Below, one piece after another: positions 1 to 64,000 of a stretch of DNA of 64,000 nucleotides (its first letter is position 1; every line of letters begins with the position of its first letter). A program made the position numbers and the translations under genes. The notes beneath the pieces were generated by a model, which ran no database searches, was not told where the DNA came from, and worked only from the letters and a program-made list of their open reading frames with translations. The stretch comes from Microbacterium sp. Leaf288 (lineage in GTDB: Bacteria; Actinomycetota; Actinomycetes; Actinomycetales; Microbacteriaceae). The DNA lies in contig NZ_LMNI01000012.1 of assembly GCF_001422925.1 (NCBI RefSeq), forward strand, positions 124,345-188,344, written 5' to 3'.

Positions 1-71
1 CCGTCCTTGACGAGCAGGCGCACGAGCTGAACCGCTTTGTAGGCGGCGATGCCACCGGTGACCCCGACCAC
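1..71 (-). CDS. coaBC: Phosphopantothenoylcysteine decarboxylase / phosphopantothenate-cysteine ligase, N-terminal fragment
   Basis: Only the first codons lie in the window; the gene runs off the left edge. The minus-strand translation reads VGVTGGIAAYKAVQLVRLL, the flavoprotein P-loop-like start typical of the CoaC decarboxylase domain of the bifunctional coenzyme A enzyme. The start is ambiguous. A GTG at 80 lies directly against a GGAGG, while the GTG at 71 sits nine bases downstream of the same Shine-Dalgarno sequence and is preferred. The enzyme would condense 4-phosphopantothenate with cysteine and decarboxylate the product in the cytoplasm. It is divergent from the NRDE gene, 79 bases apart. 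Confidence 0.8.
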   Translation of the reverse strand, partial: MVGVTGGIAAYKAVQLVRLLVKD

Positions 72-150
72 GACGAACACCCTCCGATCTTGGCACGACT
101 GCCCGAACACCCGGCCCACCGGCCGTACGAACCACCCGAGGAGCGCCGCA

Positions 151-867
151 ATGTGCACCGTCGTGATCCGCGTCCCCGAGTCGCCGGACGAACCCACGCG
201 CGTGCTCGCGATCCGCGACGAGGACCCCGAACGGCCGTGGAACCCGCTCGGCCGCTGGTGGCCCGAGGCGCACGACGGCGTCGTCGGCGTGCGCGATGTG
301 CGCGCGGGCGGCGCCTGGCTCGCGGCCGATCCGGCGGCCGGCCGCCTCGCGGTGCTCCTCAACCGCGCAGACGAGTCGACGCGCCCCGAATCCGAGCTCG
401 TCTCGCGCGGCGGCATCGTGCTCGACGCGGTGGCCGGCCGCTCCCCCGCCGGCGAACCACGGACTCACGGGTTCAACCTCGTGGAGGTCGATGGACCGCA
501 GGCCCGCGTGCTCACGTGGGACGGCATCACCCTCCGGGCGACCGAGCTCGAGCCCGGCACGCACATGATCGCCCACGACGACGTCGACGACAGCGGCACA
601 CCCCGCATCGCCCGGTGGCTGGGCGAGTTCCGGGCTACGGAGCCTGCCGTGGACGGACGATGGTGGATGCCGTGGGTCGACGTCCTCGAGCGCTCGGCCG
701 AGCTCGCGCCCACCGACGACGGCGCCATCATCCGCGACAACCGCCCGCTCGGCTACCCCACCCTGTCACTTCTGGCGTGCGTCGCCTCGGTGTCGGCCGA
801 CGACGTCGACGTGCACTACGGCGAGCTGCGCGAGCCCGGCCAGTGGGGCGGCCTCGAACTCATCTAG
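151..867 (+). CDS. NRDE family protein (TANGO2-like)
   Basis: The 238-residue product begins MCTVVIRV and carries an RDED box at residues 22-25. This matches the N-terminal Cys plus Asn-Arg-Asp-Glu signature of the NRDE/TANGO2 family, with the Asn position replaced by Ile-Arg. A second family-like stretch, LLNRADES, follows at about residues 70-77. The fold resembles N-terminal nucleophile hydrolases and Cys2 would be the candidate nucleophile after Met removal, but the biochemical role is not established. The ATG at 151 is chosen because GAGGAG lies upstream; an in-frame ATG at 49 has no such site and would overlap the coaBC start. It is convergent with the short aldehyde dehydrogenase gene and separated from it by a strong hairpin. 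Confidence 0.8.
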   Translation: MCTVVIRVPESPDEPTRVLAIRDEDPERPWNPLGRWWPEAHDGVVGVRDVRAGGAWLAADPAAGRLAVLLNRADESTRPESELVSRGGIVLDAVAGRSPAGEPRTHGFNLVEVDGPQARVLTWDGITLRATELEPGTHMIAHDDVDDSGTPRIARWLGEFRATEPAVDGRWWMPWVDVLERSAELAPTDDGAIIRDNRPLGYPTLSLLACVASVSADDVDVHYGELREPGQWGGLELI

Positions 868-889
868 GCGGCGCCTCGGCGTCCGACGC

Positions 890-1012
890 GCTGATCCGCT
901 CGTACGCAACCGCGGATCCGCTCCTGCGGACGGACGGGCCGACACGCCGCTTCCGGGCTGTGCCGACCGGCGTGTCACACACAGCGTCCGCACGTGCGGA
1001 TCCGATTCTGCG
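890..1012. repeat. Three degenerate copies of a GCNGATCCGNTNNTNCG motif
   Basis: Related 17-base segments occur at 890-906, 912-928 and 996-1012. The second and third copies differ at two of 17 positions. The stretch contains no plausible gene and lies between the stop of the NRDE gene and the terminator hairpin. Function unknown. Confidence 0.45.
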
Positions 1013-1043
1013 AGCGGACGGGGATCGCCCGAGACCGGATGGC

Positions 1044-1097
1044 ACGACGGAGCGGGACGGATGCCTCGGCCCGAGGCATCCGTCCCGCTCCCGTCGT
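1044..1097. terminator. Bidirectional terminator hairpin between convergent genes
   Basis: A perfect 20-bp inverted repeat has arms 1050-1069 and 1071-1090. After one bulged base the pairing extends to about 1044/1097. It lies between the convergent NRDE and aldehyde dehydrogenase genes, as expected for a shared terminator. There is no T run, which is common for actinobacterial terminators. Confidence 0.75.
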
Positions 1098-1113
1098 CGG
1101 CCGTCCCGCGCCG

Positions 1114-1977
1114 TTACACCAGGCTCTTCGGGTGCCAGACGGTCTTGGTCTCGGTGAACGCGGTGATGCGGGCGAGGCTCGGGGCCGCAGCATCCGTTCC
1201 GTTCTCGGGAGGGAGCACGCGCGTCAGCGTCTCGGCCGCGGCGATCTGGAGGTCGATCCAGTCGAGGTCGCCGGCGCCGACGAGGTCGAGCGCGTGCACA
1301 TCGGGGTGCGACGCGAGCCACGGCGCGATCTCGGCGGGTGAGCCGGTGAGCACATTCACGACTCCCCCGGGCACGTCGCTCGTCGCCAGCACCTCGGCGA
1401 GGGAGATCGCCGACAGCGGGTAGCGCTGCGACGCCACCACGACGACCGAGTTGCCGGTCACGAGCGCGGGCGCGATGGCCGACACGAGACCGACGAGAGC
1501 CGTGTCCTGCGGGGCGATGACGCCCACGACCCCGGTCGGCTCGGGCACCGAGATGTTGAAGTACGGACCGGCGACGGGGTTGCCGTTGCCGGCGACCTGG
1601 CCGAACTTGTCGCACCAGCCGGCGTACCAGACCCAGCGATCGATCGACTCGTCGACCTCGGCTGCGGCGACCGCGGCAGAGACGCCCGTCTGCTGCACGA
1701 TCTCGTCCACGAACTGCGCCCGACGACCCTCGAGGATCTCGGCGACACGGTAGAGGACCTGACCGCGGTTGTACGCGGTGGCGCCCGACCAGCCCTTCAC
1801 GGCGCCGCGCGCCGAGACGACGGCATCCCGTGCGTCCTTGCGGGAGGCGAGCGCGGCGTTCGCGAGGAAGTCGCCCTTCGGCGTCGCCACCTCGTACGTG
1901 CGGCCCGATTCGCTGCGCGGGAAGGCGCCTCCGATGTAGAGCTTGTACGTCTTGGGAACGGTCAGTCGCTTGCTCAT
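1114..1977 (-). CDS. Half-length aldehyde dehydrogenase family protein without catalytic cysteine
   Basis: The 287-residue protein aligns with the NAD-binding N-terminal half of aldehyde dehydrogenases: IGGAFPRSESGRTYEV near the start, the NAD-region counterpart at GVVGVIAPQDTALVGLV, and TGNSVVVVASQ. It stops before the region that would hold the catalytic GQxC motif and ends with an unrelated short tail. Full-length enzymes are near 480-500 residues. Its ATG overlaps the TGA of the preceding full-length dehydrogenase by four bases (ATGA), so translation is probably coupled. The place at the end of the deoC operon suggests a non-catalytic partner of that enzyme. A decayed paralogue is the alternative, but the frame is intact and codon use matches the neighbours. 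Confidence 0.85.
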   Translation of the reverse strand: MSKRLTVPKTYKLYIGGAFPRSESGRTYEVATPKGDFLANAALASRKDARDAVVSARGAVKGWSGATAYNRGQVLYRVAEILEGRRAQFVDEIVQQTGVSAAVAAAEVDESIDRWVWYAGWCDKFGQVAGNGNPVAGPYFNISVPEPTGVVGVIAPQDTALVGLVSAIAPALVTGNSVVVVASQRYPLSAISLAEVLATSDVPGGVVNVLTGSPAEIAPWLASHPDVHALDLVGAGDLDWIDLQIAAAETLTRVLPPENGTDAAAPSLARITAFTETKTVWHPKSLV

Positions 1978-3470
1978 GCCGAGACCTCCTTCTTCGAACG
2001 GCCGGCTTCGACGCGACGCGCAGCATCGCCGGCCGAGGCTCCCTTGAGGTACGCGGCGAGTCCGTGGCGGCCGCCCTCGCGGCCGTAGCCGGACTCCTTG
2101 TAGCCGCCGAACGGCGACGACGGGTCGAACCGGTTGAACGTGTTCGCCCAGACGACGCCCGCGCGCAGCTTGTCGGCGACCGCGAGGATGCGCGACCCCT
2201 TCTCGGTCCACACGCCCGCAGACAGTCCGTAGGGCGTGTTGTTCGCCTTCGCGATCGCTTCGTCGGGCGTGCGGAAGGTCAGCACCGACAGCACGGGACC
2301 GAAGATCTCGTCGCGCGCGATGCGGTGGCTCGACTGCACGTTCGTGAAGATGGTCGGCGCGAACCAGAAGCCCTTGTCGGGGATCACGCAGTCGGCCGTC
2401 CAGCGCTCGGCACCCTCCTCGTCGCCGATGCGAGACAGCTCCCGCACGCGATTGAGCTGCTCGAGCGAGTTGATCGCACCGATGTCGGTGTTCTTGTCGA
2501 GCGGGTCGCCGAGACGCAGCGTCGACAGGCGCGCCTTGAGCCGGTCGACGACCTCGTCGTGGATCGACTCCTGCACCACGAGTCGGCTGCCTGCGCAGCA
2601 CACCTGACCCTGATTGAAGAAGATCCCCGTGACGATGCCGTCGATGGCCTGCTCGATCGGCGCGTCCTCGAAGATGATGTTCGCGGCCTTGCCGCCGAGC
2701 TCGAGCGTCACCTTCTTGTCGGTGCCGGCGACGGCCTTGGCGATCTCCCGGCCGACGGCGGTGGATCCCGTGAAGGCCACCTTGTCGATGCCCGGATGCC
2801 GCACCAGAGCGGCCCCGGTCGCGCCGGCGCCCGTCACGATGTTGACGACGCCCGGCGGAAGGTCGGCCTGCTGCAGGATCTCGGCGAACAGGAGCGCGGT
2901 GAGCGGCGTCGTCTCGGCGGGCTTGAGCACGACCGTGTTGCCGGCCGCGAGCGCCGGGGCGATCTTCCACGCGAGCATCAGCAGCGGGAAGTTCCAGGGG
3001 ATCACCTGGCCGGCGACGCCGAGGGGCTTCGGGTCCGAGCCCAGGCCCGCGTAGTCGAGCTTGTCCGCCCAGCCGGCGTAGTAGAAGAACCAGGCGGCCA
3101 CCAGCGGAACGTCGACGTCGCGGCTCTCCTTGATCGGCTTTCCGTTGTCAAGGCTCTCCGCGACGGCGAGCTCGCGTGCCCGCTCCTGGACGAGGCGCGC
3201 GATGCGGAACAGGTACTTGCCGCGGTCACGCCCGCTCATCTTCGACCACGTCTTGTCGTAGGCGCGGCGCGCGGCGGCGACGGCGGCGTCGACATCCGCT
3301 TCGTTCGCCGTGGCGATGGTGGCGATGTGCTTCTCGTCGGCGGGCGAGATCGTGACGAACGGCTCGCCCGATCCTGCGCGGAAGTCGCCGTCGATGAACA
3401 GCCCGTACTCATCGCGCAGATTCAGGATGGCGCGGGACTCGGGCGCCGGTGCGTACTCGAGGAAACTCAT
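1974..3470 (-). CDS. Aldehyde dehydrogenase family protein (deo operon)
   Basis: The 498-residue protein is a complete NAD(P)-dependent aldehyde dehydrogenase. Visible landmarks are PWNFP with Asn160, KPAE at about 183-186, FTGSTAVG at 233-240, the general base in LELGGK (Glu257) and the nucleophile in GQVCCAG (Cys291). It should oxidise the acetaldehyde released by DeoC to acetate or a related acid in the cytosol. It starts 15 bases after the deoC stop and overlaps the next gene by ATGA, placing it in the middle of the deoR-deoC-ald-ald transcription unit. Substrate specificity is inferred from context only. Confidence 0.92.
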   Translation of the reverse strand: MSFLEYAPAPESRAILNLRDEYGLFIDGDFRAGSGEPFVTISPADEKHIATIATANEADVDAAVAAARRAYDKTWSKMSGRDRGKYLFRIARLVQERARELAVAESLDNGKPIKESRDVDVPLVAAWFFYYAGWADKLDYAGLGSDPKPLGVAGQVIPWNFPLLMLAWKIAPALAAGNTVVLKPAETTPLTALLFAEILQQADLPPGVVNIVTGAGATGAALVRHPGIDKVAFTGSTAVGREIAKAVAGTDKKVTLELGGKAANIIFEDAPIEQAIDGIVTGIFFNQGQVCCAGSRLVVQESIHDEVVDRLKARLSTLRLGDPLDKNTDIGAINSLEQLNRVRELSRIGDEEGAERWTADCVIPDKGFWFAPTIFTNVQSSHRIARDEIFGPVLSVLTFRTPDEAIAKANNTPYGLSAGVWTEKGSRILAVADKLRAGVVWANTFNRFDPSSPFGGYKESGYGREGGRHGLAAYLKGASAGDAARRVEAGRSKKEVSA

Positions 3471-3484
3471 GTCTTCTTCCCGGT

Positions 3485-4492
3485 TCAGTCGATGGTCACG
3501 TAGTCGGCGCCGGAGTAGTGCCCGGTCTTCAGCTTCTGCCGCTGCAGGAGCACGTCGTTGAGGAGGCTGGATGCCCCGTACCGGAAGAGGTGCGGCTGCA
3601 GCCACTCCTCGCCGGCGATCTCGGCGACGGTGACGAGGTACTTGATGGCGTCCTTCGACGTGCGGATGCCGCCGGCCGGCTTCACACCGACCTTCTCGCC
3701 GGTGGCCCGGTACCAGTCGCGCACGACCTCCAGCATGAGGAGGGTCGTCGGCAGCGTCGCCGCGGGCTGCACCTTTCCGGTCGACGTCTTGATGAAGTCG
3801 CCGCCGGCGAGGATCGCCAGCCACGATGCGCGCTTGATGTTGTCGTAGGTGGTGAGCTCGCCGGTCTCGAGGATCACCTTGAGCGACGCGTACGTGCCGT
3901 CCTCGCGGCGGCAGGCCTGCTTGACGCGCGCGATCTGATCGAACACGAGACCGTAGCGGCCGGCGAGGAACGCCCCGCGGTCGATGACCATGTCGATCTC
4001 GTCGGCGCCGTGGGCGACCGCCTCCGCGGTGTCGGCCAGCTTGATCTCGAGCGACGCGCGGCCGCTCGGGAACGCCGTGGCGACGGCGGCCACACTCACT
4101 CCCCCGTCGTCGGGGTCTCCGTGCGCGGCGCCCAGCGCCTCGACGGCGTAGGGCACCATGTCGCCGTACACGCACACGGCCGCCACGCGGGGACAGGTCG
4201 GGTCGGAGGCATCCGGATTCAGCGCCTTCGCCACGAGCGAGCGCACCTTGCCGGGCGTGTCGGCGCCCTCGAGCGTGGTGAGGTCGATCAGCTCGATGAT
4301 CTTGTCGAGCGCCCACGCCTTCGACGTCGTCTTGATGGAGCGGGTGCCGAGATCCCCGGCGCGCTGCTCGAGCCCGACGGCGTCGACGCCCGGGAGCCCG
4401 TGGAGGTAACGCCGCAGTGTCGTGTCGTCGGGCTGCCCGCCGAGCAGCTCGACGGCCCTCTCGGGCAGCGTCACGATGGAGGTGCCTGACAT
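3485..4492 (-). CDS. deoC: Deoxyribose-phosphate aldolase
   Basis: The 335-residue enzyme cleaves 2-deoxy-D-ribose 5-phosphate into glyceraldehyde 3-phosphate and acetaldehyde. The Schiff-base lysine lies in FIKTSTGK (Lys235) and the second catalytic lysine in VKPAGGIRT (Lys271). DEIDMVID at 164-171 supplies the conserved acidic residue. The N-terminal extension of about 60 residues is longer than in the E. coli enzyme and resembles the longer actinobacterial and animal form. It lies 52 bases downstream of the SorC-type regulator and 15 upstream of an aldehyde dehydrogenase, so the operon catabolises deoxynucleosides. Confidence 0.95.
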   Translation of the reverse strand: MSGTSIVTLPERAVELLGGQPDDTTLRRYLHGLPGVDAVGLEQRAGDLGTRSIKTTSKAWALDKIIELIDLTTLEGADTPGKVRSLVAKALNPDASDPTCPRVAAVCVYGDMVPYAVEALGAAHGDPDDGGVSVAAVATAFPSGRASLEIKLADTAEAVAHGADEIDMVIDRGAFLAGRYGLVFDQIARVKQACRREDGTYASLKVILETGELTTYDNIKRASWLAILAGGDFIKTSTGKVQPAATLPTTLLMLEVVRDWYRATGEKVGVKPAGGIRTSKDAIKYLVTVAEIAGEEWLQPHLFRYGASSLLNDVLLQRQKLKTGHYSGADYVTID

Positions 4493-4544
4493 GTCATGAC
4501 CTGGCTTTCGTTGGGGTCGAGAGATGGGATGCTGACGCCGACGT

Positions 4545-5489
4545 TCACCCGTCGAGCAGGTGCTGCGCAGTGGATTCGTCGGTGACGAGCACGGTGCACA
4601 GCCCGGACGCCACCACCGCGGAAGCGATCGCGCGTTTGGGCGCGCCGGCGATCGCGGCGATCGCGCTGTCGGCACGGCGCAGATCGTCGAGCGAGAGGCC
4701 GACCGTGCGGGCATCGAGATCGGCGTCGACGATGCGTCCGCCGGCGTCGATGTACCGCCCCACGACGTCGCCGACGGCGCCCGCCGCGACGAGTCGATCG
4801 ATTTCGGGCGTCGTGAGGTAGCCGCTGTCGACGTGGACGGAGCCGTGGTCGGCGGCGCCCGCGCTGAACAGGTACGCGTTCGCCGAGCGCGCGGCGTCGA
4901 GCACTCGGGCCACGACGCGGTCGGCCTCGATGGCCTCCTTCGTCGCCCGCTGCTCGAGGATCGCGGGACTCGGCAGCAGCGCCGCCGTGCCCCCGCCCTT
5001 CTGAGCGATGCTGACTGCGGTCGCCGCCGCGGTGCCGGGACGCTGACTCATGCTGACGCCGCCGTTGATCTGCACGACGTCGGTGGCCTGCGACCAGCCG
5101 TCGCGCAGGTGGTGTGCGATGTCGGAGAGGGTGCGCCCCCAGCTGACGCCGAGCACGCGTGGGCTCGGCCGGAGGCCGGTGAGGTGGTCGGCGGCCGCCT
5201 GGGCGACCCGCTGCTGGAGCTCGTCCTCGCTGCGGACGCCCGCGCGCGAGACCACGACGGCGTCGGCCAGGCCGCGCTCCTCGCGGAGGCGCCGCTCCAG
5301 CTGCGGACGGCGCGCGCGGGAGTGGAGGATCTCGATGCGGACGAAGCCCTCGTCCTTCGCCTGGGTGAGCAGGCGCCCGACCTTCCAGCGCGTGATCTGG
5401 AGATTGCGGCCGATCTCCTCCTGCGTGAGGTTCTCCTCGTAGTAGAGCTCGGCCGCGCGGATCGAGAGAAGTTCGTCGACGGCGTCCAC
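4545..5489 (-). CDS. SorC/DeoR-type sugar-binding transcriptional regulator of the deo operon
   Basis: The 314-residue protein has an N-terminal helix-turn-helix (LYYEENLTQEEIGRNLQIT and WKVGRLL, residues about 13-38) followed by a SorC-type phosphosugar-binding domain with VLGVSWGRTL and QINGGVSMS. This is the architecture of Bacillus DeoR, which senses deoxyribose 5-phosphate. The GTG at 5489 is preferred because AAGGAGGA lies just upstream and conserved sequence begins there. It is the first gene of the deo operon. The cluster of palindromes immediately upstream (5548-5581) implies autoregulation. Effector and repression are inferred from the family and the neighbours. Confidence 0.85.
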   Translation of the reverse strand: MDAVDELLSIRAAELYYEENLTQEEIGRNLQITRWKVGRLLTQAKDEGFVRIEILHSRARRPQLERRLREERGLADAVVVSRAGVRSEDELQQRVAQAAADHLTGLRPSPRVLGVSWGRTLSDIAHHLRDGWSQATDVVQINGGVSMSQRPGTAAATAVSIAQKGGGTAALLPSPAILEQRATKEAIEADRVVARVLDAARSANAYLFSAGAADHGSVHVDSGYLTTPEIDRLVAAGAVGDVVGRYIDAGGRIVDADLDARTVGLSLDDLRRADSAIAAIAGAPKRAIASAVVASGLCTVLVTDESTAQHLLDG

Positions 5490-5547
5490 GGTCCTCCTTC
5501 CGTCGTCTTCTCCAGGCTGACACAGACCGCGGGCGGTCGCCAACATC

Positions 5548-5581
5548 TGAACAAACTTTGCTCACATGAGCACGATGCTCA
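5548..5581. promoter_or_regulatory. Putative operator cluster for the SorC/DeoR regulator
   Basis: Three overlapping inverted repeats share the half-site TGAGCA/TGCTCA. They are TGAACAAACTTTGCTCA (5548-5564, one mismatch), TGCTCACATGAGCA (5559-5572, perfect) and TGAGCACGATGCTCA (5567-5581, perfect). They begin about 60 bases upstream of the regulator start. The first resembles the TTGAACAAAATTTCAA-like operator of Bacillus DeoR. Confidence 0.65.
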
Positions 5582-5584
5582 GGA

Positions 5585-5977
5585 TCAAGAGGCGGGACGG
5601 ATGCCTCCACCGCCCGTCGACGCCGGCGGCGCGGCGGTGACCTTCGCGTGCCGCAGCAGGACGAAGACGCCGATCCCCACGACCACGACGAACGCGATCG
5701 ACAGCGTCGTGAACGCGAACCAGTTGTCATCGAGCGCCAGAACTATGGCCGCCGACACGACCGCGATCGCGGCCGCGATGAGCTTCGACGCGAACTTCAT
5801 GCCGATGCCCGGTGTCAGCCGCCCTGCCGGCGAGTCGCCGCGCGCGAGGATGAGATCAGCGAACGCGTCGAGGGTCGCCAGCAGCGAGGCGGAGTACGCG
5901 ACCGCGCACCCCAGCGCACCCCACAGGTTGGGGGAATCAGCGGCACCGGCGGCCGCCAGCAGGTCCAGCGCGTGCAC
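5585..5977 (-). CDS. Small membrane protein of unknown function
   Basis: The 130-residue product has a soluble or weakly hydrophobic N-terminal half (about 1-55), then two predicted membrane helices (about 64-82 and 87-108) and a Gly/Ala/Pro-rich tail. I recognise no family. The GTG start is supported by a leaderless arrangement: TACGAT at 5984-5989 is exactly six bases before it. It lies between the deo control region and ribF, 85 bases from the ribF stop, and the convincing start signal argues for a real gene. Confidence 0.6.
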   Translation of the reverse strand: MHALDLLAAAGAADSPNLWGALGCAVAYSASLLATLDAFADLILARGDSPAGRLTPGIGMKFASKLIAAAIAVVSAAIVLALDDNWFAFTTLSIAFVVVVGIGVFVLLRHAKVTAAPPASTGGGGIRPAS

Positions 5978-5983
5978 GCCTCG

Positions 5984-5989
5984 ATCGTA
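5984..5989 (-). promoter_or_regulatory. -10 element (TACGAT) for leaderless start at 5977
   Basis: TACGAT followed by six bases and the GTG start, placing the transcription start on or next to the start codon. Confidence 0.5.
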
Positions 5990-6062
5990 GGGGCGAGCGG
6001 GTGCGCCGGTCTACGGGTCGAGGAAGGCGCCGGCGAACGGACGGATGCCGCGGCCCGGCGCG

Positions 6063-7034
6063 TCAGGCCAGTTGGCGCCGCACCCGCACGATGTCGTCGC
6101 CCATCTGCGCGATGAGCGGCTCGATCCCCTCGAACGCGACCATCCCCCGGACCCGCGACACGAACTCGATCTCGACGATGTGTCCGTAGAGGTCGAGGTC
6201 GGTCTCGTCGAGCACGTACGCCTCGACCTGGCGGACGGTCACATCGTCGAAGGTGGGGTTCGTTCCGATGCTGATCGCCGCCGGATACCGCACGCTGCTG
6301 CGCGGCTCGGACGCCCCGGCCCGAGGCATCCCCTCGTCCACCAGCCATCCTGCGTAGACGCCCTCGGCGGGCACGAACCCCTCGAGGTCGGCCGAGAGGT
6401 TCGCGGTCGGGAAGCCGAGCTCACGTCCGCGCTTGAGTCCGTGGACGACTTCGCCGCGCACGGAGTGAGGGCGACCGAGCAGACGCGTCGCGCCGGCGAC
6501 GTCGCCGGTGTCGAGCAGTTCGCGCACCCATGTCGACGAGACGCGGCGGCCGGCGTCGATGGCGCGCACGTCGTCGACGACGTCGACCTCGAAGCCGAAC
6601 TCGGGTCCGAGTTCGCGCAGCAGCTCGGGGTTTCCGGCGCCGCCGCGGCCGAATCGGAAGTCCGCGCCGACCATCACGATCCGCACGCCGAGGGCGCCCA
6701 CGAGCACGTGCTCGACGAACTCGCGTGCGCTCAGGTCCGCGAGCGCGCGATCGAACGTGAGCATGAGCGTCGCGTCGACGCCGGCGTCCGCCAGCAGACG
6801 GAGCTTCTGCTCCACGCCCACCAGGCTGTCGGGGCAGATCTCGGGGCGCAGGAGCGCCAGCGGGTTGCGGTCGAACGTCACCGCGACGACGCGCGCACCG
6901 GAGGCGGCAGCATCCACCCGCGCCCGGTCGATGACCGCGCGGTGCCCCGAGTGCACGCCGTCGAACTTGCCGATCGCGACGACGGAGGGGCCGAAGCCCG
7001 CGGGCACCTCACTCGGATCGCGGAAGACGATCAC
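6063..7034 (-). CDS. ribF: Bifunctional riboflavin kinase / FAD synthetase
   Basis: The 323-residue enzyme phosphorylates riboflavin to FMN and adenylylates FMN to FAD. The N-terminal adenylyltransferase domain shows GKFDGVHSGHR (about residues 21-31) and STWVRELL. The C-terminal flavokinase domain shows GFPTANL and the distal catalytic region around YGHIVEIEFV. The GTG start overlaps the stop of the upstream membrane-protein gene by GTGA, indicating translational coupling. Riboflavin kinase following truB at the end of the nusA-infB cluster is the usual actinobacterial order, here with two small membrane proteins between them. Confidence 0.95.
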   Translation of the reverse strand: MIVFRDPSEVPAGFGPSVVAIGKFDGVHSGHRAVIDRARVDAAASGARVVAVTFDRNPLALLRPEICPDSLVGVEQKLRLLADAGVDATLMLTFDRALADLSAREFVEHVLVGALGVRIVMVGADFRFGRGGAGNPELLRELGPEFGFEVDVVDDVRAIDAGRRVSSTWVRELLDTGDVAGATRLLGRPHSVRGEVVHGLKRGRELGFPTANLSADLEGFVPAEGVYAGWLVDEGMPRAGASEPRSSVRYPAAISIGTNPTFDDVTVRQVEAYVLDETDLDLYGHIVEIEFVSRVRGMVAFEGIEPLIAQMGDDIVRVRRQLA

Positions 7035-7477
7035 GAGGCGACCGCCGCGGGTGCGGAGGTGAGCACCTCGGCCGCGGGGTGGTGCGTCGCGAGCCACCAG
7101 ATGCCGAGGAACGGCAGCACGAGCGGGACGAACAGGTAGCCCATGCCGAACCACGACCACACCGTCGGGTGGGCGAAGAGCTCCGGCATGACGAGGCTCA
7201 GCGTTCCGATGACCAGTACTCCGACGAGCTCGAACACGATCGCCACCCACGCCACGACATACCAGCCGCGGCGGCCGGCGAAGATCAGGGCGAGCGTCGC
7301 GACGATGTAGACGACCGCGGAGAGCGCCGACAGCGTGTAGGCGACCGGTGCTTCGTCGAAACGCTCGACGATCTGCACGAAGGACCGACCGGTGGCGCCG
7401 AGGGCCATGATCGCGTAGACGATCACGAGCACGCGGCCGATGCCGGTCATGCGGGGGCGAGCGGGTGTGGTCGACAT
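7031..7477 (-). CDS. Four-helix membrane protein of unknown function
   Basis: The 148-residue protein has four strongly hydrophobic stretches (about 11-30, 45-68, 74-98 and 105-128), positive residues at the N terminus and an Ala-rich tail. I do not recognise a named family. Its stop overlaps the ribF start by four bases, so it is translated together with ribF. TAAACT at 7487-7492, nine bases from the ATG, is a plausible -10 element giving a leader of only a few bases. Confidence 0.7.
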   Translation of the reverse strand: MSTTPARPRMTGIGRVLVIVYAIMALGATGRSFVQIVERFDEAPVAYTLSALSAVVYIVATLALIFAGRRGWYVVAWVAIVFELVGVLVIGTLSLVMPELFAHPTVWSWFGMGYLFVPLVLPFLGIWWLATHHPAAEVLTSAPAAVAS

Positions 7478-7486
7478 AACCAGACG

Positions 7487-7492
7487 AGTTTA
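7487..7492 (-). promoter_or_regulatory. -10 element (TAAACT) upstream of the membrane protein-ribF pair
   Basis: TAAACT lies nine bases from the ATG at 7477. It would start a nearly leaderless mRNA carrying ribF downstream. Confidence 0.45.
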
Positions 7493-7518
7493 GTTCTTGT
7501 CGCCGGGGCCGCGGCTTC

Positions 7519-7887
7519 TCAGGCCACCTGGACGGTCCAGATGACGTACATGCGCCACACCATGACCGCGATCGACAGGGCGGCGATGCCCATGATCACC
7601 GTGCTCCAGCGGCTGCGCTCGAGGAGCGCCCACGCGACGGCGGCGAACGGCAGCAGCACCGCCGACACGAGATAGACCCAGAACTCGAGCAGGCTCCCCG
7701 ACGGCGGATTGCCCGCGAGCGGCGCGACGATCGCGATCACGACCTGCACCAGCAGCAGCAGTTCGACGAGCGCCAGCGAGCCGACCGTCCAGTCGCTGGG
7801 CCGACGACCTGCGAGGCCGGCGATCACGCAGAACAGCCCGGCAGCGACGGCGACGGCGACCTGCGCGATCGTGAACCACAGGATCAT
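7519..7887 (-). CDS. Small membrane protein coupled to truB
   Basis: The 122-residue protein is hydrophobic along almost its whole length, with four predicted helices (about 3-25, 37-55, 65-88 and 94-118). No catalytic motif is visible. The start ATG overlaps the truB stop by ATGA, so it is probably translated from the truB message. Family unknown to me. Confidence 0.7.
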   Translation of the reverse strand: MILWFTIAQVAVAVAAGLFCVIAGLAGRRPSDWTVGSLALVELLLLVQVVIAIVAPLAGNPPSGSLLEFWVYLVSAVLLPFAAVAWALLERSRWSTVIMGIAALSIAVMVWRMYVIWTVQVA

Positions 7888-8789
7888 CGGGCGGCCTCCT
7901 CGGGCATGTTCATCGCGCTCTTCACGTCGGCGCCGCGGCGCTCGACGATGCCGACGAGCACACCCTCCGGATCGATCGCGGCGGTCGGGTTCGCGGGCAG
8001 CCGCTCTGCGGCGCCCAGCAGTCGCTTGCCGTGGCGGAGGTCGCGCGCCTCATCCGCGGTGACGTCGAACCTGCCGAGGACAGCGGTGGCCGCGTCCGCG
8101 GGGCCGAGCAGCGGCGCGTCGGCCAGCGCGTCGACATCGGCGGCGTCCGCGACGTCGAAGGGGCCGATGCGGGTGCGGCGCAGCGCCGTGAGATGGCCGC
8201 CGACGCCGAGCGCAGTGCCGAGGTCGCGCGCGAGCGAGCGGATGTAGGTGCCGCTCGAGCAGTCCACGACGACGTCGAGGTCGACGACCGCCTCGGCCCC
8301 TGAGCCTGTCGGAGGGCGGCGCTCGGCGAGCACGTCGAACCGCGACACGGTGACCTCGCGAGCTTTGAGCTGAACGTCCTCCCCCGACCGCGCGAGGTCG
8401 TAGGCGCGGCGCCCGTCGACCTTGATCGCCGAGTAGGTGCTGGGCACCTGCGAGATGCGGCCGGTCAGTGCGGCGATGCCGGCGGCGATCTCGGCGGAGG
8501 CGAGGGACGAGGCATCCGTCGTCGACAGCGTCTGGCCCTCGGCGTCGTCGGTGTCGGTCGCGACACCGAGCCGGATGGTCGCCTCGTACGTCTTGTCGAG
8601 CCCGACCACGAAGGTCAGCAGCCGCGTCGCGCCCTCGACGCCCAGGACGAGCAGGCCCGTCGCCATCGGGTCGAGCGTGCCGGCATGGCCGATCTTGCGC
8701 GTGCCGAGTGCGCGTCGCGCGCGCGCGACGACGTCGTGCGAGGTGATGCCGCCGGGCTTGTCGACCAGCAGGAGTCCGGGTGCCGCCAT
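7884..8789 (-). CDS. truB: tRNA pseudouridine(55) synthase
   Basis: The 301-residue enzyme converts U55 to pseudouridine in the T-loop of tRNAs. Motif I is GHAGTLDPMATGLL with catalytic Asp40. YEATIRLGVATDTDDAEG and the YSAIKVDGRRAYDLAR block follow, and GTYIRSLARDLG is the later conserved motif. An insertion of about ten residues (RRPPTGSGAE) before VVDLDVVV is encoded by a copy of a dispersed repeat at 8298-8316. The start overlaps the uridine kinase stop by one base (TGATG) and the stop overlaps the next gene by four, so all three are translationally linked. Confidence 0.95.
   Translation of the reverse strand: MAAPGLLLVDKPGGITSHDVVARARRALGTRKIGHAGTLDPMATGLLVLGVEGATRLLTFVVGLDKTYEATIRLGVATDTDDAEGQTLSTTDASSLASAEIAAGIAALTGRISQVPSTYSAIKVDGRRAYDLARSGEDVQLKAREVTVSRFDVLAERRPPTGSGAEAVVDLDVVVDCSSGTYIRSLARDLGTALGVGGHLTALRRTRIGPFDVADAADVDALADAPLLGPADAATAVLGRFDVTADEARDLRHGKRLLGAAERLPANPTAAIDPEGVLVGIVERRGADVKSAMNMPEEAAR
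8298..8316. repeat. Dispersed CGACAGGCTCAG-type repeat inside truB
   Basis: CCCTGAGCCTGTCGGAGGG is the complement of the same repeat family that appears at 37676-37697 inside the anthranilate synthase gene. It keeps the truB reading frame. Confidence 0.6.
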
Positions 8790-9469
8790 CAGCCGCGCCC
8801 CACGATCCGGGGGTGTGCGAGGTCGGTGTTGTCGACGATGACGGATGCTGCGGCCCGCGGGTGCGCCTCGTTCAGGTAGATCTCCTGCCCCTGCCGGTAG
8901 CGCGCGTTCGAGGGCGCCTCGGGATCCGGATCCGAGCCGTCTCGGAGCGCCATGCGGCCGTAGGCGACGCCGACGGGGACATCGAGCCACACCGACCAGT
9001 CCCACAGGTCCTGCAGTTCGGGACGGTTGAGGAAGATGCCGTCGACGACGAGCACCGCGTCGAGCGGAGCGGTGACCCACTGCGACTCGACCGGCGCGTC
9101 GCGCGCGACGTCGAAGGCGGCGAGCTGGAAACCGGTCGCGGCGGCGGTCTGTGCGCCGTCGCGGAACGGGTCGATGAGCACGCGGCGGAACGTGGCGTAG
9201 TCGTACGAGTCCTGGTAGAAGCCTTCCGGGCTGCGTCGCCCGCGCAGGTACCGTTCGGCCCGGGGACGGTGGAAGCCGTCGATCCCCGCGCGGAACACGG
9301 CGTCGCCGGTCTCGGCGAAGACCTCGGCGAGACCGTCGGCGAACACCGTCTTGCCCGCGCCGTCGAGCCCGTCGATCGCCACGATCACGCGGCCGGCGGG
9401 GTACCGCCGCCGCACACGGTCGCGCAGATCGCGCCACAGCGTCGTTGTCGGAGTGACGGGCAGGCGCAT
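8789..9469 (-). CDS. Uridine kinase-like P-loop NTPase
   Basis: The 226-residue protein has a Walker A motif GLDGAGKT (about residues 34-41), RAGIDGFHRPR resembling the DDFY/H substrate-binding motif of uridine and phosphoribulokinases, YDYATF, and VVDGIFLNRPEL. It most likely phosphorylates a nucleoside such as uridine or cytidine; fructose or pantothenate kinase relatives are the alternative. It overlaps truB by one base. A leaderless start is indicated: TAGGCT at 9476-9481 is six bases before the ATG. Confidence 0.8.
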   Translation of the reverse strand: MRLPVTPTTTLWRDLRDRVRRRYPAGRVIVAIDGLDGAGKTVFADGLAEVFAETGDAVFRAGIDGFHRPRAERYLRGRRSPEGFYQDSYDYATFRRVLIDPFRDGAQTAAATGFQLAAFDVARDAPVESQWVTAPLDAVLVVDGIFLNRPELQDLWDWSVWLDVPVGVAYGRMALRDGSDPDPEAPSNARYRQGQEIYLNEAHPRAAASVIVDNTDLAHPRIVGRG

Positions 9470-9475
9470 GCCTCC

Positions 9476-9481
9476 AGCCTA
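9476..9481 (-). promoter_or_regulatory. -10 element (TAGGCT) for leaderless uridine kinase-truB mRNA
   Basis: TAGGCT, then six bases (GGAGGC), then ATG at 9469. Confidence 0.55.
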
Positions 9482-9599
9482 CGGCGCGGCACATGGTGCC
9501 CTCTGTCCGCAGATCCGAGGAGATCCGCACACACGAGGCAACCTGCGCGCGCGCATTGCTCCTCGGTCGTGCAGATCTCCGACGATGTGAGGCGCCACT

Positions 9600-9605
9600 T
9601 AGGCT
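9600..9605 (+). promoter_or_regulatory. -10 element (TAGGCT) for leaderless mutY
   Basis: TAGGCT, seven bases, ATG at 9613. The intervening GGAAGG is too close to the ATG to be an efficient ribosome binding site. Confidence 0.5.
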
Positions 9606-9612
9606 GGAAGGC

Positions 9613-10479
9613 ATGCCCGACCTCGCCGCTCCCCTGGTCGAGTGGTACCGCCAGAACGCGCGCGACCTGCCGTGGCGGCGGCCCGGATTCGGGGCGTGGG
9701 GCGTGCTCGTGAGCGAGTTCATGCTGCAGCAGACGCCGGTGAACCGCGTCATCCCCCTTCTCGAGGCGTGGCTCACGCGATGGCCGACGCCGAGAGATCT
9801 GGCCGCGGCCGCCCCCGCCGACGCGGTGCGCCAGTGGGCGAACCTGGGCTATCCTCGGCGGGCCCTGTGGCTGCACCGTGCGGCGGTGGAGATCCGCGAC
9901 CGGCACGACGGCGTCGTCCCGCGCGACGTGGACGCGCTGCTCGCGCTGACCGGCATCGGCGACTACACCGCTCGGGCCGTGGCGGTCTTCGCGTACGGCG
10001 ACCGGCATCCCGTCGTCGACACGAACACGCGAAGAGTGCTTGCGCGCGCCATCGACGGCAGGTCGCAGCCCGGGCCGCCCTCGCGGCGCGACCTCGCGGC
10101 GATGGAGGAGATCCTGCCCCCGGACCTCACCGCAGCCGCCGCCGTGAACGCGGCGGCGATGGAGCTCGGTGCGACGGTCTGCACCGCTCGCGTCCCGCGC
10201 TGCGAAGTGTGCCCCCTCAGCGACCGCTGCGCCTGGCTCGCCGCCGGCCGGCCCGACACCGGCGACGAGCGACGCAAGCAGGCGCGGTACGAGGGCAGCG
10301 ACCGGCAGGCGCGCGGCGCGGTGCTGAAGACGCTGAGGGATGCTGCGACCCACGCGGTGCCGCTCGCCGACGTCGTGCCGGACTGGCCTGACGCGCTGCA
10401 GCGCGACCGCGCCATCGACTCGCTCATCGGGGACGGGCTCGCCGAGGCATCCGACGGGATGCTGCGCCTCCCCCTCTGA
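9613..10479 (+). CDS. mutY: A/G-specific adenine glycosylase
   Basis: The 288-residue enzyme removes adenine mispaired with 8-oxoguanine. Glu35 in SEFMLQQT is the catalytic acid, the helix-hairpin-helix is LTGIGDYTA (112-120), Asp136 in VVDTNTRR is the second catalytic residue, and the 4Fe-4S ligands are Cys190, Cys197, Cys200 and Cys206 with the usual C-x6-C-x2-C-x5-C spacing. The MutT-like C-terminal recognition domain of longer MutY proteins is missing, as in many actinobacteria. It is a plus-strand gene inserted between the minus-strand truB and rbfA blocks and ends at a strong hairpin. Confidence 0.93.
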   Translation: MPDLAAPLVEWYRQNARDLPWRRPGFGAWGVLVSEFMLQQTPVNRVIPLLEAWLTRWPTPRDLAAAAPADAVRQWANLGYPRRALWLHRAAVEIRDRHDGVVPRDVDALLALTGIGDYTARAVAVFAYGDRHPVVDTNTRRVLARAIDGRSQPGPPSRRDLAAMEEILPPDLTAAAAVNAAAMELGATVCTARVPRCEVCPLSDRCAWLAAGRPDTGDERRKQARYEGSDRQARGAVLKTLRDAATHAVPLADVVPDWPDALQRDRAIDSLIGDGLAEASDGMLRLPL

Positions 10480-10495
10480 CCGAATCTGCCCGGGT

Positions 10496-10540
10496 ACGCG
10501 GAACGCCGCGACCGAGGTAGTCGGTCGCGGCGTTCCGCGT
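10496..10540. terminator. Perfect 20-bp stem terminator between mutY and rbfA
   Basis: Arms 10496-10515 and 10521-10540 pair perfectly around a five-base loop (GGTAG). The position between convergent genes suggests that it stops transcription from both sides. Confidence 0.85.
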
Positions 10541-10554
10541 GCGTTGTGGTGCGC

Positions 10555-10989
10555 TTACTCGTCGTCGTCGAGTTCGCGCGGCTTGAGGTACGGGTCGGCG
10601 TCGCCGGCGTACGTGGCCGAGGCCGCAAGGCCTGCGACCGCCGCATCCCGCTCCTGCGCCTCACGGAGCAGGTCGGCGATGTGCCCGGCGTTCTCGGGGA
10701 TCGCGTCGGGGATGAACTCGAGCGACGGGGTGAGGCGCACGTTGAGGTGCTTGCCCACCTCGGAGCGCAGCATCCCGGTCGCCGCCTTGAGGGCCTTGGC
10801 GGAATCCTCGCGCTCCTCGGCGGAGCCGAGCACGGTGTAGAACACCGACGCGTGCTGCAGGTCACCCGTGACGCGGACGTCGGTGATGGTGACGAAGCCC
10901 AGGCGCGGGTCGCGCAGACCCTTCTCGAGCCTCTCGGCCAGGATCACGCGGATGCGGTCGCCCAGACGGGCCTGACGTTCCGAAGACAT
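10555..10989 (-). CDS. rbfA: 30S ribosome-binding factor A
   Basis: The 144-residue protein is a KH-fold factor for late 16S rRNA maturation and cold adaptation. Typical features are RLGDRIRVILAERLEKGLRDPRLG near the N terminus, VTITDVRVTGDLQHASVFY, LRSEVGKHLNVRLTPSLEF and the acidic C-terminal tail. It follows infB in the conserved nusA-ylxR-infB-rbfA order, separated by 66 bases that contain an imperfect hairpin. The ATG at 10989 has an AAAGGAG site upstream. Confidence 0.93.
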   Translation of the reverse strand: MSSERQARLGDRIRVILAERLEKGLRDPRLGFVTITDVRVTGDLQHASVFYTVLGSAEEREDSAKALKAATGMLRSEVGKHLNVRLTPSLEFIPDAIPENAGHIADLLREAQERDAAVAGLAASATYAGDADPYLKPRELDDDE

Positions 10990-11008
10990 GATGATGCTCC
11001 TTTCGAAG

Positions 11009-11046
11009 CGTGAGGGACGCCCTGACGGATCAGGACGCCCCTCACG
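11009..11046 (-). terminator. Imperfect hairpin between infB and rbfA
   Basis: Arms 11009-11025 and 11030-11046 pair over 17 bp with two mismatches and a four-base loop. No T run follows on the minus strand. It may attenuate read-through into rbfA or mark an RNA-processing site. Confidence 0.5.
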
Positions 11047-11055
11047 TTGCGCTAC

Positions 11056-13896
11056 TTACGCGCGGGGCTTCTCGACCATCTCGGTGGTCTCGATCTCGTC
11101 GCCCACCTGGATGTCGTTGTACTTGCCGAGGCCGATACCGCACTCGAAGTCCGTGCGGACCTCGGTGACGTCGTCCTTGAAGCGGCGCAGCGACTCGATC
11201 GCCAGGCCGTCGGCCAGCACCACGCCGTCGCGGATGACGCGCGCCTTGGCGTTGCGCGTGATCGTGCCCGAGCGGACGATGACACCGGCGATGTTGCCGA
11301 ACTTCGAGGAGCGGAACACCTCGCGGATCTCGGCCACACCCGACTGGACCTCTTCGTACTCCGGCTTGAGCAGGCCCTTGAGCGACTGCTCGACGTCGTC
11401 GATCGCGTTGTAGATGACCGAGTAGAACCGGACATCCACACCCTCGCGGGCGGCGCGCTCGCGCGCCTTCGTGTCGGGACGGACGTTGAAGCCGATGACG
11501 ATCGCGTTGTCGATCGTCGCCAGGTTGATGTCGGACTCGGTGATCGCACCGACACCGCGGTGGATGATGCGCAGCTGCACCGAATCGTCGACCTCGATCT
11601 TGAGGAGCGACTCCTCGAGCGCCTCGACGGCACCCGACACGTCACCCTTGATGATGAGGTTGAGCGACTCGACCTTGCCCTCTTCGAGTGCACGGGTGAA
11701 GTCCTCGAGCGAGATGCGCTTGCGGGCCTTGGCCAGCTGGGCGTTGCGCTCGGCCGCTTCACGCTTCTCGGCGATCTGACGGGCGGTGCGGTCCTCCTCG
11801 GTCACGATGAACGTGTCGCCGGCTCGCGGCACCGAGTTGAGACCCTGCACCTGCACCGGACGCGAGGGGTAGGCCTCGAGGACCGGGTCGCCGTTCTCGT
11901 CCGCCATCGCCCGGACACGGCCGTATGCCGTTCCCGCGACGATCGCGTCGCCGACGCGGAGCGTTCCGGACTGGATGAGCACCGTGGCCACCGATCCGCG
12001 CCCCTTGTCGAGCTTGGCCTCGATCGCGACACCGCGCGCGTCCTTGTTCGGGTTGGCCGTGAGGTCCAGGCCCGCGTCAGCCGTGAGCAGCACCGCGTCG
12101 AGGAGCTCCTGGATACCGGTGCCCTGACGAGCCGACACATCCACGAACATGACGTCGCCGCCGTACTCCTCGGCGACCAGACCGTACTCGGTGAGCTGCT
12201 GACGCACCTTGGCCGGGTTGGCGTCGGGCTTGTCGACCTTGTTCACCGCGACCACGATCGGGACGTTCGCCGCCTGCGCGTGGTTCAGGGCCTCAACCGT
12301 CTGCGGCATGATGCCGTCGTCGGCCGCGACCACGAGGATCGCGAGGTCGGTCACCTGCGCACCACGGGCACGCATGGCGGTGAACGCCTCGTGACCCGGG
12401 GTGTCGATGAAGGTGATCGCACGCTCGATGCCCTCGTGCTCGGTCCAGACCTGGTACGCACCGATGTGCTGCGTGATGCCGCCGGCCTCGCCCGCGACCA
12501 CGTTGGTCTGGCGGATGGCGTCGAGCAGTCGCGTCTTACCGTGGTCGACGTGACCCATGACGGTCACGACCGGAGGCCGGATCTCGAGGTCTTCCTCGTT
12601 CTCCGCCTCCAGCTCGGCCTCGAGGTCGAGACCGAAGCCCTCGAGGAGCTCCTTGTCCTCGTCCTCGGGCGAGACCATCTGGATCTTGTAGCCGAGCTCG
12701 GCGCCGAGCACCTCGAAGGTGGCCTCGTCGAGCGACTCGGTCGCGGTCGCCATCTCACCCAGGTTGAACAGGATGGTGACGAGCGTGCCGGGCTGCACGG
12801 TGTAGCCGCGCAGCGCCTCGAGCTTGTCGGCGAAGTCGGCGATCGATGCGCCGCGACGCAGGCGGATGATCTCGCCGTTGCCCTTCGAGACGTTGACGCC
12901 GCCGACGACCGGCGCCGACCGCATCTCGAACTCTTGACGCTTCGCCCGACGCGACTTGCGCTGCTTCGACTTGCCGCCGCCCTTGCCGAAGGCACCTGCG
13001 GTGCCACCGCCGGGACCACGGCCACGACCGCCGCCACCACCGGGACGACCGGCGAAGCCGCCGGGTGCGCCCGCACCGGGCGCGCCGCCGGGACGCTGGA
13101 AGCCGCCGCCGGCACCGCCGGGACGACCGGGGCCGCCGGGACGCTGCTGGAACGGAGCGCCGGGACGACCGCCACCACCGGGGCGACCCGCACCACCCGG
13201 ACGCGGAGCGCCGGGGCGGGGAGCACCCGGGCGCGGAGCCTGGGGACGCGGGATGTTGCCGGGGCTCGGGCGCTGGCCCATGCCCTGCGCCGACGCGAAG
13301 GGGTTGTTGCCCGGACGCGGGCCGGCGGGACGCTGGCCCATGCCCTGCGAGGACGCGAAGGGGTTGTTGCCGGGGCGCGGGGTGCCACCCGGACGCGGCG
13401 GCTGGGGAGTCGCGGCGGCGGGGCCGGGCTTGGGGGCACCGGGCGCGGCCGGGGCCTCCGGAGCCTTGGCGGCGGGAGCAGCCTTGGCCGCCGGCGTGGC
13501 GGGAGCCGGTGCCGCGGGTGCCTTCGCGGCGGGAGCCGCGGGGGCAGCCTCGACCGGAGCGGCCTTCGCGGCCGGAGCCGCGGGGGCAGCCGGAGCGGCC
13601 GGGCGCGCCGGACCGGGCTTCGCAGCCGGGCCGGGACGACCGGCGGGTGCGCCGGGCTTCGCCGCCGGCGCGCCGGGAGCCGCAGCCGCGGGCTTCGCCG
13701 CAGCGGGCGCCGCGTCAGCGGACTTGGCCGCACCGTCGGCTTCGAGTGCCGCGCGCAGCTTGCGCGCGACGGGGGGTTCGATGGTGGACGAGGGGCTCTT
13801 GACGTATTCGCCGAGCGCCTTCAGCTTCTCGAGGGCGACCTTGCTGTCGACTCCGAGCTCGGAAGCAATCTCGTGCACGCGTGGTTTGCCAGCCAC
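11056..13896 (-). CDS. infB: Translation initiation factor IF-2
   Basis: The 946-residue GTPase brings fMet-tRNA to the 30S initiation complex. The N-terminal IF2-N domain ([13 protein letters not shown], residues 6-18) is followed by a very long Ala/Pro/Gly-rich linker (about 55-310). That linker contains two copies of an [13 protein letters not shown] repeat and RPGGxG repeats. A basic stretch and second IF2-N domain lie around 310-400. The G domain has GHVDHGKT at about 447-454, DTPGHEAF and NKVD, followed by the C-terminal EF-Tu-like and C2 domains. The GTG start has AGGAG six bases upstream. It lies in the nusA-ylxR-infB-rbfA unit. Confidence 0.97.
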
Positions 13897-13987
13897 AATT
13901 CTCCTGTCTAGGGCCTACCCAGACAGGGCAGACCGTTATCGGCGGACGGGTCTCATTTCGAGCCGTTCACTTTGTTTCCATAGCCGT

Positions 13988-14239
13988 TCAGCCTTTTCGC
14001 TGGATGTGCTCTTCGATGGTCTGCGTGTCAAGCGGGCCTGACACACGCAATGCCCGCACGAAGGCGCGGCGCCGAATGGCGGCATCCACGCACTCCGGCG
14101 TCTCGTGCACCCACGCGCCTCTTCCGGGCATCGATGCACGCTCGTCGACGACGAGGTGGGAATCGATGGAGACCACCCTGAGGAGAGTGGTCCGGAGAGC
14201 ACGCGTGCGGCATCCGACGCACGTTCGTACAGCGTCCAT
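13988..14239 (-). CDS. YlxR family RNA-binding protein (DUF448)
   Basis: The 83-residue basic protein has RTCVGCRTRAL near the N terminus and PGRGAWVHETPECV, the signature (C-x2-C and GRGAY/WV) of the YlxR/DUF448 family. These proteins sit almost always between nusA and infB, as here; some relatives bind RNA or influence RNase P and transcription. The ATG at 14239 lies 34 bases after the nusA stop. Confidence 0.88.
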   Translation of the reverse strand: MDAVRTCVGCRTRALRTTLLRVVSIDSHLVVDERASMPGRGAWVHETPECVDAAIRRRAFVRALRVSGPLDTQTIEEHIQRKG

Positions 14240-14273
14240 CTTACACCCCGGGGCTGGGAGCCAGCGCCGCGGG

Positions 14274-15263
14274 TCAGCCCTCCTCGAGGATCGAGTCCGG
14301 CTGGATGTCGATCTTCGCGCCCGTGAGCTTGGCGGCGAGGCGGGCGTTCTGGCCCTCCTTGCCGATCGCGAGCGACAGCTGGTAGTCGGGCACGAGCGCG
14401 CGCACGGCCTTGTTAGAGGCATCCAGGATGAAGCTCGACGTGACCTTCGCGGGCGACAGCGCGTTCGCGACGAACTTGGCGAGCTCCGGGTCGTAGTCGA
14501 CGATGTCGATCTTCTCGCCGCCGAGCTCTTCGGTGACGGCGCGCACACGGCGGCCGAGCTCGCCGATGCAGGCGCCCTTCGCGTTGATCGACGGGTCGTT
14601 CGCCTTCACTGCGATCTTGGTGCGGTGGCCGGCCTCGCGGGCGAGCGAGACGATCTCGACCAGACCCGCGGGGATCTCGGGGACCTCGAGCGCGAACAGC
14701 TTGCGGACGAGCCCCGGGTGCGTGCGCGAGACGGTGATCTGCGGACCCTTGGTGCCCTTCGCGACGGACGTGACGTAGACGCGCAGACGCGCGCCGTGCG
14801 CGTAGTCCTCGCCGGGCACCTGCTCCTCGGGGGGCAGGATCGCCTCGACGCTGCCGAGGTCGACGTGCACCATGCGGGGGTTCGGGCCCTGCTGCACGAT
14901 GCCGGCGACGATGTCGCCCTCCTTGCCGCGGAACTCCCCCAGCACTGCGTCGTCGGCGATGTCGCGCAGACGCTGGCTGATGACCTGCTTCGCGGCGAAC
15001 GCGGCGATGCGGCCGAAGTCCTCGGGAGTCGACTCCTCCTCGCCCACGACCGCGCCCTCGTCGTCGAGCAGGGGGATGAACACGGCCACGTGACCGGTCT
15101 TGCGGTCCAGCTCCGCGCGCGCGCCCTCCGGCAGCTCGCCCGTGGGCGAGGTGTGCTTGGCGTAGGCGGTCAGGATCGCCTGTTCGATGATGCGCACGAG
15201 CTCGTCGAAGGGGATCTCCTTCTCGCGCTCGACAGTCCGCAGCAGTCCGAGATCGATGTCCAC
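14274..15263 (-). CDS. nusA: Transcription termination/antitermination protein NusA
   Basis: The 329-residue protein has the RNA polymerase-binding N-terminal domain (about 1-110), an S1 domain (GEFRGKEGDIVAGIVQQG onward) and two KH domains including the VRAVTEELGGEKIDIVDYD and LSLAIGKEGQNARLAAKLTG motifs. It lacks the C-terminal acidic repeats of the E. coli protein, as usual in actinobacteria. The GTG start has GGAGG five bases upstream. It heads the nusA-ylxR-infB-rbfA operon. No rimP gene lies upstream. Confidence 0.95.
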   Translation of the reverse strand: MDIDLGLLRTVEREKEIPFDELVRIIEQAILTAYAKHTSPTGELPEGARAELDRKTGHVAVFIPLLDDEGAVVGEEESTPEDFGRIAAFAAKQVISQRLRDIADDAVLGEFRGKEGDIVAGIVQQGPNPRMVHVDLGSVEAILPPEEQVPGEDYAHGARLRVYVTSVAKGTKGPQITVSRTHPGLVRKLFALEVPEIPAGLVEIVSLAREAGHRTKIAVKANDPSINAKGACIGELGRRVRAVTEELGGEKIDIVDYDPELAKFVANALSPAKVTSSFILDASNKAVRALVPDYQLSLAIGKEGQNARLAAKLTGAKIDIQPDSILEEG

Positions 15264-15318
15264 AGTGGCCTCCGTATTCAGCTCTCACCAGCACGTCGAC
15301 GCGCGCCGGAACCCTCCA

Positions 15319-15324
15319 ACATTA
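15319..15324 (-). promoter_or_regulatory. Candidate -10 element (TAATGT) of the nusA operon
   Basis: TAATGT lies 55 bases upstream of the nusA GTG, in the only gap before the operon. No good -35 hexamer is visible. Confidence 0.35.
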
Positions 15325-15395
15325 CCGGATGCCGCGTCCGACGGTTCTGCGAGTCGGCTCCACGCCCTGCAGAGCGGCCGGCGCCCTCCTCCCCC

Positions 15396-17264
15396 TCACC
15401 TGGCGCAGTCGTCGACGTGGGTGTCGGAGTGGCGGAAGCGGGCATCCGTCCACTCGATGAGCACGGGGACGAAGTGCGATCCGGGAAGCAGCGTGCGCAG
15501 ATGGTCATAGCCGCGGTATTCGAGGCTGCGCACCTGATTCCCGTCCGCACACAGCCGGTCGACGAACTCGCGCTGCAGGTGGGGAGGGATGACCTCGTCC
15601 TGGTCCCCCCACGCGACGAGGATCGGCTGCGTCCACGGACCCGTCGGCGTGTTGTCCTCGAGGCGGCGGCCGAGCGCGCCGGCAGTGAGGTCGCCGACGT
15701 AGAGCGGGCGGTCCTCCGAGACGCCGAGCGCGGTCGCGACAGACACGATCACGCCGGGCTCGGACGGGCACCGCTGCGTCATCTCGCGGACGATCGCTTC
15801 GGAGCCCGGAGCGATGTAGCGGGTGAGGTCGACATCGTCGTAGGTGTCGGCGTAGGGCACGAGCACCCACGAGATGAGGATCGACAGCAGGGCGTTCGCG
15901 TCGCCGCTGGTGAGCTCCTCGGCGAGCGCGACCGGCTCTGCGGCCGGTGCGAGCAGGGCCGTGCCCCGCACATCCAGATCGGGCGCGTAGTCGTCGGCGA
16001 TCTGCGAGGTCCAGAGGGCGGCGTGTCCGCCCTGGGAGTGCCCCCAGACCACGGTCCGGCTCGACAGCGTGACGCCGTCGAGCTCGCGCGCGGCGATGAC
16101 GGCGTCGAGCGACGAGCGTGCCTCGCCCCGGCCGATCAGGTACGGGAACACGCCGGGAGCCCCCTGTCCCGAGTAGTCGGAGGCCACGACGACCCAGCCG
16201 TTCGCGATCGCCTGGTCGAGTCCGGGGATCGCCCACTTCGTCGCCGACGCATCGCGCAGGCTCGGCGCGCACCCGCGGGCGACGCCGGTGGTGCCGTGAT
16301 TCCACACGACGACAGGTCGCGGGCCAGGGGGCGGGTCCTGCGGCACGATGACCAGTGCGCTGGCCACCGCCGGCTGGCCGTTGGCGTCGCGGGTCGTGTA
16401 GAGGATGCGGCGGACGTCGGCGCCGGCGGGCTTCTGCCCGGAGAAGTCGTCGCTGCGTATCAGGCGCCCGTGGTCGTACGGCACGATCACCGGCGGGTCG
16501 TAGAACGCGTCCACCACCTGGGCGCCGTCCTCGAACCACGAGTTCGCCCACCACCCGCCGACCGCGAGCACCACCAGCAGCGCCGAGAGCGCGTAACGCC
16601 CCACGGCCAGCCACGCGGCGCGGGCGCGGCGGCGACGCGTCGTGGATTCCGGAACGGATGCTGCGGGCAGCCCTGTCCCCGGAACGGAACGCCTTCCCTC
16701 CACGAAGGCGCGCACCGCGCGGACCAGGAGGGTGGCGCCGAACACGACCGTGCGGACACCGAAGATCACCGCCACGAGGAGGACGGTGACGTCGGGCCAT
16801 GCGTACGACAGCACGCCGAACGCGATCTGGGTTCCACCCCAGACACCGGCGAGCACGCGCTGGCTCACGCTGCCGCGCGACACCGCGTCGTAGATGGACG
16901 CAAGGCCGCCCAGCACGAGGAGCACCGCGATGATCTCGGGCAGCAGCTCGAGCGTGCGGCCGAGACCGAAGAGCACCGCCAGCCCCAGCGCGATCCACAG
17001 GCCGCCGAACACCATTCGGGACCACAGCGGCGTCTCGGGCGCGGCGATGATGCGCGCAAGGCCGGAGAAGACGGCGCTGAGGCCCACGTACACGGTCAGC
17101 AGCACGAGGGACGTGAGCGGTCGTGTCACGATGAGCAGCCCGACCAGGAGCGAGAGCGCGCCCACGACGACCAGCACGACGGGGGGAGCTCCACGCACCA
17201 GGCGAGGTACGACGCTCCAGCCGGTCGCCGGTGGCCTGTGGTCCTCGCGGATCATCCGCCCCAT
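15396..17264 (-). CDS. Fusion of HdeD/DUF308-like membrane domain and secretory-type lipase
   Basis: The roughly 620-residue protein joins two modules. Residues about 25-175 hold five or six membrane helices resembling the HdeD/DUF308 family. After a further helix (about 220-240) comes an alpha/beta hydrolase of the secretory lipase type, with the nucleophile elbow GHSQGG at about 403-408, an Asp in AWGDQDEVIPP and a His in YRGYDHLRT. The hydrolase would face outside the membrane and act on esters or lipids. The ATG at 17264 or 17255 could be used; TATCAT overlapping the first would make the second nearly leaderless. It is divergent from DUF1206. Confidence 0.75.
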   Translation of the reverse strand: MGRMIREDHRPPATGWSVVPRLVRGAPPVVLVVVGALSLLVGLLIVTRPLTSLVLLTVYVGLSAVFSGLARIIAAPETPLWSRMVFGGLWIALGLAVLFGLGRTLELLPEIIAVLLVLGGLASIYDAVSRGSVSQRVLAGVWGGTQIAFGVLSYAWPDVTVLLVAVIFGVRTVVFGATLLVRAVRAFVEGRRSVPGTGLPAASVPESTTRRRRARAAWLAVGRYALSALLVVLAVGGWWANSWFEDGAQVVDAFYDPPVIVPYDHGRLIRSDDFSGQKPAGADVRRILYTTRDANGQPAVASALVIVPQDPPPGPRPVVVWNHGTTGVARGCAPSLRDASATKWAIPGLDQAIANGWVVVASDYSGQGAPGVFPYLIGRGEARSSLDAVIAARELDGVTLSSRTVVWGHSQGGHAALWTSQIADDYAPDLDVRGTALLAPAAEPVALAEELTSGDANALLSILISWVLVPYADTYDDVDLTRYIAPGSEAIVREMTQRCPSEPGVIVSVATALGVSEDRPLYVGDLTAGALGRRLEDNTPTGPWTQPILVAWGDQDEVIPPHLQREFVDRLCADGNQVRSLEYRGYDHLRTLLPGSHFVPVLIEWTDARFRHSDTHVDDCAR

Positions 17265-17372
17265 GATAGATCGCGTGCCCGTGATCTCGGCGGGGGCCGG
17301 CTGGCCGTGCCCCTCCGCGGGCTCCCCCTGCCTGAGCTGCGTCAAGCCCCTGCTCGCCGTGTCACCGGCAGT

Positions 17373-17378
17373 TAGCGT
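17373..17378 (+). promoter_or_regulatory. -10 element (TAGCGT) for DUF1206 gene
   Basis: TAGCGT, seven bases (GAGGGGG), ATG at 17386. The G-rich spacer could also act as a ribosome binding site. Confidence 0.45.
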
Positions 17379-17385
17379 GAGGGGG

Positions 17386-18222
17386 ATGGGGACACGGGAC
17401 GAGGTGAAGACGGGCGCGAAGCGACTCGCCCGCGAGGCGGAGTCGAACTCCGTCTTCGAGGTGCTGGCGCGCGCCGGCTACGTCGCCAACGCGATCATCC
17501 ACGCGCTGATCGGCGTCATCGTGCTCGTGATCGCCGCGGGCGGAAAGGGCGAGGGCGACCAAGTGGGCGCGCTGAAGGCCGTGGCGGGTGCACCCGCGGG
17601 CTTCGTCATGCTGTGGCTCATCGCGATCGGACTGTGCGCGCTCGGAGGGTGGCACGCCGCAGAGGGACTTCTGGCGCGAGATCGGTCGGGCGACACGAAG
17701 GGCGCCGCTCGGAAGTGGGGGCGCCGGCTTGCCGAATGGGGGCAGGCCGTCGTCTTCCTCGCGTTCGGTCTGATCTCGGCGGCGGTGGCGATCGGCGCCC
17801 GACCGAACGCCGACAAGACCGCGGAGGACGCCAGCCGCGAGTTGCTCCGCAGTCCCGGCGGCTCGATCGTCCTGGCGGTCATCGGCCTCGCGATCGGGAT
17901 CGCCGGCGTCGTCTTCGTGATCATGGGCGCGAGGCGCAGCTTCCGCGCGCGCATGCGGATTCCGGACGGCACCGTGGGACGGTGGGTCACCGTGCTCGGA
18001 ATCGTGGGATTCGTTGCGAAAGGGGTCGCCCTGACGGCCCTCGGCGTCCTCGTCAGCGTCGCAGCGCTCGTCACCGACGCCGAGGCTGCGGGCAGCCTCG
18101 ACGGTGCCATCGACGCGATTCTGGGGCTGCCGCTGGGTCCCGCGCTCGCCTGGACCATCGGCATCGGCTTCTTCGCCTACGCAGCCTTCACCATCGCCCG
18201 CGCCCGCTTCGCGCAGATGTGA
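17386..18222 (+). CDS. DUF1206 domain-containing membrane protein
   Basis: The 278-residue protein contains three repeats of a two-helix unit (about 25-95, 105-180 and 185-270). Each starts with an amphipathic Arg/Gly-rich stretch such as LARAGYVANAIIHALIGV, as expected for the DUF1206 family, whose members have three such units. The function is unknown. It is monocistronic or followed 84 bases later by the PNPOx-fold gene. The start is fixed by the ATG after GAGGGGG. Confidence 0.8.
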   Translation: MGTRDEVKTGAKRLAREAESNSVFEVLARAGYVANAIIHALIGVIVLVIAAGGKGEGDQVGALKAVAGAPAGFVMLWLIAIGLCALGGWHAAEGLLARDRSGDTKGAARKWGRRLAEWGQAVVFLAFGLISAAVAIGARPNADKTAEDASRELLRSPGGSIVLAVIGLAIGIAGVVFVIMGARRSFRARMRIPDGTVGRWVTVLGIVGFVAKGVALTALGVLVSVAALVTDAEAAGSLDGAIDAILGLPLGPALAWTIGIGFFAYAAFTIARARFAQM

Positions 18223-18306
18223 CCGGACGGTGCGACGGGGCTATGCGCCCGCATCCCTCATGTCAATGGCCTGGCGTCCGCCGACCGCCCGATCGAGCCT
18301 GGACGC

Positions 18307-18828
18307 ATGACGCACACAAAGGAAGATCTCGTCACCGGCCCCGAAGCGATCGCGCGGGTCAAGGAACTCGTCGAGGACATCGACTTCACCATGCTGACCA
18401 CTCGCGACTCCGCGGGGAACCTCGTCAGCCGGCCGATGAGCACACGCCAGATGGATGGCAAGGGCGACATCTGGTTCTTCACGCTCGCCGACACGGCGAA
18501 GGTGTCGGAGAGCCAGGCGGATCCGCAGCATGACGTGGGCCTGTCGTACCTCGATTCCAAAGGACACCGCTACGTCTCCGTCGCCGGCCGGGCCCAGGTC
18601 GTTCGCGATGCGGCGAAGATGAAGGAGCTGTACTCCCCCAGCCTCGACATCTGGTTCGAGAACGGACTCGAGACGCCCGGCATCGTTCTGCTGCGCGTGA
18701 CGCCCGTCGAGTGCGAGTTCTGGGAGCCCCGGCACGGCAGACTCGTCACCGCGGCGGGCATGCTGAAGGCGCTCGTGACGCGGGACACGCCCGACGACAC
18801 CATGTCGCACGGCAGGGTCAGCTGCTGA
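18307..18828 (+). CDS. Pyridoxamine 5'-phosphate oxidase-fold (general stress protein 26-like) protein
   Basis: The 173-residue protein has the split-barrel FMN-binding signature of the general stress protein 26 group: FTMLTTRDSAGNLVSRPMS, DIWFFTLADTAKV, VGLSYLDSKGHRYVSVAGRA and a C-terminal VTPVECEFWEP. Such proteins bind flavins or F420 and are often stress-induced; the substrate is unknown. GAGCCT six bases before the ATG is a degenerate leaderless signal. Confidence 0.8.
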   Translation: MTHTKEDLVTGPEAIARVKELVEDIDFTMLTTRDSAGNLVSRPMSTRQMDGKGDIWFFTLADTAKVSESQADPQHDVGLSYLDSKGHRYVSVAGRAQVVRDAAKMKELYSPSLDIWFENGLETPGIVLLRVTPVECEFWEPRHGRLVTAAGMLKALVTRDTPDDTMSHGRVSC

Positions 18829-18950
18829 CGCCCGCCAGGCGTCGGCCGTCACGCCGCTGACCGGCGCGGACGCTCTCCCCGTCACCTCCGCTCCGCCATA
18901 CTGGCCGTGCACGACTCAGGCGGCAGTGGCGATCCACAGGGGGCACGGGC

Positions 18951-19592
18951 ATGACCGACGGCACGACGAACATCGCGATCACCGACGCCATCCGCGTTCC
19001 TCGCGGCGGCGGTCTGCGCGTCGCAGACCCCGGGCTCATCGGCCTGCTGGGCTTCGTGATCGCCACCGTCACGGCGCAGCTCGCGCATCTCGGCCTTCAG
19101 GACGACGCGCCCGTGTTCTGGGTGGGCGCCGTGTTCGGCGGCGTCGTGCAGGTGACAGCGGGCATGCTGTCGTACTTCGCGGGCGACAACTTCCACTTCA
19201 TCGTGTACAACGCTTTCGGCTGGTACTGGATCGTGGTCCCGGGATTCCTCCTCGGTGAGGAGCTCGGCTTCTTCGAGGTGACCGCCCAGGCGCGTGGGCT
19301 CTTCTCGCTCGTGTTCGCGATCCTGGCGCTGCTCTTCACGCCCGCGGGCGCGGTGCACAACTCCGTGCTGCCGATCACGCTGCTGAGTGTCTCGCTCGGG
19401 CTGGGACTCCAGTCGGTCGCGGCGTTCACCGCGACGGAGGGTCTCGCGATCACCGGCTCGATCCTGCTGATGGTGGCCTCTGCGCTCGCGGCCTACATGC
19501 TCGTCGAGAAGTTCTACTGGCGGACCATGGGGCGCCGCGTCGTCCCGCTGGGACCGCCCTGGATCCTGGGCGATCCCAACCCGGAGTCGTGA
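18951..19592 (+). CDS. GPR1/FUN34/YaaH (SatP-like) acetate transporter family protein
   Basis: The 213-residue protein has six predicted helices. It carries family landmarks ADPGLIGLLGF (equivalent to NPAPLGL), FGGVVQVTAGMLSYFAGDNFHFIVYNAFGWYWI and a cytoplasmic tail. SatP members move acetate or succinate with protons, and some form acetate channels. The first motif departs from NPAPL (ADPGL), so the substrate may differ. AGGGGG lies eight bases before the ATG. It ends at a 14-bp terminator shared with the convergent phosphatase gene. Confidence 0.75.
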   Translation: MTDGTTNIAITDAIRVPRGGGLRVADPGLIGLLGFVIATVTAQLAHLGLQDDAPVFWVGAVFGGVVQVTAGMLSYFAGDNFHFIVYNAFGWYWIVVPGFLLGEELGFFEVTAQARGLFSLVFAILALLFTPAGAVHNSVLPITLLSVSLGLGLQSVAAFTATEGLAITGSILLMVASALAAYMLVEKFYWRTMGRRVVPLGPPWILGDPNPES

Positions 19593-19604
19593 CGCCACGA
19601 CGAG

Positions 19605-19639
19605 GACGCCGCCCCGCCTGACGAAGGCGGGGCGGCGTC
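19605..19639. terminator. Bidirectional terminator hairpin
   Basis: A perfect 14-bp stem (19605-19618 with 19626-19639) with a seven-base loop lies between the convergent transporter and PhoX-like genes. Confidence 0.8.
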
Positions 19640-19657
19640 TCGATCCGGCGTCCGAGC

Positions 19658-21721
19658 TCAGGCGCGGTAGACCTGCACCACCGACGGGCGGGGCGCGGTG
19701 GCGACGGCGCCCGACGCCGACGAGCCGTAATCCGGGAAGAGGGACGTCGGTGCGGCGAACGTGCCGCCCTCACCCGGGTGCTGCACGGCGACGAACACGA
19801 GGCCGTCCTTGTCGTGGATGACGGGACCGCACGTCTCGGCCTCGCGCGGCACCGACAGGAACTGCTGAACGTGGCCCCGCTCGGCGCCCTCGAGCGGCAC
19901 GAGGAACAGGCCGTCGTTGTAGCCGATCGTGCTCGGCGCGCCGTCGGTCGAGATCCAGAGGTTGCCGGCCGAGTCGAAGGCGACGTTGTCGGGGCACGAG
20001 ATCGGCGACACGAGCTCCTTGGGGAAGCCGGCGAAGTACGAGTTGCCGAAGACGGCGGGGTCGCCGCAGAGGAGCAGGATGCTCCAGCCGAACGTGGTGC
20101 CCGACTGCCCGGCCGTCTCGGTCAGCTCGACAACGTGGCCGTAGCGGTTCCCGGTGACGGGGTTCGCCTCATCGAGGGTCGCCACCGATCGCGCCGAGTT
20201 GTTCGTGAGCGCCAGATACACCTTGCCGGTCTTGGGGCTGGGCTCGACGTCCTCCGGACGATCCATCTTGGTCGCGCCCACGGCATCGGCCGCCAGACGC
20301 GTGTAGACGAGCACCTGCTCCGTCGTGAATCCCGGGACGACGCTCTCGCCGTTCTGCGTGAGCGGGATCCAGGTGCCCGAGCCGTCGAACTTGCCGTCGG
20401 CCGGCAAGGCGCCGGTGCCGGTGATCTGGTTCGCCGGCGAGTTGCCCGAGAATTTGGCGACGTACAGGTCGCCCTCGCTCAGCAGCTGGAGGTTCTTCTT
20501 GCGCGATCCGGAGATCTTGTTCTTCGAGACGAACTTGTAGAGGTAGTCGTTGCGCTCGTCGTCGCCCATGTACGCGACCACGCGGCCGTCCTCGGCGACG
20601 ATGACGTTGGCGCCCTCGTGCTTGAAGCGGCCCATCGCGGTGTGCTTGCGCGGGGTCGAGGTGGGGTCCTGCGGGTCGATCTCGACGATGTAGCCGAAGC
20701 GGTTGGGCTCGTTGACATAGTCGGCGTTGTGCGCGTCGAAGCGGGGGTCGTACTTGTCCCAGCCGGTCGACGTCGAGGTCGACGACGAGGACTGGTAGCG
20801 CTTCTGCGCGGCGGTGTCGGCGGCCCACGCGAAGTAGCCGTTGAAGTTCTCCTCGCCCGACAGGATCGTGCCCCACGGCGTGGTGCCCCCGGCACAGTTG
20901 CCGAGTGTGCCGTGGACCCAGCGACCCTCGGGGTCGGCGGCCGTCTTCACGAGGTCGCTGCCCGCGGCGGGTCCGGTCAGCTCGAACACCGTCTCGACCG
21001 TGATGCGGCGGTTGCGCTTGCCGTCGACGACGTACGACCACGGCTCGCCGGTGCGCTTGCGGGTGATCTCGACGACCGACATGCCCTGCGCGGCCTTGTA
21101 GATGTCGCCTCGACGCTGCAGTTCGGCGGCGTCGGCGGTCGGCGGGAACATGATCTCGGGATTGACGTACTCGTGGTTGTTCACCAGCACACCGGTCTTG
21201 CCGCTCGGGTCGGCGACGATGTCGAGATAGTCGCTGTTGTAGCCGAACTGCACGGCCTGCGCGGAGGGCGTCTGCGCGTTGATGTCGAAGACCGGGGCGT
21301 TCGAGAAGAGCGGGTCGCCCCATCGGATGATCGGACGCCAGGTGTACCCGGCCGGCACGGTGAACTCGTCGACCAGACGATTCACCGGCGCGATCGGGTC
21401 GAACGGGAGGCTGCCGCCCGCGGGTCGCGCCAATGCGGCGCCCGCTCCCCCGACACCCGACGAGCCCGGGCCCGACAGCGGCGTCTGCCCGCGGAGGCCG
21501 CCGACGGCGACGGCGACGGCACCCGCGGCACCGAGGCCGAGCAGCGCGCGACGCGACAGCGCGGCTGCGGCCACCTCCTGGAAGGTCTCGTTGTGCGACG
21601 AGTTGCACTCGGGGCCCAGGCACGCGTTGGCGCACTTGTACTGGCAGGTCACGGCGAGGCGCTTGCCCCGTGCGTGGTCTGCCATGGGCAGGGAACGGCG
21701 GAATCCTTCGATGATGCTCAC
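19658..21721 (-). CDS. PhoX family phosphatase (DUF839), Tat-exported
   Basis: The roughly 687-residue protein belongs to the PhoX/DUF839 group of calcium- and iron-dependent phosphatases. A Tat signal is seen internally as SRRALLGLGAAGAV at about residues 56-69, preceded by a Cys-containing N-terminal region (CQYKCANACLGPEC) common in actinobacterial members. Downstream motifs include NNHEYVNPE, NCAGGTTPWGT, SGEENFNGYF, DRPEDVEPSP and the C-terminal HPGEGG. It would hydrolyse phosphate esters outside the cell. The GTG at 21721 follows GAGAGGA by five bases; an ATG at 21742 has no site. No Pho box is obvious. Confidence 0.85.
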   Translation of the reverse strand: MSIIEGFRRSLPMADHARGKRLAVTCQYKCANACLGPECNSSHNETFQEVAAAALSRRALLGLGAAGAVAVAVGGLRGQTPLSGPGSSGVGGAGAALARPAGGSLPFDPIAPVNRLVDEFTVPAGYTWRPIIRWGDPLFSNAPVFDINAQTPSAQAVQFGYNSDYLDIVADPSGKTGVLVNNHEYVNPEIMFPPTADAAELQRRGDIYKAAQGMSVVEITRKRTGEPWSYVVDGKRNRRITVETVFELTGPAAGSDLVKTAADPEGRWVHGTLGNCAGGTTPWGTILSGEENFNGYFAWAADTAAQKRYQSSSSTSTSTGWDKYDPRFDAHNADYVNEPNRFGYIVEIDPQDPTSTPRKHTAMGRFKHEGANVIVAEDGRVVAYMGDDERNDYLYKFVSKNKISGSRKKNLQLLSEGDLYVAKFSGNSPANQITGTGALPADGKFDGSGTWIPLTQNGESVVPGFTTEQVLVYTRLAADAVGATKMDRPEDVEPSPKTGKVYLALTNNSARSVATLDEANPVTGNRYGHVVELTETAGQSGTTFGWSILLLCGDPAVFGNSYFAGFPKELVSPISCPDNVAFDSAGNLWISTDGAPSTIGYNDGLFLVPLEGAERGHVQQFLSVPREAETCGPVIHDKDGLVFVAVQHPGEGGTFAAPTSLFPDYGSSASGAVATAPRPSVVQVYRA

Positions 21722-21749
21722 GAGCGTCCTCTCGGCATGCATGGCAACG

Positions 21750-21773
21750 GGCTGGCGTGGGGTGGCGCCAGCC
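21750..21773. terminator. Small inverted repeat upstream of the PhoX-like gene
   Basis: GGCTGGCG (21750-21757) pairs with CGCCAGCC (21766-21773). It lies between two minus-strand genes and could end transcription of the LOG-family gene. Confidence 0.3.
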
Positions 21774-21888
21774 TCGCCGCGTGCGGCGAAGCTCGCCCGA
21801 ACCGGAGGTGAACGGCCGGCGACGAGGACATGAGAACGGCCTCATCGAGACGCATGCCGCACCTCCGCCGTGCGGCGACCGCGCGCCG

Positions 21889-22938
21889 TCAGCCTGCCGG
21901 TGCGGATTCCAGCGTGTTGATCGCCCGGATGAGGCGGTACAGCTCGCCCACGCGGAACTGGTTCAGCCGCAGGACCAGCCGCGGCCACTGCAGCTCGTCG
22001 TCGTCTTCGATCTCGACGGCGAGCGGTCCGCGCCGTTCGATGCCGCCCTCGGTGACGAGGTCGCCGAACGCGGCGTTGAGCGCCTCCACCTCAGCATCCG
22101 TCGGCTCCGCCTTCACGCGCAGCACGAGCCGCTTGCCGACCCACCGCAGCGAGTCGTAGTTGCGGTAGAACCCGGTGAGCTCGTCGACGGCGGCCGTCAC
22201 CGAGTCGGTGACGAGCACGCGATCGAAGTCGCCCTTCGAGATCACGCCGGACGGAATCAGGTGATCGTCGACGAATCGGCGCAGTCCCGCCCAGAACGTG
22301 CCGCCGGGCGCATCGAGCAGGACGATCGGCGTCGGATCGGCCTTGCCGGTCTGCTGCAGCGTCAGCAGCTCGAACATCTCGTCCAGCGTGCCGAAGCCGC
22401 CGGGAACACAGACGAAGCCGCTCGACTCCTTCACGAGCATGAGCTTGCGCGTGAAGAAGTACTTCATCGCCACGTTGCGGGCGTTCGCACCCACGATCGC
22501 GTTCGGCTTCTCCTCGAACGGAAGACGGATCGACACGCCGAGCGAGTTGTGAGGCCCGGCACCCTCGGCGGCGGCTTGCATGATGCCCGGCCCCGCACCG
22601 GTCACCACCAGCCAGCCGCGATCGGCGAGCGCCGTGGCCACGTCCGACGCCTGACTGTAGTGGGCGTCCTCGGGCAGCGTGCGCGCCGAGCCGAAGATCG
22701 TGACCTTCGGGATTCCGCGGTACGGCGCGAACAGCCGGAACGCGGCGCGCATCTCGCTGAGCGCAGCCGAGGTGATCTTGAGGTCAAGGCGGTCGGTGTC
22801 GTCGATCCCCATCCCGATGCCCGTCGCGAGGATGCGTGCCACCAGGTCGGTGCTCTCGGTGATGCCTGCTGCGGCGATGGTCGCGCGCAGCTCCTCGGTC
22901 ACAGGGTGCGGGATGGTTCCGGTGTCGCTGGGGCCCAT
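21889..22938 (-). CDS. LOG/TIGR00730 family Rossmann-fold protein
   Basis: The 349-residue protein carries the lysine decarboxylase-like/LOG signature: VTIFGSART, VTGAGPGIMQAAAEGA, and the key PGGFGTLDEMFELLTLQQTGK. Enzymes of this family hydrolyse nucleoside 5'-monophosphates such as cytokinin ribotides to base and ribose 5-phosphate. An extra C-terminal region of about 90 residues (from about 260) is longer than in the short 180-200-residue LOG proteins and matches the larger bacterial PpnN-like size class. It is divergent from an exported protein gene, with a palindrome in the gap. Confidence 0.82.
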   Translation of the reverse strand: MGPSDTGTIPHPVTEELRATIAAAGITESTDLVARILATGIGMGIDDTDRLDLKITSAALSEMRAAFRLFAPYRGIPKVTIFGSARTLPEDAHYSQASDVATALADRGWLVVTGAGPGIMQAAAEGAGPHNSLGVSIRLPFEEKPNAIVGANARNVAMKYFFTRKLMLVKESSGFVCVPGGFGTLDEMFELLTLQQTGKADPTPIVLLDAPGGTFWAGLRRFVDDHLIPSGVISKGDFDRVLVTDSVTAAVDELTGFYRNYDSLRWVGKRLVLRVKAEPTDAEVEALNAAFGDLVTEGGIERRGPLAVEIEDDDELQWPRLVLRLNQFRVGELYRLIRAINTLESAPAG

Positions 22939-23027
22939 GACGCCCAGAGTGCCACGCGGAGCCGCTGTTCGGTGGACGACGCGTGAACGTTCTCGCCACG
23001 CGGGACGAGGCGCGACGGATCGATTCG

Positions 23028-23043
23028 GATACACCGTTGTATC
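23028..23043. promoter_or_regulatory. Palindrome GATACA-N4-TGTATC, putative operator
   Basis: A perfect 6+4+6 inverted repeat lies in the 183-base gap between the divergent LOG-family gene and the gene at 23122. Its AT-rich composition stands out from the surroundings. The regulator is unknown. Confidence 0.5.
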
Positions 23044-23121
23044 AAAACGCTTGTCGGGTGCATCATTCTGCCTGGGGACACATGGCATGCGCGAGGGAGC
23101 GGATGCCACTGGGGGTGCGAC

Positions 23122-24132
23122 ATGAGTGCTGACGAGCCGTGGAGCCGCGGCGGTGACGCCGGTGACGGCGACGTCGGCTACAGCCCCGCACCACGAGCGA
23201 CCGCCGAGGGGGTGGCGCTGCAGCAGGAAGCTGCCCCGACGGCATACGTCATCCCCCCGGTCGGTCCGCCGCCGGCCCTCGACAGAGGGTCGGCGGCGCC
23301 CGCTCGATCGCGGCTGCCCGCCGTTCTCGCGCTCGCGCTCGGCGCCGCGGCGTTGCTCTCGTGCCTGCTCCTGCTCTTCGCCTGGTGGGGCCAGACCGCC
23401 GGGCCGTCGGTCACCGTGGCCCTCGCCGTCGCCGCGATCGCGGCGGGCGTCGTCGCGCTCGAAGGGCGCGGGCGTCGCTCCGCTGCCGCGGTCGCGGGGG
23501 TGGTGATGGCGCTGGTCGCGGGCGTGTTCGGCGCCGCGAGCGCGATCCCGCAGCCCGATCTCGGCGTCCACGTCTACGGCTACGCGGACTGCCAGCTGCT
23601 CTCGGGAACCCCGCCGGACGACATCGACATCGACGCCGACGCCTACTACTCGGCCTTCTTCGCCCCGGACCTGGTGGGGGTCGACACCATCTCCGAACCC
23701 TCGTTCCCGTACGGCAGGACGATCACGGTCGCGCCGACCGCCGCGATGGAACCACGCGACATCGCGACGTTCACGGTGGATGCCCCCGTGGACGTCACCG
23801 AGAAGGCCGCGGCGCCGCCGCAGAACGGGATGTATGTCGCCGTGCCCGTCACGATGGAGGCGACGCCCGACGGCGGGCTGGACTGCTTCTCGTGGACTGC
23901 GCCTCCGAGCTACTGGTTCGTGTACGACGGCGACTACACGGAATACACGACGGTGTCGATCCCCGGGTATCCGACCATCGAGGACGGCGGGCGCGACAAC
24001 GGCGACGGCACCCTCACGTACTACGACATCTTCGATGTCTCGCAAAAGGACGTGTCGAACGGCGGATACGAGTTCGATCTGCTCGAGCCCGACGGGACGA
24101 TCAAGTCGGTCTTCTGGGCGGAGACACCGTGA
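23122..24132 (+). CDS. Membrane-anchored protein with acidic extracytoplasmic domain, unknown
   Basis: The 336-residue protein has a disordered N terminus (1-60), two or three hydrophobic stretches (about 66-140) and a C-terminal domain (about 150-336). That domain is rich in Asp, Tyr and Thr and has two cysteines (about 154 and 255) that could form a disulfide. No known domain is recognised. The stop shares one base with the following ATG (TGATG), so it is expressed with the next membrane protein. A GGGGG stretch upstream serves as the ribosome binding site. Confidence 0.7.
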   Translation: MSADEPWSRGGDAGDGDVGYSPAPRATAEGVALQQEAAPTAYVIPPVGPPPALDRGSAAPARSRLPAVLALALGAAALLSCLLLLFAWWGQTAGPSVTVALAVAAIAAGVVALEGRGRRSAAAVAGVVMALVAGVFGAASAIPQPDLGVHVYGYADCQLLSGTPPDDIDIDADAYYSAFFAPDLVGVDTISEPSFPYGRTITVAPTAAMEPRDIATFTVDAPVDVTEKAAAPPQNGMYVAVPVTMEATPDGGLDCFSWTAPPSYWFVYDGDYTEYTTVSIPGYPTIEDGGRDNGDGTLTYYDIFDVSQKDVSNGGYEFDLLEPDGTIKSVFWAETP

Positions 24133-24746
24133 TGAGCACTCCGATCGCTCTCGAACAGCCGGAGACGGCCGAACTTCCGCGGCCCCGCGCGCCCTGGCCC
24201 GTGGTCGCAGCGTTCTACCTCTGGTGGGTGGTGATCTTCGTGCAGTCCGTCGGGCTCGCGTGGATGGGACTCGTCTTCGGTCAGGCCGCCGAGGTCGGCG
24301 CTCCGGCCTGGGACATCCTCTTCGTCTACGTGCCGATCGGCCTGCCCACCCTCGCGCTCGTGGTCGTCGAGGTGGTCTTCGTGCTGCGACTGCGGCGCGC
24401 GAGCCGCGCGGCGCGTGTGGTGCTGGCCGTCCTCGCACTGCCGGCCGCGGGCTTCGCGATGGTGATCGTGTCGAACCAGTGGTGGGCGTGGCAGGCCGCG
24501 GCATCGTCGATGTCGTTCGTCGGCCCCGAGGTCGGAGGCGACACGACGTTCTGGGTGGTCGTGGGCGCCCTCTTCCTCACGGCGATCGCAGCGGCGATCC
24601 TGCCGTTCCTGCGACCCGTCGGCCAATACTTCCGGAAGAAACCGCGCTTCACTCCCCCGCCGGCGCCGCCCGTGCCCGAGCCCGGTCCCGAGCCCCGGCC
24701 CGAAGTCATCGTGACGGACGACCCGCCGACCCTCAGCGAGCGCTGA
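24132..24746 (+). CDS. Membrane protein of unknown function, coupled to the preceding gene
   Basis: The 204-residue protein has four predicted helices (about 20-45, 55-80, 90-110 and 135-155) and a Pro-rich cytoplasmic tail from about 165. I recognise no family. It starts at the TGATG overlap with the upstream gene. Its last 14 bases overlap the 3' end of the convergent proS gene. Confidence 0.65.
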
Positions 24747-26532
24747 GGCGGGCGACGGCGTCGGCGACCGAGACGACCTCGCGGTCGCCGGTGCGGCGGT
24801 CCCAGAGCTCGACCTGGCCGTCGGCGGCGCCGCGGCCCACGATGACGATCTTCGGCACGCCCACGAGCTCGGCATCGCCGAACTTCACGCCGGGCGAGAC
24901 CTTGGGCCGGTCGTCGTAGAGCACGTCGAGGCCCGCGGTCTCGAGGTCGGCCGACAGCTGTGCGGCCACATCGAACATCACCGGTTCGCGGCCGGCCGCG
25001 ACGACGTGCACATCGAACGGCGCGACCGAGGCGGGCCAGATGAGGCCCTTGGCGTCGTTGTTCAGCTCGGCGATGATCGCGAGGATGCGGGTGACACCGA
25101 TGCCGTACGAGCCCATCGTGACGGTCACGAGCTTGCCGTTCTCGTCGAGGACCTTGAGACCCAGCGCGTCGGCGTACTTGCGGCCGAGCTGGAAGACATG
25201 CCCGATCTCCATGCCACGGGCGAGCTCGACCGGACCCGAGCCGTCGGGTGCGGGGTCACCCGCGCGGACGCTGGCGACCTCGACGAATCCGTCACCGGTG
25301 AAGTCGCGGCCTGCGACGAGGGTGTGCACGTGCTTCTGGTCGATGTTGGCGCCGGTGACCCACGCGGTGCCGTCGACGACCCGGGGGTCGAGGAAGAACC
25401 GGATGCCGGTCGCCGACTCCTCGCCGAGCACGGCGCCGGTCTCCGACCAGGGGCCGATGTAGCCCTTGACGAGCAGCGGGTTCGCCGCGAAGTCCTGCTC
25501 GGTGGCGGGCTCGACGGCGGCCGGCGCGAACGCCACCTCGACGCGCTTGTCGTCGACGTCGCGGTCGCCGGGCACGCCGACGATCACGAGCTCGCGGGTG
25601 CCGTCGAGGTGGGTCAGCGCCAGTACGACGTTCTTGAGGGTGTGTGCGGCAGTCCACTCGGTGACGCCGTCGGTGGCGGGGCCGGCGATCCCCGAAGCGG
25701 GTGCGTCGAGGTGCGCGTTCGAGTGGTCGACGAGCGTCTGGATCGTCGGCGTGTTCGGCGAGTCGAAGATCACCGGGCCGCCGAGCCCGTCGAGCGCGAT
25801 CGGCTCGGGGGCGACGGTCGTGAACGCCTCGACGTTGGCCGCGTACCCGCCGGCCGAGCGCACGAACGTGTCTTCGCCGACGGCGGTCGGGTGCAGGAAC
25901 TCTTCGGAGCGCGAACCGCCCATCGCCCCCGCATCCGCCTGCACGATGACGTATTCGAGACCCAGGCGCTGGAAGATGCGCTCGTACGCGTCGCGCTGCG
26001 CCATGTAGCTCGCGTCGAGTCCGGCGTCGGAGGAGTCGAACGAGTACGCGTCCTTCATCGTGAACTCGCGGCCGCGCAGGAGGCCTGCGCGGGGGCGCGC
26101 CTCGTCGCGGTACTTGTCCTGGATCTGGTAGATCGTGAGCGGCAGGTCCTTGTACGACGAGTACAGGTCCTTCACGAGGAGTGTGAAGACCTCCTCGTGC
26201 GTGGGCGCCAGCAGGTAGTCGGCGTCCTTGCGGTCCTTCAGGCGGAAGATGCCGTCGCCGTACTCCTCCCACCGATTCGTGATCTCGTAGGGCTCGCGCG
26301 GCAGCAGCGCGGGGAAATGCACCTCGTACGCTCCGGCGTTCGTCATCTCCTCGCGGATGACCTGTTCGACCTTGGCCTTCACGCGCAGACCCAGCGGCAG
26401 CCACGCGAAGATGCCTGGCGCCTGGCGCCGGATGTAGCCGGCGCGCACGAGCAGCTTGTGGCTCGTGACCTCGGCGTCGGCGGGGTCTTCACGGAGCGTG
26501 CGGAGGAAGAAGTGCGACAGACGGGTGACCAC
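24733..26532 (-). CDS. proS: Prolyl-tRNA synthetase (bacterial-type)
   Basis: The roughly 599-residue class II synthetase charges tRNA-Pro. Motif 1 lies in the [24 protein letters not shown] region. Motif 2 is [25 protein letters not shown] (only part is needed to recognise it), an inserted editing domain follows (about 230-400), and motif 3 is in [12 protein letters not shown]. The anticodon-binding domain ends the protein. The GTG at 26532 begins the conserved [10 protein letters not shown] sequence; a TTG at 26541 is the alternative. TAAACT eight bases before the GTG suggests a nearly leaderless mRNA. It is divergent from the RNB nuclease. Confidence 0.95.
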
Positions 26533-26540
26533 GAGGGTCA

Positions 26541-26546
26541 AGTTTA
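26541..26546 (-). promoter_or_regulatory. -10 element (TAAACT) for proS
   Basis: TAAACT, eight bases, GTG at 26532. No ribosome binding site is present in between. Confidence 0.45.
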
Positions 26547-26609
26547 GGGCGAATGGATGCTGCGCCCCCGCGCCGATGTCAATCCCGGCCTCGCACGCAC
26601 CCCGGTCCC

Positions 26610-26615
26610 TACACT
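26610..26615 (+). promoter_or_regulatory. -10 element (TACACT) for leaderless RNB nuclease
   Basis: TACACT, six bases, GTG at 26622. It lies 63 bases from the divergent proS -10 element. Confidence 0.55.
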
Positions 26616-26621
26616 AATCGG

Positions 26622-28064
26622 GTGCCCGCACGCCGACCTCGACTCGCTCCTGCACAAACCCACGACGAGCTCGTCGAGTCGCTCGCGCACCTGCGCGAGG
26701 AGCTGGAGCTTCCGGCCGGCTTCCCCGCTGACGTGGAGGCCGAGGCCCAGCGCGCCGCCCGCGCCGTCTCCGCCGATCCGGGAACAGCGGAGCTCGCCGA
26801 CCTGCGCGACATCGAGTTCCTGACGATCGATCCCGCGGGCTCCACCGACCTCGACCAGGCCCTTCACATCGAGCGCACGCCGACCGGGGCGGTGCTTCAC
26901 TATGCGATCGCCGACCTCCCCGCCTTCGTGACCCCGGGCGCGGCGATCGACGCGGAGGCGCGGCTGCGCGGGCAGACCCTGTACGCGGCTGATGGTCGGA
27001 TCCCACTGCATCCCGTCGTCATCAGCGAGGAGGCGGCGTCGCTGCTGCCGGATCAGGACCGTCGGGCGTTCGTCTGGAGGTTCGTCCTCGATGACGGGGC
27101 TCGCCCCCTCGAGACGACGCTGCGACGCGCCGTGATCCGGTCGCGCGCGCAATGGAGTTACGTCGACGCCCAGGCCGTGATCGACGCCGGCACCGCTCCG
27201 CCGAGCCTCGATGCGCTCGCGTGGTTCGGCCCGCTGCGGCTCGAACGCGAGGCCGAGCGCGGCGGGGCGAGCCTGAACGTGCCCGAGACCCGCATCGTCG
27301 CCGACGACGGTGGTCACCGCCTCGAACGCGACGCTCCGCTCGCGATCGAGGATTGGAACGCCCAGGTCTCGCTCCTCACCGGAATGGCTGCCGCCGACAT
27401 CATGCTGGAGGGCCGCGTGGGCATCCTGCGGACGATGCCCGCTGCCGAGGCCGACGACGTCGCCGCGTTCCGAGCGCAGACGGTGGCGCTCGGCATCCCG
27501 TGGCCGGCCGACGTCTCGTACGGCGACTACCTGCGCGGTCTCGACCGCGATTCGCCCGCCGCGCTCGCGATCCTGGATGCCGCTGCGGGCCTGTTCCGCG
27601 GCGCGGGGTACGCGGCCTTCGACGGCGCACCGCCCGCCGACCCCTTGCAGGCGGCGATCGGCGCACCCTATGCGCACACCACGGCGCCGCTGCGGCGACT
27701 CGTCGATCGCTGGTCGCTCGTGATCTGCGAGGCGCTCGCGAACGGGCGGGATGTGCCTGCGTGGGCGCGGGAGAGCCTTGCGTCGCTGCCGAAGATCATG
27801 GCACGCAGTGACGGCGTCGCGAATCGTCTCGGGGCGGCGACCGTCGACCGGGTCGAGGCGGCGCTCCTCTCCGGCCACGAGGGCCAGGTGTTCGAAGCCG
27901 TGGTGCTGGGCCTGCGCGGCGACGGCGCCCGCGTGCAGCTCACGGATCCGCCGGTCACCGCGAAGGTCGCGGGGCTCGACGCGGGGGCGGGGGCGACCGT
28001 GCGACTGCGCCTCACGTCCACCGACATCGATTCGGGCACCGTCGTGCTCGAGCACAGCGCATAG
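26622..28064 (+). CDS. RNB-domain (RNase II/R family) exoribonuclease
   Basis: The 480-residue protein contains the RNB catalytic domain, with the metal-binding block LTIDPAGSTDLDQALH (about residues 67-82), HYAIADLPAFV and APYAHTTAPLRRLVDRW, the conserved C-terminal substrate-channel motif. It would degrade RNA 3' to 5'. It is shorter than RNase R (about 700-800) and lacks clear cold-shock domains, although the C-terminal 80 residues may form a reduced OB/S1 fold. The GTG at 26622 is the first codon of a predicted leaderless message. pcp follows ten bases after the stop. Confidence 0.88.
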   Translation: MPARRPRLAPAQTHDELVESLAHLREELELPAGFPADVEAEAQRAARAVSADPGTAELADLRDIEFLTIDPAGSTDLDQALHIERTPTGAVLHYAIADLPAFVTPGAAIDAEARLRGQTLYAADGRIPLHPVVISEEAASLLPDQDRRAFVWRFVLDDGARPLETTLRRAVIRSRAQWSYVDAQAVIDAGTAPPSLDALAWFGPLRLEREAERGGASLNVPETRIVADDGGHRLERDAPLAIEDWNAQVSLLTGMAAADIMLEGRVGILRTMPAAEADDVAAFRAQTVALGIPWPADVSYGDYLRGLDRDSPAALAILDAAAGLFRGAGYAAFDGAPPADPLQAAIGAPYAHTTAPLRRLVDRWSLVICEALANGRDVPAWARESLASLPKIMARSDGVANRLGAATVDRVEAALLSGHEGQVFEAVVLGLRGDGARVQLTDPPVTAKVAGLDAGAGATVRLRLTSTDIDSGTVVLEHSA

Positions 28065-28067
28065 CGT
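28062..28067 (+). promoter_or_regulatory. -10 element (TAGCGT) for leaderless pcp, overlapping the upstream stop codon
   Basis: TAGCGT begins with the TAG stop of the RNB gene, followed by six bases and the pcp ATG at 28074. Confidence 0.5.
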
Positions 28068-28073
28068 GGTCGC

Positions 28074-28709
28074 ATGACGACAGTGCTGCTCACCGGGTTC
28101 GAGCCGTTCGGCGGCGACCCTTCCAACCCGTCGGGAGCCGCCGTGAATCTCGTGGCCTCGCGTTGGGAAGGGCCCGAAGCGCTCGTCACCGCCGTGCTGC
28201 CGGTGACGTTCGCGGGCGCAGCGGAGCGGATGCGCGCACTGCTGGCAGAGCACCGGCCCGACATCGTGATCGCCGCCGGGCTCGCGGGCGGTCGCGCCGC
28301 GATCGGCGTCGAGCGCGTGGCGGTGAACCTCGTCGATGCGCGCATCCCCGACAACGACGGGGACCAGCCCGTCGACGTGCCGAGTGTTCCCGGTGCCGCA
28401 ACCGCCCATTTCGCGACGCTCCCCGTGAAGGAGATCGCACGGCGCATCGCCGACGCCCGGATCCCCGCCGAGGTGTCGTACTCGGCCGGCACGTTCGTGT
28501 GCAACCACGTGTTCTTCACTGCGCTCGAGGCCGCGGCATCCGGAACCCGTGCCGGATTCGTGCACGTGCCCTGGTCCACCGAGCACGCGCCGACGACGGA
28601 GTCTGCCGCCCTGCCGCTCTCGGACATCGCCCGTGCGCTCGAGATCGCCGTGCGGACGAGCCTCGACGTCGCCGAAGACGCCGCCGCGTCCGGCGGGACG
28701 CTGCACTGA
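28074..28709 (+). CDS. pcp: Pyroglutamyl-peptidase I
   Basis: The 211-residue cysteine peptidase removes N-terminal pyroglutamate. The triad is visible as Glu80 (AAIGVERVAVN), Cys143 (GTFVCNHVFF) and His164 (GFVHVP), at the usual family spacing. The start begins LLTGFEPFGG, the standard N terminus. It follows the RNB gene by ten bases but has its own predicted leaderless promoter. Confidence 0.94.
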   Translation: MTTVLLTGFEPFGGDPSNPSGAAVNLVASRWEGPEALVTAVLPVTFAGAAERMRALLAEHRPDIVIAAGLAGGRAAIGVERVAVNLVDARIPDNDGDQPVDVPSVPGAATAHFATLPVKEIARRIADARIPAEVSYSAGTFVCNHVFFTALEAAASGTRAGFVHVPWSTEHAPTTESAALPLSDIARALEIAVRTSLDVAEDAAASGGTLH

Positions 28710-28722
28710 TCGGACTAGGGCG

Positions 28723-29340
28723 TCAGGGCGCGGCGGGCTCGGCCGAGGCGGACGCCGCAACAGCAATCGCGGCAGCCGTCACCGTGGCGACGATCGCGGC
28801 GCGTCGTGCCGCGGTGCGCGCGGCGCCGTCGCCGGCGTCGGGCACGATGAGGGCGTCGAGCTGCGGCAGCACGGGCCAGGCATTGACGAGGCTCACGAGG
28901 GTGAGCAGCAGTTCCCCCGCCTCGACGCGACCGACACCCGGCAGCATGCGCTGGATGCGCGTGACCTTCTCGGCGTGGAACTCGGCTCGCACCGGGCTCT
29001 CCGCCGCCGCGATGCCGCGTTCGAGTCCTTCCCAGTAGACGAGGCGCGGGATGTGGCCGTTCGCCATGTGGTGATCGAACAGCCGCGCGGCGTAGTCGCC
29101 CACGGCCTGAGGCCCGGTGCCCTCGACCTGGACCGCCTGCAACGCGGCCTGGAGCGCCTCGGCCAGCACCGTGGCGAACAGTTCGTCCTTCTTGCCGAAG
29201 TACTGATAGATGCGCTCTTTGTTCACGCCTGCGGCGGCGGCGATGCGGTCCACGCGTGCGCCGGCCAGCCCGTGCTCGCTGAACTCCACCGTCGCAGCGG
29301 CAAGCAGCAGCCGCCTCGTGCGCTCGGTATCCCACGCCAT
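28723..29340 (-). CDS. TetR family transcriptional regulator
   Basis: The 205-residue protein has the TetR N-terminal DNA-binding domain, with LLLAAATVEFSEHGLAGARVDRIAAAAGVNKERIYQYFGKKDELF spanning about residues 10-54 (first helix to the conserved YxYFxxKxxL). The ligand-binding C-terminal part is Ala-rich and diverged. It is divergent from a small membrane protein gene, and two mirror-related 16-base sites between them are likely operators. TACCAT six bases before the ATG predicts a leaderless mRNA. Confidence 0.9.
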   Translation of the reverse strand: MAWDTERTRRLLLAAATVEFSEHGLAGARVDRIAAAAGVNKERIYQYFGKKDELFATVLAEALQAALQAVQVEGTGPQAVGDYAARLFDHHMANGHIPRLVYWEGLERGIAAAESPVRAEFHAEKVTRIQRMLPGVGRVEAGELLLTLVSLVNAWPVLPQLDALIVPDAGDGAARTAARRAAIVATVTAAAIAVAASASAEPAAP

Positions 29341-29346
29341 GCGCCC

Positions 29347-29352
29347 ATGGTA
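29347..29352 (-). promoter_or_regulatory. -10 element (TACCAT) for leaderless tetR gene
   Basis: TACCAT, six bases, ATG at 29340. It lies 11 bases from the first operator. Confidence 0.5.
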
Positions 29353-29362
29353 ACGAAGAAAT

Positions 29363-29378
29363 CCAACTAAGTGGTTGC
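29363..29378. promoter_or_regulatory. Operator 1 of the TetR regulator
   Basis: CCAACTAAGTGGTTGC is a CAAC-N6-GTTG palindrome just upstream of the tetR -10 element. The same site, inverted and with two differences, recurs at 29419-29434. Confidence 0.65.
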
Positions 29379-29418
29379 GGAATAGTTCGCGCGGTGGTTC
29401 ACTTACAACGAGCCAGTT

Positions 29419-29434
29419 GCAACCATTCAGTTGG
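29419..29434. promoter_or_regulatory. Operator 2 of the TetR regulator
   Basis: GCAACCATTCAGTTGG is the inverted counterpart of operator 1, located 22-37 bases upstream of the small membrane protein start, where it would block that promoter. GTTGCAAC (29416-29423) overlaps it. Confidence 0.65.
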
Positions 29435-29455
29435 CTTTTCGGAAGGATGCCGCAC

Positions 29456-29731
29456 ATGTCCGTTTCTTCGAGCACCGAGCCCGTTCGCGTGGCCGCACCC
29501 GCTCCCGCGCCGTCCGTCCACGTCCGCGCCGTGATCACCTGGCTGGCGATCTTCCCTCTCGTGTCGGTGGGGATGCTGCTGCTCGCCCCCGTGTCGGAGT
29601 CGTGGCATCCCATCCTCCGCGCACTGGTGCTCACCGCCGTCGTCGTGCCGCTCGCGGTCTACGTCGTCGTGCCGCGACTCCTCGGCGTCTACGCGTCGCT
29701 TCTCCGGCGCCGCGCGGCCCGCGAGAGCTGA
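29456..29731 (+). CDS. Small two-helix membrane protein, probable TetR target
   Basis: The 91-residue protein has two membrane helices (about 26-45 and 54-78) with WLAIFPLVSVGMLLL and ALVLTAVVVPLAVYVVVPRLL. It resembles the membrane module found at the C terminus of some antibiotic-biosynthesis monooxygenase-domain proteins, here alone. The ATG at 29456 is nine bases after AAGG; an ATG at 29447 abuts it. It is divergent from tetR with two operators between, so it is probably repressed by that regulator. Function unknown. Confidence 0.65.
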   Translation: MSVSSSTEPVRVAAPAPAPSVHVRAVITWLAIFPLVSVGMLLLAPVSESWHPILRALVLTAVVVPLAVYVVVPRLLGVYASLLRRRAARES

Positions 29732-29746
29732 CGCCCGCCGCGTCCT

Positions 29747-29820
29747 GAGCGGAGGGAATGTGAGGAGGGGAGGGCCGAAAGCGCCGAAGTCAACCTCCGC
29801 TCGTCGCATCCCCTCCGCTC
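29747..29820. terminator. Long-range inverted repeat between convergent genes
   Basis: GAGCGGAGGG (29747-29756) pairs with CCCTCCGCTC (29811-29820), and after one mismatch three further bases pair inward. The arms are 54 bases apart, so it is a weaker terminator candidate than the others. Confidence 0.4.
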
Positions 29821-29838
29821 CTGACAGATGTGGCGGCC

Positions 29839-31068
29839 TCAGCGCGAGCGGCGGCCGAAGTGCAGCACCTCACGCACGACGAGACCTGCCACCAAGGCCC
29901 AGAACGCGGCGCTCACGCCCGCGATCGCGACGCCCGACGCGGCCACGAGGAACGTCACCACGGCCGGCAGCCGTTCCCCCGGATCGTCGATCGCCTGCTG
30001 CACCGCCGAGCCGAAGGCGCCGAACAGCGCGATGCCGGCGACCGCCGGGATCACAGCTTCCGGCGCCACCACGACCAGTGCGACGAGCGCCGCTGACAAC
30101 CCGCCGAGCACGATGCCGCTCGCACCCGTCGACACGCCCGCCACCCAGCGCCGCTTCGGGTCGGGATCCGCATCCGGTGCTGCGGCGAGCGCGGCGCTGA
30201 TCGCGGCGAGGTTGATCGCGTGCCCGCCGGCCGTCGCGCCGATCGCGGTGCCGACACCGGTCACGAGCATCGCCGGCCGCCACGGCACCTGGTAGCCGAA
30301 GCTGCGCATGATCGCGATGCCCGGTACGTTCTGCGACGCCATCGTCACCAGGAACAGCGGCAGTGCGAGTCCGACGACGGCACCGAAGGTGAGCGTCGGC
30401 GCCGTGAACTCGAGTCGGGGAACGAGCAGCGCCGGATCGATCGTCGCGCCCGTGACCGCGACATCCACCGCCACGACGACGGATGCCGCGACGAATGCGA
30501 GCGGCACCGCCCACCGCGGCGCGAGCCGCACGAACACGAGCCACGTGACGAGGACCGGCACGACGCCCCACGGGTTGAGGACCAGCCCGGTGATCGGCGC
30601 GAGACACAGCGGAAGCAGCACGCCGGCGAGCATGGCCTGTGCGATCGACGGCGGGATCCGCGCGATGAGCCGGCCGAGCTGCGGCCAGAGCGCCGTCAGC
30701 AGGATGAGGCCGGCGGTCACGAGGAACGCGCCGACCCCCGCAGGCCAGCCGCCCTCGACGGCTCCGGTGGCGGCGAGCACCGCGGCGCCCGGCGTGGACC
30801 ACGCGACGGTGATCGGCATGCGATAGCGCCACGCCAGGAGGATCGCCGACGCCCCCATCGTGAGACACAGCACGAGGAGGCCGCTCGCCGCCTGCGCGCG
30901 CGATGCCCCGACGGCGTCGAGGCCGGTCAGCACCACGGCGAACGAGCTCGTGACGCCGACGAGGGAGGTCACGATGCCCGCGACGATCGGCCGCGACAGC
31001 GGAGCGGTCTCGGCCGGAGCGGGCGAAGGATCCGCCGCCGCGGCGCCGGTCGAGGAGTCCTCGGTCAT
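29839..31068 (-). CDS. Benzoate/H+ symporter BenE family protein
   Basis: The 409-residue protein has about 12 membrane helices and BenE-family features: WSTPGAAVL in the third or fourth helix, QAMLAGVLLPLC, MASQNVPGIAIMRSFGY, TAIGATAGGHAINLAAISAA and PAVAGIALFGAFGSAV. The family is thought to import benzoate with protons, but no aromatic catabolic genes are nearby, so the true substrate is open. No clear promoter is seen. It is convergent with the small membrane protein and 31 bases from the PH-domain gene. Confidence 0.85.
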   Translation of the reverse strand: MTEDSSTGAAAADPSPAPAETAPLSRPIVAGIVTSLVGVTSSFAVVLTGLDAVGASRAQAASGLLVLCLTMGASAILLAWRYRMPITVAWSTPGAAVLAATGAVEGGWPAGVGAFLVTAGLILLTALWPQLGRLIARIPPSIAQAMLAGVLLPLCLAPITGLVLNPWGVVPVLVTWLVFVRLAPRWAVPLAFVAASVVVAVDVAVTGATIDPALLVPRLEFTAPTLTFGAVVGLALPLFLVTMASQNVPGIAIMRSFGYQVPWRPAMLVTGVGTAIGATAGGHAINLAAISAALAAAPDADPDPKRRWVAGVSTGASGIVLGGLSAALVALVVVAPEAVIPAVAGIALFGAFGSAVQQAIDDPGERLPAVVTFLVAASGVAIAGVSAAFWALVAGLVVREVLHFGRRSR

Positions 31069-31099
31069 GCCTCGTGCCGTCGCGATCCTCGCGATGCGG

Positions 31100-31723
31100 T
31101 CACGATGCGACGCCCGCGATGCCGGCGACCGCGAGAACCACGACCAGGCAGGTCACCGCGATCATGATCACGTTGACCCGACGAACGGCATCCGCCGGCG
31201 GATCGGTGACGCCGACCTGCCCCGCGCCTGCCACAGCGAGTCTGCGCGCGATGGACGCCGCGACCTGGCCGGCGGGCGTGGTCGCGCTGCCGACAGTCAG
31301 CTCGGCGACCCGCCTGACGGGCTGGAACCCGCTCGCGTGCGCGTCCGCGGATCGCATCGCCTCCATGGCGAGGTTCTGCTGCCCCGGCACCGCCCACGCC
31401 CGCACACGCCGGCCGCCGCGGAGGAGGAAGTCGAGCGTGAAGCCCGATGTCACGCCGTCGAGGGCGGAGAGCGCGAACCGGGTGGTCGTGAACGTGTTCC
31501 GCACGTGCACCGCGTCGGTCTCCACGGTCACGCGAGGCCACACCGCGAACGCCCACAGCAGCCACACCACGAGACCCAGCCCGGCCGAGAATCCGAGGTA
31601 GCGAGTGTCGAACACCGGCAGCAGCACGAGGACGATGCCCGCGGCGGCCGCCCCGACCGTCAGCGGCACGAAACGCAGGCGCTCGTACACCTCGACATCG
31701 CCGACCCTGCGCAAGTGCACCAT
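31100..31723 (-). CDS. Bacterial PH-like domain membrane protein
   Basis: The 207-residue protein has two N-terminal helices (about 20-38 and 43-62), a soluble domain (about 65-175) whose VTVETDAVHVRNTFTTTRFALSALDGV strands resemble bacterial PH domains, and a C-terminal helix (about 185-205). It probably exposes the domain to the cytoplasm; role unknown. TACTGT six bases before the ATG predicts a leaderless mRNA. The benE start is 31 bases after its stop, so they may form one unit. Confidence 0.65.
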   Translation of the reverse strand: MVHLRRVGDVEVYERLRFVPLTVGAAAAGIVLVLLPVFDTRYLGFSAGLGLVVWLLWAFAVWPRVTVETDAVHVRNTFTTTRFALSALDGVTSGFTLDFLLRGGRRVRAWAVPGQQNLAMEAMRSADAHASGFQPVRRVAELTVGSATTPAGQVAASIARRLAVAGAGQVGVTDPPADAVRRVNVIMIAVTCLVVVLAVAGIAGVAS

Positions 31724-31729
31724 GCGCTC

Positions 31730-31735
31730 ACAGTA
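31730..31735 (-). promoter_or_regulatory. -10 element (TACTGT) for leaderless PH-domain gene
   Basis: TACTGT, six bases, ATG at 31723. It may also drive benE. Confidence 0.5.
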
Positions 31736-31768
31736 ACGGAGCCCTCGCAGGGCCCCGTGCGGCAGGCT

Positions 31769-32653
31769 TCAGCGCGCCTCGAACTCCGCGAGCACGTCCG
31801 CGATCATGCGATGCCCCTGCGCCTCGAACTCGGCGTCGCCGACCTGATGCGCCCAGCAGGCCGTGCCGATGGCCTCTCGCGCTCGCAGGAGGATCCAGTG
31901 GGACGGATGCCGGGGGTCCGGGCCGTAGCCATCGAGGAACGCCAACTCGCACGCGGGGTTCTCACGCCACTCCTGCGCGGCGAGGCGCACGAAGTCCGTG
32001 GCGGCGGGGCGGAACGCGAAGCGCCCGAAGTCGATGACGCGCACCTCGTCGCCGTCGACCAGCCAGTTGCGCGGCTGCCAGTCTCCGTGGGTCGGAACGA
32101 GGTCGTCCTCGATCGGCGGCAGCGCGGCGAGCATGGCTCGCAGCCGGCGCTCGACGTCCGGCGCGATCGCGTGGGACGAGTCCAGCCAGGCGATCGCGCG
32201 GCGGGTGGCGGCAGCATCCGTCCCCGCAGAGCGCTGCGTCGCCTGCGCATGGAACTGCCGCAGCAGCGCGCCCGCACGACGATGGACCTCGGGGTCGACG
32301 CCTGCGGCCGTGCGGTACGCCAGCTCGCCGGGAAGCCAGTCGAGCACCAGGACGCGAGCCTCACGATCGGCCCACCGGAGCCTGGCCGCGTGGCCGCGCT
32401 CCGCCCACGGGGAGACGTACCCGCCCTCGTGCGCGTCGAGCTCGCGGCCGAGGTGGTGATCGGCGTCGCCGCCCGCCTTGACGATGAGCGCGCGATCGCC
32501 CTGGCGCACCTGCAGCACGACGGTCTCGACCTGGTTCCAGCTGAGGTCGGCGATGACCTCAGCACCCGGGAGCCACGCGGCGACGAGGGCACGCTGCCGC
32601 GGCGACAGACGACCGAGGCCGGCGTCGACGGGCGGCGTGGAGGGGTGATGCAC
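31769..32653 (-). CDS. Aminoglycoside phosphotransferase-like (APH) kinase family protein
   Basis: The 294-residue protein has the APH/choline kinase signature: Brenner's motif HGDWQPRNW (His, Asp and Asn at about residues 185-193) and the metal-binding VIDFGR about ten residues later. The N-terminal lobe has ALIVKAGG with the ATP-binding Lys. The substrate may be a small metabolite; resistance is not implied. The GTG at 32653 is preceded by CAGGAT-N6, a degenerate leaderless signal. It is divergent from ydcF-like. Confidence 0.8.
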   Translation of the reverse strand: MHHPSTPPVDAGLGRLSPRQRALVAAWLPGAEVIADLSWNQVETVVLQVRQGDRALIVKAGGDADHHLGRELDAHEGGYVSPWAERGHAARLRWADREARVLVLDWLPGELAYRTAAGVDPEVHRRAGALLRQFHAQATQRSAGTDAAATRRAIAWLDSSHAIAPDVERRLRAMLAALPPIEDDLVPTHGDWQPRNWLVDGDEVRVIDFGRFAFRPAATDFVRLAAQEWRENPACELAFLDGYGPDPRHPSHWILLRAREAIGTACWAHQVGDAEFEAQGHRMIADVLAEFEAR

Positions 32654-32689
32654 CCTCGGATCCTGCCACGGGCGCCGTGACCGTGCCCG

Positions 32690-32695
32690 TAGGGT
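32690..32695 (+). promoter_or_regulatory. -10 element (TAGGGT) for leaderless YdcF-family gene
   Basis: TAGGGT, six bases, GTG at 32702. Confidence 0.5.
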
Positions 32696-32701
32696 CGGGG
32701 T

Positions 32702-33292
32702 GTGCGTCGACTGATCCCCCCGCTCGCGGTGGCCGCGACAGCGGCCGGCCTGGGCGTGCTCGCGTGGGCGGAGTACGTGAACTGGCGCGCCTCGCACCGC
32801 GCGCTCGGCGTCAGCGCCGGGGAAGACGGCATCGAGGCTGTGGTGGTCCTCGGCTACCGCGATCGAGGGCCGGCCGCGAACTTCGTCAACCGGTACCGCG
32901 TTCGCGTCGGGCTCCGTTCGCAGAGTCCTCGGGCGCGCGAGAGCGTGCTGGTGCTGTGCGGCGGCAGCGTCGGCGGCGACATCCCTGAAGCCGAGCTGAT
33001 GGCGCGCTACGCCCGGGAGAGTCGCGGTTACGCCGGGCGCATCCTGCTCGACTCGACGAGCACGACCACGCAGCAGAACATCGAGAACGCGATCGCACTC
33101 GTCGAGGACGCGGATGCCATCAAGGTCGTGTCGAACTCGCCCCACGCCGCGGTCGGACGTGAGTACCTCCGCAGCCGGAGGCCCGACCTCGCCGACCGTC
33201 TCGCGCGCGGCGCGGACTACCGGTTGGGCGAGTCGCCGCTGCTCAAGGTCGCGGCGGCGTTCATCGCAGGCCGGTACCACGCGCGGCGGTGA
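32702..33292 (+). CDS. YdcF family (DUF218) protein
   Basis: The 196-residue protein has an N-terminal membrane or signal helix (about 5-24) and the DUF218 fold: VVVLGYRDRGP, VLVLCGGSVGGDIPEAELMARYA, ILLDSTSTTTQQNIENA and VVSNSPHAAVGREYL. DUF218 proteins are linked to envelope metabolism in several bacteria, but no reaction is established. The motif SxTTxxN matches the family well. It is convergent with ispG, 27 bases apart. Confidence 0.8.
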   Translation: MRRLIPPLAVAATAAGLGVLAWAEYVNWRASHRALGVSAGEDGIEAVVVLGYRDRGPAANFVNRYRVRVGLRSQSPRARESVLVLCGGSVGGDIPEAELMARYARESRGYAGRILLDSTSTTTQQNIENAIALVEDADAIKVVSNSPHAAVGREYLRSRRPDLADRLARGADYRLGESPLLKVAAAFIAGRYHARR

Positions 33293-33319
33293 GCCGGACC
33301 GCGATGACCGGCGCCGGCG

Positions 33320-34471
33320 CTACGACGTGACGACCTGCGCGGTGCCGATCGGCGCGTCAGGGCCCATCTCGTCGGCGATGCGGTTCGCCTCTTCGATGAG
33401 GGTCGCGACGATGTCGGCCTCGGGCACCGTCTTGATGACCTGGCCTTTCACGAAGATCTGGCCCTTGCCGTTGCCCGAGGCGACACCGAGGTCGGCCTCG
33501 CGGGCTTCGCCCGGGCCGTTCACGACGCAGCCCATGACCGCGACGCGCAGCGGGACCGTCATGTCTTTGAGGCCCTCGGTCACGTCGTCGGCCAACGTGT
33601 AGACGTCGACCTGGGCGCGGCCGCACGACGGGCACGAGACGATCTCGAGCTTGCGCTCGCGCAGATTGAGCGACTGCAGGATCTGGTGGCCGACCTTGAC
33701 CTCTTCGGCCGGCGGGGCCGAGAGCGAGACGCGGATCGTGTCGCCGATGCCCTCGGCGAGGAGGATGCCGAAGGCCGTCGCGCTCTTGATCGTCCCCTGG
33801 AACGCCGGGCCCGCCTCGGTGACGCCGAGGTGGAGGGGCCAGTCGCCGCGCTCGGAGAGGAGGCGGTACGCCTTCACCATGACGATCGGGTCGTTGTGCT
33901 TGACCGAGATCTTGAAGTCGTGGAAGTCATGCTCCTCGAAGAGGGATGCCTCCCACACGGCGCTCTCGACGAGCGCTTCGGGCGTCGCCTTGCCGTACTT
34001 CTCCAGCAGGCGCTTGTCGAGAGAGCCGGCGTTCACGCCGATCCGCAGCGACACCCCGGCCGCCTTCGCGGCGGCCGCGATCGCGCCGACCTGGTCGTCG
34101 AACTTGCGGATGTTGCCGGGGTTCACGCGCACGGCGCCGCACCCGGCGTCGATCGCCTGGAAGACGTACTTCGGCTGGAAGTGGATGTCGGCGATCACCG
34201 GGATCTGGCTCTTCGCCGCGATGATGTGCAGCACGTCCGCGTCGTCCTGCGAGGGGACGGCGACCCGGACGATCTCGCATCCCGAGGCGGTGAGCTCGGC
34301 GATCTGCTGGAGGGTGGCGTTGATGTTGGTCGTCGGCGTCGTCGTCATCGACTGGACGCTCACGGGGGCATCGCCACCGACCAGCACCTTGCCCACCTTG
34401 ATCTGGCGGGTCTTGCGACGGGGGGCGAGCGTTTCGGCGACCTTGGGCATCCCGATGTTGACGGCTGGCAC
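33320..34471 (-). CDS. ispG: 4-hydroxy-3-methylbut-2-enyl diphosphate synthase (flavodoxin/ferredoxin)
   Basis: The 383-residue 4Fe-4S enzyme converts MEcPP to HMBPP in the MEP isoprenoid pathway. Conserved blocks are [36 protein letters not shown] and [11 protein letters not shown] in the TIM barrel. The C-terminal cluster domain has SCPSCGR and [11 protein letters not shown], with three Cys ligands and a Glu. The GTG start is leaderless by pattern: TAGGCT at 34479-34484 is seven bases upstream. dxr and the rseP protease lie upstream on the same strand at 45.3 and 40.5 kb, the usual order but separated here by insertions. Confidence 0.96.
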
Positions 34472-34478
34472 GTGTGAC

Positions 34479-34484
34479 AGCCTA
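34479..34484 (-). promoter_or_regulatory. -10 element (TAGGCT) for leaderless ispG
   Basis: TAGGCT, seven bases, GTG at 34471. Confidence 0.55.
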
Positions 34485-34498
34485 CGCGCAGCGAGTGA

Positions 34499-34523
34499 GG
34501 CCCGGCCGCTTGCGGACGGGGCC
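34499..34523 (-). terminator. Hairpin downstream of nhaA
   Basis: GGCCCG and CCGC pair with GCGG and CGGGGCC, with two bulges and a two-base loop. It lies between the nhaA stop and the ispG promoter. Confidence 0.4.
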
Positions 34524-34555
34524 GAGCGAGCAAGCGTGGAGCGCCGCAGGCGCGA

Positions 34556-36457
34556 CTACGCGTCGGCGCGGGGCTCAGGCTGGGTGCCGGTCTCTGCCGC
34601 CTCCGAGTCCGTGAGGGCGCGCACGAGCGTGCGCGCATCGTACGGCCCGACGTGCCGCACGCCGTTGATGAAGAACGTGGGCACCGACGTGATGTCCATC
34701 GCCTCGGCATCCAGCATGTCGTCGCGCACCCGCTCGGTCACCTTCGGCGAGCTGAGGTCCTCCTCGAAGCGCTCGACGTCGAGTCCGAGCTCGCGGGCGC
34801 GCCGGATGATGTCGGACGGCAGCTGGTGGTCCTGATCGGCGAACAGGCTGCGTGAGAACTCCGGCAGCTTGCCCTGCAGATTCGCGGCTTCGGCGGCCTC
34901 CGCCGCGGCGAGCGCGTTGGGATGCTGCCGCTCGAGCGGGGCGTGCCGCCAGACGTACCGCAGTCGGTCGCCGAGCTCGCGGCGCACCTCCTCGATCGAT
35001 CCGGACGCCTTGAGGCAGAACGGGCACTGGAAATCGCCGTACTCGACGATCGTGAGCGGCGCGTTCACGTCGCCGTAGATGTGGTCGCGCTGGGGGTCGA
35101 CCTCACGCACGAGGGTGCGCCCGCCGTCCTCGTCGGGCCGTCGCGCGTCCGAGATGCGGAACACGATCGCCGCGAGGATGAACGCGAGGACGGATGCTGC
35201 GAGCACGCCGACGCGTGCCTCGTTCTGCACGCCGGGGTCGTCGATCGCGAGATCGATGATGAAGAGCGAGATCGTGAACCCGATGCCGCACAGCATCGCC
35301 CCGCCGGCGATGCGGTCCAGGGTGAGGCCGAGTCCGAACTCGCCGAGCTTGAACACCTTCATGATCGCGGCCGCGCCGAAGACGCCGACGAACTTGCCGA
35401 CGACGAGCCCCACGATGATGGCCCATGTGACCGGCGACTGCACCGCCGCCGCGAGGATCGGCCCCGAGATCTCGACGCCCGCGTTGGCCAGCGCGAACAG
35501 CGGGAGGATGACGTACGCCACGTACGGGGAGTACGCCGACTGCAGGCGCTCGTTGATCGAGATCGATTCGCGCAGGCTGTTCGCCGCCTGCCGGGCGTAC
35601 TCGGTGTTCGGCGACTGCCGGAACACCCGGGCGAGCTCGAGCGCCTGCTCCACGTCGCGGCGATTCGGCCGGTAGACCGGGATCAGCAGGGCGATCGCGA
35701 CACCGGCGAGCGTCGGATGCACGCCGGACGCGAGGAACGCGAGCCACACGATGATCGACAGGGTCGCGTAGATGGGGCCGCGGCCGCGGCGCACGTAGCG
35801 GGTGAAGTAGATGCCCGCGAGCCCGACCGCCGCCACGACGAGCGGCAACGGGGTGAAGTTCTCGGTGTAGAAGAGCGCGATGATGCTCAGCGCTCCGATG
35901 TCGTCGACGACCGCGAGCGCGAGCAGGAACACGCGCAATCGGCCAGAGGCGCGAGGCCCGATGAGGGCGAGCGCGCCGACGAGGAACGCGGTGTCGGTCG
36001 AGATCACCACGCCCCACGCGTGCTCGCTGCCCGACCCGGCGGCGATCGCGAGGAAGAGCCCCGCCGGCACGAGCAGGCCCGCGAGGGCGGCCATCACGGG
36101 GATCATCGCGCGCGACCAGCTCGTGAGCTCGCCGATCGCGAACTCCCGGCGCACCTCGAGCCCGACCGTGAAGAAGAAGATGGCCATGAGCGCGTCGTTG
36201 ACGAGCGCGTGCAGCGTGAACTCGAGATGGATGTCGCCGAACCCGATCGTCAGCGCGGTCTCCCAGAAGTCGTGGTACGACGTGGCGGAGATGTTCGCCC
36301 AGACGATCGCGACGAGCGTCGCGAGCACCAGCAGGAGAGCGCCGGTGCGCTGCTCCCCCATGTTGCGGATGCGGTCGGCGATCGACGGACCGCGACGACG
36401 GCGCGGCTCCGGCCGTTCGGGCTCGGGCGAGCGCTCGGTGATGGTCAGCTGGGTCAT
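34556..36457 (-). CDS. nhaA: NhaA Na+/H+ antiporter fused to a DsbA-like thioredoxin domain
   Basis: The 633-residue protein joins two modules. Residues about 30-440 form the NhaA antiporter with 11-12 helices, STDTAFLVGAL and the ion-binding Asp pair in LAVVDDIGALS. Residues about 455-620 form a DsbA/FrnE-like thioredoxin domain with an active-site CPFC at about 475-478 and the cis-Pro loop SVPTFFING. NhaA exports sodium for protons and controls pH. NhaA-thioredoxin fusions occur across actinobacteria; the topology needed for the second domain (cytoplasmic or outside) is not clear from sequence. It is divergent from the trp leader. Confidence 0.92.
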   Translation of the reverse strand: MTQLTITERSPEPERPEPRRRRGPSIADRIRNMGEQRTGALLLVLATLVAIVWANISATSYHDFWETALTIGFGDIHLEFTLHALVNDALMAIFFFTVGLEVRREFAIGELTSWSRAMIPVMAALAGLLVPAGLFLAIAAGSGSEHAWGVVISTDTAFLVGALALIGPRASGRLRVFLLALAVVDDIGALSIIALFYTENFTPLPLVVAAVGLAGIYFTRYVRRGRGPIYATLSIIVWLAFLASGVHPTLAGVAIALLIPVYRPNRRDVEQALELARVFRQSPNTEYARQAANSLRESISINERLQSAYSPYVAYVILPLFALANAGVEISGPILAAAVQSPVTWAIIVGLVVGKFVGVFGAAAIMKVFKLGEFGLGLTLDRIAGGAMLCGIGFTISLFIIDLAIDDPGVQNEARVGVLAASVLAFILAAIVFRISDARRPDEDGGRTLVREVDPQRDHIYGDVNAPLTIVEYGDFQCPFCLKASGSIEEVRRELGDRLRYVWRHAPLERQHPNALAAAEAAEAANLQGKLPEFSRSLFADQDHQLPSDIIRRARELGLDVERFEEDLSSPKVTERVRDDMLDAEAMDITSVPTFFINGVRHVGPYDARTLVRALTDSEAAETGTQPEPRADA

Positions 36458-36555
36458 GGCGTACCTCCGCGAGGCGGGGATGCGTGGAAACGGGCTGGCC
36501 TCAGTATGGTGCGTAACGCGGGGCCGGTGGGCCGATGGCCGGATCGGGCGTGTGG

Positions 36556-36561
36556 TAGGTT
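36556..36561 (+). promoter_or_regulatory. -10 element (TAGGTT) of the trp leader transcript
   Basis: TAGGTT, six bases (CGGCGC), then the leader-peptide ATG at 36568, so the leader mRNA itself should be leaderless. No TTGACA-like -35 box is evident. Confidence 0.55.
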
Positions 36562-36567
36562 CGGCGC

Positions 36568-36603
36568 ATGTCCGCGCACCTCTCCTGGTGGCTCACCGCA
36601 TAG
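36568..36603 (+). CDS. trpL: trp operon leader peptide MSAHLSWWLTA
   Basis: The 11-codon frame contains tandem Trp codons (36586-36591) and ends at TAG 36601-36603, overlapping the first attenuator arm. When charged tRNA-Trp is scarce, a ribosome stalled at the two TGG codons would free the antiterminator. It is too short for automatic gene callers and is recognised by the Trp pair, the following mutually exclusive stems and the downstream fused anthranilate synthase. Confidence 0.88.
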   Translation: MSAHLSWWLTA

Positions 36604-36654
36604 GCGGTGGGTTTCGCGCGACCACAGACCGCCCACGGGGCGGTCTTCTTTTTC
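36594..36654 (+). terminator. Trp attenuator with alternative stems
   Basis: Stem 1:2 pairs CACCGC (36594-36599) with GCGGTG (36604-36609). Stem 2:3, the antiterminator, pairs GGCGGT (36603-36608) with ACCGCC (36628-36633). Stem 3:4, the terminator, pairs AGACCGCCC (36626-36634) with GGGCGGTCT (36638-36646) and is followed by TCTTTTTC. Segments 2 and 3 are each shared by two stems, the classic attenuation logic. Confidence 0.88.
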
Positions 36655-36690
36655 GTACGGGACTCCGCCCCACGACGAAAGACGATGCAC

Positions 36691-38643
36691 ATGTCCGGGC
36701 CCGATTCCCCGTCCCTTCCCGACCTCGCTGCGAGCGGTCTCCCGTTCGCGCTCATCGCGCGTGACGACCGCACCGTCGAGGTGCTGACCGGCGACGTCGT
36801 CGACGTCGACCTCCTCGCCGACATCCCGCTGACGGGGGCGTCCGGCGCGCCGAACGAGGTGCTCGCTCTTGTCCCGTTCCGTCAGGTGCGCGAGCGCGGG
36901 TTCGAGTGCCACGACGACGGTGCGCCGCTGCGGTGCCTCATCGTGCAGAGCCGCACCTCGCTCCCCCGCGACGAGGCCCTCGCACAGCTGCCGACCGCCG
37001 CGGTCCCGCTCGAGGACCCCGGTTTCGACATCGCCGACGAGGACTACGCCGAGATCGTGCGGCGCGTGATCGCCGACGAGATCGGTCGCGGCGAGGGTGC
37101 CAACTTCGTCATCCGTCGCGATTTCACCGCGGGCGTGTCGACGGATGCCGCCACCGCCGCCTTGACGTGGTTCCGGGCTCTCCTCGAGCACGAGCGGGGC
37201 GCGTACTGGACCTTCGCGGTCGTCACCCCCGGCCATGTCGCGGTGGGCGCGAGCCCCGAGGCGCACGTGAGCGCACGTGACGGTGTCGTGACGATGAACC
37301 CGATCTCCGGCACGTTCCGCCACCCGGCGGGAGGGGCGACCCCCGAGACGCTCAGCGAGTTCCTCCGCTCGACGAAGGAGACCGAGGAGCTCTTCATGGT
37401 CGTCGACGAGGAGCTCAAGATGATGAGCGCCGTCTGCTCGGACGGCGGCCGCATCACGGGGCCGCACCTGAAGGAGATGTCGCGGCTGACGCACACCGAG
37501 TACGTGCTGCGAGGCCGCAGCAAGCTCGACCCGCGCGACATCCTGCGCGAGACGATGTTCGCGCCGACGGTGACCGGCTCGCCGATGCAGAACGCGTGCA
37601 CGGTCATCACCCGTCACGAGACGACCCCGCGCGGCTACTACTCGGGCGTCGCGGCGCTCTTCACACCGCGCGTGCTTCGACAGGCTCAGCAACCGGGAGG
37701 GGCGGGCGAGGCGACCCACGACCTCGACGCACCGATCCTCATCCGCACCGCGTACCTGCAGGACGGCCGGCTGCGCGTGCCGGTCGGGGCCACGCTCGTG
37801 CGCCACTCCGACCCCTACGGCGAGGTCGGCGAGACCCACGGCAAGGCCGCCGGCGTGCTCGGCGCGATCGGCGCCGTTCCCCGCGACGCCGAGGCCGAGT
37901 CCGCGGCCGCGCGCAGCGAGGTCATCGACGAGGACGCCCCGGCGGCGGCCCCCCGACGCCTCGCCGACGACGCCGCGATCGCCGAGCTGCTGGCGTCGCG
38001 CAACGGCCGCCTCGCCGAGTTCTGGCTGAACCCGCAGGGCTCGGGCGAACCCGGGCCCTGCGCGGGGCGCTCGGCGCTCGTCGTCGACGCCGAGGACCGC
38101 TTCACCACGATGCTCGCCCACCAGCTGCGCCACCTCGGGCTCGAGGTCGAGATCTCGCCGTGGAGCGAGGTCTCCGACGCGCAGATCGATGCGGCGGAGC
38201 TCCTCGTGACCGGGCCGGGGCCGGGTGACCCGCGCGACGCGTCGAGCCCCCGCATCCATCGCATGCGCGAGGTCGTGGCGCGTCGCCGCGCCGCCGGCCG
38301 GCCGCTCCTCGCGGTGTGCCTGAGCCACCAGATCCTCGCCGACACGTTCGGCATCGACCTCGCTCCGCTCGACGCGCCGCACCAGGGCCTGCAGAAGTCG
38401 GTCGACGTGTTCGGCATGCCGGCATCGATCGGCTTCTACAACACCTTCACCGCGCGCGTCCCCGCCGGAACGACGCGCGTAGGCGAGGCGGAGGTCGCCG
38501 CCGACGCGGCGGGTGACGTCTACGCGCTGCGTGGCCCCGGTTTCGCGTCCGTGCAGGGCCACCTCGAGTCGATCCTGTCGCGCGACGGCATGACGACGCT
38601 CCAGCGCCTGGTCGAACAGGCGCTGAGTCCCGTCCCCGCCTGA
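36691..38643 (+). CDS. Fused anthranilate synthase (TrpE-TrpG, PhzE-type architecture)
   Basis: The 650-residue protein joins a chorismate-binding synthase (about 1-400; landmarks RDFTAGVS, GASPEAHVS, NPISGTFRHP, EELFMVVDEELKMMS, GSPMQNACTVI and GYYSG) to a class I glutamine amidotransferase (about 460-645). The amidotransferase nucleophile is in AVCLSHQI (Cys at about 542) and its His-Glu dyad in QGHLES. The order resembles PhzE, but the tryptophan attenuator upstream indicates a role in making anthranilate from chorismate. An insertion around residue 330 (RVLRQAQQPGG) is encoded by a dispersed repeat. An ATG at 36685 is an alternative start. Confidence 0.88.
   Translation: MSGPDSPSLPDLAASGLPFALIARDDRTVEVLTGDVVDVDLLADIPLTGASGAPNEVLALVPFRQVRERGFECHDDGAPLRCLIVQSRTSLPRDEALAQLPTAAVPLEDPGFDIADEDYAEIVRRVIADEIGRGEGANFVIRRDFTAGVSTDAATAALTWFRALLEHERGAYWTFAVVTPGHVAVGASPEAHVSARDGVVTMNPISGTFRHPAGGATPETLSEFLRSTKETEELFMVVDEELKMMSAVCSDGGRITGPHLKEMSRLTHTEYVLRGRSKLDPRDILRETMFAPTVTGSPMQNACTVITRHETTPRGYYSGVAALFTPRVLRQAQQPGGAGEATHDLDAPILIRTAYLQDGRLRVPVGATLVRHSDPYGEVGETHGKAAGVLGAIGAVPRDAEAESAAARSEVIDEDAPAAAPRRLADDAAIAELLASRNGRLAEFWLNPQGSGEPGPCAGRSALVVDAEDRFTTMLAHQLRHLGLEVEISPWSEVSDAQIDAAELLVTGPGPGDPRDASSPRIHRMREVVARRRAAGRPLLAVCLSHQILADTFGIDLAPLDAPHQGLQKSVDVFGMPASIGFYNTFTARVPAGTTRVGEAEVAADAAGDVYALRGPGFASVQGHLESILSRDGMTTLQRLVEQALSPVPA
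37676..37697. repeat. Dispersed TTCGACAGGCTCAGCAACCGG repeat inside the anthranilate synthase gene
   Basis: A copy of the repeat family also found at 8298-8316 in truB. It preserves the reading frame and adds about ten residues. Confidence 0.65.
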
Positions 38644-38672
38644 CGACTGCCACACATCGGCCCGGCCACCGG

Positions 38673-38739
38673 GTTTGGGGCGCACTTCCTCCGTTGGGGC
38701 GCACCTTCTGCGCCCCGACGAACAACGCGCGCCCCAAAC
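38673..38739. terminator. Nested double inverted repeat between convergent genes
   Basis: The outer arms GTTTGGGGCGC (38673-38683) and GCGCCCCAAAC (38729-38739) enclose a second hairpin, GGGGCGCA (38696-38703) with TGCGCCCC (38709-38716). The two left arms are also near-direct repeats of each other. It separates the fused synthase from the convergent sigma factor gene. Confidence 0.65.
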
Positions 38740-38766
38740 TCCGAACCGAGCGACGGATGCTGCGGC

Positions 38767-40032
38767 TCAACGACCGGGGGCCGAGCCGGTGCGGGCGGCG
38801 AGCAGGCGGCGCTCGGCCTCGTTTGCCGTGAGCTCGAGGGCGCGGAGGTCCGCGGCGAGCGCCTCGTCGTCGCGTCCGAGGTCGCGCAGCAGTGACGCCC
38901 GCACGGCGTGCCACAGATGCGATCGTGCGAGCGGGGCTTCGAGCGCGTCGACCTCGGCGAGCGCGACGGCCGCGCCGTCGACCCGTGCGAGCGCGACCGC
39001 ACGGTTGAGCCGCGCCACCGGCGACCGGTCGTACGCGAGCAGCATGTCGTAGAGCGTCAGCACCTGGAGCCAGTCGGTGGACGCCGCATCGGCGGCATCC
39101 GCGTGACATGCCGCGATCGCCGCGTGCAGCTGCCAGCGTCCGGGCCGCCGCAGGCGTGCCGCCCGCCCGAGAGCGTCGCGCGCGCCGGCGAGCAGCGCCG
39201 CATCCCACCGTGTGCGGTCCTGTTCCGCGAGCAGCACGAGCTCGCCGTCGACCGACCGCGCCGACTCGCGGGCCCGGTGGAACCGCAGCAGCGACAGCAG
39301 TCCCCACGCCTCTGCGGCGCGAGGAAGCGCCTCGGCGACCACCCGGGCGAGCCACAGCGCATCGTCGGCGAGGTCGCGGTCTGCCGCGGCATCCGCCCCC
39401 GCCACGAAGTGGGCCTCGCTGTACATCACCGACACGATCGTGAGCACGAGGTCGAGGCGCGCGGCGGCGTCCGCGCCCTCGGGAACGCGCAGGGGAATGC
39501 CGCTGTCGGCGATCTTGCGCTTGGCCCGCGAGATCCGCTGCGCGGTGGCGGACTCGGTCGAGAACGTGGCCCGGGCGATCTGCACGGTCGTGAGGCCGCA
39601 CACCGCCCGCAGAGTGAGGGCGAGCTGGGCGTCGGGCGCGAGCGCGGGGTGGCAGCATCCGAAGAGGAGCGGGAGCCGCTCATCCGCCGGCGCGCCGTCG
39701 ACCGACGGGTCAGGTCGGAGCAGCGCGACCTTGTCTCGGAGCACGCGCTCGCGCCGCACCCGGTCGAGGGCGTTGTGCCTCGCGGCCTGCATGAGCCACG
39801 CGCCGGGCTTCGGCGGGATCCCCCGGCCGCGCCACTCGCGCAGCGCCTCCTCCACCGCTTCGGCGACTGCCTCTTCGGCCACGTCGAAGCTTCCGAACGA
39901 GACGGTCAGCGCCGCCGTGATGCGTGCGGACTCCTCGCGCACGACGCTCACGAGAAGACGATCGGATGCCGCGGCCCCGCCCTCGCCCGGGTGGTCCGGG
40001 TCGCGCGGGGCCGCGGCATCCGTTGCGGACAT
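38767..40032 (-). CDS. ECF42-type RNA polymerase sigma factor with C-terminal TPR-like domain
   Basis: The 421-residue protein has sigma region 2 (about 22-95, with VAEEAVAEAVEEALREW and PGAWLMQAARHNALDRVRR), region 4 (about 125-185, with LRAVCGLTTVQIARATFSTESATAQRISRAKRKI) and a helical C-terminal extension of about 220 residues with AEAWGLLSLLRFHRARESAR. This defines the ECF42 group, which has no anti-sigma factor and is paired with DGPF-type YciI proteins. The ATG shares one base with the upstream yciI stop (TGATG); a GTG at 40035 is the alternative. The stop and last codons lie in a dispersed CCGGTCGTTGA repeat. Confidence 0.93.
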   Translation of the reverse strand: MSATDAAAPRDPDHPGEGGAAASDRLLVSVVREESARITAALTVSFGSFDVAEEAVAEAVEEALREWRGRGIPPKPGAWLMQAARHNALDRVRRERVLRDKVALLRPDPSVDGAPADERLPLLFGCCHPALAPDAQLALTLRAVCGLTTVQIARATFSTESATAQRISRAKRKIADSGIPLRVPEGADAAARLDLVLTIVSVMYSEAHFVAGADAAADRDLADDALWLARVVAEALPRAAEAWGLLSLLRFHRARESARSVDGELVLLAEQDRTRWDAALLAGARDALGRAARLRRPGRWQLHAAIAACHADAADAASTDWLQVLTLYDMLLAYDRSPVARLNRAVALARVDGAAVALAEVDALEAPLARSHLWHAVRASLLRDLGRDDEALAADLRALELTANEAERRLLAARTGSAPGR

Positions 40033-40397
40033 CACTCGAATTGGCTGTAGTCGACGACCATCGGCCGGATCTCGACCGCCACGCCCGGGAATTCGAGGGA
40101 CGGCCAGGTCTTCACGAGCTCGATCGCCGCGTCGAGGTCGGGCACGTCGATCACGCTGAACCCGCCGATGACCTCCTTCGCCTCCGAGAAGGGCCCGTCG
40201 GCGACGACCGGACCGTCATCGCCCGAGCGCACCGTCGTCGCCGTGCTGACCGGGTGCAGCTCGGCGCCGGAATCGTCGATCTTGTCGGCGTTCGTGCCGA
40301 ACCACTCGTAGATCCGCCCGTAGACCTCCTGGCGTCGCTCATCCGGCACGGCGGCGTCGAGCTCGGGGGTCGAGGTGAACATGATCACGTACTTCAC
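40032..40397 (-). CDS. YciI/DGPF domain protein, partner of the ECF42 sigma factor
   Basis: The 121-residue protein begins MKYVIMF and contains VVADGPFSEAKEVIGGFSVIDV, the DGPF motif shared by the YciI-like partners of ECF42 sigma factors. The ferredoxin-like fold resembles EthD/YciI proteins; its reaction is unknown. It precedes and overlaps the sigma factor gene. The GTG start has GAAAGGA upstream. TGTCGA 61 bases upstream is the probable sigma-dependent -35 element. Confidence 0.9.
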   Translation of the reverse strand: MKYVIMFTSTPELDAAVPDERRQEVYGRIYEWFGTNADKIDDSGAELHPVSTATTVRSGDDGPVVADGPFSEAKEVIGGFSVIDVPDLDAAIELVKTWPSLEFPGVAVEIRPMVVDYSQFE

Positions 40398-40434
40398 GGT
40401 CGTGTCCTTTCGTCAGTGGAACCGTTGCATCCCT

Positions 40435-40463
40435 ACAGCGAACGGACAAGACCGATTTCGACA
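40435..40463 (-). promoter_or_regulatory. Predicted ECF42-dependent promoter
   Basis: TGTCGA (complement of 40458-40463) matches the -35 motif reported for ECF42 promoters, as I recall it. About 16-17 bases downstream lies TTCGC, compatible with a CG-containing -10. It points at the yciI-sigma pair, suggesting autoregulation. Confidence 0.55.
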
Positions 40464-40501
40464 CGACCGACCAGGATTCTTCGCGGCCGGTGCGCGGGGC
40501 G

Positions 40502-41797
40502 TCAGAAGAGCGTGACGGGGTTGAAGAGGTCGGCGAGAATGAGGATGCCGCCCATCACGAGCAGGGCCACGAAGACGGCGAACGTGAGCGGCACGAGCTT
40601 GGTCGCATCCACCGGCTTCGGCGGCGGACGCCGGAAGAGCTTCGCCCACACCCGCTTGATGCCCTCCCAGAGGGCCACCGCGATGTGACCGCCGTCCAGC
40701 GGCAGCAGCGGGATCAGGTTGAAGACGAACAGGGCGATGTTCAGCGACGCGAGCAGCGACAGGAACCCCGCGACGCGGTTGAGCACGGGCGAGTCGGCGG
40801 CGGCGACCTCGCCGGAGAGGCGGCTCGCGCCCACGATGCTGAGCGGGCCGTTCGGGTCGCGCTCCTGGCCGGTGACGAGGTCGACCCCGGTCTGCCACAC
40901 CTTGACGGGCAGCTGCCAGATGATCCCCGCGACCGCGCCGACGTTCTGCACGGCCATCTGCGGCCCGGCCCAGATCGGCTGCTGCACGTACTCGACGGTG
41001 GGGCCGATGCCCACGAAGCCGACCTCCTGGGTGGTGGTCGTGCCGTCGGCGGCCGTCACCTCGGTCTGGATCGTGGCGGGGGTGATCTGCAGCGTCTGCT
41101 CGCTGCCGTCGCGTTCGACGACGAAGGTCAGCTGCTCGCCGGGCGACGAGCGGATGATGGCGGATGCCTCGGCGAAGTCCGCGACCGGCTCCCCGTCGAT
41201 CGACACGATGACGTCGCCGGGCTGGATGCCGGCGGCCTCGGCCGGAGCCGCGGGAGACGCGTCGGTGCACTCGGTCGAGCTCGTCGTGGGGACGCACTCC
41301 GACAGGCGCGCGACCTCGGTGGTCGCCGTCTGCACACCGATCCCGGTGAGCAGGATCGAGAACAGCACGATCGCGAAGAAGAAGTTCATCAGCGGACCGC
41401 CGAGCATCACGACGATGCGCTTGTGGATCGGGAGGCGATAGAAGACGTGCGTGTCGTCATCGCCGTGCAGCGTCTCGTCGTTCGCGTCCCGGGCGTCCTG
41501 CACCATGGTCGCGAAGAAGCCCCCGGCGGCCCGGCCGTCACGTGTCGCCGCCTGCGGCGACGGCGGGTACATTCCGGCCATCGAGATGTAGCCGCCGAGC
41601 GGGATCGCCTTGAACCCGTACTCGGTGCCGCGCCACCGCTTGGACCACAGCGTCGGGCCGAACCCGATCATGTACTGGCCGACGCGCACGCCGAACTTCT
41701 TGGCGGGCCAGAGGTGGCCGAGCTCGTGCAGCGCGATCGACACCGCGAGGCCCACGACCATGAGGGCGACACCGATGACGAACGCGAGGATCTCCAC
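40502..41797 (-). CDS. Site-2 protease, RseP/Rip1-like M50 metallopeptidase
   Basis: The 431-residue intramembrane protease has the zinc-binding HELGH (residues 24-28) in the first helix, a PDZ domain (about 200-280, with GIQPGDVIVSIDG) and the third zinc ligand in LPLDGGHIAVALWEG near the C terminus. Homologues release sigma factors by cutting anti-sigma proteins; Mycobacterium Rip1 is the best-studied relative and its gene also lies between dxr and ispG. The GTG is leaderless by pattern, with TACCGT six bases upstream. Confidence 0.93.
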   Translation of the reverse strand: MEILAFVIGVALMVVGLAVSIALHELGHLWPAKKFGVRVGQYMIGFGPTLWSKRWRGTEYGFKAIPLGGYISMAGMYPPSPQAATRDGRAAGGFFATMVQDARDANDETLHGDDDTHVFYRLPIHKRIVVMLGGPLMNFFFAIVLFSILLTGIGVQTATTEVARLSECVPTTSSTECTDASPAAPAEAAGIQPGDVIVSIDGEPVADFAEASAIIRSSPGEQLTFVVERDGSEQTLQITPATIQTEVTAADGTTTTQEVGFVGIGPTVEYVQQPIWAGPQMAVQNVGAVAGIIWQLPVKVWQTGVDLVTGQERDPNGPLSIVGASRLSGEVAAADSPVLNRVAGFLSLLASLNIALFVFNLIPLLPLDGGHIAVALWEGIKRVWAKLFRRPPPKPVDATKLVPLTFAVFVALLVMGGILILADLFNPVTLF

Positions 41798-41803
41798 ACG
41801 CTC

Positions 41804-41809
41804 ACGGTA
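41804..41809 (-). promoter_or_regulatory. -10 element (TACCGT) for leaderless site-2 protease gene
   Basis: TACCGT, six bases, GTG at 41797. Confidence 0.55.
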
Positions 41810-41904
41810 CCCGCGCCAGCCTTTGAGTTGGGTGTGACGGCCGCCCACCGCGGGCGGACGCAAGGCGCCTCGCTCCTCCCGTAGGCTCGACGCGAGGAGG
41901 AGCC

Positions 41905-42468
41905 GTGACCCCACGCCACGTGCGCGCGCTGCGCGGCACCGCTGCCGCGTGGGTCGCGACCGTCGTCGCCGCCACGGCGCACACCCTCGGCGGGGGCGGC
42001 GCGCCGTCTCCCGCCTTCGTCGCGGCGGTCGGCATCCTCGCCGCTCCCGTCGCGGTCGCCTTCATCGGCCGGCGGCTCGCCGCGTGGCGCGTCGGCGCCA
42101 CGGTGCTCGCGAGCCAGGGACTGTTCCACGTCGCGTTCGCCGTGACCGCCGACGCCGATCCCGCCGCGCTTCACGGGCACCACGTGACGCACCTCGGCGG
42201 CGACCTCAGCGCCGTCGTCCTCCCCGACGCCCCCATGTTCGCCGCGCACGTGCTCGCGGCGATCGCGACCGTCGCCGCACTGTACGGCGGGGAACGGATG
42301 CTGCGCGCCCTGGGCCGCGGCATCCGTTCGCTCTTCTCGCGCGCCCGCGCGATCGCGCCACGGCCGACGATGCCGCGGTTCGTGCCGGTACCTGCCGGCC
42401 CTGCGGTCGTCGCGGCACGGATCGTCCTGTCCGACGTCTCGCGGCGCGGTCCTCCCGCACTCGTCTGA
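41905..42468 (+). CDS. Membrane protein associated with YcnI, possibly copper-related
   Basis: The 187-residue protein has four predicted helices (about 10-28, 35-53, 65-82 and 110-130). A His/Met/Asp-rich loop (HGHHVTHLGGD and DAPMFAAH, about 91-114) could bind a metal. The GTG follows GAGGAGGAG. It lies 135 bases upstream of a YcnI-family gene on the same strand, a pairing often seen in actinobacteria. Copper handling is an inference from the loop and the neighbour. Confidence 0.65.
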   Translation: MTPRHVRALRGTAAAWVATVVAATAHTLGGGGAPSPAFVAAVGILAAPVAVAFIGRRLAAWRVGATVLASQGLFHVAFAVTADADPAALHGHHVTHLGGDLSAVVLPDAPMFAAHVLAAIATVAALYGGERMLRALGRGIRSLFSRARAIAPRPTMPRFVPVPAGPAVVAARIVLSDVSRRGPPALV

Positions 42469-42603
42469 GCGGCGCCGCGCGCCGCACCGTCGCCGGCCCG
42501 CGCCCGATGCGCGCGCCGGAACCCTCTCGCGCGTCCGGCTCCCGCCGGTGCGCCCCGATCGGCGATCCCGCCGACGACCCGGACGAAAGACGACAGCACA
42601 GCC

Positions 42604-43317
42604 ATGACCGATTCCATCTCCCGTTCCTCCCGCACCCGCCGCGTCGTGATCGGCGTCACCGCCGGCCTCGCACTCGCGATCGGCGCGCCGCTCGCCGCAT
42701 CCGCCCACGTCCACGTCACCCCCGAGACGGCGGCGGCGGGCGGCACCGAGACGCTCACGTTCTCGTTCTCGCACGGCTGCGACGGCTCCCCCACGACGGC
42801 CCTCGCGGTCGACATCCCCGCGGGCGTCGGCAACGCGACGCCCGTCGTGCAGGGCGGCTGGACGATCACGCGCGAACTCGGCACCGACGGCGTGCCGACC
42901 CGCGTCGTGTACACCGCCGACACCCCGGTCGAGGACGGGTTCGCAGCCGCCGTCTCGATGGACGTGCTCTTCACCGAGGGCACGGCCGGCACGGCCCTCG
43001 CGTTCCCCGTGACACAGACGTGTGCTGCGGGCGAGACCGCCTGGACCCAGATCGCCGAGGACGGCGAGGACCCGCACGACCTCGATGCGCCCGCGCCGCT
43101 GGTCGCCGTGGGCGCCGCGGCGGACGACGCGGACGCCGGGCACGCTGACGCCGACGGTTCCGGCCACGCGTCGGACGACGCGGCCGCCGCGGATGCCGAG
43201 GCTGCAGCATCCGTCGCCTCCGCCGACCCGGTCGCGCGCTGGCTGGCGGCCGGCGGACTCGCCGCCGGGATCGCGGCGCTCGTGGTCGTGCTGGTGCGCG
43301 GACGCCGCAGGGCCTGA
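42604..43317 (+). CDS. YcnI family (DUF1775) copper-binding exported protein
   Basis: The 237-residue protein has a signal peptide (about 1-34, cleaved after ASA). The mature N terminus AHVHVTPE places the conserved His near the start, as in YcnI, which binds Cu(II) with its N-terminal His and a Trp. GGWTITRE supplies that Trp region. A His/Asp/Ala-rich spacer (about 165-205) and a C-terminal membrane helix (about 213-232) anchor it at the surface. It probably buffers or delivers copper outside the membrane. Confidence 0.88.
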   Translation: MTDSISRSSRTRRVVIGVTAGLALAIGAPLAASAHVHVTPETAAAGGTETLTFSFSHGCDGSPTTALAVDIPAGVGNATPVVQGGWTITRELGTDGVPTRVVYTADTPVEDGFAAAVSMDVLFTEGTAGTALAFPVTQTCAAGETAWTQIAEDGEDPHDLDAPAPLVAVGAAADDADAGHADADGSGHASDDAAAADAEAAASVASADPVARWLAAGGLAAGIAALVVVLVRGRRRA

Positions 43318-43328
43318 CGCGAACCCCC

Positions 43329-43372
43329 GCCGGTCGTCGGGCGAGCGCACCACCCGCCGCTCGACGACCGGC
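43329..43372 (+). terminator. Hairpin downstream of ycnI
   Basis: GCCGGTCGTCG (43329-43339) pairs with CGACGACCGGC (43362-43372), an 11-bp stem with a 22-base loop that can pair further. It lies 12 bases after the stop codon. Confidence 0.5.
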
Positions 43373-43395
43373 CCCCATGCGAAGATGGATGCGCC

Positions 43396-45060
43396 ATGCC
43401 GACCGACGCGCCCTCGAACCTGCCCCCGGTACTCCGCCCCGACGCGCCGCCGACACACTCGCTCGCAGACCTCGCGGCACGCTTCGCCGTCGACGTCCGC
43501 GGTGACGTCGCCGACGCCGCACTGACGGGCCTCACCCTCGCGACCGCCGACCTCCGCCCCGGCGACGTGTTCGTCGCCGTGCAGGGAGTCAACCGCCACG
43601 GAGCCGAGTTCTCCGCCACGGCCGCCGAGAAGGGCGCCGTCGCGGTGGTGACGGATGCTGCCGGAGCCGACGCCGCGGCCGCGAGCGGGCTGCCCGTGGT
43701 GCTCGTCGACGATCCTCGAGCAGTCCTGGGCGAGCTGTCGGCCTGGGTCTACAGCACGGGACGCGACGACGATCTCCCCACGCTGTTCGGCACGACCGGC
43801 ACCAACGGCAAGACGAGCGTCTCGCACCTGCTCGAGGGCATCCTCGGGCAGCTCGGCGTGACGAGCGGACTGTCGTCGACCGCCGAGCGCCACATCGCCG
43901 GGCAGGTCATCGTGTCGCGCCTCACGACCCCCGAGGCGTACGAGATGCACGCGCTGCTCGCGCTCATGCGCGAGCGCGGCGTGGAAGCGGTCGCCGTCGA
44001 GGTGAGCGCGCAGGCGCTCAGCCGCCGCCGTGTCGACGGCATCGTGTTCGACGTCGCCGGCTTCACGAACCTCACCCACGACCACCTCGATGACTACGCC
44101 GACATGCGCGAGTACTTCGAGGCGAAGCTGCCGTTGTTCCGCGCCGACCGCGCGCGTCGCGCCGTCGTCTGCGTCGACTCGGAGCCCGGGGCCGAGGTCG
44201 TCGCGCGCAGCGAGGTGCCGACGGTCACCGTGGGCACGCCCGCCCTCGCGTCGGATCCGGATGCCGCGGCCGCCGCCGACTGGGTGGTCGAGATCCTCGA
44301 CGAGCGCCAGGTCGGCACCGAGTTCCGCCTCACCGCCCGCGACGGGCGCACCCTGACCACGCTCGTCCCCGTGATCGGCCGGCACATGGCCGCCAACGCC
44401 GGGCTCGCGATCGTGATGATCCACGAGGGCGGCTACACCTGGGAGCGCCTGGTGGAGGCCCTCGACGGCGGCCGGATCGAGGCCTATCTCCCGGGTCGCA
44501 CCGAGCTCGTCTCGGGTGAGACCGGACCCGCGGTGTACGTCGACTTCGGCCACTCCCCCGACGCCTTCGAGAAGACGCTCGCCGCGGTCCGGCGCGTGAC
44601 CCCTGGCAAGGTCGTCATGCTCTTCGGCGCCGACGGCGACCGCGACGCCACGAAGCGGCATGACATGGGCCGCACGGGCGTCGAGGGCAGCGACATCCTC
44701 GTCATCACCGACCACCACCCTCGTCACGAGGATCCGGACTCGATCCGCGCCACCCTGGTCGAGGGCGCGCGTCGCGCGCAGCCGGATGCCGAGATCCACG
44801 AGTTCTCGCCGCCCGAGCGCGCGATCATCGAGGCTGTCGCGCTCGTCGGCGACGGCGACGCGATCCTGTGGGCCGGCCCCGGTCACCAGGACTACCGTGA
44901 CATCCGCGGTGTCCGCACGCCCTACTCGGCGCGCGAGCTCGCCCGCCGCGCGCTGCGCGAGGCCGGCTGGCCCGTGCCCGAGCCGCACTGGCCGGTGCCG
45001 TACCCGGAGCACGAGACCCCGGCATCCGACCCCCTGCGTCCGGTCTATCCGCAGGCCTGA
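43396..45060 (+). CDS. MurE-like Mur ligase family protein
   Basis: The 554-residue ATP-dependent ligase has the three Mur domains: LADLAARFAV to the UDP-binding N-terminal domain (about 20-125), the ATP-binding domain with FGTTGTNGKTS (131-141), and a C-terminal domain with VYVDFGHSPDAFEKTL, VMLFGADGDRDATKRHDMG and GPGHQDY. The place where true MurE shows DNPR or DDPR reads ITDHHPRHEDP (about 436-446). It is outside any division cluster and convergent with dxr, so it may be a second MurE acting on a different amino acid or another cell-wall ligase. Confidence 0.88.
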   Translation: MPTDAPSNLPPVLRPDAPPTHSLADLAARFAVDVRGDVADAALTGLTLATADLRPGDVFVAVQGVNRHGAEFSATAAEKGAVAVVTDAAGADAAAASGLPVVLVDDPRAVLGELSAWVYSTGRDDDLPTLFGTTGTNGKTSVSHLLEGILGQLGVTSGLSSTAERHIAGQVIVSRLTTPEAYEMHALLALMRERGVEAVAVEVSAQALSRRRVDGIVFDVAGFTNLTHDHLDDYADMREYFEAKLPLFRADRARRAVVCVDSEPGAEVVARSEVPTVTVGTPALASDPDAAAAADWVVEILDERQVGTEFRLTARDGRTLTTLVPVIGRHMAANAGLAIVMIHEGGYTWERLVEALDGGRIEAYLPGRTELVSGETGPAVYVDFGHSPDAFEKTLAAVRRVTPGKVVMLFGADGDRDATKRHDMGRTGVEGSDILVITDHHPRHEDPDSIRATLVEGARRAQPDAEIHEFSPPERAIIEAVALVGDGDAILWAGPGHQDYRDIRGVRTPYSARELARRALREAGWPVPEPHWPVPYPEHETPASDPLRPVYPQA

Positions 45061-45081
45061 GCACCTCTTCGGGGCTCCCCC

Positions 45082-45165
45082 GACGTTCTCGCTGCCCTCC
45101 TCAATTGAGGACGTTCTCGCTGCCCTCCTCAATTGAGGACGCTCCCGCTGCCCTCCTCAAATGAG
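45082..45165. repeat. Three tandem 28-bp repeats with central palindromes
   Basis: Units at 45082-45109, 45110-45137 and 45138-45165 are nearly identical, and each ends in CCTCAATTGAGG or CCTCAAATGAGG. The palindromes therefore sit at 45099-45110, 45127-45138 and 45155-45166, a 28-bp period. A fourth palindrome without the rest of the unit is at 45223-45234. No gene is present in the 244-base gap between the MurE-like gene and dxr. Confidence 0.85.
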
Positions 45166-45222
45166 GACGCGTGCGGAGATGCGGAGGCATCCTTCTACCG
45201 CGATCCGCATCTCGGCAATCCT

Positions 45223-45234
45223 CCTCAAATGAGG
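45223..45234. promoter_or_regulatory. Fourth CCTCAAATGAGG palindrome
   Basis: Isolated copy of the palindrome of the tandem array, 57 bases beyond the last unit and 71 bases beyond the dxr stop. Confidence 0.5.
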
Positions 45235-45304
45235 TCGGGACCGGGACCTCGGGTGAGGGAGCAACGCCAGCCGGAGAGGTCAGCCGGCGCGACGGGTCGC
45301 GCCG

Positions 45305-46390
45305 TCAGGATGCTGCGGCGATGACCTTGTCGGCTTTGCGGCGTGCCCAGTCCTCGGCGTCGGCGAGAGCGTCCCGGGTGAGGGCGTCAGGGGCGTCGTG
45401 CTTGTCGACCACGCGCTCGATCACATCGATGATGCCCAGGAAGCTCAGGCGTCCTTCGTGGAACGCGTCGACCGCCTGTTCGTTGGCGGCGTTGAACACG
45501 GCAGGGTAGGTGCCGCCCGCCCGCCCGACCTGCTTCGCCAGGCGCACGGCGGGGAAGGCGGCGTCGTCGAGCGGCTCGAAGGTCCACGAGGTCGCGGTGG
45601 TCCAGTCGAGCGGCCGGCCGACGCCGGCGACGCGGTTGGGCCAGTCGAGCCCGAGCGAGATCGGCAGGCGCATGTCGGGCGGCGAGGCCTGCGCGATCGT
45701 CGAGCCGTCGACGAACTCGACCATCGAGTGCACGATGGACTGCGGATGCACGACGACGTCGATCTCGGAGTAGGGCACGTTGAAGAGCAGGTGCGCCTCG
45801 ATGACCTCGAGGCCCTTGTTGACGAGGGTCGCCGAGTTGGTCGTGACGACGCGGCCCATGTCCCATGTCGGGTGCGCAAGGGCCTCGGCCGGGGTCACGT
45901 CCTCGAGCGAGGCGCGGCTGCGGCCCCGGAAGGGGCCCCCGGATGCCGTCAGCACGAGCCGGCGCACTTCGCTGCGCTCCCCCGACCGCAACGCCTGAGC
46001 GATGGCGGAGTGCTCCGAGTCGACCGGGACGATCTGCCCGGGGCGTGCGAGGGCCGTGACGAGGTCGCCGCCGACGATGAGCGATTCCTTGTTCGCGAGG
46101 GCGAGCGTGCGACCTGTCTCGAGTGCGGCGAGGGTCGGGCCGAGGCCGACGGAGCCGGTGATGCCGTTGAGCACGACATCCGCGTCGACATCGCGCACGA
46201 GCTGCTCGGCCTCGACGGCCCCGAGTGCGGTGCTCTCGACGCCGAACTCGGTCGCCTGCGCCTCGAGCGTCTCGCGGTCGGATCCCGCAGCGAGACCCAC
46301 CACCTTGAACCGCCGGGGGTTGGCCCGCACGACATCGAGCGCCTGGGTGCCGATGGAACCGGTCGAGCCGAGGATGAGGACGCGCCGCAT
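45305..46390 (-). CDS. dxr: 1-deoxy-D-xylulose-5-phosphate reductoisomerase
   Basis: The 361-residue NADPH enzyme forms 2-C-methyl-D-erythritol 4-phosphate, the committed step of the MEP pathway. The NADPH site is [15 protein letters not shown] (5-19). [30 protein letters not shown]-like HPTWDMG and [32 protein letters not shown] hold the metal and substrate ligands. TAGGCT six bases before the ATG predicts a leaderless mRNA. It is 40 bases from an FKBP gene on the same strand. Confidence 0.96.
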
Positions 46391-46396
46391 CCGGCC

Positions 46397-46402
46397 AGCC
46401 TA
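46397..46402 (-). promoter_or_regulatory. -10 element (TAGGCT) for leaderless dxr
   Basis: TAGGCT, six bases, ATG at 46390. Confidence 0.55.
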
Positions 46403-46430
46403 TCGCCGGGCCGGATGCGGCCGCCTCGGG

Positions 46431-47402
46431 TTACTGCTGGGCGGCGGCGCGCTGCACGCCGAGGATGTCGACGACGAAGACGAGCGTCTCGTTCTGCAGC
46501 TCGTGACCGTCCTGAGCCCCATAGCCGAACTCCGGCGGGATCACGACGAGCACCTGCGAGCCGACGGGCTGTCCTTCGAGCGCCTGCTGGAAGCCGGCGA
46601 CGACGCCGGTCGTCTGGAACGCCGAGGGCTGGCCGCGGTCCCAGCTGGAGTCGAAGACGGAGCCGTCCGACCACTTGACGCCGGTGTACTGCACGAACAC
46701 GGTGTCACCGGACTCGACGACGGGGCCATCGCCCTCCTTGAGGTCCGCGATCTGCACCTCGGTCGGCGGCTCGGTGGCCTCGGGGATCGTGATGGTCGGC
46801 GCGCCGTTGTCGGCGAGCTCGACGGTCGGCATGCCGTCGACCGGGTCCTGCTCGGCGCCGTCCGCGCTGGTCGGGACGAAGTCAGTGGTCTCGGCGACGA
46901 TCACGACAGGCGATGCGCCTTCGCCGAACGCGCTCCCCGGGATCGACATCGCGACCGTCGACCCGATCGGCGCGCACTCGAGCGCCGCGACGAACAGCGA
47001 GTACTGCTGCGGGTCCATGATGATCGGGACCTCGCCGGAGTCGTCGGCCGATGTCTCGGACGAGTCCTGCAGGACCTCGCCGGTCGATCCGTCATAGATC
47101 GTGTAGAAGCCGCTGACGAGGTCACCCGACACGACGTCGTCGCCGGAGCCCTCGGTCACGATCGTGCGCTCGACGCCCTCGAAGGCGAGGTCGTCGGGGA
47201 CGGTCGCCGCGAGATCCGCGCCGTTGCCCGTGACCTCGATGGCGTCGGAGTCCGCACCCGGCTGCGCGTCGAGCAGGCACTCGGACGAAGCGGTCGACGT
47301 CGGCGTCGGCGTGGCGTTCGGATCGGCCGACCCGGTGCACCCGGCAAGCAGGAGAGTCGCCGCGGCGACGACGGACAGGGCGGCGAACGGGCGAATGCGC
47401 AC
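46431..47402 (-). CDS. FKBP-type peptidyl-prolyl isomerase lipoprotein with a degenerate first domain
   Basis: The 323-residue protein has a lipoprotein signal (residues 1-22, lipobox LLAGC). A diverged FKBP-like domain (about 70-170, lacking key aromatic residues) precedes a canonical FKBP domain (about 205-318) with VFVQYTGVKWSDGSVFDSSW and IPPEFGYGAQDG. It should catalyse proline isomerisation in folding outside the membrane. The GTG at 47402 follows AGAGG by seven bases. The stop is 40 bases from the dxr start. Confidence 0.9.
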   Translation of the reverse strand: MRIRPFAALSVVAAATLLLAGCTGSADPNATPTPTSTASSECLLDAQPGADSDAIEVTGNGADLAATVPDDLAFEGVERTIVTEGSGDDVVSGDLVSGFYTIYDGSTGEVLQDSSETSADDSGEVPIIMDPQQYSLFVAALECAPIGSTVAMSIPGSAFGEGASPVVIVAETTDFVPTSADGAEQDPVDGMPTVELADNGAPTITIPEATEPPTEVQIADLKEGDGPVVESGDTVFVQYTGVKWSDGSVFDSSWDRGQPSAFQTTGVVAGFQQALEGQPVGSQVLVVIPPEFGYGAQDGHELQNETLVFVVDILGVQRAAAQQ

Positions 47403-47503
47403 GGAACAACCTCTAGTCAGGGGAAGGGAAGCCTCCATCCTTTCGCATCTTCCCTCTGTTCGCGCTGGGAAACGGCATGCCGATACCGGAATGCAATCGG
47501 GAG

Positions 47504-47509
47504 TACCCT
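47504..47509 (+). promoter_or_regulatory. -10 element (TACCCT) for leaderless plsC-like gene
   Basis: TACCCT, six bases, GTG at 47516. Confidence 0.5.
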
Positions 47510-47515
47510 CTACGG

Positions 47516-48304
47516 GTGACTTCCGACCTCGTGCCCGGCGCCGAAGACACCGCCGACGAGACGGCGGAAGAACCCGAATCCTCCGCCGTTGCGGCGCGCC
47601 GCATGGGCTTCACGTACGCGCTGGGGCGCAGCATCCTGACCCCCTTGGCCCGAGTCGTGTACCGCCCGCGGATCGAGGGCAAGGCCAACGTCCCCAAGTC
47701 CGGCCCGGTGATCTTCGCGAGCAACCATCTGTCGTTCATCGACTCGATCGCGATCCCGGTGGCGGCACCGCGCCCCGTGCACTTCCTGGCGAAGTCGACC
47801 TACTTCGACAAGCCGGCGTCGCGGTGGTTCTTCACGTCGATCGGCGCGATCCCGGTGCAGCGCGGCGCCGGGCAGGCCGCCCTCGATGCGCTCGACCAGC
47901 AGCGCGCCCTGCTCGACGAGGGCAAGGCCGTGGCGCTCTACCCTGAGGGCACCCGCTCGCTCGACGGCCGCCTCTACAAGGGCCGCACCGGCGTCGCGTT
48001 CCTCGCGCTGCAGTCGGGCGCCCGCGTGGTGCCGGTGGGGCTCATCGGCACCGACAAGGTCATGCCGGTGGGGGCCAAGAAGCCGTCGTTCCAGCACCGC
48101 ATCACGGTCAAGTTCGGCGAGCCGCTCGACCTCGCCCACCACGGCCCGGCGTCCTCGGGCAAGGCACGCCGTCTCGCGACGGATGAGATCATGGCCGCGA
48201 TCCACGCCCTGTCGGGCCAGGAGCTCGCGAACGCCTACAACGAGGTCCCCGCGCACAACACGATCGACCGCATCAAGCAGGTCCTCCCCCACGAGCGCCG
48301 CTGA
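47516..48304 (+). CDS. 1-acyl-sn-glycerol-3-phosphate acyltransferase (PlsC family)
   Basis: The 262-residue membrane-associated enzyme acylates lysophosphatidate in phospholipid synthesis. Motif I is NHLSFID (HX4D, about 69-75), motif II-III lies around VHFLAKSTYF and GAIPVQRG, and motif III is YPEGTRSLDG. VVPVGLIGTD is motif IV. The GTG at 47516 begins a Glu/Asp-rich N-terminal extension of about 35 residues before the conserved domain. Confidence 0.9.
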   Translation: MTSDLVPGAEDTADETAEEPESSAVAARRMGFTYALGRSILTPLARVVYRPRIEGKANVPKSGPVIFASNHLSFIDSIAIPVAAPRPVHFLAKSTYFDKPASRWFFTSIGAIPVQRGAGQAALDALDQQRALLDEGKAVALYPEGTRSLDGRLYKGRTGVAFLALQSGARVVPVGLIGTDKVMPVGAKKPSFQHRITVKFGEPLDLAHHGPASSGKARRLATDEIMAAIHALSGQELANAYNEVPAHNTIDRIKQVLPHERR

Positions 48305-48310
48305 CGGCGT

Positions 48311-48414
48311 TTCGACTCGCAAGCTCGCTCAACGACCGGGGAATGCAGCCCGCTCAACGACCGGGGAATGCAGTCCGCTCAAAGACCGGGGAATGCCGCG
48401 CGCTCAACGACCGG
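48311..48414. repeat. Tandem 25-bp repeats within a dispersed CGCTCAACGACCGG element
   Basis: Copies at 48326-48350, 48351-48375 and 48376-48400 differ by one to four bases. A partial fourth (48401-48414) contains the stop codon of the convergent OsmC gene. The leading TTCGACTCGCAAGCTCGCTC is the rest of the dispersed element. No spacers separate the units. Confidence 0.85.
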
Positions 48415-48886
48415 CCGGAGCGACGAGGATCGTGGGCTCGTGGCGCACCGGGAAGTTCACGGAGTTCGCGATGAAGCACCACTCGTTCGCCTGCGCATGC
48501 GCAGCGCCCGCGGCATCCGTCATCGACGCGTCCGCGACGGTCACGCGCGGGCGCAGCACGACCTCGCGGAACGCGCCGCCGCCGCGGCCGTCCTCGACCA
48601 TGAGACCGGATGCCTCGTCCTCGTAGCCCACGACCACCACGCCCGCCTGCACGCACGCGTGGAGGTATGACAGCAGGTGGCACTCGCTGAGCGACGCCAG
48701 CAGCATGTCCTCGGGGTTCCAGCGCGACGGGTCTCCGCGGAAGGGCTTGTCGGAGGAAGCGAGCAGAGCCGGCTTGCCGTCGATCTCGATGGTCGTCGCC
48801 CGGTCGTAGTCCCGGTAGCCCGACGTACCGGTGCCGCGGTCACCGGTCCACGTCGTCCGGACGGAGTATCGATGCTCGCCCCACAT
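48404..48886 (-). CDS. OsmC family protein
   Basis: The 160-residue protein belongs to the OsmC/Ohr fold of thiol-dependent hydroperoxide reductases. Motifs are NPEDMLLASLSECHLLSYLHA with the first Cys, and ANEWCFIANSVNFPV with the second. The actinobacterial subgroup with ECH may act on other substrates. The last four residues and stop (PAGR-TGA) lie in a dispersed repeat. The ATG is preceded by CAGACT-N6, a degenerate leaderless signal; a GTG at 48892 is possible. Confidence 0.88.
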   Translation of the reverse strand: MWGEHRYSVRTTWTGDRGTGTSGYRDYDRATTIEIDGKPALLASSDKPFRGDPSRWNPEDMLLASLSECHLLSYLHACVQAGVVVVGYEDEASGLMVEDGRGGGAFREVVLRPRVTVADASMTDAAGAAHAQANEWCFIANSVNFPVRHEPTILVAPAGR

Positions 48887-48926
48887 GAGCACAGTCTGTC
48901 ATGCGGGCGGACAGCCCCTCCGGCGG

Positions 48927-48932
48927 TAGGCT
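48927..48932 (+). promoter_or_regulatory. -10 element (TAGGCT) for leaderless asparaginase gene
   Basis: TAGGCT, six bases, GTG at 48939. Confidence 0.55.
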
Positions 48933-48938
48933 GTCGGG

Positions 48939-49928
48939 GTGCCGCAGACCTTCGCCGCGACCGACGCCGTCGAGCTCGCCGTCGTCGAACGCAGCGGTTT
49001 CGTCGAGTCGCGCCACGCCGGCATCGCCATCGTGCTCGCCGCCGACGGCACCATCGCCGAGAAGCTCGGCGATCCTTCGGCGCTGATCCTCCCCCGCTCC
49101 AGCCTCAAGCCGCTGCAGGCGCTCGCGTGCCTCTCGGCAGGCGCGCCCCTCGAGGGCGAGCGACTGGCCCTCGCGACCGCGAGCCACTCCGGCACCGACC
49201 GTCACGTCGCGGTGGTCCGCGACATCCTGTCCCTCGCCGAACTCGGCGAGGACGCACTGGGATGCCCCGCAGCGTGGCCCGGCGACACGTCGACGCGTGA
49301 CGAGCTGGTGCGTGAACTCGGACAGCCGTCGCGCATCCGGATGAACTGCTCCGGCAAGCACGCCGCGATGCTCGTCACGAGCGTCCTGAACGGGTGGGAT
49401 CCCGAAAGCTACCTGGCGCCGGATCATCCGGTGCAGATCCTCGTCCGTGAGACCGTCGAACGCCTGATCGGCGAGAAGGTCGCCGCGACCGCCGTCGACG
49501 GCTGTGGCGCTCCCGTCTACGCGATGACCCTGTTCGGTCTCGCGCGCGCGATCCATCGGATCGGCAACTCGTCGACGACGTCCCCCTTCGCTCTGCACCG
49601 CAGCGCGGGCGCACTCGTCGAAGCGGTGCGCGCCGACCCGTGGACGATCGACGGCCCCGGCCGCGCCGACACGGTCGTCATCGAACGGCTGGGCGTGTTC
49701 GCCAAGGGCGGCGCCGAGGGCGTCATGGTGATGGTCGCCCCGAACGGCACGACGGTCGCACTCAAGATGCTCGACGGCAGCGGCCGCGCCGCGACCGCCG
49801 TCGCGGTGCGCCTGCTCGAGCGGCACGGCGCGCTGGCGTCGGCGGATGTCGCCGACACGATGTCGAGGCTTCCGCTGGCCGTCACCGGCGGCGGACAGGA
49901 TGTCGGGGCCATCCGCCCCGCTTTCTAG
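48939..49928 (+). CDS. Asparaginase II family (PF06089-type) L-asparaginase
   Basis: The 329-residue protein shows the signature of the thermolabile Rhizobium-type asparaginases: LILPRSSLKPLQALA with the Ser-Ser-x-Lys serine nucleophile region, ATASHSGTDRHVAVV, MNCSGKHAAML and VDGCGAPVYAMTLFGLA. It would deamidate asparagine to aspartate and ammonia. It is unrelated to the E. coli AnsA/B fold. A leaderless start is predicted. ald follows 56 bases later. Confidence 0.85.
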   Translation: MPQTFAATDAVELAVVERSGFVESRHAGIAIVLAADGTIAEKLGDPSALILPRSSLKPLQALACLSAGAPLEGERLALATASHSGTDRHVAVVRDILSLAELGEDALGCPAAWPGDTSTRDELVRELGQPSRIRMNCSGKHAAMLVTSVLNGWDPESYLAPDHPVQILVRETVERLIGEKVAATAVDGCGAPVYAMTLFGLARAIHRIGNSSTTSPFALHRSAGALVEAVRADPWTIDGPGRADTVVIERLGVFAKGGAEGVMVMVAPNGTTVALKMLDGSGRAATAVAVRLLERHGALASADVADTMSRLPLAVTGGGQDVGAIRPAF

Positions 49929-49984
49929 AGGCGCTCCCACGAGGAGCCCGAGCGCTCCAACGGCGGAGCGGAAAGGATCACACG

Positions 49985-51100
49985 ATGCGGATCAGCGTCC
50001 CCACCGAGGTGAAGAACAACGAGTATCGGGTCGCCCTCACGCCCGCGGGCGTGCACGACCTGGTCGCATCCGGCCATGAGGTCTTCGTGCAGCGCGGCGC
50101 GGGCGAGGGCTCGTCGATGCCGGATGCCGAGTACGAGGACGCGGGGGCGGTGCTGCTCGACGATGCCGCCGAGGTGTGGGAGCGCGCCGAGCTGCTCCTC
50201 AAGGTCAAGGAGCCCATCGCGAGCGAGTACGGCTACTTCCGCGACGACCTCGTGCTGTTCACGTACCTGCACCTCGCGGCCGACCGGCCGCTCACCGAGC
50301 GCCTCGTCGCCGACGGCGTGACAGCGATCGCCTACGAGACCGTCCAGCTGGCCGGTGGCGGGCTCCCGCTGCTCGCGCCCATGAGCGAAGTCGCCGGGCG
50401 TCTCGCCCCGACGGTCGGCGCCGCGACGCTGATGCGCTCCGCCGGAGGCCTCGGCCTGCTCATGTCGGGGGTGCCGGGCACGCGACCGGCCACGGTCACC
50501 GTCATCGGCGGCGGCGTCGCCGGCGCCAATGCCGCGGTGATCGCGGTGGGCATGGGCGCCGACGTCACCGTGTTCGACACCAACGTGCAGCGTCTTCGCT
50601 ACCTCGACGACCACTTCCAGGGCCGGGTCAAGACCGCCGCATCGAACCCGCTCGACCTCGATCGGGCGGTCACCGCCTCGGATCTCGTCATCGGCTCGGT
50701 GCTCATCCCGGGCGCGAAGGCGCCGAAGCTCGTGACCAACGACATGGTCTCGCGTATGCGGCCGGGCTCCGTGCTCGTCGACATCGCCGTCGACCAGGGC
50801 GGCTGCTTCGAGGACACGCACCCCACCACGCACGCCGATCCGACCTTCCCGGTGCACGGCAGCATCTTCTACTGCGTCGCGAACATGCCGGGCGCGGTGC
50901 CCAACACATCGACCTCGGCGCTCACCAACGCCACCCTCCCCTACATCCGCCAGATCGCGCGTCGCGGGTGGAAGGAAGCGCTCCGAGCGGATGCCGCGCT
51001 CGCGGCCGGTCTCAACACCGTCGGCGGCCGCGTGGTCAACGCGGGCGTGGCGACGGCGCACGGACTCGAGCTCGCGCCGCTGGACGCCGCCCTGGTCTGA
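49985..51100 (+). CDS. ald: Alanine dehydrogenase
   Basis: The 371-residue enzyme interconverts L-alanine and pyruvate plus ammonia with NAD. Conserved residues are Arg15 in [10 protein letters not shown], the substrate Lys in LLKVKEP (about 75), the catalytic His in YLHLA (about 96), the NAD site [12 protein letters not shown] (about 175-186) and the catalytic Asp in VDIAVDQGG (about 270). The ATG is preceded by GAAAGGATC. It is downstream of asparaginase, so both may serve nitrogen recycling. It ends at a strong terminator. Confidence 0.96.
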
Positions 51101-51118
51101 CAGCGGTCCCGGCTTCAG

Positions 51119-51150
51119 AAGCCCCGGACTCCTTCGGGAGTCCGGGGCTT
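51119..51150 (+). terminator. Terminator of ald
   Basis: A perfect 14-bp stem (51119-51132 with 51137-51150) with a TTCG tetraloop lies 18 bases after the stop codon. Confidence 0.88.
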
Positions 51151-51201
51151 CCGCCCTTCTGCCGAGGTGCGCGTGTCGGCGCCCTGGCCGAGACTGGGGG
51201 G

Positions 51202-51582
51202 ATGACGGACGCCCGGGTGTGGACGGTGGAGGATCACCTGAGGGATGCGGACCCCGCCGCGGTCGAGTTGTGGCACCGCATCGACGAGCTGATCCGATCG
51301 TTCGGCCCCGTGACGCATTCGGTCGCGAAGACGACGATCACGTTCAAGGGACCGCGTCGCGGGTTCGCCGGCTTCAGGCCGTGGCGCGCGGGGGTTCGCG
51401 GGTACTTCGACCTCATGCGCGAGCTTCCGCCCGACCCCCGTGTCCTCAGCGCGTCGCCGTACGGACGACGGCTTTTCGTGCACCAGCTCCGCCTCGCCGA
51501 CGCGGGCGAGTTCGACGAGGCTGTCGCGGCCTGGCTGCGGGAGGCGTACGACGTCGGCTGCGGGGCGCACCTCGGTCCGTGA
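51202..51582 (+). CDS. DUF5655-like protein
   Basis: The 126-residue protein has [51 protein letters not shown]. That string of Trp, Phe and basic residues is typical of DUF5655-like proteins, whose function is unknown. GAGACT six bases before the ATG is a degenerate leaderless signal. It is convergent with the APC permease, 18 bases apart. Confidence 0.7.
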
Positions 51583-51600
51583 GGGCCGTGGCGCTCCGCT

Positions 51601-53169
51601 TCAGACGAGCCCGCCGTCGATCGACCGGGCGAAGTCTGCCGGGTCCTCGGGAACGAGCACCGGGGTGTCCCGGTTGAGGCTCTCCCCCCGGAAGAACGCC
51701 TTCGCGCGGGGGAAGAGGAACCACAGGACCATGAGCAGCACGCCGAACGCGAGCGAGCCGATGCCGAGCAGGAACGTGCTGCCGACGGGGCCGATGCCAC
51801 CGCCATAGCCGTAGTCGGGGTCGTACATGTCGCTGGCGGACTGCACGAACGCGTACGTCAGCATCAGGGACCCCAGCAGCGGGAAGAGGAACCGGTAGAA
51901 GAAGTTCCTCGCGCTGTTGAACAGCTCCCGCCGGAAGTACCACACGCAGGCGTAGCCGGTGATCGCGTAGTAGAAGGCGATCGCGAGCCCGAGGGACAGG
52001 ATGGAGTCCTGCAGGATGTTGTCGCTGATCAAGGTCATGCCGACGTAGTAGACGATCGCGACGACGCCCATCACGAGCGTCGAGAACGACGGCGTCTTGT
52101 ACCGCGGGTGCACCGTGGCGAACCGGCGGGGCAGTGCCTTGTAGGCGGCCATCGACAGCGTGCCGCGAGCCGTCGGCAGGATCGTGGTCTGCGTCGACGA
52201 GATCGCCGAGATCATCACCGCGACCACCAGCACCCAGCCCAGCGGCCCGAGCAGGCCGTCCTTGATCGCGAGGAAGAAGTCGTCCGCGTTCGCCTCGTTG
52301 CCGAGGCCCGTCCCCGTCTCGCCGAGGCCGGCGTACATCATCGCGGCCACCGTCACGCCGACATAGGTGAAGAGCAGGATGACCGTCGTCAGCAGAGCCG
52401 CACGGCCCGGGATGCGCTTGGGGTCCTTGGTCTCCTCGTTGAGGGCGAGGCACGTGTCCCAGCCCCAGTAGATGAAGAGCGCGAGCAGCACGGCCTCGAC
52501 GAACCCGCTCCACTCGGTGAACGCGAACGGGTTGAACCACGACCAGTCGAACGGCGTCGGGTCCGGCGCCGTGCCGGCGAAGAACTGCCAGAGCGCAGCA
52601 ACCACGAAGATCGCGAGGGCGAGGTACTGGATCGCCAGCAGCACGTTCTGGATGCGCTCGCCGATCTCGACGCCCCGCCAGCTGACCCAGGTCATCGCCG
52701 CGATGAACACCACACCCGTCGCCGTGACGAGCGCAACGTTGTCGGCGAGGAGTGCATCCTCGGGATTTCCCACGATGCCGTCCACGAGCGCCCAGAAGTA
52801 GATGCCGGCGATCTGCGCGAGGTTCGCCAGCACGACCATGCCGGCGACGGCGACGCCCCACCCGCCCATCCAGCCGACCCATGGCCCGAAGGCCTTGGTG
52901 CCCCATGTGAAGGTGGTGCCGCAGTCGGGGACGTCGTTGTTGAGCTCGCGATAGGCGAAGGCGATGAAGAGCATCGGGATGAACGCGATGACGAACGCGA
53001 TGGGCGCCTGCGCCCCGACCGCCAGCACAACGAACCCGAGGGTCGCCACCAGGGAGTAGACGGGCGCGGTCGACGCGAGGCCGATGACGGTGGAACCCCA
53101 CAGGCCCAGCGTGCCCGCGGCGAGTCCCTTGCCCTCGGGGCGGTGCAGATCGATCGGGGATGTGGCCAC
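51601..53169 (-). CDS. APC superfamily amino acid/polyamine permease
   Basis: The 522-residue protein has 12 or more helices. The early GLWGSTVIGLASTAPVYSLVATLG helix resembles the GxG substrate site of APC transporters, followed by AFAYRELNNDVPDCGTTFTWGTKAFGPWVGW and a conserved ALNEETKDPKRIPGRAALLT loop. It would import an amino acid or amine; the substrate is not predictable. TAGCGT six bases before the GTG predicts a leaderless mRNA. Confidence 0.9.
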   Translation of the reverse strand: MATSPIDLHRPEGKGLAAGTLGLWGSTVIGLASTAPVYSLVATLGFVVLAVGAQAPIAFVIAFIPMLFIAFAYRELNNDVPDCGTTFTWGTKAFGPWVGWMGGWGVAVAGMVVLANLAQIAGIYFWALVDGIVGNPEDALLADNVALVTATGVVFIAAMTWVSWRGVEIGERIQNVLLAIQYLALAIFVVAALWQFFAGTAPDPTPFDWSWFNPFAFTEWSGFVEAVLLALFIYWGWDTCLALNEETKDPKRIPGRAALLTTVILLFTYVGVTVAAMMYAGLGETGTGLGNEANADDFFLAIKDGLLGPLGWVLVVAVMISAISSTQTTILPTARGTLSMAAYKALPRRFATVHPRYKTPSFSTLVMGVVAIVYYVGMTLISDNILQDSILSLGLAIAFYYAITGYACVWYFRRELFNSARNFFYRFLFPLLGSLMLTYAFVQSASDMYDPDYGYGGGIGPVGSTFLLGIGSLAFGVLLMVLWFLFPRAKAFFRGESLNRDTPVLVPEDPADFARSIDGGLV

Positions 53170-53175
53170 AGGCCG

Positions 53176-53181
53176 ACGCTA
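53176..53181 (-). promoter_or_regulatory. -10 element (TAGCGT) for leaderless APC permease gene
   Basis: TAGCGT, six bases, GTG at 53169. Confidence 0.55.
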
Positions 53182-53235
53182 TGGCGTGCGAGAAGCACCG
53201 GTCAAGGCATCCGCCCGACGGTCAGGCCGGACATG

Positions 53236-56052
53236 TCACGACGGGAGGACAATGCGGACGGGATCCGCTCCGGCCGAGATGAGCCACGCGCGCCCGGCAC
53301 CGGGCTCGCAGTAGGGCGGTGCTCCGCGGAACCCCGTGAGGACGCGGAGCTCCGACGCGCACGACGCGTCGATCACGAGGTCGTGGTCGCCGCGCACATC
53401 TGCGAGGAGGCGCCACTGCCGCTGCCAGTCGTCGGGCTCCCCCACGACGACCACTCGCGCCGTGGCCACGGCAGCCGGTTCCGCCACGTAGGCTTCGACG
53501 CCGAGCACGCGCACCCCGCGCTCCTCCCAGGCGGCGAGCGCGCGTCGCCCGGCCGGCGAGCGCCGAGCCACGACTCCGGTGAGCGCGGCGGAGGGGATCC
53601 ACGGGGCGTCGGGCTCGAACGACTCTCGCCACGCGGAGGGCGCCATCGCGAGCTGGAGCGTCCGTCCGTCGAGTCGCCCCCGCCCGGAGGGCGCGGCCGC
53701 ATCGAACGTCGAGGGATCACCCCCGGCCGATGCGTGATCGACGCGCGTGGCGTACGGCAGCACGAGCCGACGCGGAAAGAGTTCGGCGATGCGCGACACG
53801 GGACCGGTCAGCCGGTGCGCTCCCACCACCATGAGCACGCCGGCATCGGCGGCCCGGCGCACGAGCGCTTCGATCCGCTCCGTGACGATCTGCGCGTACT
53901 CGGGCGGCAGCCGCGGTGCGACCCCGTCGAGATCATCGACGAGCACCGCCGAGCCGGGGCGCGGCAGCTCCTCGTGCAGTGCGGCGACGGCATCCCAGAG
54001 CCGCTCGGGATGCGCCGGCAGGCGCACCGCCGCCCCGCGCAACTGGGCTTGCACGAGGTCGAGCGCATTCGACACCCCAGACGCCGGCCCTCCGAGCACC
54101 AGCAGCCCACGGTCGGACGCGCCCAGGAACGCGACCGGCTGCCGTTGGTGCTCGGGTTCGTCGGCCAGCCCGAGAAGCACGGCGCCCGCGGGAGGTGCGT
54201 CCCGCTCCGCCGCCGAGCGACCCACGAGATCGTCGAGGGTCAGCAGCTTCGGCAGCTCCGGCAGCCAGGGCCGACGGGGCGCACGGTGCCCGACCTTGAG
54301 CGCGGCCGCCGCGACGTCGGCGGGGGCGGACAGCGCGATTCGCAGCTGCTCGGGACTCGCATCGCCGGCGCGACGGACGAACGCCGCCCCGCGGCCCGAG
54401 ACCCCGCCGGGCAGGCGCGCGGCATCCTCCGTGCCCAGCAGCGCGCGACTGTCGGCCGCGTCGGTCACGCGCAGGCTGATCCGCAGCGGGCAGTTCGCCA
54501 GCAGGTTGTCCCGGATCACCCCCACCGCCCGCTGGGTGCCGAGGATGAGATGGATCCCGAGGGCCCTGCCGCGGGCCGCGAGATCCGCGAACAGACTGTG
54601 CAGCTCGGGGTGATCGCCCAGGAGAGCCGCGAACTCGTCGACCACCACGACGAGCCGCGGCAGCCGTACCCGCGGGTCGCCGATGTCACGGGCGCCGGCC
54701 GCGGCGATCGCCGCCTCGCGACGGCGGAGCTCGGCCCGCAGGCTCTCGATGGCGCGGCGGGCGCCGGAGCCGTCGAGGTCGGTGATGACCCCGGTGACAT
54801 GGGGAACCCCGGCGAGGCCGTCGAACGCCGTGCCTCCTTTGAAGTCCGCCAGCAGGAAGGTCACCTCATCTGAAGAGCGGGTGGCGCAGAGCGCGAGGAT
54901 CCAGGTGATCAGCAGCTCGCTCTTGCCGGCCCCGGTGACTCCCGCGACCACCGCGTGAGGTCCGTCGGCGACGAGGTCGACGAGCACCGGCTCGCTGCGG
55001 CTCGCGCCGATGACCGCAGGGAGCCCGCCGGCCGTGGCCGGCACGGCGGCCAGCAGCGGTGACAGGGCGATCGGCTCCGACGCCCCGCGCCGCAGTCCCA
55101 GGCTGTGGTCGGCGCGAGTGGAGAGTTCGGCGGCGATCTCCTCCGCCTGCCCCCGGGCCACCGCCTCGACGCGCACCGGCACGACCTCGCCGGCGTGCTC
55201 GAGACGCGCGACGCCGGGCGAGGAGATCGTGAGCACCGCCTGGCACCTCGGTGGCAGTGGCTCGCCGGGTCGACCGCGCGCGATGACGAGGTCGGCGTCC
55301 GCGGGGACCACTTCACCGGGACCGACGACTGCCAGCTGTGATCCGCCCCGGCAGTCCCGGTGCGGCAGCGCCTCCATCCAGTCGAGACCGCGCCCGAGGG
55401 GCGGGAGGACATGCAGCTCGTCCGGCGCGAAGGCGAGGCACGCCTGCAGGACCAGCGCCCGCTGGACGGCGGCGGCCAGTGTCTCACCGCCCACGACCAC
55501 CACGCCGGCGGCGAGAGGGAGCGTCACCGGCGCCCCCGCGACGCGGGCCGCGCGACGACGCAGCTCCGCAGCATCCGGATCTCCGTCTCCTCCGGTCACC
55601 CGGACGACGCTCGCGCGCTCGCCCTCGCCGACCACGAGGCACGCATCACGGCCGCCGCGCCAGATCTCGCCGTCGCGGGTGGCGAGGCGCGCGACATCGG
55701 GATGCCGCGCCCACAGCTGCGCCCGCTCGCTCTCGTGACGCGCCGTCACGGCCGCGGAGACCTCGGCGCGGGCGCGCATCGCGTCGGCTGCGGCGCGCCG
55801 GCCGTCGCGGCGGGCGGCGCGGCGTGCGTCGAGCATGGTCGCCGCCGCGATCAGCGGGCCGAGGAGCGCGAACCAGAGGGAGAAGAGGGAGCCGGTGACG
55901 AGCCAGAGCGCGACGGCACCGACGACGGGCACGATCCCGGCCACGAGCGGCAGCGGGGGGCGCGGCGGAGGACTCCACGCTGCTGGCAGCGCGAGCGGCT
56001 CATCGTCGAGGACGCCACCGGTCGCGAAGGTCGAAGGAGCGGTCGAGCGCAT
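53236..56052 (-). CDS. FtsK/SpoIIIE (EccC/YukB-like) ATPase
   Basis: The 938-residue protein has two N-terminal membrane helices (about 36-75), a linker domain (about 90-300), then an FtsK/SpoIIIE ATPase with Walker A GVTGAGKSELL (about 372-382), DFKGGTAFDGL, Walker B VVVVDEFAALL (about 466-476) and the TQRAVGVIRDNL sensor. A second ATPase-like domain (about 620-930) has a degenerate Walker A (GGPASGVSN) and VLVDDLDG. The layout matches type VII secretion ATPases (two helices plus serial ATPase modules). No WXG100 protein is visible. It is 66 bases from a PP2C gene on the same strand. Confidence 0.85.
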   Translation of the reverse strand: MRSTAPSTFATGGVLDDEPLALPAAWSPPPRPPLPLVAGIVPVVGAVALWLVTGSLFSLWFALLGPLIAAATMLDARRAARRDGRRAAADAMRARAEVSAAVTARHESERAQLWARHPDVARLATRDGEIWRGGRDACLVVGEGERASVVRVTGGDGDPDAAELRRRAARVAGAPVTLPLAAGVVVVGGETLAAAVQRALVLQACLAFAPDELHVLPPLGRGLDWMEALPHRDCRGGSQLAVVGPGEVVPADADLVIARGRPGEPLPPRCQAVLTISSPGVARLEHAGEVVPVRVEAVARGQAEEIAAELSTRADHSLGLRRGASEPIALSPLLAAVPATAGGLPAVIGASRSEPVLVDLVADGPHAVVAGVTGAGKSELLITWILALCATRSSDEVTFLLADFKGGTAFDGLAGVPHVTGVITDLDGSGARRAIESLRAELRRREAAIAAAGARDIGDPRVRLPRLVVVVDEFAALLGDHPELHSLFADLAARGRALGIHLILGTQRAVGVIRDNLLANCPLRISLRVTDAADSRALLGTEDAARLPGGVSGRGAAFVRRAGDASPEQLRIALSAPADVAAAALKVGHRAPRRPWLPELPKLLTLDDLVGRSAAERDAPPAGAVLLGLADEPEHQRQPVAFLGASDRGLLVLGGPASGVSNALDLVQAQLRGAAVRLPAHPERLWDAVAALHEELPRPGSAVLVDDLDGVAPRLPPEYAQIVTERIEALVRRAADAGVLMVVGAHRLTGPVSRIAELFPRRLVLPYATRVDHASAGGDPSTFDAAAPSGRGRLDGRTLQLAMAPSAWRESFEPDAPWIPSAALTGVVARRSPAGRRALAAWEERGVRVLGVEAYVAEPAAVATARVVVVGEPDDWQRQWRLLADVRGDHDLVIDASCASELRVLTGFRGAPPYCEPGAGRAWLISAGADPVRIVLPS

Positions 56053-56118
56053 GCGCCCAGTCCAGCGCGAGCCGGATCGACCCGGATCCCCGCAAGCCGG
56101 ATCTGTGGATCGCGGCGG

Positions 56119-56916
56119 TCAGTCCTCGTCTGTGGAGGAGACGTCGTCGGCCGGGCGACCCACATCGAGCACGATGATGGTGATGTTGTCACGGCCGCCG
56201 TTCTCGAGCGCCGCCTCGAGCATGGCGGATGCCGCGTCGCCCGCGTCGGCGTTCTCCTCGAGGAAGTGGCGGATGCCGTAGTCGGTGAGCTCCTTCGTCA
56301 GCCCGTCGGAGCAGATGACGAAGCGGTCGCCGTCGAGAGCGTCCAGCCGCACGTAGTCGGGCGTGACGCCTTCGCTCGGCCCCACGGCACGGGTGATGAC
56401 GTTGCCGTAGGGGTGGTTCTCGGCCTCTTCGGGACTCAGTCGTCCTGCCGCGACGAGTTCCTGCACGACCGAGTGGTCGGTGGTGATCTGCACGATCGCG
56501 CCATCGCGCACGAGGTACACCCGCGAGTCGCCGATGTTCAGCGTGACCCAGTGGGCGGCGTCCCCCGATGTGTCGAGGAACACGCCGGTCACCGTGGTGC
56601 CGGTGCCGTCGTCCGTCGCCTCGGGGTGCGACGCGATGTCCTTGACGGCGCGCGCGAGCGCCTTCTCGATGGTCTTGGGCGTCACCGTGCCGCTGTCGGC
56701 GACGGCGCGGAGTCGCTCGATCGCGCTCGCACTGGCGATCTCACCCCCGACATGCCCACCCATGCCGTCGGCGACGACGAACAGCGGATACGCCGCGAAC
56801 ATCGCATCCTGGTTCACCTCGCGACGGCGTCCGGTGTCGGTCACGGCCGCCCAGGAGAGCTCGAGCACGCCACCGGGAACCGGGACGGCGAGAGACTGGG
56901 TGGAAACTTCGGGCAC
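56119..56916 (-). CDS. PP2C-family protein Ser/Thr phosphatase
   Basis: The 265-residue soluble phosphatase has the PP2C metal-binding motifs: VNQDAMFA, VVADGMGGHVGGE, VTLNIGDSRVYL, FVICSDGL and GGRDNITIIVL, with all expected Asp residues. It resembles PstP/PrpC phosphatases that oppose Ser/Thr kinases. The GTG at 56916 follows GGAGGA; an in-frame ATG at 56952 has no site. TAGTAT upstream is a promoter candidate. It is followed by the FtsK/EccC-like gene, which may be a co-regulated partner. Confidence 0.92.
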   Translation of the reverse strand: MPEVSTQSLAVPVPGGVLELSWAAVTDTGRRREVNQDAMFAAYPLFVVADGMGGHVGGEIASASAIERLRAVADSGTVTPKTIEKALARAVKDIASHPEATDDGTGTTVTGVFLDTSGDAAHWVTLNIGDSRVYLVRDGAIVQITTDHSVVQELVAAGRLSPEEAENHPYGNVITRAVGPSEGVTPDYVRLDALDGDRFVICSDGLTKELTDYGIRHFLEENADAGDAASAMLEAALENGGRDNITIIVLDVGRPADDVSSTDED

Positions 56917-56969
56917 GCCCTGTCCTCCCCGTCGGAATACGCCGGAACCCATCGCCCCGGCGTCCTCAC

Positions 56970-56975
56970 ATACTA
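56970..56975 (-). promoter_or_regulatory. Candidate -10 element (TAGTAT) of the PP2C-FtsK unit
   Basis: TAGTAT lies 54 bases upstream of the GTG start, directly after the stop codon of the upstream ABC transporter gene. Confidence 0.4.
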
Positions 56976-56980
56976 GTGGG

Positions 56981-59026
56981 TTACTCGACGGCGTCTTCGG
57001 ACTCGGCGAGCGCTTCGACGACGATCTGCGCAGTCGTGGGCGGCGGCGACAGCGGCACGGTCGGCACCTCGAGCGCCTCTTCCTCTTCGGCCGCGCCCTC
57101 GAACTGCGCGTTGTAGAGGCGCCAGTACGCGCCCTTCTGCGCGAGCAGCTCGTTATGCGACCCCTGCTCGACGAGCGCGCCGTTCTCCATCACGAGGATG
57201 AGGTCGGCGTCCCGGATCGTCGACAGCCGGTGGGCGATCACGAACGCCGTCCGGTCCTCGCGCAGCCGCGACATCGCTCGCTGGATGAGCAGCTCGGTGC
57301 GGGTGTCCACGGACGACGTCGCCTCGTCCAGGATGAGGATGCGCGGATCGGCGAGGAATGCCCGGGCGATCGTCACGAGCTGACGCTCACCCACGCTGAG
57401 GTTGGTGGCCTCGTCATCGAGCATCGTGTCGTAGCCGTCGGGCAGCGCGTGCACGAAGCGGTCGACGTAGGCCGCCGTCGCCGCGGCGACGATCTCCTCC
57501 TCGGACGCCTCCGGTCGCCCGTACGCGATGTTCTCGCGGATGGTGCCCGCGAACAGCCAGGTGTCCTGCAGCACCATCCCGGTGCGCGCGCGGAGGTCGT
57601 CGCGCGTCATGCGCCGGGTGTCGACGCCGTCCAGGACGATGCGGCCCGAGTCGACGTCGTAGAACCGCATGATGAGGTTCACGAGGGTCGTCTTGCCGGC
57701 GCCGGTGGGCCCGACGATCGCGACCGTGCTGCCAGGCCGCGCGGCCAGCGTCAGCGAGTCGATCAGCGGCTTGTCCTGCGTGTACCGGAATGAGACGCCC
57801 TCGAACTCCAGCCTGCTCGCCGACTCCGGCGCGGTCTCGGCCGGGTCGTCGTCGGGCGTCTGCTCCTCCTCGTCGAGCAGTTCGAACACGCGCTCTGCGC
57901 TGGCGACGCCGGACTGCAGCAGGTTCGCCATCGACCCGAGCTGGCTGAGCGGCTGGGTGAACTGCCGGGAGTACTGGATGAACGCCTGCACGTCGCCGAT
58001 GGACATGAGCCCGGCGGCCACCTGGAGTCCGCCGACGACGGCGATCGCGACGTACACGAGGTTGCCGATGAACATCATCGAGGGCATGATCACGCCCGAG
58101 AGGAACTGCGCCCCGAAGCTCGACCGGTACAGCTCCTCGTTCTCGGCGCGGAAGTCCGCCTCGACCTCCTTCTGGTGGCCGAACACCTTCACGACCGAGT
58201 GGCCGGAGAACGTCTCCTCCACCCGGGCGTTGAGCACGCCTGTCGTCTTCCACTGCTGCACGAAGAGCTTCTGCGAGCGCTTGGCCACGAGCACGGTGAT
58301 GAGGATCGTCAGCGGGATGGTGACGAGGGCGATGACCGCCAGCAGCGGCGAGATGATGAACATCATCGTGAGAACGCCGATCACGGTCAGCAGGGAGATG
58401 ACGACCTGCGACAGGGTCTGCTGCATCGTCTGCCCGATGTTGTCGACGTCGTTCGTGACGCGGCTGAGCAGCTCGCCGCGCTGCACACGGTCGAAGTACG
58501 ACAACGGCAGGCGGTGCACCTTGTCCTCGACCTGCAGACGCAGCCGGTGCATCGCGCGCTGCACCACGCCGTTGAGGATGCGGGCCTGCAGCCACCCGAA
58601 CAGGCTAGAGAACACGTAGACGAGCAGCACCAGCGTGAGGATCCGCGCGAGCTGGTCGAAGTCGATGCCGGCACCGGGCACGAAGTCCATCGCCGCGACC
58701 ATGTTCGCCTGGTCCTGATTGCCCGACGCGACGAGCTGGTCGACGACCTGCTGTTTGGTCACGCCCGCCGGCACCTGCAGCGAGATGAAGCCCGCGAACA
58801 CCACGTTCGTGCCCTCGCCGAGCAGCTTCGGGCCGATCACCGAGAGCGTGACCGACAGGATGCTGAACACGAGCACCACGCAGAGCCGCGGCATGTCCGA
58901 GCGCAGGGTCGCGAGCAGGCGCTTCGCGCTCGGACCGAAGTTCTGCGCCTTCTCGCCGCCCGTCGCCTGACCCATGGGGCCGCGGCCGATCGGCATGCGC
59001 TGCGGTGCCCGCCCCGGCCCGCTCAT
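56981..59026 (-). CDS. ABC exporter half-transporter with canonical Walker B (subunit B)
   Basis: The 681-residue protein has six membrane helices (about 45-360) and a C-terminal ATPase with Walker A GPTGAGKTT (about 452-460), Walker B plus catalytic Glu ILILDEATSSVD, and an altered signature LSVGERQ instead of LSGGQ. It overlaps the upstream half-transporter by ATGA, so both are made together. In a heterodimer its Walker sites pair with the normal signature of the partner and form the active ATP site, and its altered signature faces the partner's degenerate site. An N-terminal Gly/Arg/Pro extension (about 1-35) precedes the helices. The exported compound is unknown. Confidence 0.92.
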   Translation of the reverse strand: MSGPGRAPQRMPIGRGPMGQATGGEKAQNFGPSAKRLLATLRSDMPRLCVVLVFSILSVTLSVIGPKLLGEGTNVVFAGFISLQVPAGVTKQQVVDQLVASGNQDQANMVAAMDFVPGAGIDFDQLARILTLVLLVYVFSSLFGWLQARILNGVVQRAMHRLRLQVEDKVHRLPLSYFDRVQRGELLSRVTNDVDNIGQTMQQTLSQVVISLLTVIGVLTMMFIISPLLAVIALVTIPLTILITVLVAKRSQKLFVQQWKTTGVLNARVEETFSGHSVVKVFGHQKEVEADFRAENEELYRSSFGAQFLSGVIMPSMMFIGNLVYVAIAVVGGLQVAAGLMSIGDVQAFIQYSRQFTQPLSQLGSMANLLQSGVASAERVFELLDEEEQTPDDDPAETAPESASRLEFEGVSFRYTQDKPLIDSLTLAARPGSTVAIVGPTGAGKTTLVNLIMRFYDVDSGRIVLDGVDTRRMTRDDLRARTGMVLQDTWLFAGTIRENIAYGRPEASEEEIVAAATAAYVDRFVHALPDGYDTMLDDEATNLSVGERQLVTIARAFLADPRILILDEATSSVDTRTELLIQRAMSRLREDRTAFVIAHRLSTIRDADLILVMENGALVEQGSHNELLAQKGAYWRLYNAQFEGAAEEEEALEVPTVPLSPPPTTAQIVVEALAESEDAVE

Positions 59027-60756
59027 GCCGCCGCCTCCGCCGCGAGCTGGGATTCCACGATCTCGCGGTACGTCTCGTTGGCCTCGACGAGCTCGTCGTG
59101 TGTGCCGATCCCGACGATGCGCCCGTGTTCGAGAACGAGGATCTGGTCGGCGTGCTGGATCGTCGAGACACGCTGCGCGACGACGAGCCGGGTCGCATCG
59201 GGCAGGTGGGTGTCGAGCGCGCGGCGCAGCGCCGCATCCGTCCTCAGGTCCAGTGCCGAGAACGAGTCGTCGAAGATGTACGACTCGGGACGTTTCACGA
59301 GCGCCCGCGCGATCGCGAGGCGCTGGCGCTGGCCGCCCGACACGTTCGTGCCGCCCTGGGCGATCGGCGCCTCGAGCCCTTCGGGCATCGCACGGATGAA
59401 GTCGGCTGCCTGGGCGAGCTCGAGCGCGGTCCACAGCTGCTCGTCGGTCGCATCGTGATCGCCGTAGCGCAGGTTCGACGCGATCGTGCCCGAGAACAGG
59501 AAGGCGCGCTGCGGGACGAGCCCGACGCGGGTCCAGAGCTCATCGGGGTCGTAGTCGCGCACGTCGACGCCGTCGACGCGGACGCTGCCCGCGGTCACGT
59601 CGAACAGGCGCGGCACGAGGCTGACGAGCGTCGTCTTGCCCGAGCCGGTCGAGCCGATCACCGCCGTCGTCGTGCCCGGCTCGACGGTGAAAGTGACGTC
59701 GTGCAGCACGGCCTCCTCGGCGCCGGGGTACGCGAAGTCGACGTGGTCGAACTCGATGCGGCCGGTGGGGGCCGGAGCCGACACCGCGGTCTCGGGCGCC
59801 GACACCGACGGATCGGTCTCGAGCACCTCGCCGATGCGGTTCGCGCAGACCGCGGCGCGCGGGATCATCACGAACATGAAGGTTGCCATCATGACGCCCA
59901 TGAGGATCTGCATCAGGTAGGTGAGGAACGCGAACAGCGTGCCGATCTGGACGCCGTTGTTCTGCACCTGGAACGCGCCGAACCAGATGACCGCGACGCT
60001 CGAGACGTTCATGACCAGCATCACCGCGGGGAACATCAGGGCCATCAGGTTGCCGGCACGCAGACCTGTCGCCTTCACATCGTCGCTGGCGGCCTCGAAG
60101 CGGGCGCGCTCCTCACGCTCACGAACGAACGCCCGCACGACACGGATGCCGCTCAGCTGCTCGCGCATGATCTGGTTCACGCGGTCGATGCGCTTCTGCA
60201 TCTGGGTGAATGCCGGGACCATGCGCCACACGATGAGCCCGACGATGATGAGCAGCACCGGGATCGCCACCGCCATCAGCCACGACAGGCCGACGTCCTG
60301 GCTGATGGCCATGATCACGCCGCCGATCGCCAGCATGGGCGCCGAGATCATGAGCGTCGCCGACACCTGCACCAGCATCTGCACCTGCTGCACGTCGTTG
60401 GTGTTGCGGGTGATGAGCGACGGGGCGCCGAACTGGCCGACCTCCCGCTGCGAGAACGCGACCACCCGATGGAACAGGTCGCCGCGCAGGTCCCGGCCCA
60501 TGCCCATCGCGAGGCGCGACCCGAAGTACACCGCGACGATCGCGCACACCACCTGCACGAGACTCACGATCAGCATCACGCCGCCGGTCGACCAGATGTA
60601 CGGGATGTCGCCGGTGACGACGCCGTTGTCGATGATGTCGGCGTTCAGGGTCGGCAGCCACAGCGACGCGATCGACTGCGCCAGCTGGAAGACGACCACC
60701 GCCACGATGAGCGGCCACGCGGGACTCAGATACCGCACCAGGAGCTTGCCGAGCAC
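59023..60756 (-). CDS. ABC exporter half-transporter with degenerate Walker B (subunit A)
   Basis: The 577-residue protein has six helices (about 15-300) and an ATPase with Walker A GSTGSGKTT (about 370-378) and signature VSGGQRQR. Walker B reads YIFDDSFSALD, so the catalytic Glu is Asp. This is the pattern of heterodimeric exporters such as TM287/288 and BmrCD with one inactive ATP site. The GTG follows AAAGGA by six bases. It is the first gene of the two-gene unit. Confidence 0.92.
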   Translation of the reverse strand: MLGKLLVRYLSPAWPLIVAVVVFQLAQSIASLWLPTLNADIIDNGVVTGDIPYIWSTGGVMLIVSLVQVVCAIVAVYFGSRLAMGMGRDLRGDLFHRVVAFSQREVGQFGAPSLITRNTNDVQQVQMLVQVSATLMISAPMLAIGGVIMAISQDVGLSWLMAVAIPVLLIIVGLIVWRMVPAFTQMQKRIDRVNQIMREQLSGIRVVRAFVREREERARFEAASDDVKATGLRAGNLMALMFPAVMLVMNVSSVAVIWFGAFQVQNNGVQIGTLFAFLTYLMQILMGVMMATFMFVMIPRAAVCANRIGEVLETDPSVSAPETAVSAPAPTGRIEFDHVDFAYPGAEEAVLHDVTFTVEPGTTTAVIGSTGSGKTTLVSLVPRLFDVTAGSVRVDGVDVRDYDPDELWTRVGLVPQRAFLFSGTIASNLRYGDHDATDEQLWTALELAQAADFIRAMPEGLEAPIAQGGTNVSGGQRQRLAIARALVKRPESYIFDDSFSALDLRTDAALRRALDTHLPDATRLVVAQRVSTIQHADQILVLEHGRIVGIGTHDELVEANETYREIVESQLAAEAAA

Positions 60757-60893
60757 GACGGTCCTTTCCGGCGCGCGGACTCATCCGCTCACGCGGACCG
60801 CGCACGGATAGCGACGCTACGCCTGCGTGCTTTCCGCCGACAGTCCGGCACCTACGCCCTCGGCGAACTCGCCCGACGCGGTGCGTCGAGGCG

Positions 60894-61877
60894 TCAGGCG
60901 GCGGCCTCCGGCGGCGGGAACAGCGCGTCGATCGCCGCAAGGTCCGCGGCCGTCGGCGTCCACGCCGAGGCCGCCGCGGCGTTGCCGCGGACCTGCTCGG
61001 GAGTGGTCGCACCCGCGATGACGCTCGACAGCGCCGGACGCGACAGCAGCCACCCGAAGGTCGCCTCGAGCATCGTGATGCCCCGCTCGTCGCAGAACGC
61101 CCGATATCCCTCGAGTGCCTCCCACGGCGCGTCGTCGTAGATGTGGCGACGCTGCCGGATGATGCGCGTGTCGGCCGGCGCGGCATCCCGCGTGAACTTC
61201 CCGGTCAGCAGCCCGTTGTGGAGCGGGAAGTACGGGAAGAAGCCGAGACCGTAGCGCTCGACGGCCCGCAGCACGTTCCGCTCGGCTCCGCGCGCCAGCA
61301 GGCTGTACTCGTTCTGCGCCGAGACGAAGGGCACGCCGTGGCGCATGAGCGCGGTGAAATGGCCCTCCGCGACCTGCCAGCCCGAGAAGTTCGTGTGCCC
61401 GATGTAGCGCACCTTGCCCTCCCGGACGAGGTCGCCGAGCGCGTCGAGCGTCTCCTCCATCGGCGTGTCGTTGTCGGGCACGTGCAGCTGGTACAGGTCG
61501 ATCCACTCGGTCTTCAGGCGGGTGAGGGATGCCTCGACCGCGCGCCGGATGTACGACCGCGAGCCCTTCGCGCCCGACGGCGGGTAGCCCATGTCGCGGC
61601 CGGGATGCCCGAACTTGGTCGCCAGGACGACCTGGTCGCGCCGCCCCTCGAGCGCCTCCCCCATCAGCGTCTCGGACTGCCCCGGATCGCCGCCGTACAT
61701 GTCGGCGGTGTCGAGGAACGTCACACCGGCGTCGATCGCGGCGTCGAGCACGTCCCGGGTGCCCTCCAGCGTCTCGGTGCGGGTGCCGGGGCGACCGAAG
61801 TTGTTGCAGCCGAGGCCGACGGCGGAGACGAGCAGGCCGGACGCGCCGACCCGGCGCAGGGGAACAGTCGAGGTCAT
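60894..61877 (-). CDS. Aldo/keto reductase
   Basis: The 327-residue NADPH-dependent oxidoreductase shows the AKR tetrad: FLDTADMYG with Asp and Tyr (about residues 54-62), ATKFG with Lys (about 86), and IGHTNFSGWQ with the His equivalent. The C-terminal SVIAGATTPEQVRGNAAA binds the cofactor phosphate. It reduces carbonyls of unknown identity. TAGCGT six bases before the ATG predicts a leaderless mRNA. Confidence 0.9.
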   Translation of the reverse strand: MTSTVPLRRVGASGLLVSAVGLGCNNFGRPGTRTETLEGTRDVLDAAIDAGVTFLDTADMYGGDPGQSETLMGEALEGRRDQVVLATKFGHPGRDMGYPPSGAKGSRSYIRRAVEASLTRLKTEWIDLYQLHVPDNDTPMEETLDALGDLVREGKVRYIGHTNFSGWQVAEGHFTALMRHGVPFVSAQNEYSLLARGAERNVLRAVERYGLGFFPYFPLHNGLLTGKFTRDAAPADTRIIRQRRHIYDDAPWEALEGYRAFCDERGITMLEATFGWLLSRPALSSVIAGATTPEQVRGNAAAASAWTPTAADLAAIDALFPPPEAAA

Positions 61878-61883
61878 GCGTCC

Positions 61884-61889
61884 ACGCTA
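61884..61889 (-). promoter_or_regulatory. -10 element (TAGCGT) for leaderless aldo/keto reductase gene
   Basis: TAGCGT, six bases, ATG at 61877. Confidence 0.55.
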
Positions 61890-61923
61890 TCCCCGGATGC
61901 GGATGCCGCCGCCCGGGGTGAAA

Positions 61924-61957
61924 CGACAGCCCCTCGCCATCGGGCGAGGGGCTGTCG
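61924..61957 (-). terminator. Terminator downstream of the DUF5684-like gene
   Basis: A perfect 15-bp stem (61924-61938 with 61943-61957) has a four-base loop and is followed by TTT on the minus strand, six bases after the stop codon. Confidence 0.88.
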
Positions 61958-61963
61958 ATGCGG

Positions 61964-62779
61964 TTACGGCTTGGGCGCGTCAGGCGCCGGCGGCTCGGTG
62001 GTGGGCGGCTCGGCCGGGGGCGGCGGCGTCACCGGGGGCTGTGCGGCCGGAGGCGCTGCCGGAGGCTCGGTCGTGGCCGGCGGCGTGACCGGAGGCTGCG
62101 CGACCGGGGGCTGGGCAGCGGGCGGCGGCACCGGAGCGGCGGGCGCGGCCGGGGGCGCGGGCGGCGGCGTGTAGCCGGCGGGAGGCGCGGGCGGCGTGTA
62201 GCCGGCCGGCGGCTGGTAGCCCGCAGGGGCGCCGTAGCCGGGAGCGGTGGCCGGGTTCGGCGGGTAGCCGCCGGCCGGTGCCTGGGCGGGGATGCCCGAC
62301 CACACGGTGTTGTCGGCGAGGAAGGTGCCCGCCCACGGGGCTGCGGGGATCGCCGTGTTCCAGCGCGAGCGGTCGAACGCGTTGATGCCGAGCCACACGA
62401 TCGCGAGGAAGAAGTAGAGGATGAGCCAGACGGCTTCCTTCTGCAGCTTCAGGCCCACGCGCCAGGCGGCGAGGAGCGTGTAGATGAAGGCGGCGATCCC
62501 GATGAGGGTGCCGAGCACCGGAACCCACCCGAGTACGACGGCGCCGCCCCAGAGGATCAGCAGCCACCACGGGTTGAGATCGCCGAGCTTGACGAAGATC
62601 AGCGTGTTGTAGACCGGCACCCATGCACGCCAGCGGCCCTGGACGCCGGCCTTGTCGAAGACCTTCATGAGGAACCACGAGCCGATGACGTATCCGGCGA
62701 TCGCGAGCAGGAAGAGGAAGGGAGCGAGCACGAGCCAGGCGATGAGCGCCCCGGCTCCGCTGCCGTCGTTGTAATCCAT
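61964..62779 (-). CDS. DUF5684-like membrane protein with Pro-rich tail
   Basis: The 271-residue protein has four helices (about 10-37, 48-80, 84-110 and 118-138) with WFLMKVFDKAGVQGRWRAWVPVYNTLIFVKLGDLNPWW. That is the DUF5684-like signature, also seen in some signal-peptidase-associated membrane proteins. The last 110 residues are a low-complexity Pro/Ala/Thr tail with repeated PPAGYTPP and QPPVTPP. The ATG has GGAGG nine bases upstream, and a good sigma-70 promoter lies before it. Function unknown. Confidence 0.78.
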   Translation of the reverse strand: MDYNDGSGAGALIAWLVLAPFLFLLAIAGYVIGSWFLMKVFDKAGVQGRWRAWVPVYNTLIFVKLGDLNPWWLLILWGGAVVLGWVPVLGTLIGIAAFIYTLLAAWRVGLKLQKEAVWLILYFFLAIVWLGINAFDRSRWNTAIPAAPWAGTFLADNTVWSGIPAQAPAGGYPPNPATAPGYGAPAGYQPPAGYTPPAPPAGYTPPPAPPAAPAAPVPPPAAQPPVAQPPVTPPATTEPPAAPPAAQPPVTPPPPAEPPTTEPPAPDAPKP

Positions 62780-62852
62780 GTGGAGCGACCTCCGAGAGAG
62801 TCGGTTCGGGGAGCGCCCAAGCGCGCCACGGAGCCCCTGCTCCGCTCGACAC

Positions 62853-62882
62853 ATGCTAGCGACGCTCTCAGCTGCCTGTCAG
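62853..62882 (-). promoter_or_regulatory. Sigma-70-type promoter of the DUF5684-like gene
   Basis: CTGACA (complement of 62877-62882) and TAGCAT (complement of 62853-62858) are separated by 18 bases. This is the best -35/-10 pair seen in the window. Confidence 0.6.
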
Positions 62883-62929
62883 CATTGGCCCCCCATATCA
62901 AGGGGATGGCCCACTGAGGCGGCGGTGGA

Positions 62930-62935
62930 TACCCT
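62930..62935 (+). promoter_or_regulatory. Candidate -10 element (TACCCT) of the DUF4282-like gene
   Basis: TACCCT lies 28 bases before the ATG at 62964, with a GAAGGG site between them. Confidence 0.4.
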
Positions 62936-62963
62936 GAGCAGATCTCCCGACCGAAGGGCTGCC

Positions 62964-63416
62964 ATGACCGACCAGACTCCGTCCGCCTCGACTCCTCCGC
63001 CGCTGCCCCCGCAGTCCGCAGCCGACGCCGCGCGCGCGGCCGATCCTGACGACACCGGTGTCCCGACGGTCCGCGGTGAGGTCAACGAGGTCGGCCGAGG
63101 GTTCTTCTCGGCGCTGTTCGACCTGTCGTTCCGCACCTTCATCACGCGGCGACTGGCGAGCGTGTTCTACTTCGTCGGCCTGATCGCGATCGCCATCGGC
63201 TTCATCGTGTACTTCGTCGGCGGCATCATGAGTGCGATCTCGGTGATGTGGCTGAACGTCGGCGCCGGCATCACCGGGCTCGTCGCGACCATCATCGTGG
63301 TGCCGGTGGTGACGTTCCTCGCGATCATCCTGCTCAGGTTCATCATCGAGGCGGTCGTCGCCCTCATCGCGATCGCCGAGAACACCGAGCGCACCGCCGA
63401 GCACACGAAGCGCTGA
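62964..63416 (+). CDS. DUF4282-like membrane protein
   Basis: The 150-residue protein has a Pro/Ala-rich N terminus (1-40), then GFFSALFDLSFRTFITRRLASVFYFVGLIAIAIGF and a second helix pair (about 68-90 and 98-130). The FDLSFxxFxT block before two helices is the DUF4282 signature; function unknown. The ATG has GAAGGG upstream. It ends at a hairpin terminator. Confidence 0.82.
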   Translation: MTDQTPSASTPPPLPPQSAADAARAADPDDTGVPTVRGEVNEVGRGFFSALFDLSFRTFITRRLASVFYFVGLIAIAIGFIVYFVGGIMSAISVMWLNVGAGITGLVATIIVVPVVTFLAIILLRFIIEAVVALIAIAENTERTAEHTKR

Positions 63417-63458
63417 CCCGGCGGCGTCATCGCACGTGTTGCGTGCGGTGACGCCGGG
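63417..63458 (+). terminator. Terminator after the DUF4282-like gene
   Basis: CCCGGC plus GTCATCGCACG (63417-63436, with a three-base bulge) pairs with 63442-63458 around a five-base loop, directly after the stop codon. Confidence 0.7.
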
Positions 63459-63496
63459 CATTTGCGGCGACGGGACGGCAGGCGCAGAGTGGGCGG

Positions 63497-64000
63497 GTGC
63501 CCGATGCCTCCCTCGCCCCCGTCCTCGATGCCCCGCACGCCGATGCCACCGTGCTCGACAACGCCCCGTGGCACGCGCTCACCGGTCCGCACGCCTCGTT
63601 CGCGATCGGCGACGACCTCGTGCGCCGCTATCCGGAAGACGTGGCGCCGTTCGTCGCGGTGCGCTCGTGGGACGAGCCGGCGGTGTGGCAGGCGCTCGTC
63701 GACCTCGTGGGCCCCGGTGCCGAGATCGGGCTGTCGGGGTACGAGGGCGAAGTGCCGGCGGGATGGGAGGTCGTCGGCCAGGGCGAGGGGGTGCAGCTCG
63801 TCGAGACCGACGCGCTGCGACCGCAGCCCTATCCCGAAGCGATCGTGCTGGGCGCCGACGACGTTCCCGAGATGCTCGCGATCGTCGAGCGAAACCAGCC
63901 CGGCCCGTTCCGGCCGCGCACCTACGAGCTCGGACGGTACATCGGCATCCGCCGCGACGGCCGGCTGGTCGCAATGGCGGGCGAGCGCCTGCACCCCGAG
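63497..64000 (+). CDS. GNAT family N-acetyltransferase, 3' end outside the window
   Basis: The frame stays open for 168 codons from the GTG at 63497 to the window edge. The visible part has an N-terminal domain (about 1-115) and the start of a GNAT domain: VPEMLAIVERNQPGPFRPRT, ELGRYIGIRRDGRLVAMAGERLHPE, as in FR47-like acetyltransferases where LVAMAGER forms the beta4 strand. The acceptor is unknown. CAGAGT-N6 precedes the GTG, a degenerate leaderless signal. Confidence 0.8.
   Translation, partial: MPDASLAPVLDAPHADATVLDNAPWHALTGPHASFAIGDDLVRRYPEDVAPFVAVRSWDEPAVWQALVDLVGPGAEIGLSGYEGEVPAGWEVVGQGEGVQLVETDALRPQPYPEAIVLGADDVPEMLAIVERNQPGPFRPRTYELGRYIGIRRDGRLVAMAGERLHPE

Follow-up and report, generated by a model that had tools for sequence, protein, structure and literature searches.

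A predicted leaderless trp attenuator with a candidate 5' stem upstream of a PhzE-like fused anthranilate synthase in Microbacterium

The window, by which we mean the whole stretch of 64,000 nucleotides analyzed here, comes from Microbacterium sp. Leaf288 (assembly GCF_001422925.1, contig NZ_LMNI01000012.1, positions 124,345 to 188,344 of the forward strand). It carries a gene for a fused anthranilate synthase preceded by a leader open reading frame of 11 codons with tandem tryptophan codons, both of which the sequence-only reading of this DNA had described and both of which we found in place. In 5' to 3' order, TAGGTT at 36556-36561 is followed by CGGCGC and by the leader ATG at 36568, so that six bases separate the end of the hexamer from the start codon, as had also been proposed. 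The leader codons are ATG TCC GCG CAC CTC TCC TGG TGG CTC ACC GCA TAG. The features of the locus are listed below; alignment A1 is defined further on.

36551..36561, forward strand: extended -10 promoter element TGTGG-TAGGTT, assigned from conservation in 75 Microbacterium-type leaders
36568..36603, forward strand: leader open reading frame MSAHLSWWLTA*, 11 codons, leaderless by prediction, with the A of the ATG as +1
36570..36576, forward strand: 5' arm of stem A, overlapping the third base of the start codon; assigned from the fold, own-versus-swapped tests and pair counts
36586..36591, forward strand: tandem Trp codons 7-8 (TGG TGG), the control codons, invariant in alignment A1, for which Trp-Trp was itself a selection criterion
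36591..36599, forward strand: segment 1 of the 1:2 stem, pairing with 36604-36612 in the fold
36603..36612, forward strand: segment 2, of which 36604-36612 pairs with segment 1
36603-36608 (GGCGGT) with 36628-36633, forward strand: antiterminator 2:3, its cells paired at 97.4% in A1
36615..36622, forward strand: 3' arm of stem A, located in the linker that joins segment 2 to the terminator; same basis as the 5' arm
36626..36634, forward strand: segment 3 (AGACCGCCC), common to antiterminator and terminator
36638..36653, forward strand: segment 4 (GGGCGGTCT) of the intrinsic terminator, with its T-rich tail, the 3:4 cells paired at 100% in A1
36677..36681, forward strand: GAAAG, likely Shine-Dalgarno sequence of the main gene, preceding its start in the window and in eight close relatives
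36691..38643, forward strand: PhzE-like fused anthranilate synthase (chorismate-binding and glutamine amidotransferase domains), assigned by Pfam and the PDB 3r74 match

Two neighboring loci lie on the reverse strand. At 34556-36457, an NhaA sodium/proton antiporter with a DsbA-like thioredoxin domain fused at its C terminus is divergent from the trp leader, with 110 bp between its start and the leader ATG. At 38767-40397, convergent with the fused gene, a sigma-70-like protein with DUF6596 adjoins a YCII-domain protein.

The enzyme combines PF00425 (Chorismate_bind) and then PF00117 (GATase) in a single chain. PDB entry 3r74, named "Anthranilate/para-aminobenzoate synthases component I" and presumably the Burkholderia PhzE, matched residues 26-644 of 650, covering both domains, with 493.9 bits. 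The PhzE product is ADIC. Because the enzyme scores only 127.4 bits against the TrpE-clade3 model TIGR01815, below the cut-off of 739.15, it belongs to another, PhzE-like type of fusion. Its nearest named relative is from Microbacterium trichothecenolyticum (97% protein identity). For the start of the main gene, ATG 36691 is more likely than ATG 36685 on sequence comparison, given the position of GAAAG and the fact that the two closest relatives (L030 and L084) have ACG in place of ATG 36685; annotation from 36685 or from GTG 36607 therefore probably yields a protein that is too long.

The general TrpE model gave four matches in the genome, none of them at the cut-off: the window gene itself, one at C11:334395, and two PabB-like proteins that fall just under the PabB cut-off of 328.4 (326.6 and 321.9). 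Since no TrpE reached its cut-off and two of the homologues are PabB-like, the putative anthranilate synthase in the window appears to be the sole evident one in the cell. Genes trpD and trpB were found in the same genome, and a search near them (L228, L230) for a second Trp-rich leader found none. Across the genus, all 99 genomes searched contain some match to the enzyme, 98 of them at E <= 5.6e-199; the exception is G044, which is 88% complete in 650 contigs and reaches an E of only 1.1e-14. Among 199 Microbacteriaceae, the fused enzyme was found in 24 (E <= 1e-60) and canonical TrpE in 175 (E <= 1e-120). Thirteen of those 24 also have canonical TrpE. The 11 without it, of which nine are listed as having no match and two (G650, G654) are presumably among four unlisted genomes, include the draw's three genomes of the window's genus.

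Upstream of homologues of this enzyme, a Trp-Trp leader open reading frame is present at 104 of 107 loci in a first set and 77 of 108 in a second, that is, at 181 of 215, the class search covering the loci that it returned and 60 chosen regions. Three loci (L019, L052, L083) had too little upstream sequence and were excluded ahead of the count of 107. Within the first set, the leader is missing at L075 (Yinghuangia), L080 (Pseudomonas aeruginosa) and L081 (Phytoactinopolyspora); within the second, at 31 loci, including L164, where the upstream sequence is too short. There are 100 Microbacterium-type loci, two of them too short upstream, and the remaining 98 all carry it. Two homologues without a Trp-Trp leader (L182, L215) have a short open reading frame with a single Trp codon and TAnnnT at 6-8 nt (VIARMSSWRPATVAAHFFRA, MFARRGLWRAVILAAVSTRA), which are possibly altered attenuators.

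In every one of the 181 leaders TAnnnT precedes the ATG or GTG start by 6 (99 leaders), 7 (78) or 8 (4) nt, in a search that allowed 4-11 nt and that, for nested starts in one frame, chose the start with the best-placed TAnnnT. For comparison, at most 100 of 1690 ATG or GTG triplets (5.9%) in the same regions have TAnnnT at 6-8 nt, an overestimate of the background because some leaders lie within its range. The 181 leaders comprise 163 distinct 110-nt sequences and are partly non-independent, some species appearing twice, from two collections; removing 35 redundant leaders and two (L076, L157) in which our script found no terminator leaves 144. Between 4 and 16 nt upstream of the leader start, none of these 144 has GGAG, GAGG or AGGA, and 8 match when AAGG, AAAG and GAAA are added to the list. 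The 75 non-redundant Microbacterium-type leaders, whose selection itself demanded TANNNT, keep the preceding TGTG at 89-95% per base, giving the promoter consensus TGTGNTANNNT. Upstream of this extended -10 element conservation is weak, and no -35 hexamer stands out among the 75.

By sequence, then, the -10 element would place +1 at the start codon and a Shine-Dalgarno sequence is absent. The spacing of TAnnnT, the lack of Shine-Dalgarno sequences and the drop in upstream conservation together form strong indirect evidence that the leader transcript is very probably leaderless. A precedent is TrpL1 of Streptomyces lividans (MFAHSTRNWWWTAHPAAH), located before trpE and reported as transcribed leaderless (PMC8079986). 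Two loci (L180, L187) have the leader MFAHSTQNWWWTAHPAAH, one residue from TrpL1, upstream of homologues of the window enzyme. Leaderless initiation, proposed earlier from the window alone, thus gains from the absence of a Shine-Dalgarno sequence in 144 of 144 leaders and from this precedent.

The stems and the T-rich terminator claimed by the sequence-only reading are also borne out, the mutually exclusive 1:2, 2:3 and 3:4 pairings all being predicted. The intrinsic terminator, AGACCGCCC-ACG-GGGCGGTCT at 36626-36646, has nine pairs, begins 22 nt past the leader stop and ends in the T-rich tail TCTTTTTC; it is the one terminator found in a scan of 36300-36900, against a mean of 0.1 in shuffled sequences. 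The 88-nt leader folds at -45.3 kcal/mol, compared with -29.7 (sd 2.97) for 200 dinucleotide shuffles (z = -5.25), none of which was as low. Rfam gave no match at gathering score in the whole window. A search of the 4.75 Mb genome for TAnnnT-N6-ATG-N15-TGGTGG gave a single hit, at this locus; the reversed control likewise gave one, so that the pattern by itself is weak evidence. Conservation across loci, as a sequence comparison, is strong evidence for an attenuator.

Segment 2, located as the earliest hit to a set of GGCGG-like words, begins 11 nt past the last Trp codon in 122 of 144 leaders and 11-12 nt past it in 136. This distance is nearly constant although that from the last Trp codon to the stop varies from 2 to 11 codons, which is what a ribosome acting as a ruler would need. 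The script's terminator is retained in the fold of 121 of the 144 leaders. From these leaders we drew two fixed alignments by leader and linker length, A1 (58 sequences) and A2 (32). The 1:2, 2:3 and 3:4 stems are nearly invariant in A1, and covariation is therefore uninformative for them. Within A1, the register of segment 1 differs among Microbacterium-type leaders (CACCGC/GCGGTG in those with WWLTA, CCGCC/GGCGG in those with WWPAS), segment 2 being the same. Past the terminator, CCGCCCC at 36665-36671 could pair with segment 4 (GGGGCGG), and a CCGCCC-like word follows the terminator at 39 of 88 Microbacterium-type loci.

The window leader was modeled with assumed ribosome footprints. With no ribosome, P(1:2) is 1.00, and P(3:4) likewise becomes 1.00 as soon as segment 4 has emerged. 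A ribosome covering nt 1-31 or 1-34, its A site on Trp7 or Trp8, gives P(2:3) of 0.99-1.00 up to nt 73, and one at the stop codon (nt 1-46 covered) gives P(3:4) of 0.99-1.00 at nt 75-80. Even when the ribosome is stalled, the terminator comes to be favored at equilibrium, its probability rising from 0.68-0.72 (nt 75) to 1.00 (nt 80); antitermination would thus have to be kinetic, as is usual for attenuators. In silico, the locus thus combines a Trp-Trp leader frame before a Trp-pathway gene, mutually exclusive antiterminator and terminator with a T tract, and a fixed spacing. Judged by the comparative tests on sequence, it is real and conserved, and probably a functional attenuator.

The fold also contains a stem that adds to the earlier description, pairing 36570-36576 with 36615-36622 and called stem A here. 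In the minimum-energy fold of the window leader, nt 3-9 pair with nt 48-55 and enclose the 1:2 stem, and the probability of stem A with no ribosome is 0.67-0.78. Four or more pairs join nt 1-12 to the linker in the folds of 119 of 144 leaders, versus 63-72 in five rounds of linker shuffling, and a base of the start codon is paired with a position downstream of the stop in 98 of 144 folds. The duplex energy of own arms is -11.2 kcal/mol, against -8.4 (sd 0.25) for swaps between unlike leaders, and none of 500 permutations reaches the own value. Single leaders are seldom decisive (median rank of the own pairing among swaps 0.11; 21% below 0.05). Counted by distinct 5' types, in a less well anchored test, the own pairing is better than swaps in 78 of 94 (Wilcoxon p = 5e-9).

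With the linker defined as running from segment 2 to segment 3, the own pairing exceeds the mean of swaps with linkers of other groups in 132 of 144 leaders, a result independent of the terminator heuristic. By group, named after named loci or the leader peptide, this holds for 70 of 75 Microbacterium-type, 13 of 15 Agromyces-type, 15 of 15 Jiangella-type and 12 of 12 Streptomyces-type leaders, and for 22 of 27 others. The own pairing likewise exceeds swaps with 5' ends of other groups in 131 of 144 and shuffled linkers in 138 of 144. The corresponding counts in the version based on the script's terminator heuristic, which starts late in 31 of 144 leaders and so blurs the linker, are 137, 130 and 140 of 144 for linker swaps, 5'-end swaps and shuffles. 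In another version, which trimmed the linker 5 nt beyond the stop codon, the own pairing was better in 123 of 144 leaders overall, and the Streptomyces type failed (own pairing -6.6 kcal/mol; 1 of 12 better); as segment 2 of that type lies inside the open reading frame, segment 2 was made the anchor of the linker in every group. The late terminator starts also blur the linker in this trimmed version, in the duplex-energy and 5'-type comparisons, and in the fold counts and ribosome modeling. Taken with the fold, these comparisons lead us to regard stem A as probably a real RNA stem. In the absence of a ribosome it would probably keep segment 2 sequestered, and it would probably also shut off the leaderless start.

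It is unlikely, in our judgment, that stem A is not an RNA structure at all, its TTCGCG-type repeats reflecting either GC-rich codon use or the DNA operator of a repressor. Such a reading would account for the many arms that are near-palindromic CGCG words, owing to which registers slid by 2 also pair in 54-64% of cells, and it agrees with RNAalifold, which passes over stem A on A1. One of the ten pairs fails in 45 of the 58 A1 sequences, and the number of pairs changed on both sides is not unusual relative to shuffles (reached in 49 of 500 for A1 and 139 of 500 for A2). Against it, the arms change together between lineages (TTCGCGAA, GTACGCGA and CGTCGAA types), own pairs exceed the lineage-swap mean in 132 of 144 as given above, and the covariation score in A2 is 0.140 versus 0.068 in shuffles, none of 500 reaching it (6 of 500 do so in A1). 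The paired fraction of stem A cells, 72.7% versus 70.4% in A1 and 73.0% versus 66.1% in A2, lies above all 500 shuffles in each alignment. An operator is further disfavored because the distance between the arms follows leader length, unlike what would be expected of one.

The two other readings concern how the leader is produced and what it does. The attenuator could be real and its leader part of a longer RNA begun further upstream, translated by Shine-Dalgarno-led initiation or re-initiation, and the promoter scan of 36300-36900, which contains no consensus sigma-70 promoter, would fit this. We consider it very unlikely in view of the 6-8 nt spacing of TAnnnT, common to all 181 leaders, the near absence of Shine-Dalgarno words (0 of 144, or 8 with the looser list), the weak conservation upstream of the extended -10 element, and the S. 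lividans leader, which matches leaders of this type and is reported leaderless (PMC8079986). Alternatively, the released leader RNA of about 85 nt, or its peptide, might act in trans with attenuation secondary; that function would suit a 5' RNA that is discrete, highly structured and ended by an intrinsic terminator, and rnTrpL and peTrpL of Sinorhizobium meliloti offer a precedent for it (PMC7298713). The N-terminal residues of the peptide vary by species, and the ruler and the stems are kept as for a cis element, so that a primary role in trans seems highly improbable. The repressor-operator and trans-acting readings are accordingly ranked lower than an attenuator with a leaderless start.

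We therefore favor, as highly probable on sequence and modeling, a classical attenuator that senses charged tRNA-Trp, governs the sole evident anthranilate synthase and has its leader read from a leaderless 5' AUG. RNA polymerase would start at the leader ATG or within a base or two of it, and the ribosome would load straight onto the 5' AUG. When Trp-tRNA is short, the model has the ribosome halting at codons 7-8 and covering segment 1; segment 2, 11 nt past the last Trp codon, would be free to form 2:3, and the terminator would not be made. When Trp-tRNA is ample, the ribosome at the stop codon is predicted to cover segment 2, and 3:4 would end transcription. Without a ribosome, 1:2 and stem A would hold segment 2 and leave termination as the default, and stem A would also hide the start codon from later ribosomes.

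Leaderless control peptides are known from several bacteria, and the combination at this locus is less unusual than the heading of the sequence-only reading suggested. Mycobacterial polycysteine leaderless short open reading frames, in work by Canestrari from 2020, reportedly act as attenuators, likewise with a leaderless control peptide and attenuation in cis, for cysteine. The TrpE(G) of S. meliloti is itself a fused enzyme, of the clade3 type. The RNA 5' end of S. meliloti trpL is the trpL ATG, with trpE(G) downstream (PMC7298713); the likeness to our locus lies in that 5' end, and the differences in the phylum and in the PhzE-like fusion of the window. In the same report, fusions with and without a Shine-Dalgarno sequence showed equal peptide accumulation after tetracycline (PMC7298713). 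This bears on an earlier suggestion, that leaderless and Shine-Dalgarno-led translation respond differently to stress and could change the attenuation response; it is the sole direct test that we found of that idea, with a negative outcome, in another organism and for one stress. The suggestion as worded finds no support here.

Attenuators of trp operons in Streptomyces and Corynebacterium were predicted earlier (PMC1262725). The closest described likeness is with S. lividans TrpL1-trpE, reported to have a leaderless Trp-rich leader and a uridine-enriched terminator region ahead of an anthranilate synthase gene (PMC8079986). The TrpL1-matching loci have 18 codons, WWW and segment 2 inside the open reading frame, whereas the window has 11 codons, WW and segment 2 at the stop codon. 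According to its legend, the 2005 attenuator alignment runs from the Trp codons to the terminator only, so that a 5' stem falls outside it (PMC1262725). In Corynebacterium diphtheriae, the ilvB leader is described as leaderless, and for its trp leader the report gives no start site as identified (PMC5784534). For C. glutamicum ilvBNC, whose attenuator is likewise leaderless, a three-hairpin model has been reported in which H1 shields the start and serves as antiantiterminator (PMC11857589). These roles resemble those proposed here for stem A and 1:2, although ilvBNC concerns branched-chain amino acids. The idea of a hairpin that hides the start is thus already known, and what is new here is comparative support for it in trp leaders; a literature search partly aimed at the question found no 5' stem of this kind described for trp attenuators, and we make no claim of its absence from print. 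In ilvBNC, as reported, conserved nucleotides are common to H1 and the antiterminator, so that comparison cannot separate the two (PMC11857589), whereas here stem A lies apart from 2:3.

A predicted leaderless trp attenuator stands before the fused enzyme at every readable Microbacterium-type locus, and it recurs in several other actinobacterial groups with the Trp-to-segment-2 ruler fixed. It is a tentative and rather doubtful proposal that stem A is a one-shot initiation lock, a design common to actinobacterial leaderless attenuators. If it were, the leaderless AUG would stay open no longer than it takes the RNA to reach about 55 nt, and the ribosome would have to load within that time; each transcript would be read at most once, and the initiation rate, together with Trp-tRNA, would set the default state of termination. 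It is this stem, with its capacity to shut off the leaderless start, that merits an experiment. As stem A shares no nucleotides with 2:3, unlike its counterpart in ilvBNC, the two can be mutated apart, and the ilvBNC proposal that a hairpin hides the leaderless start and favors termination may thereby become testable through a separate 5' stem.
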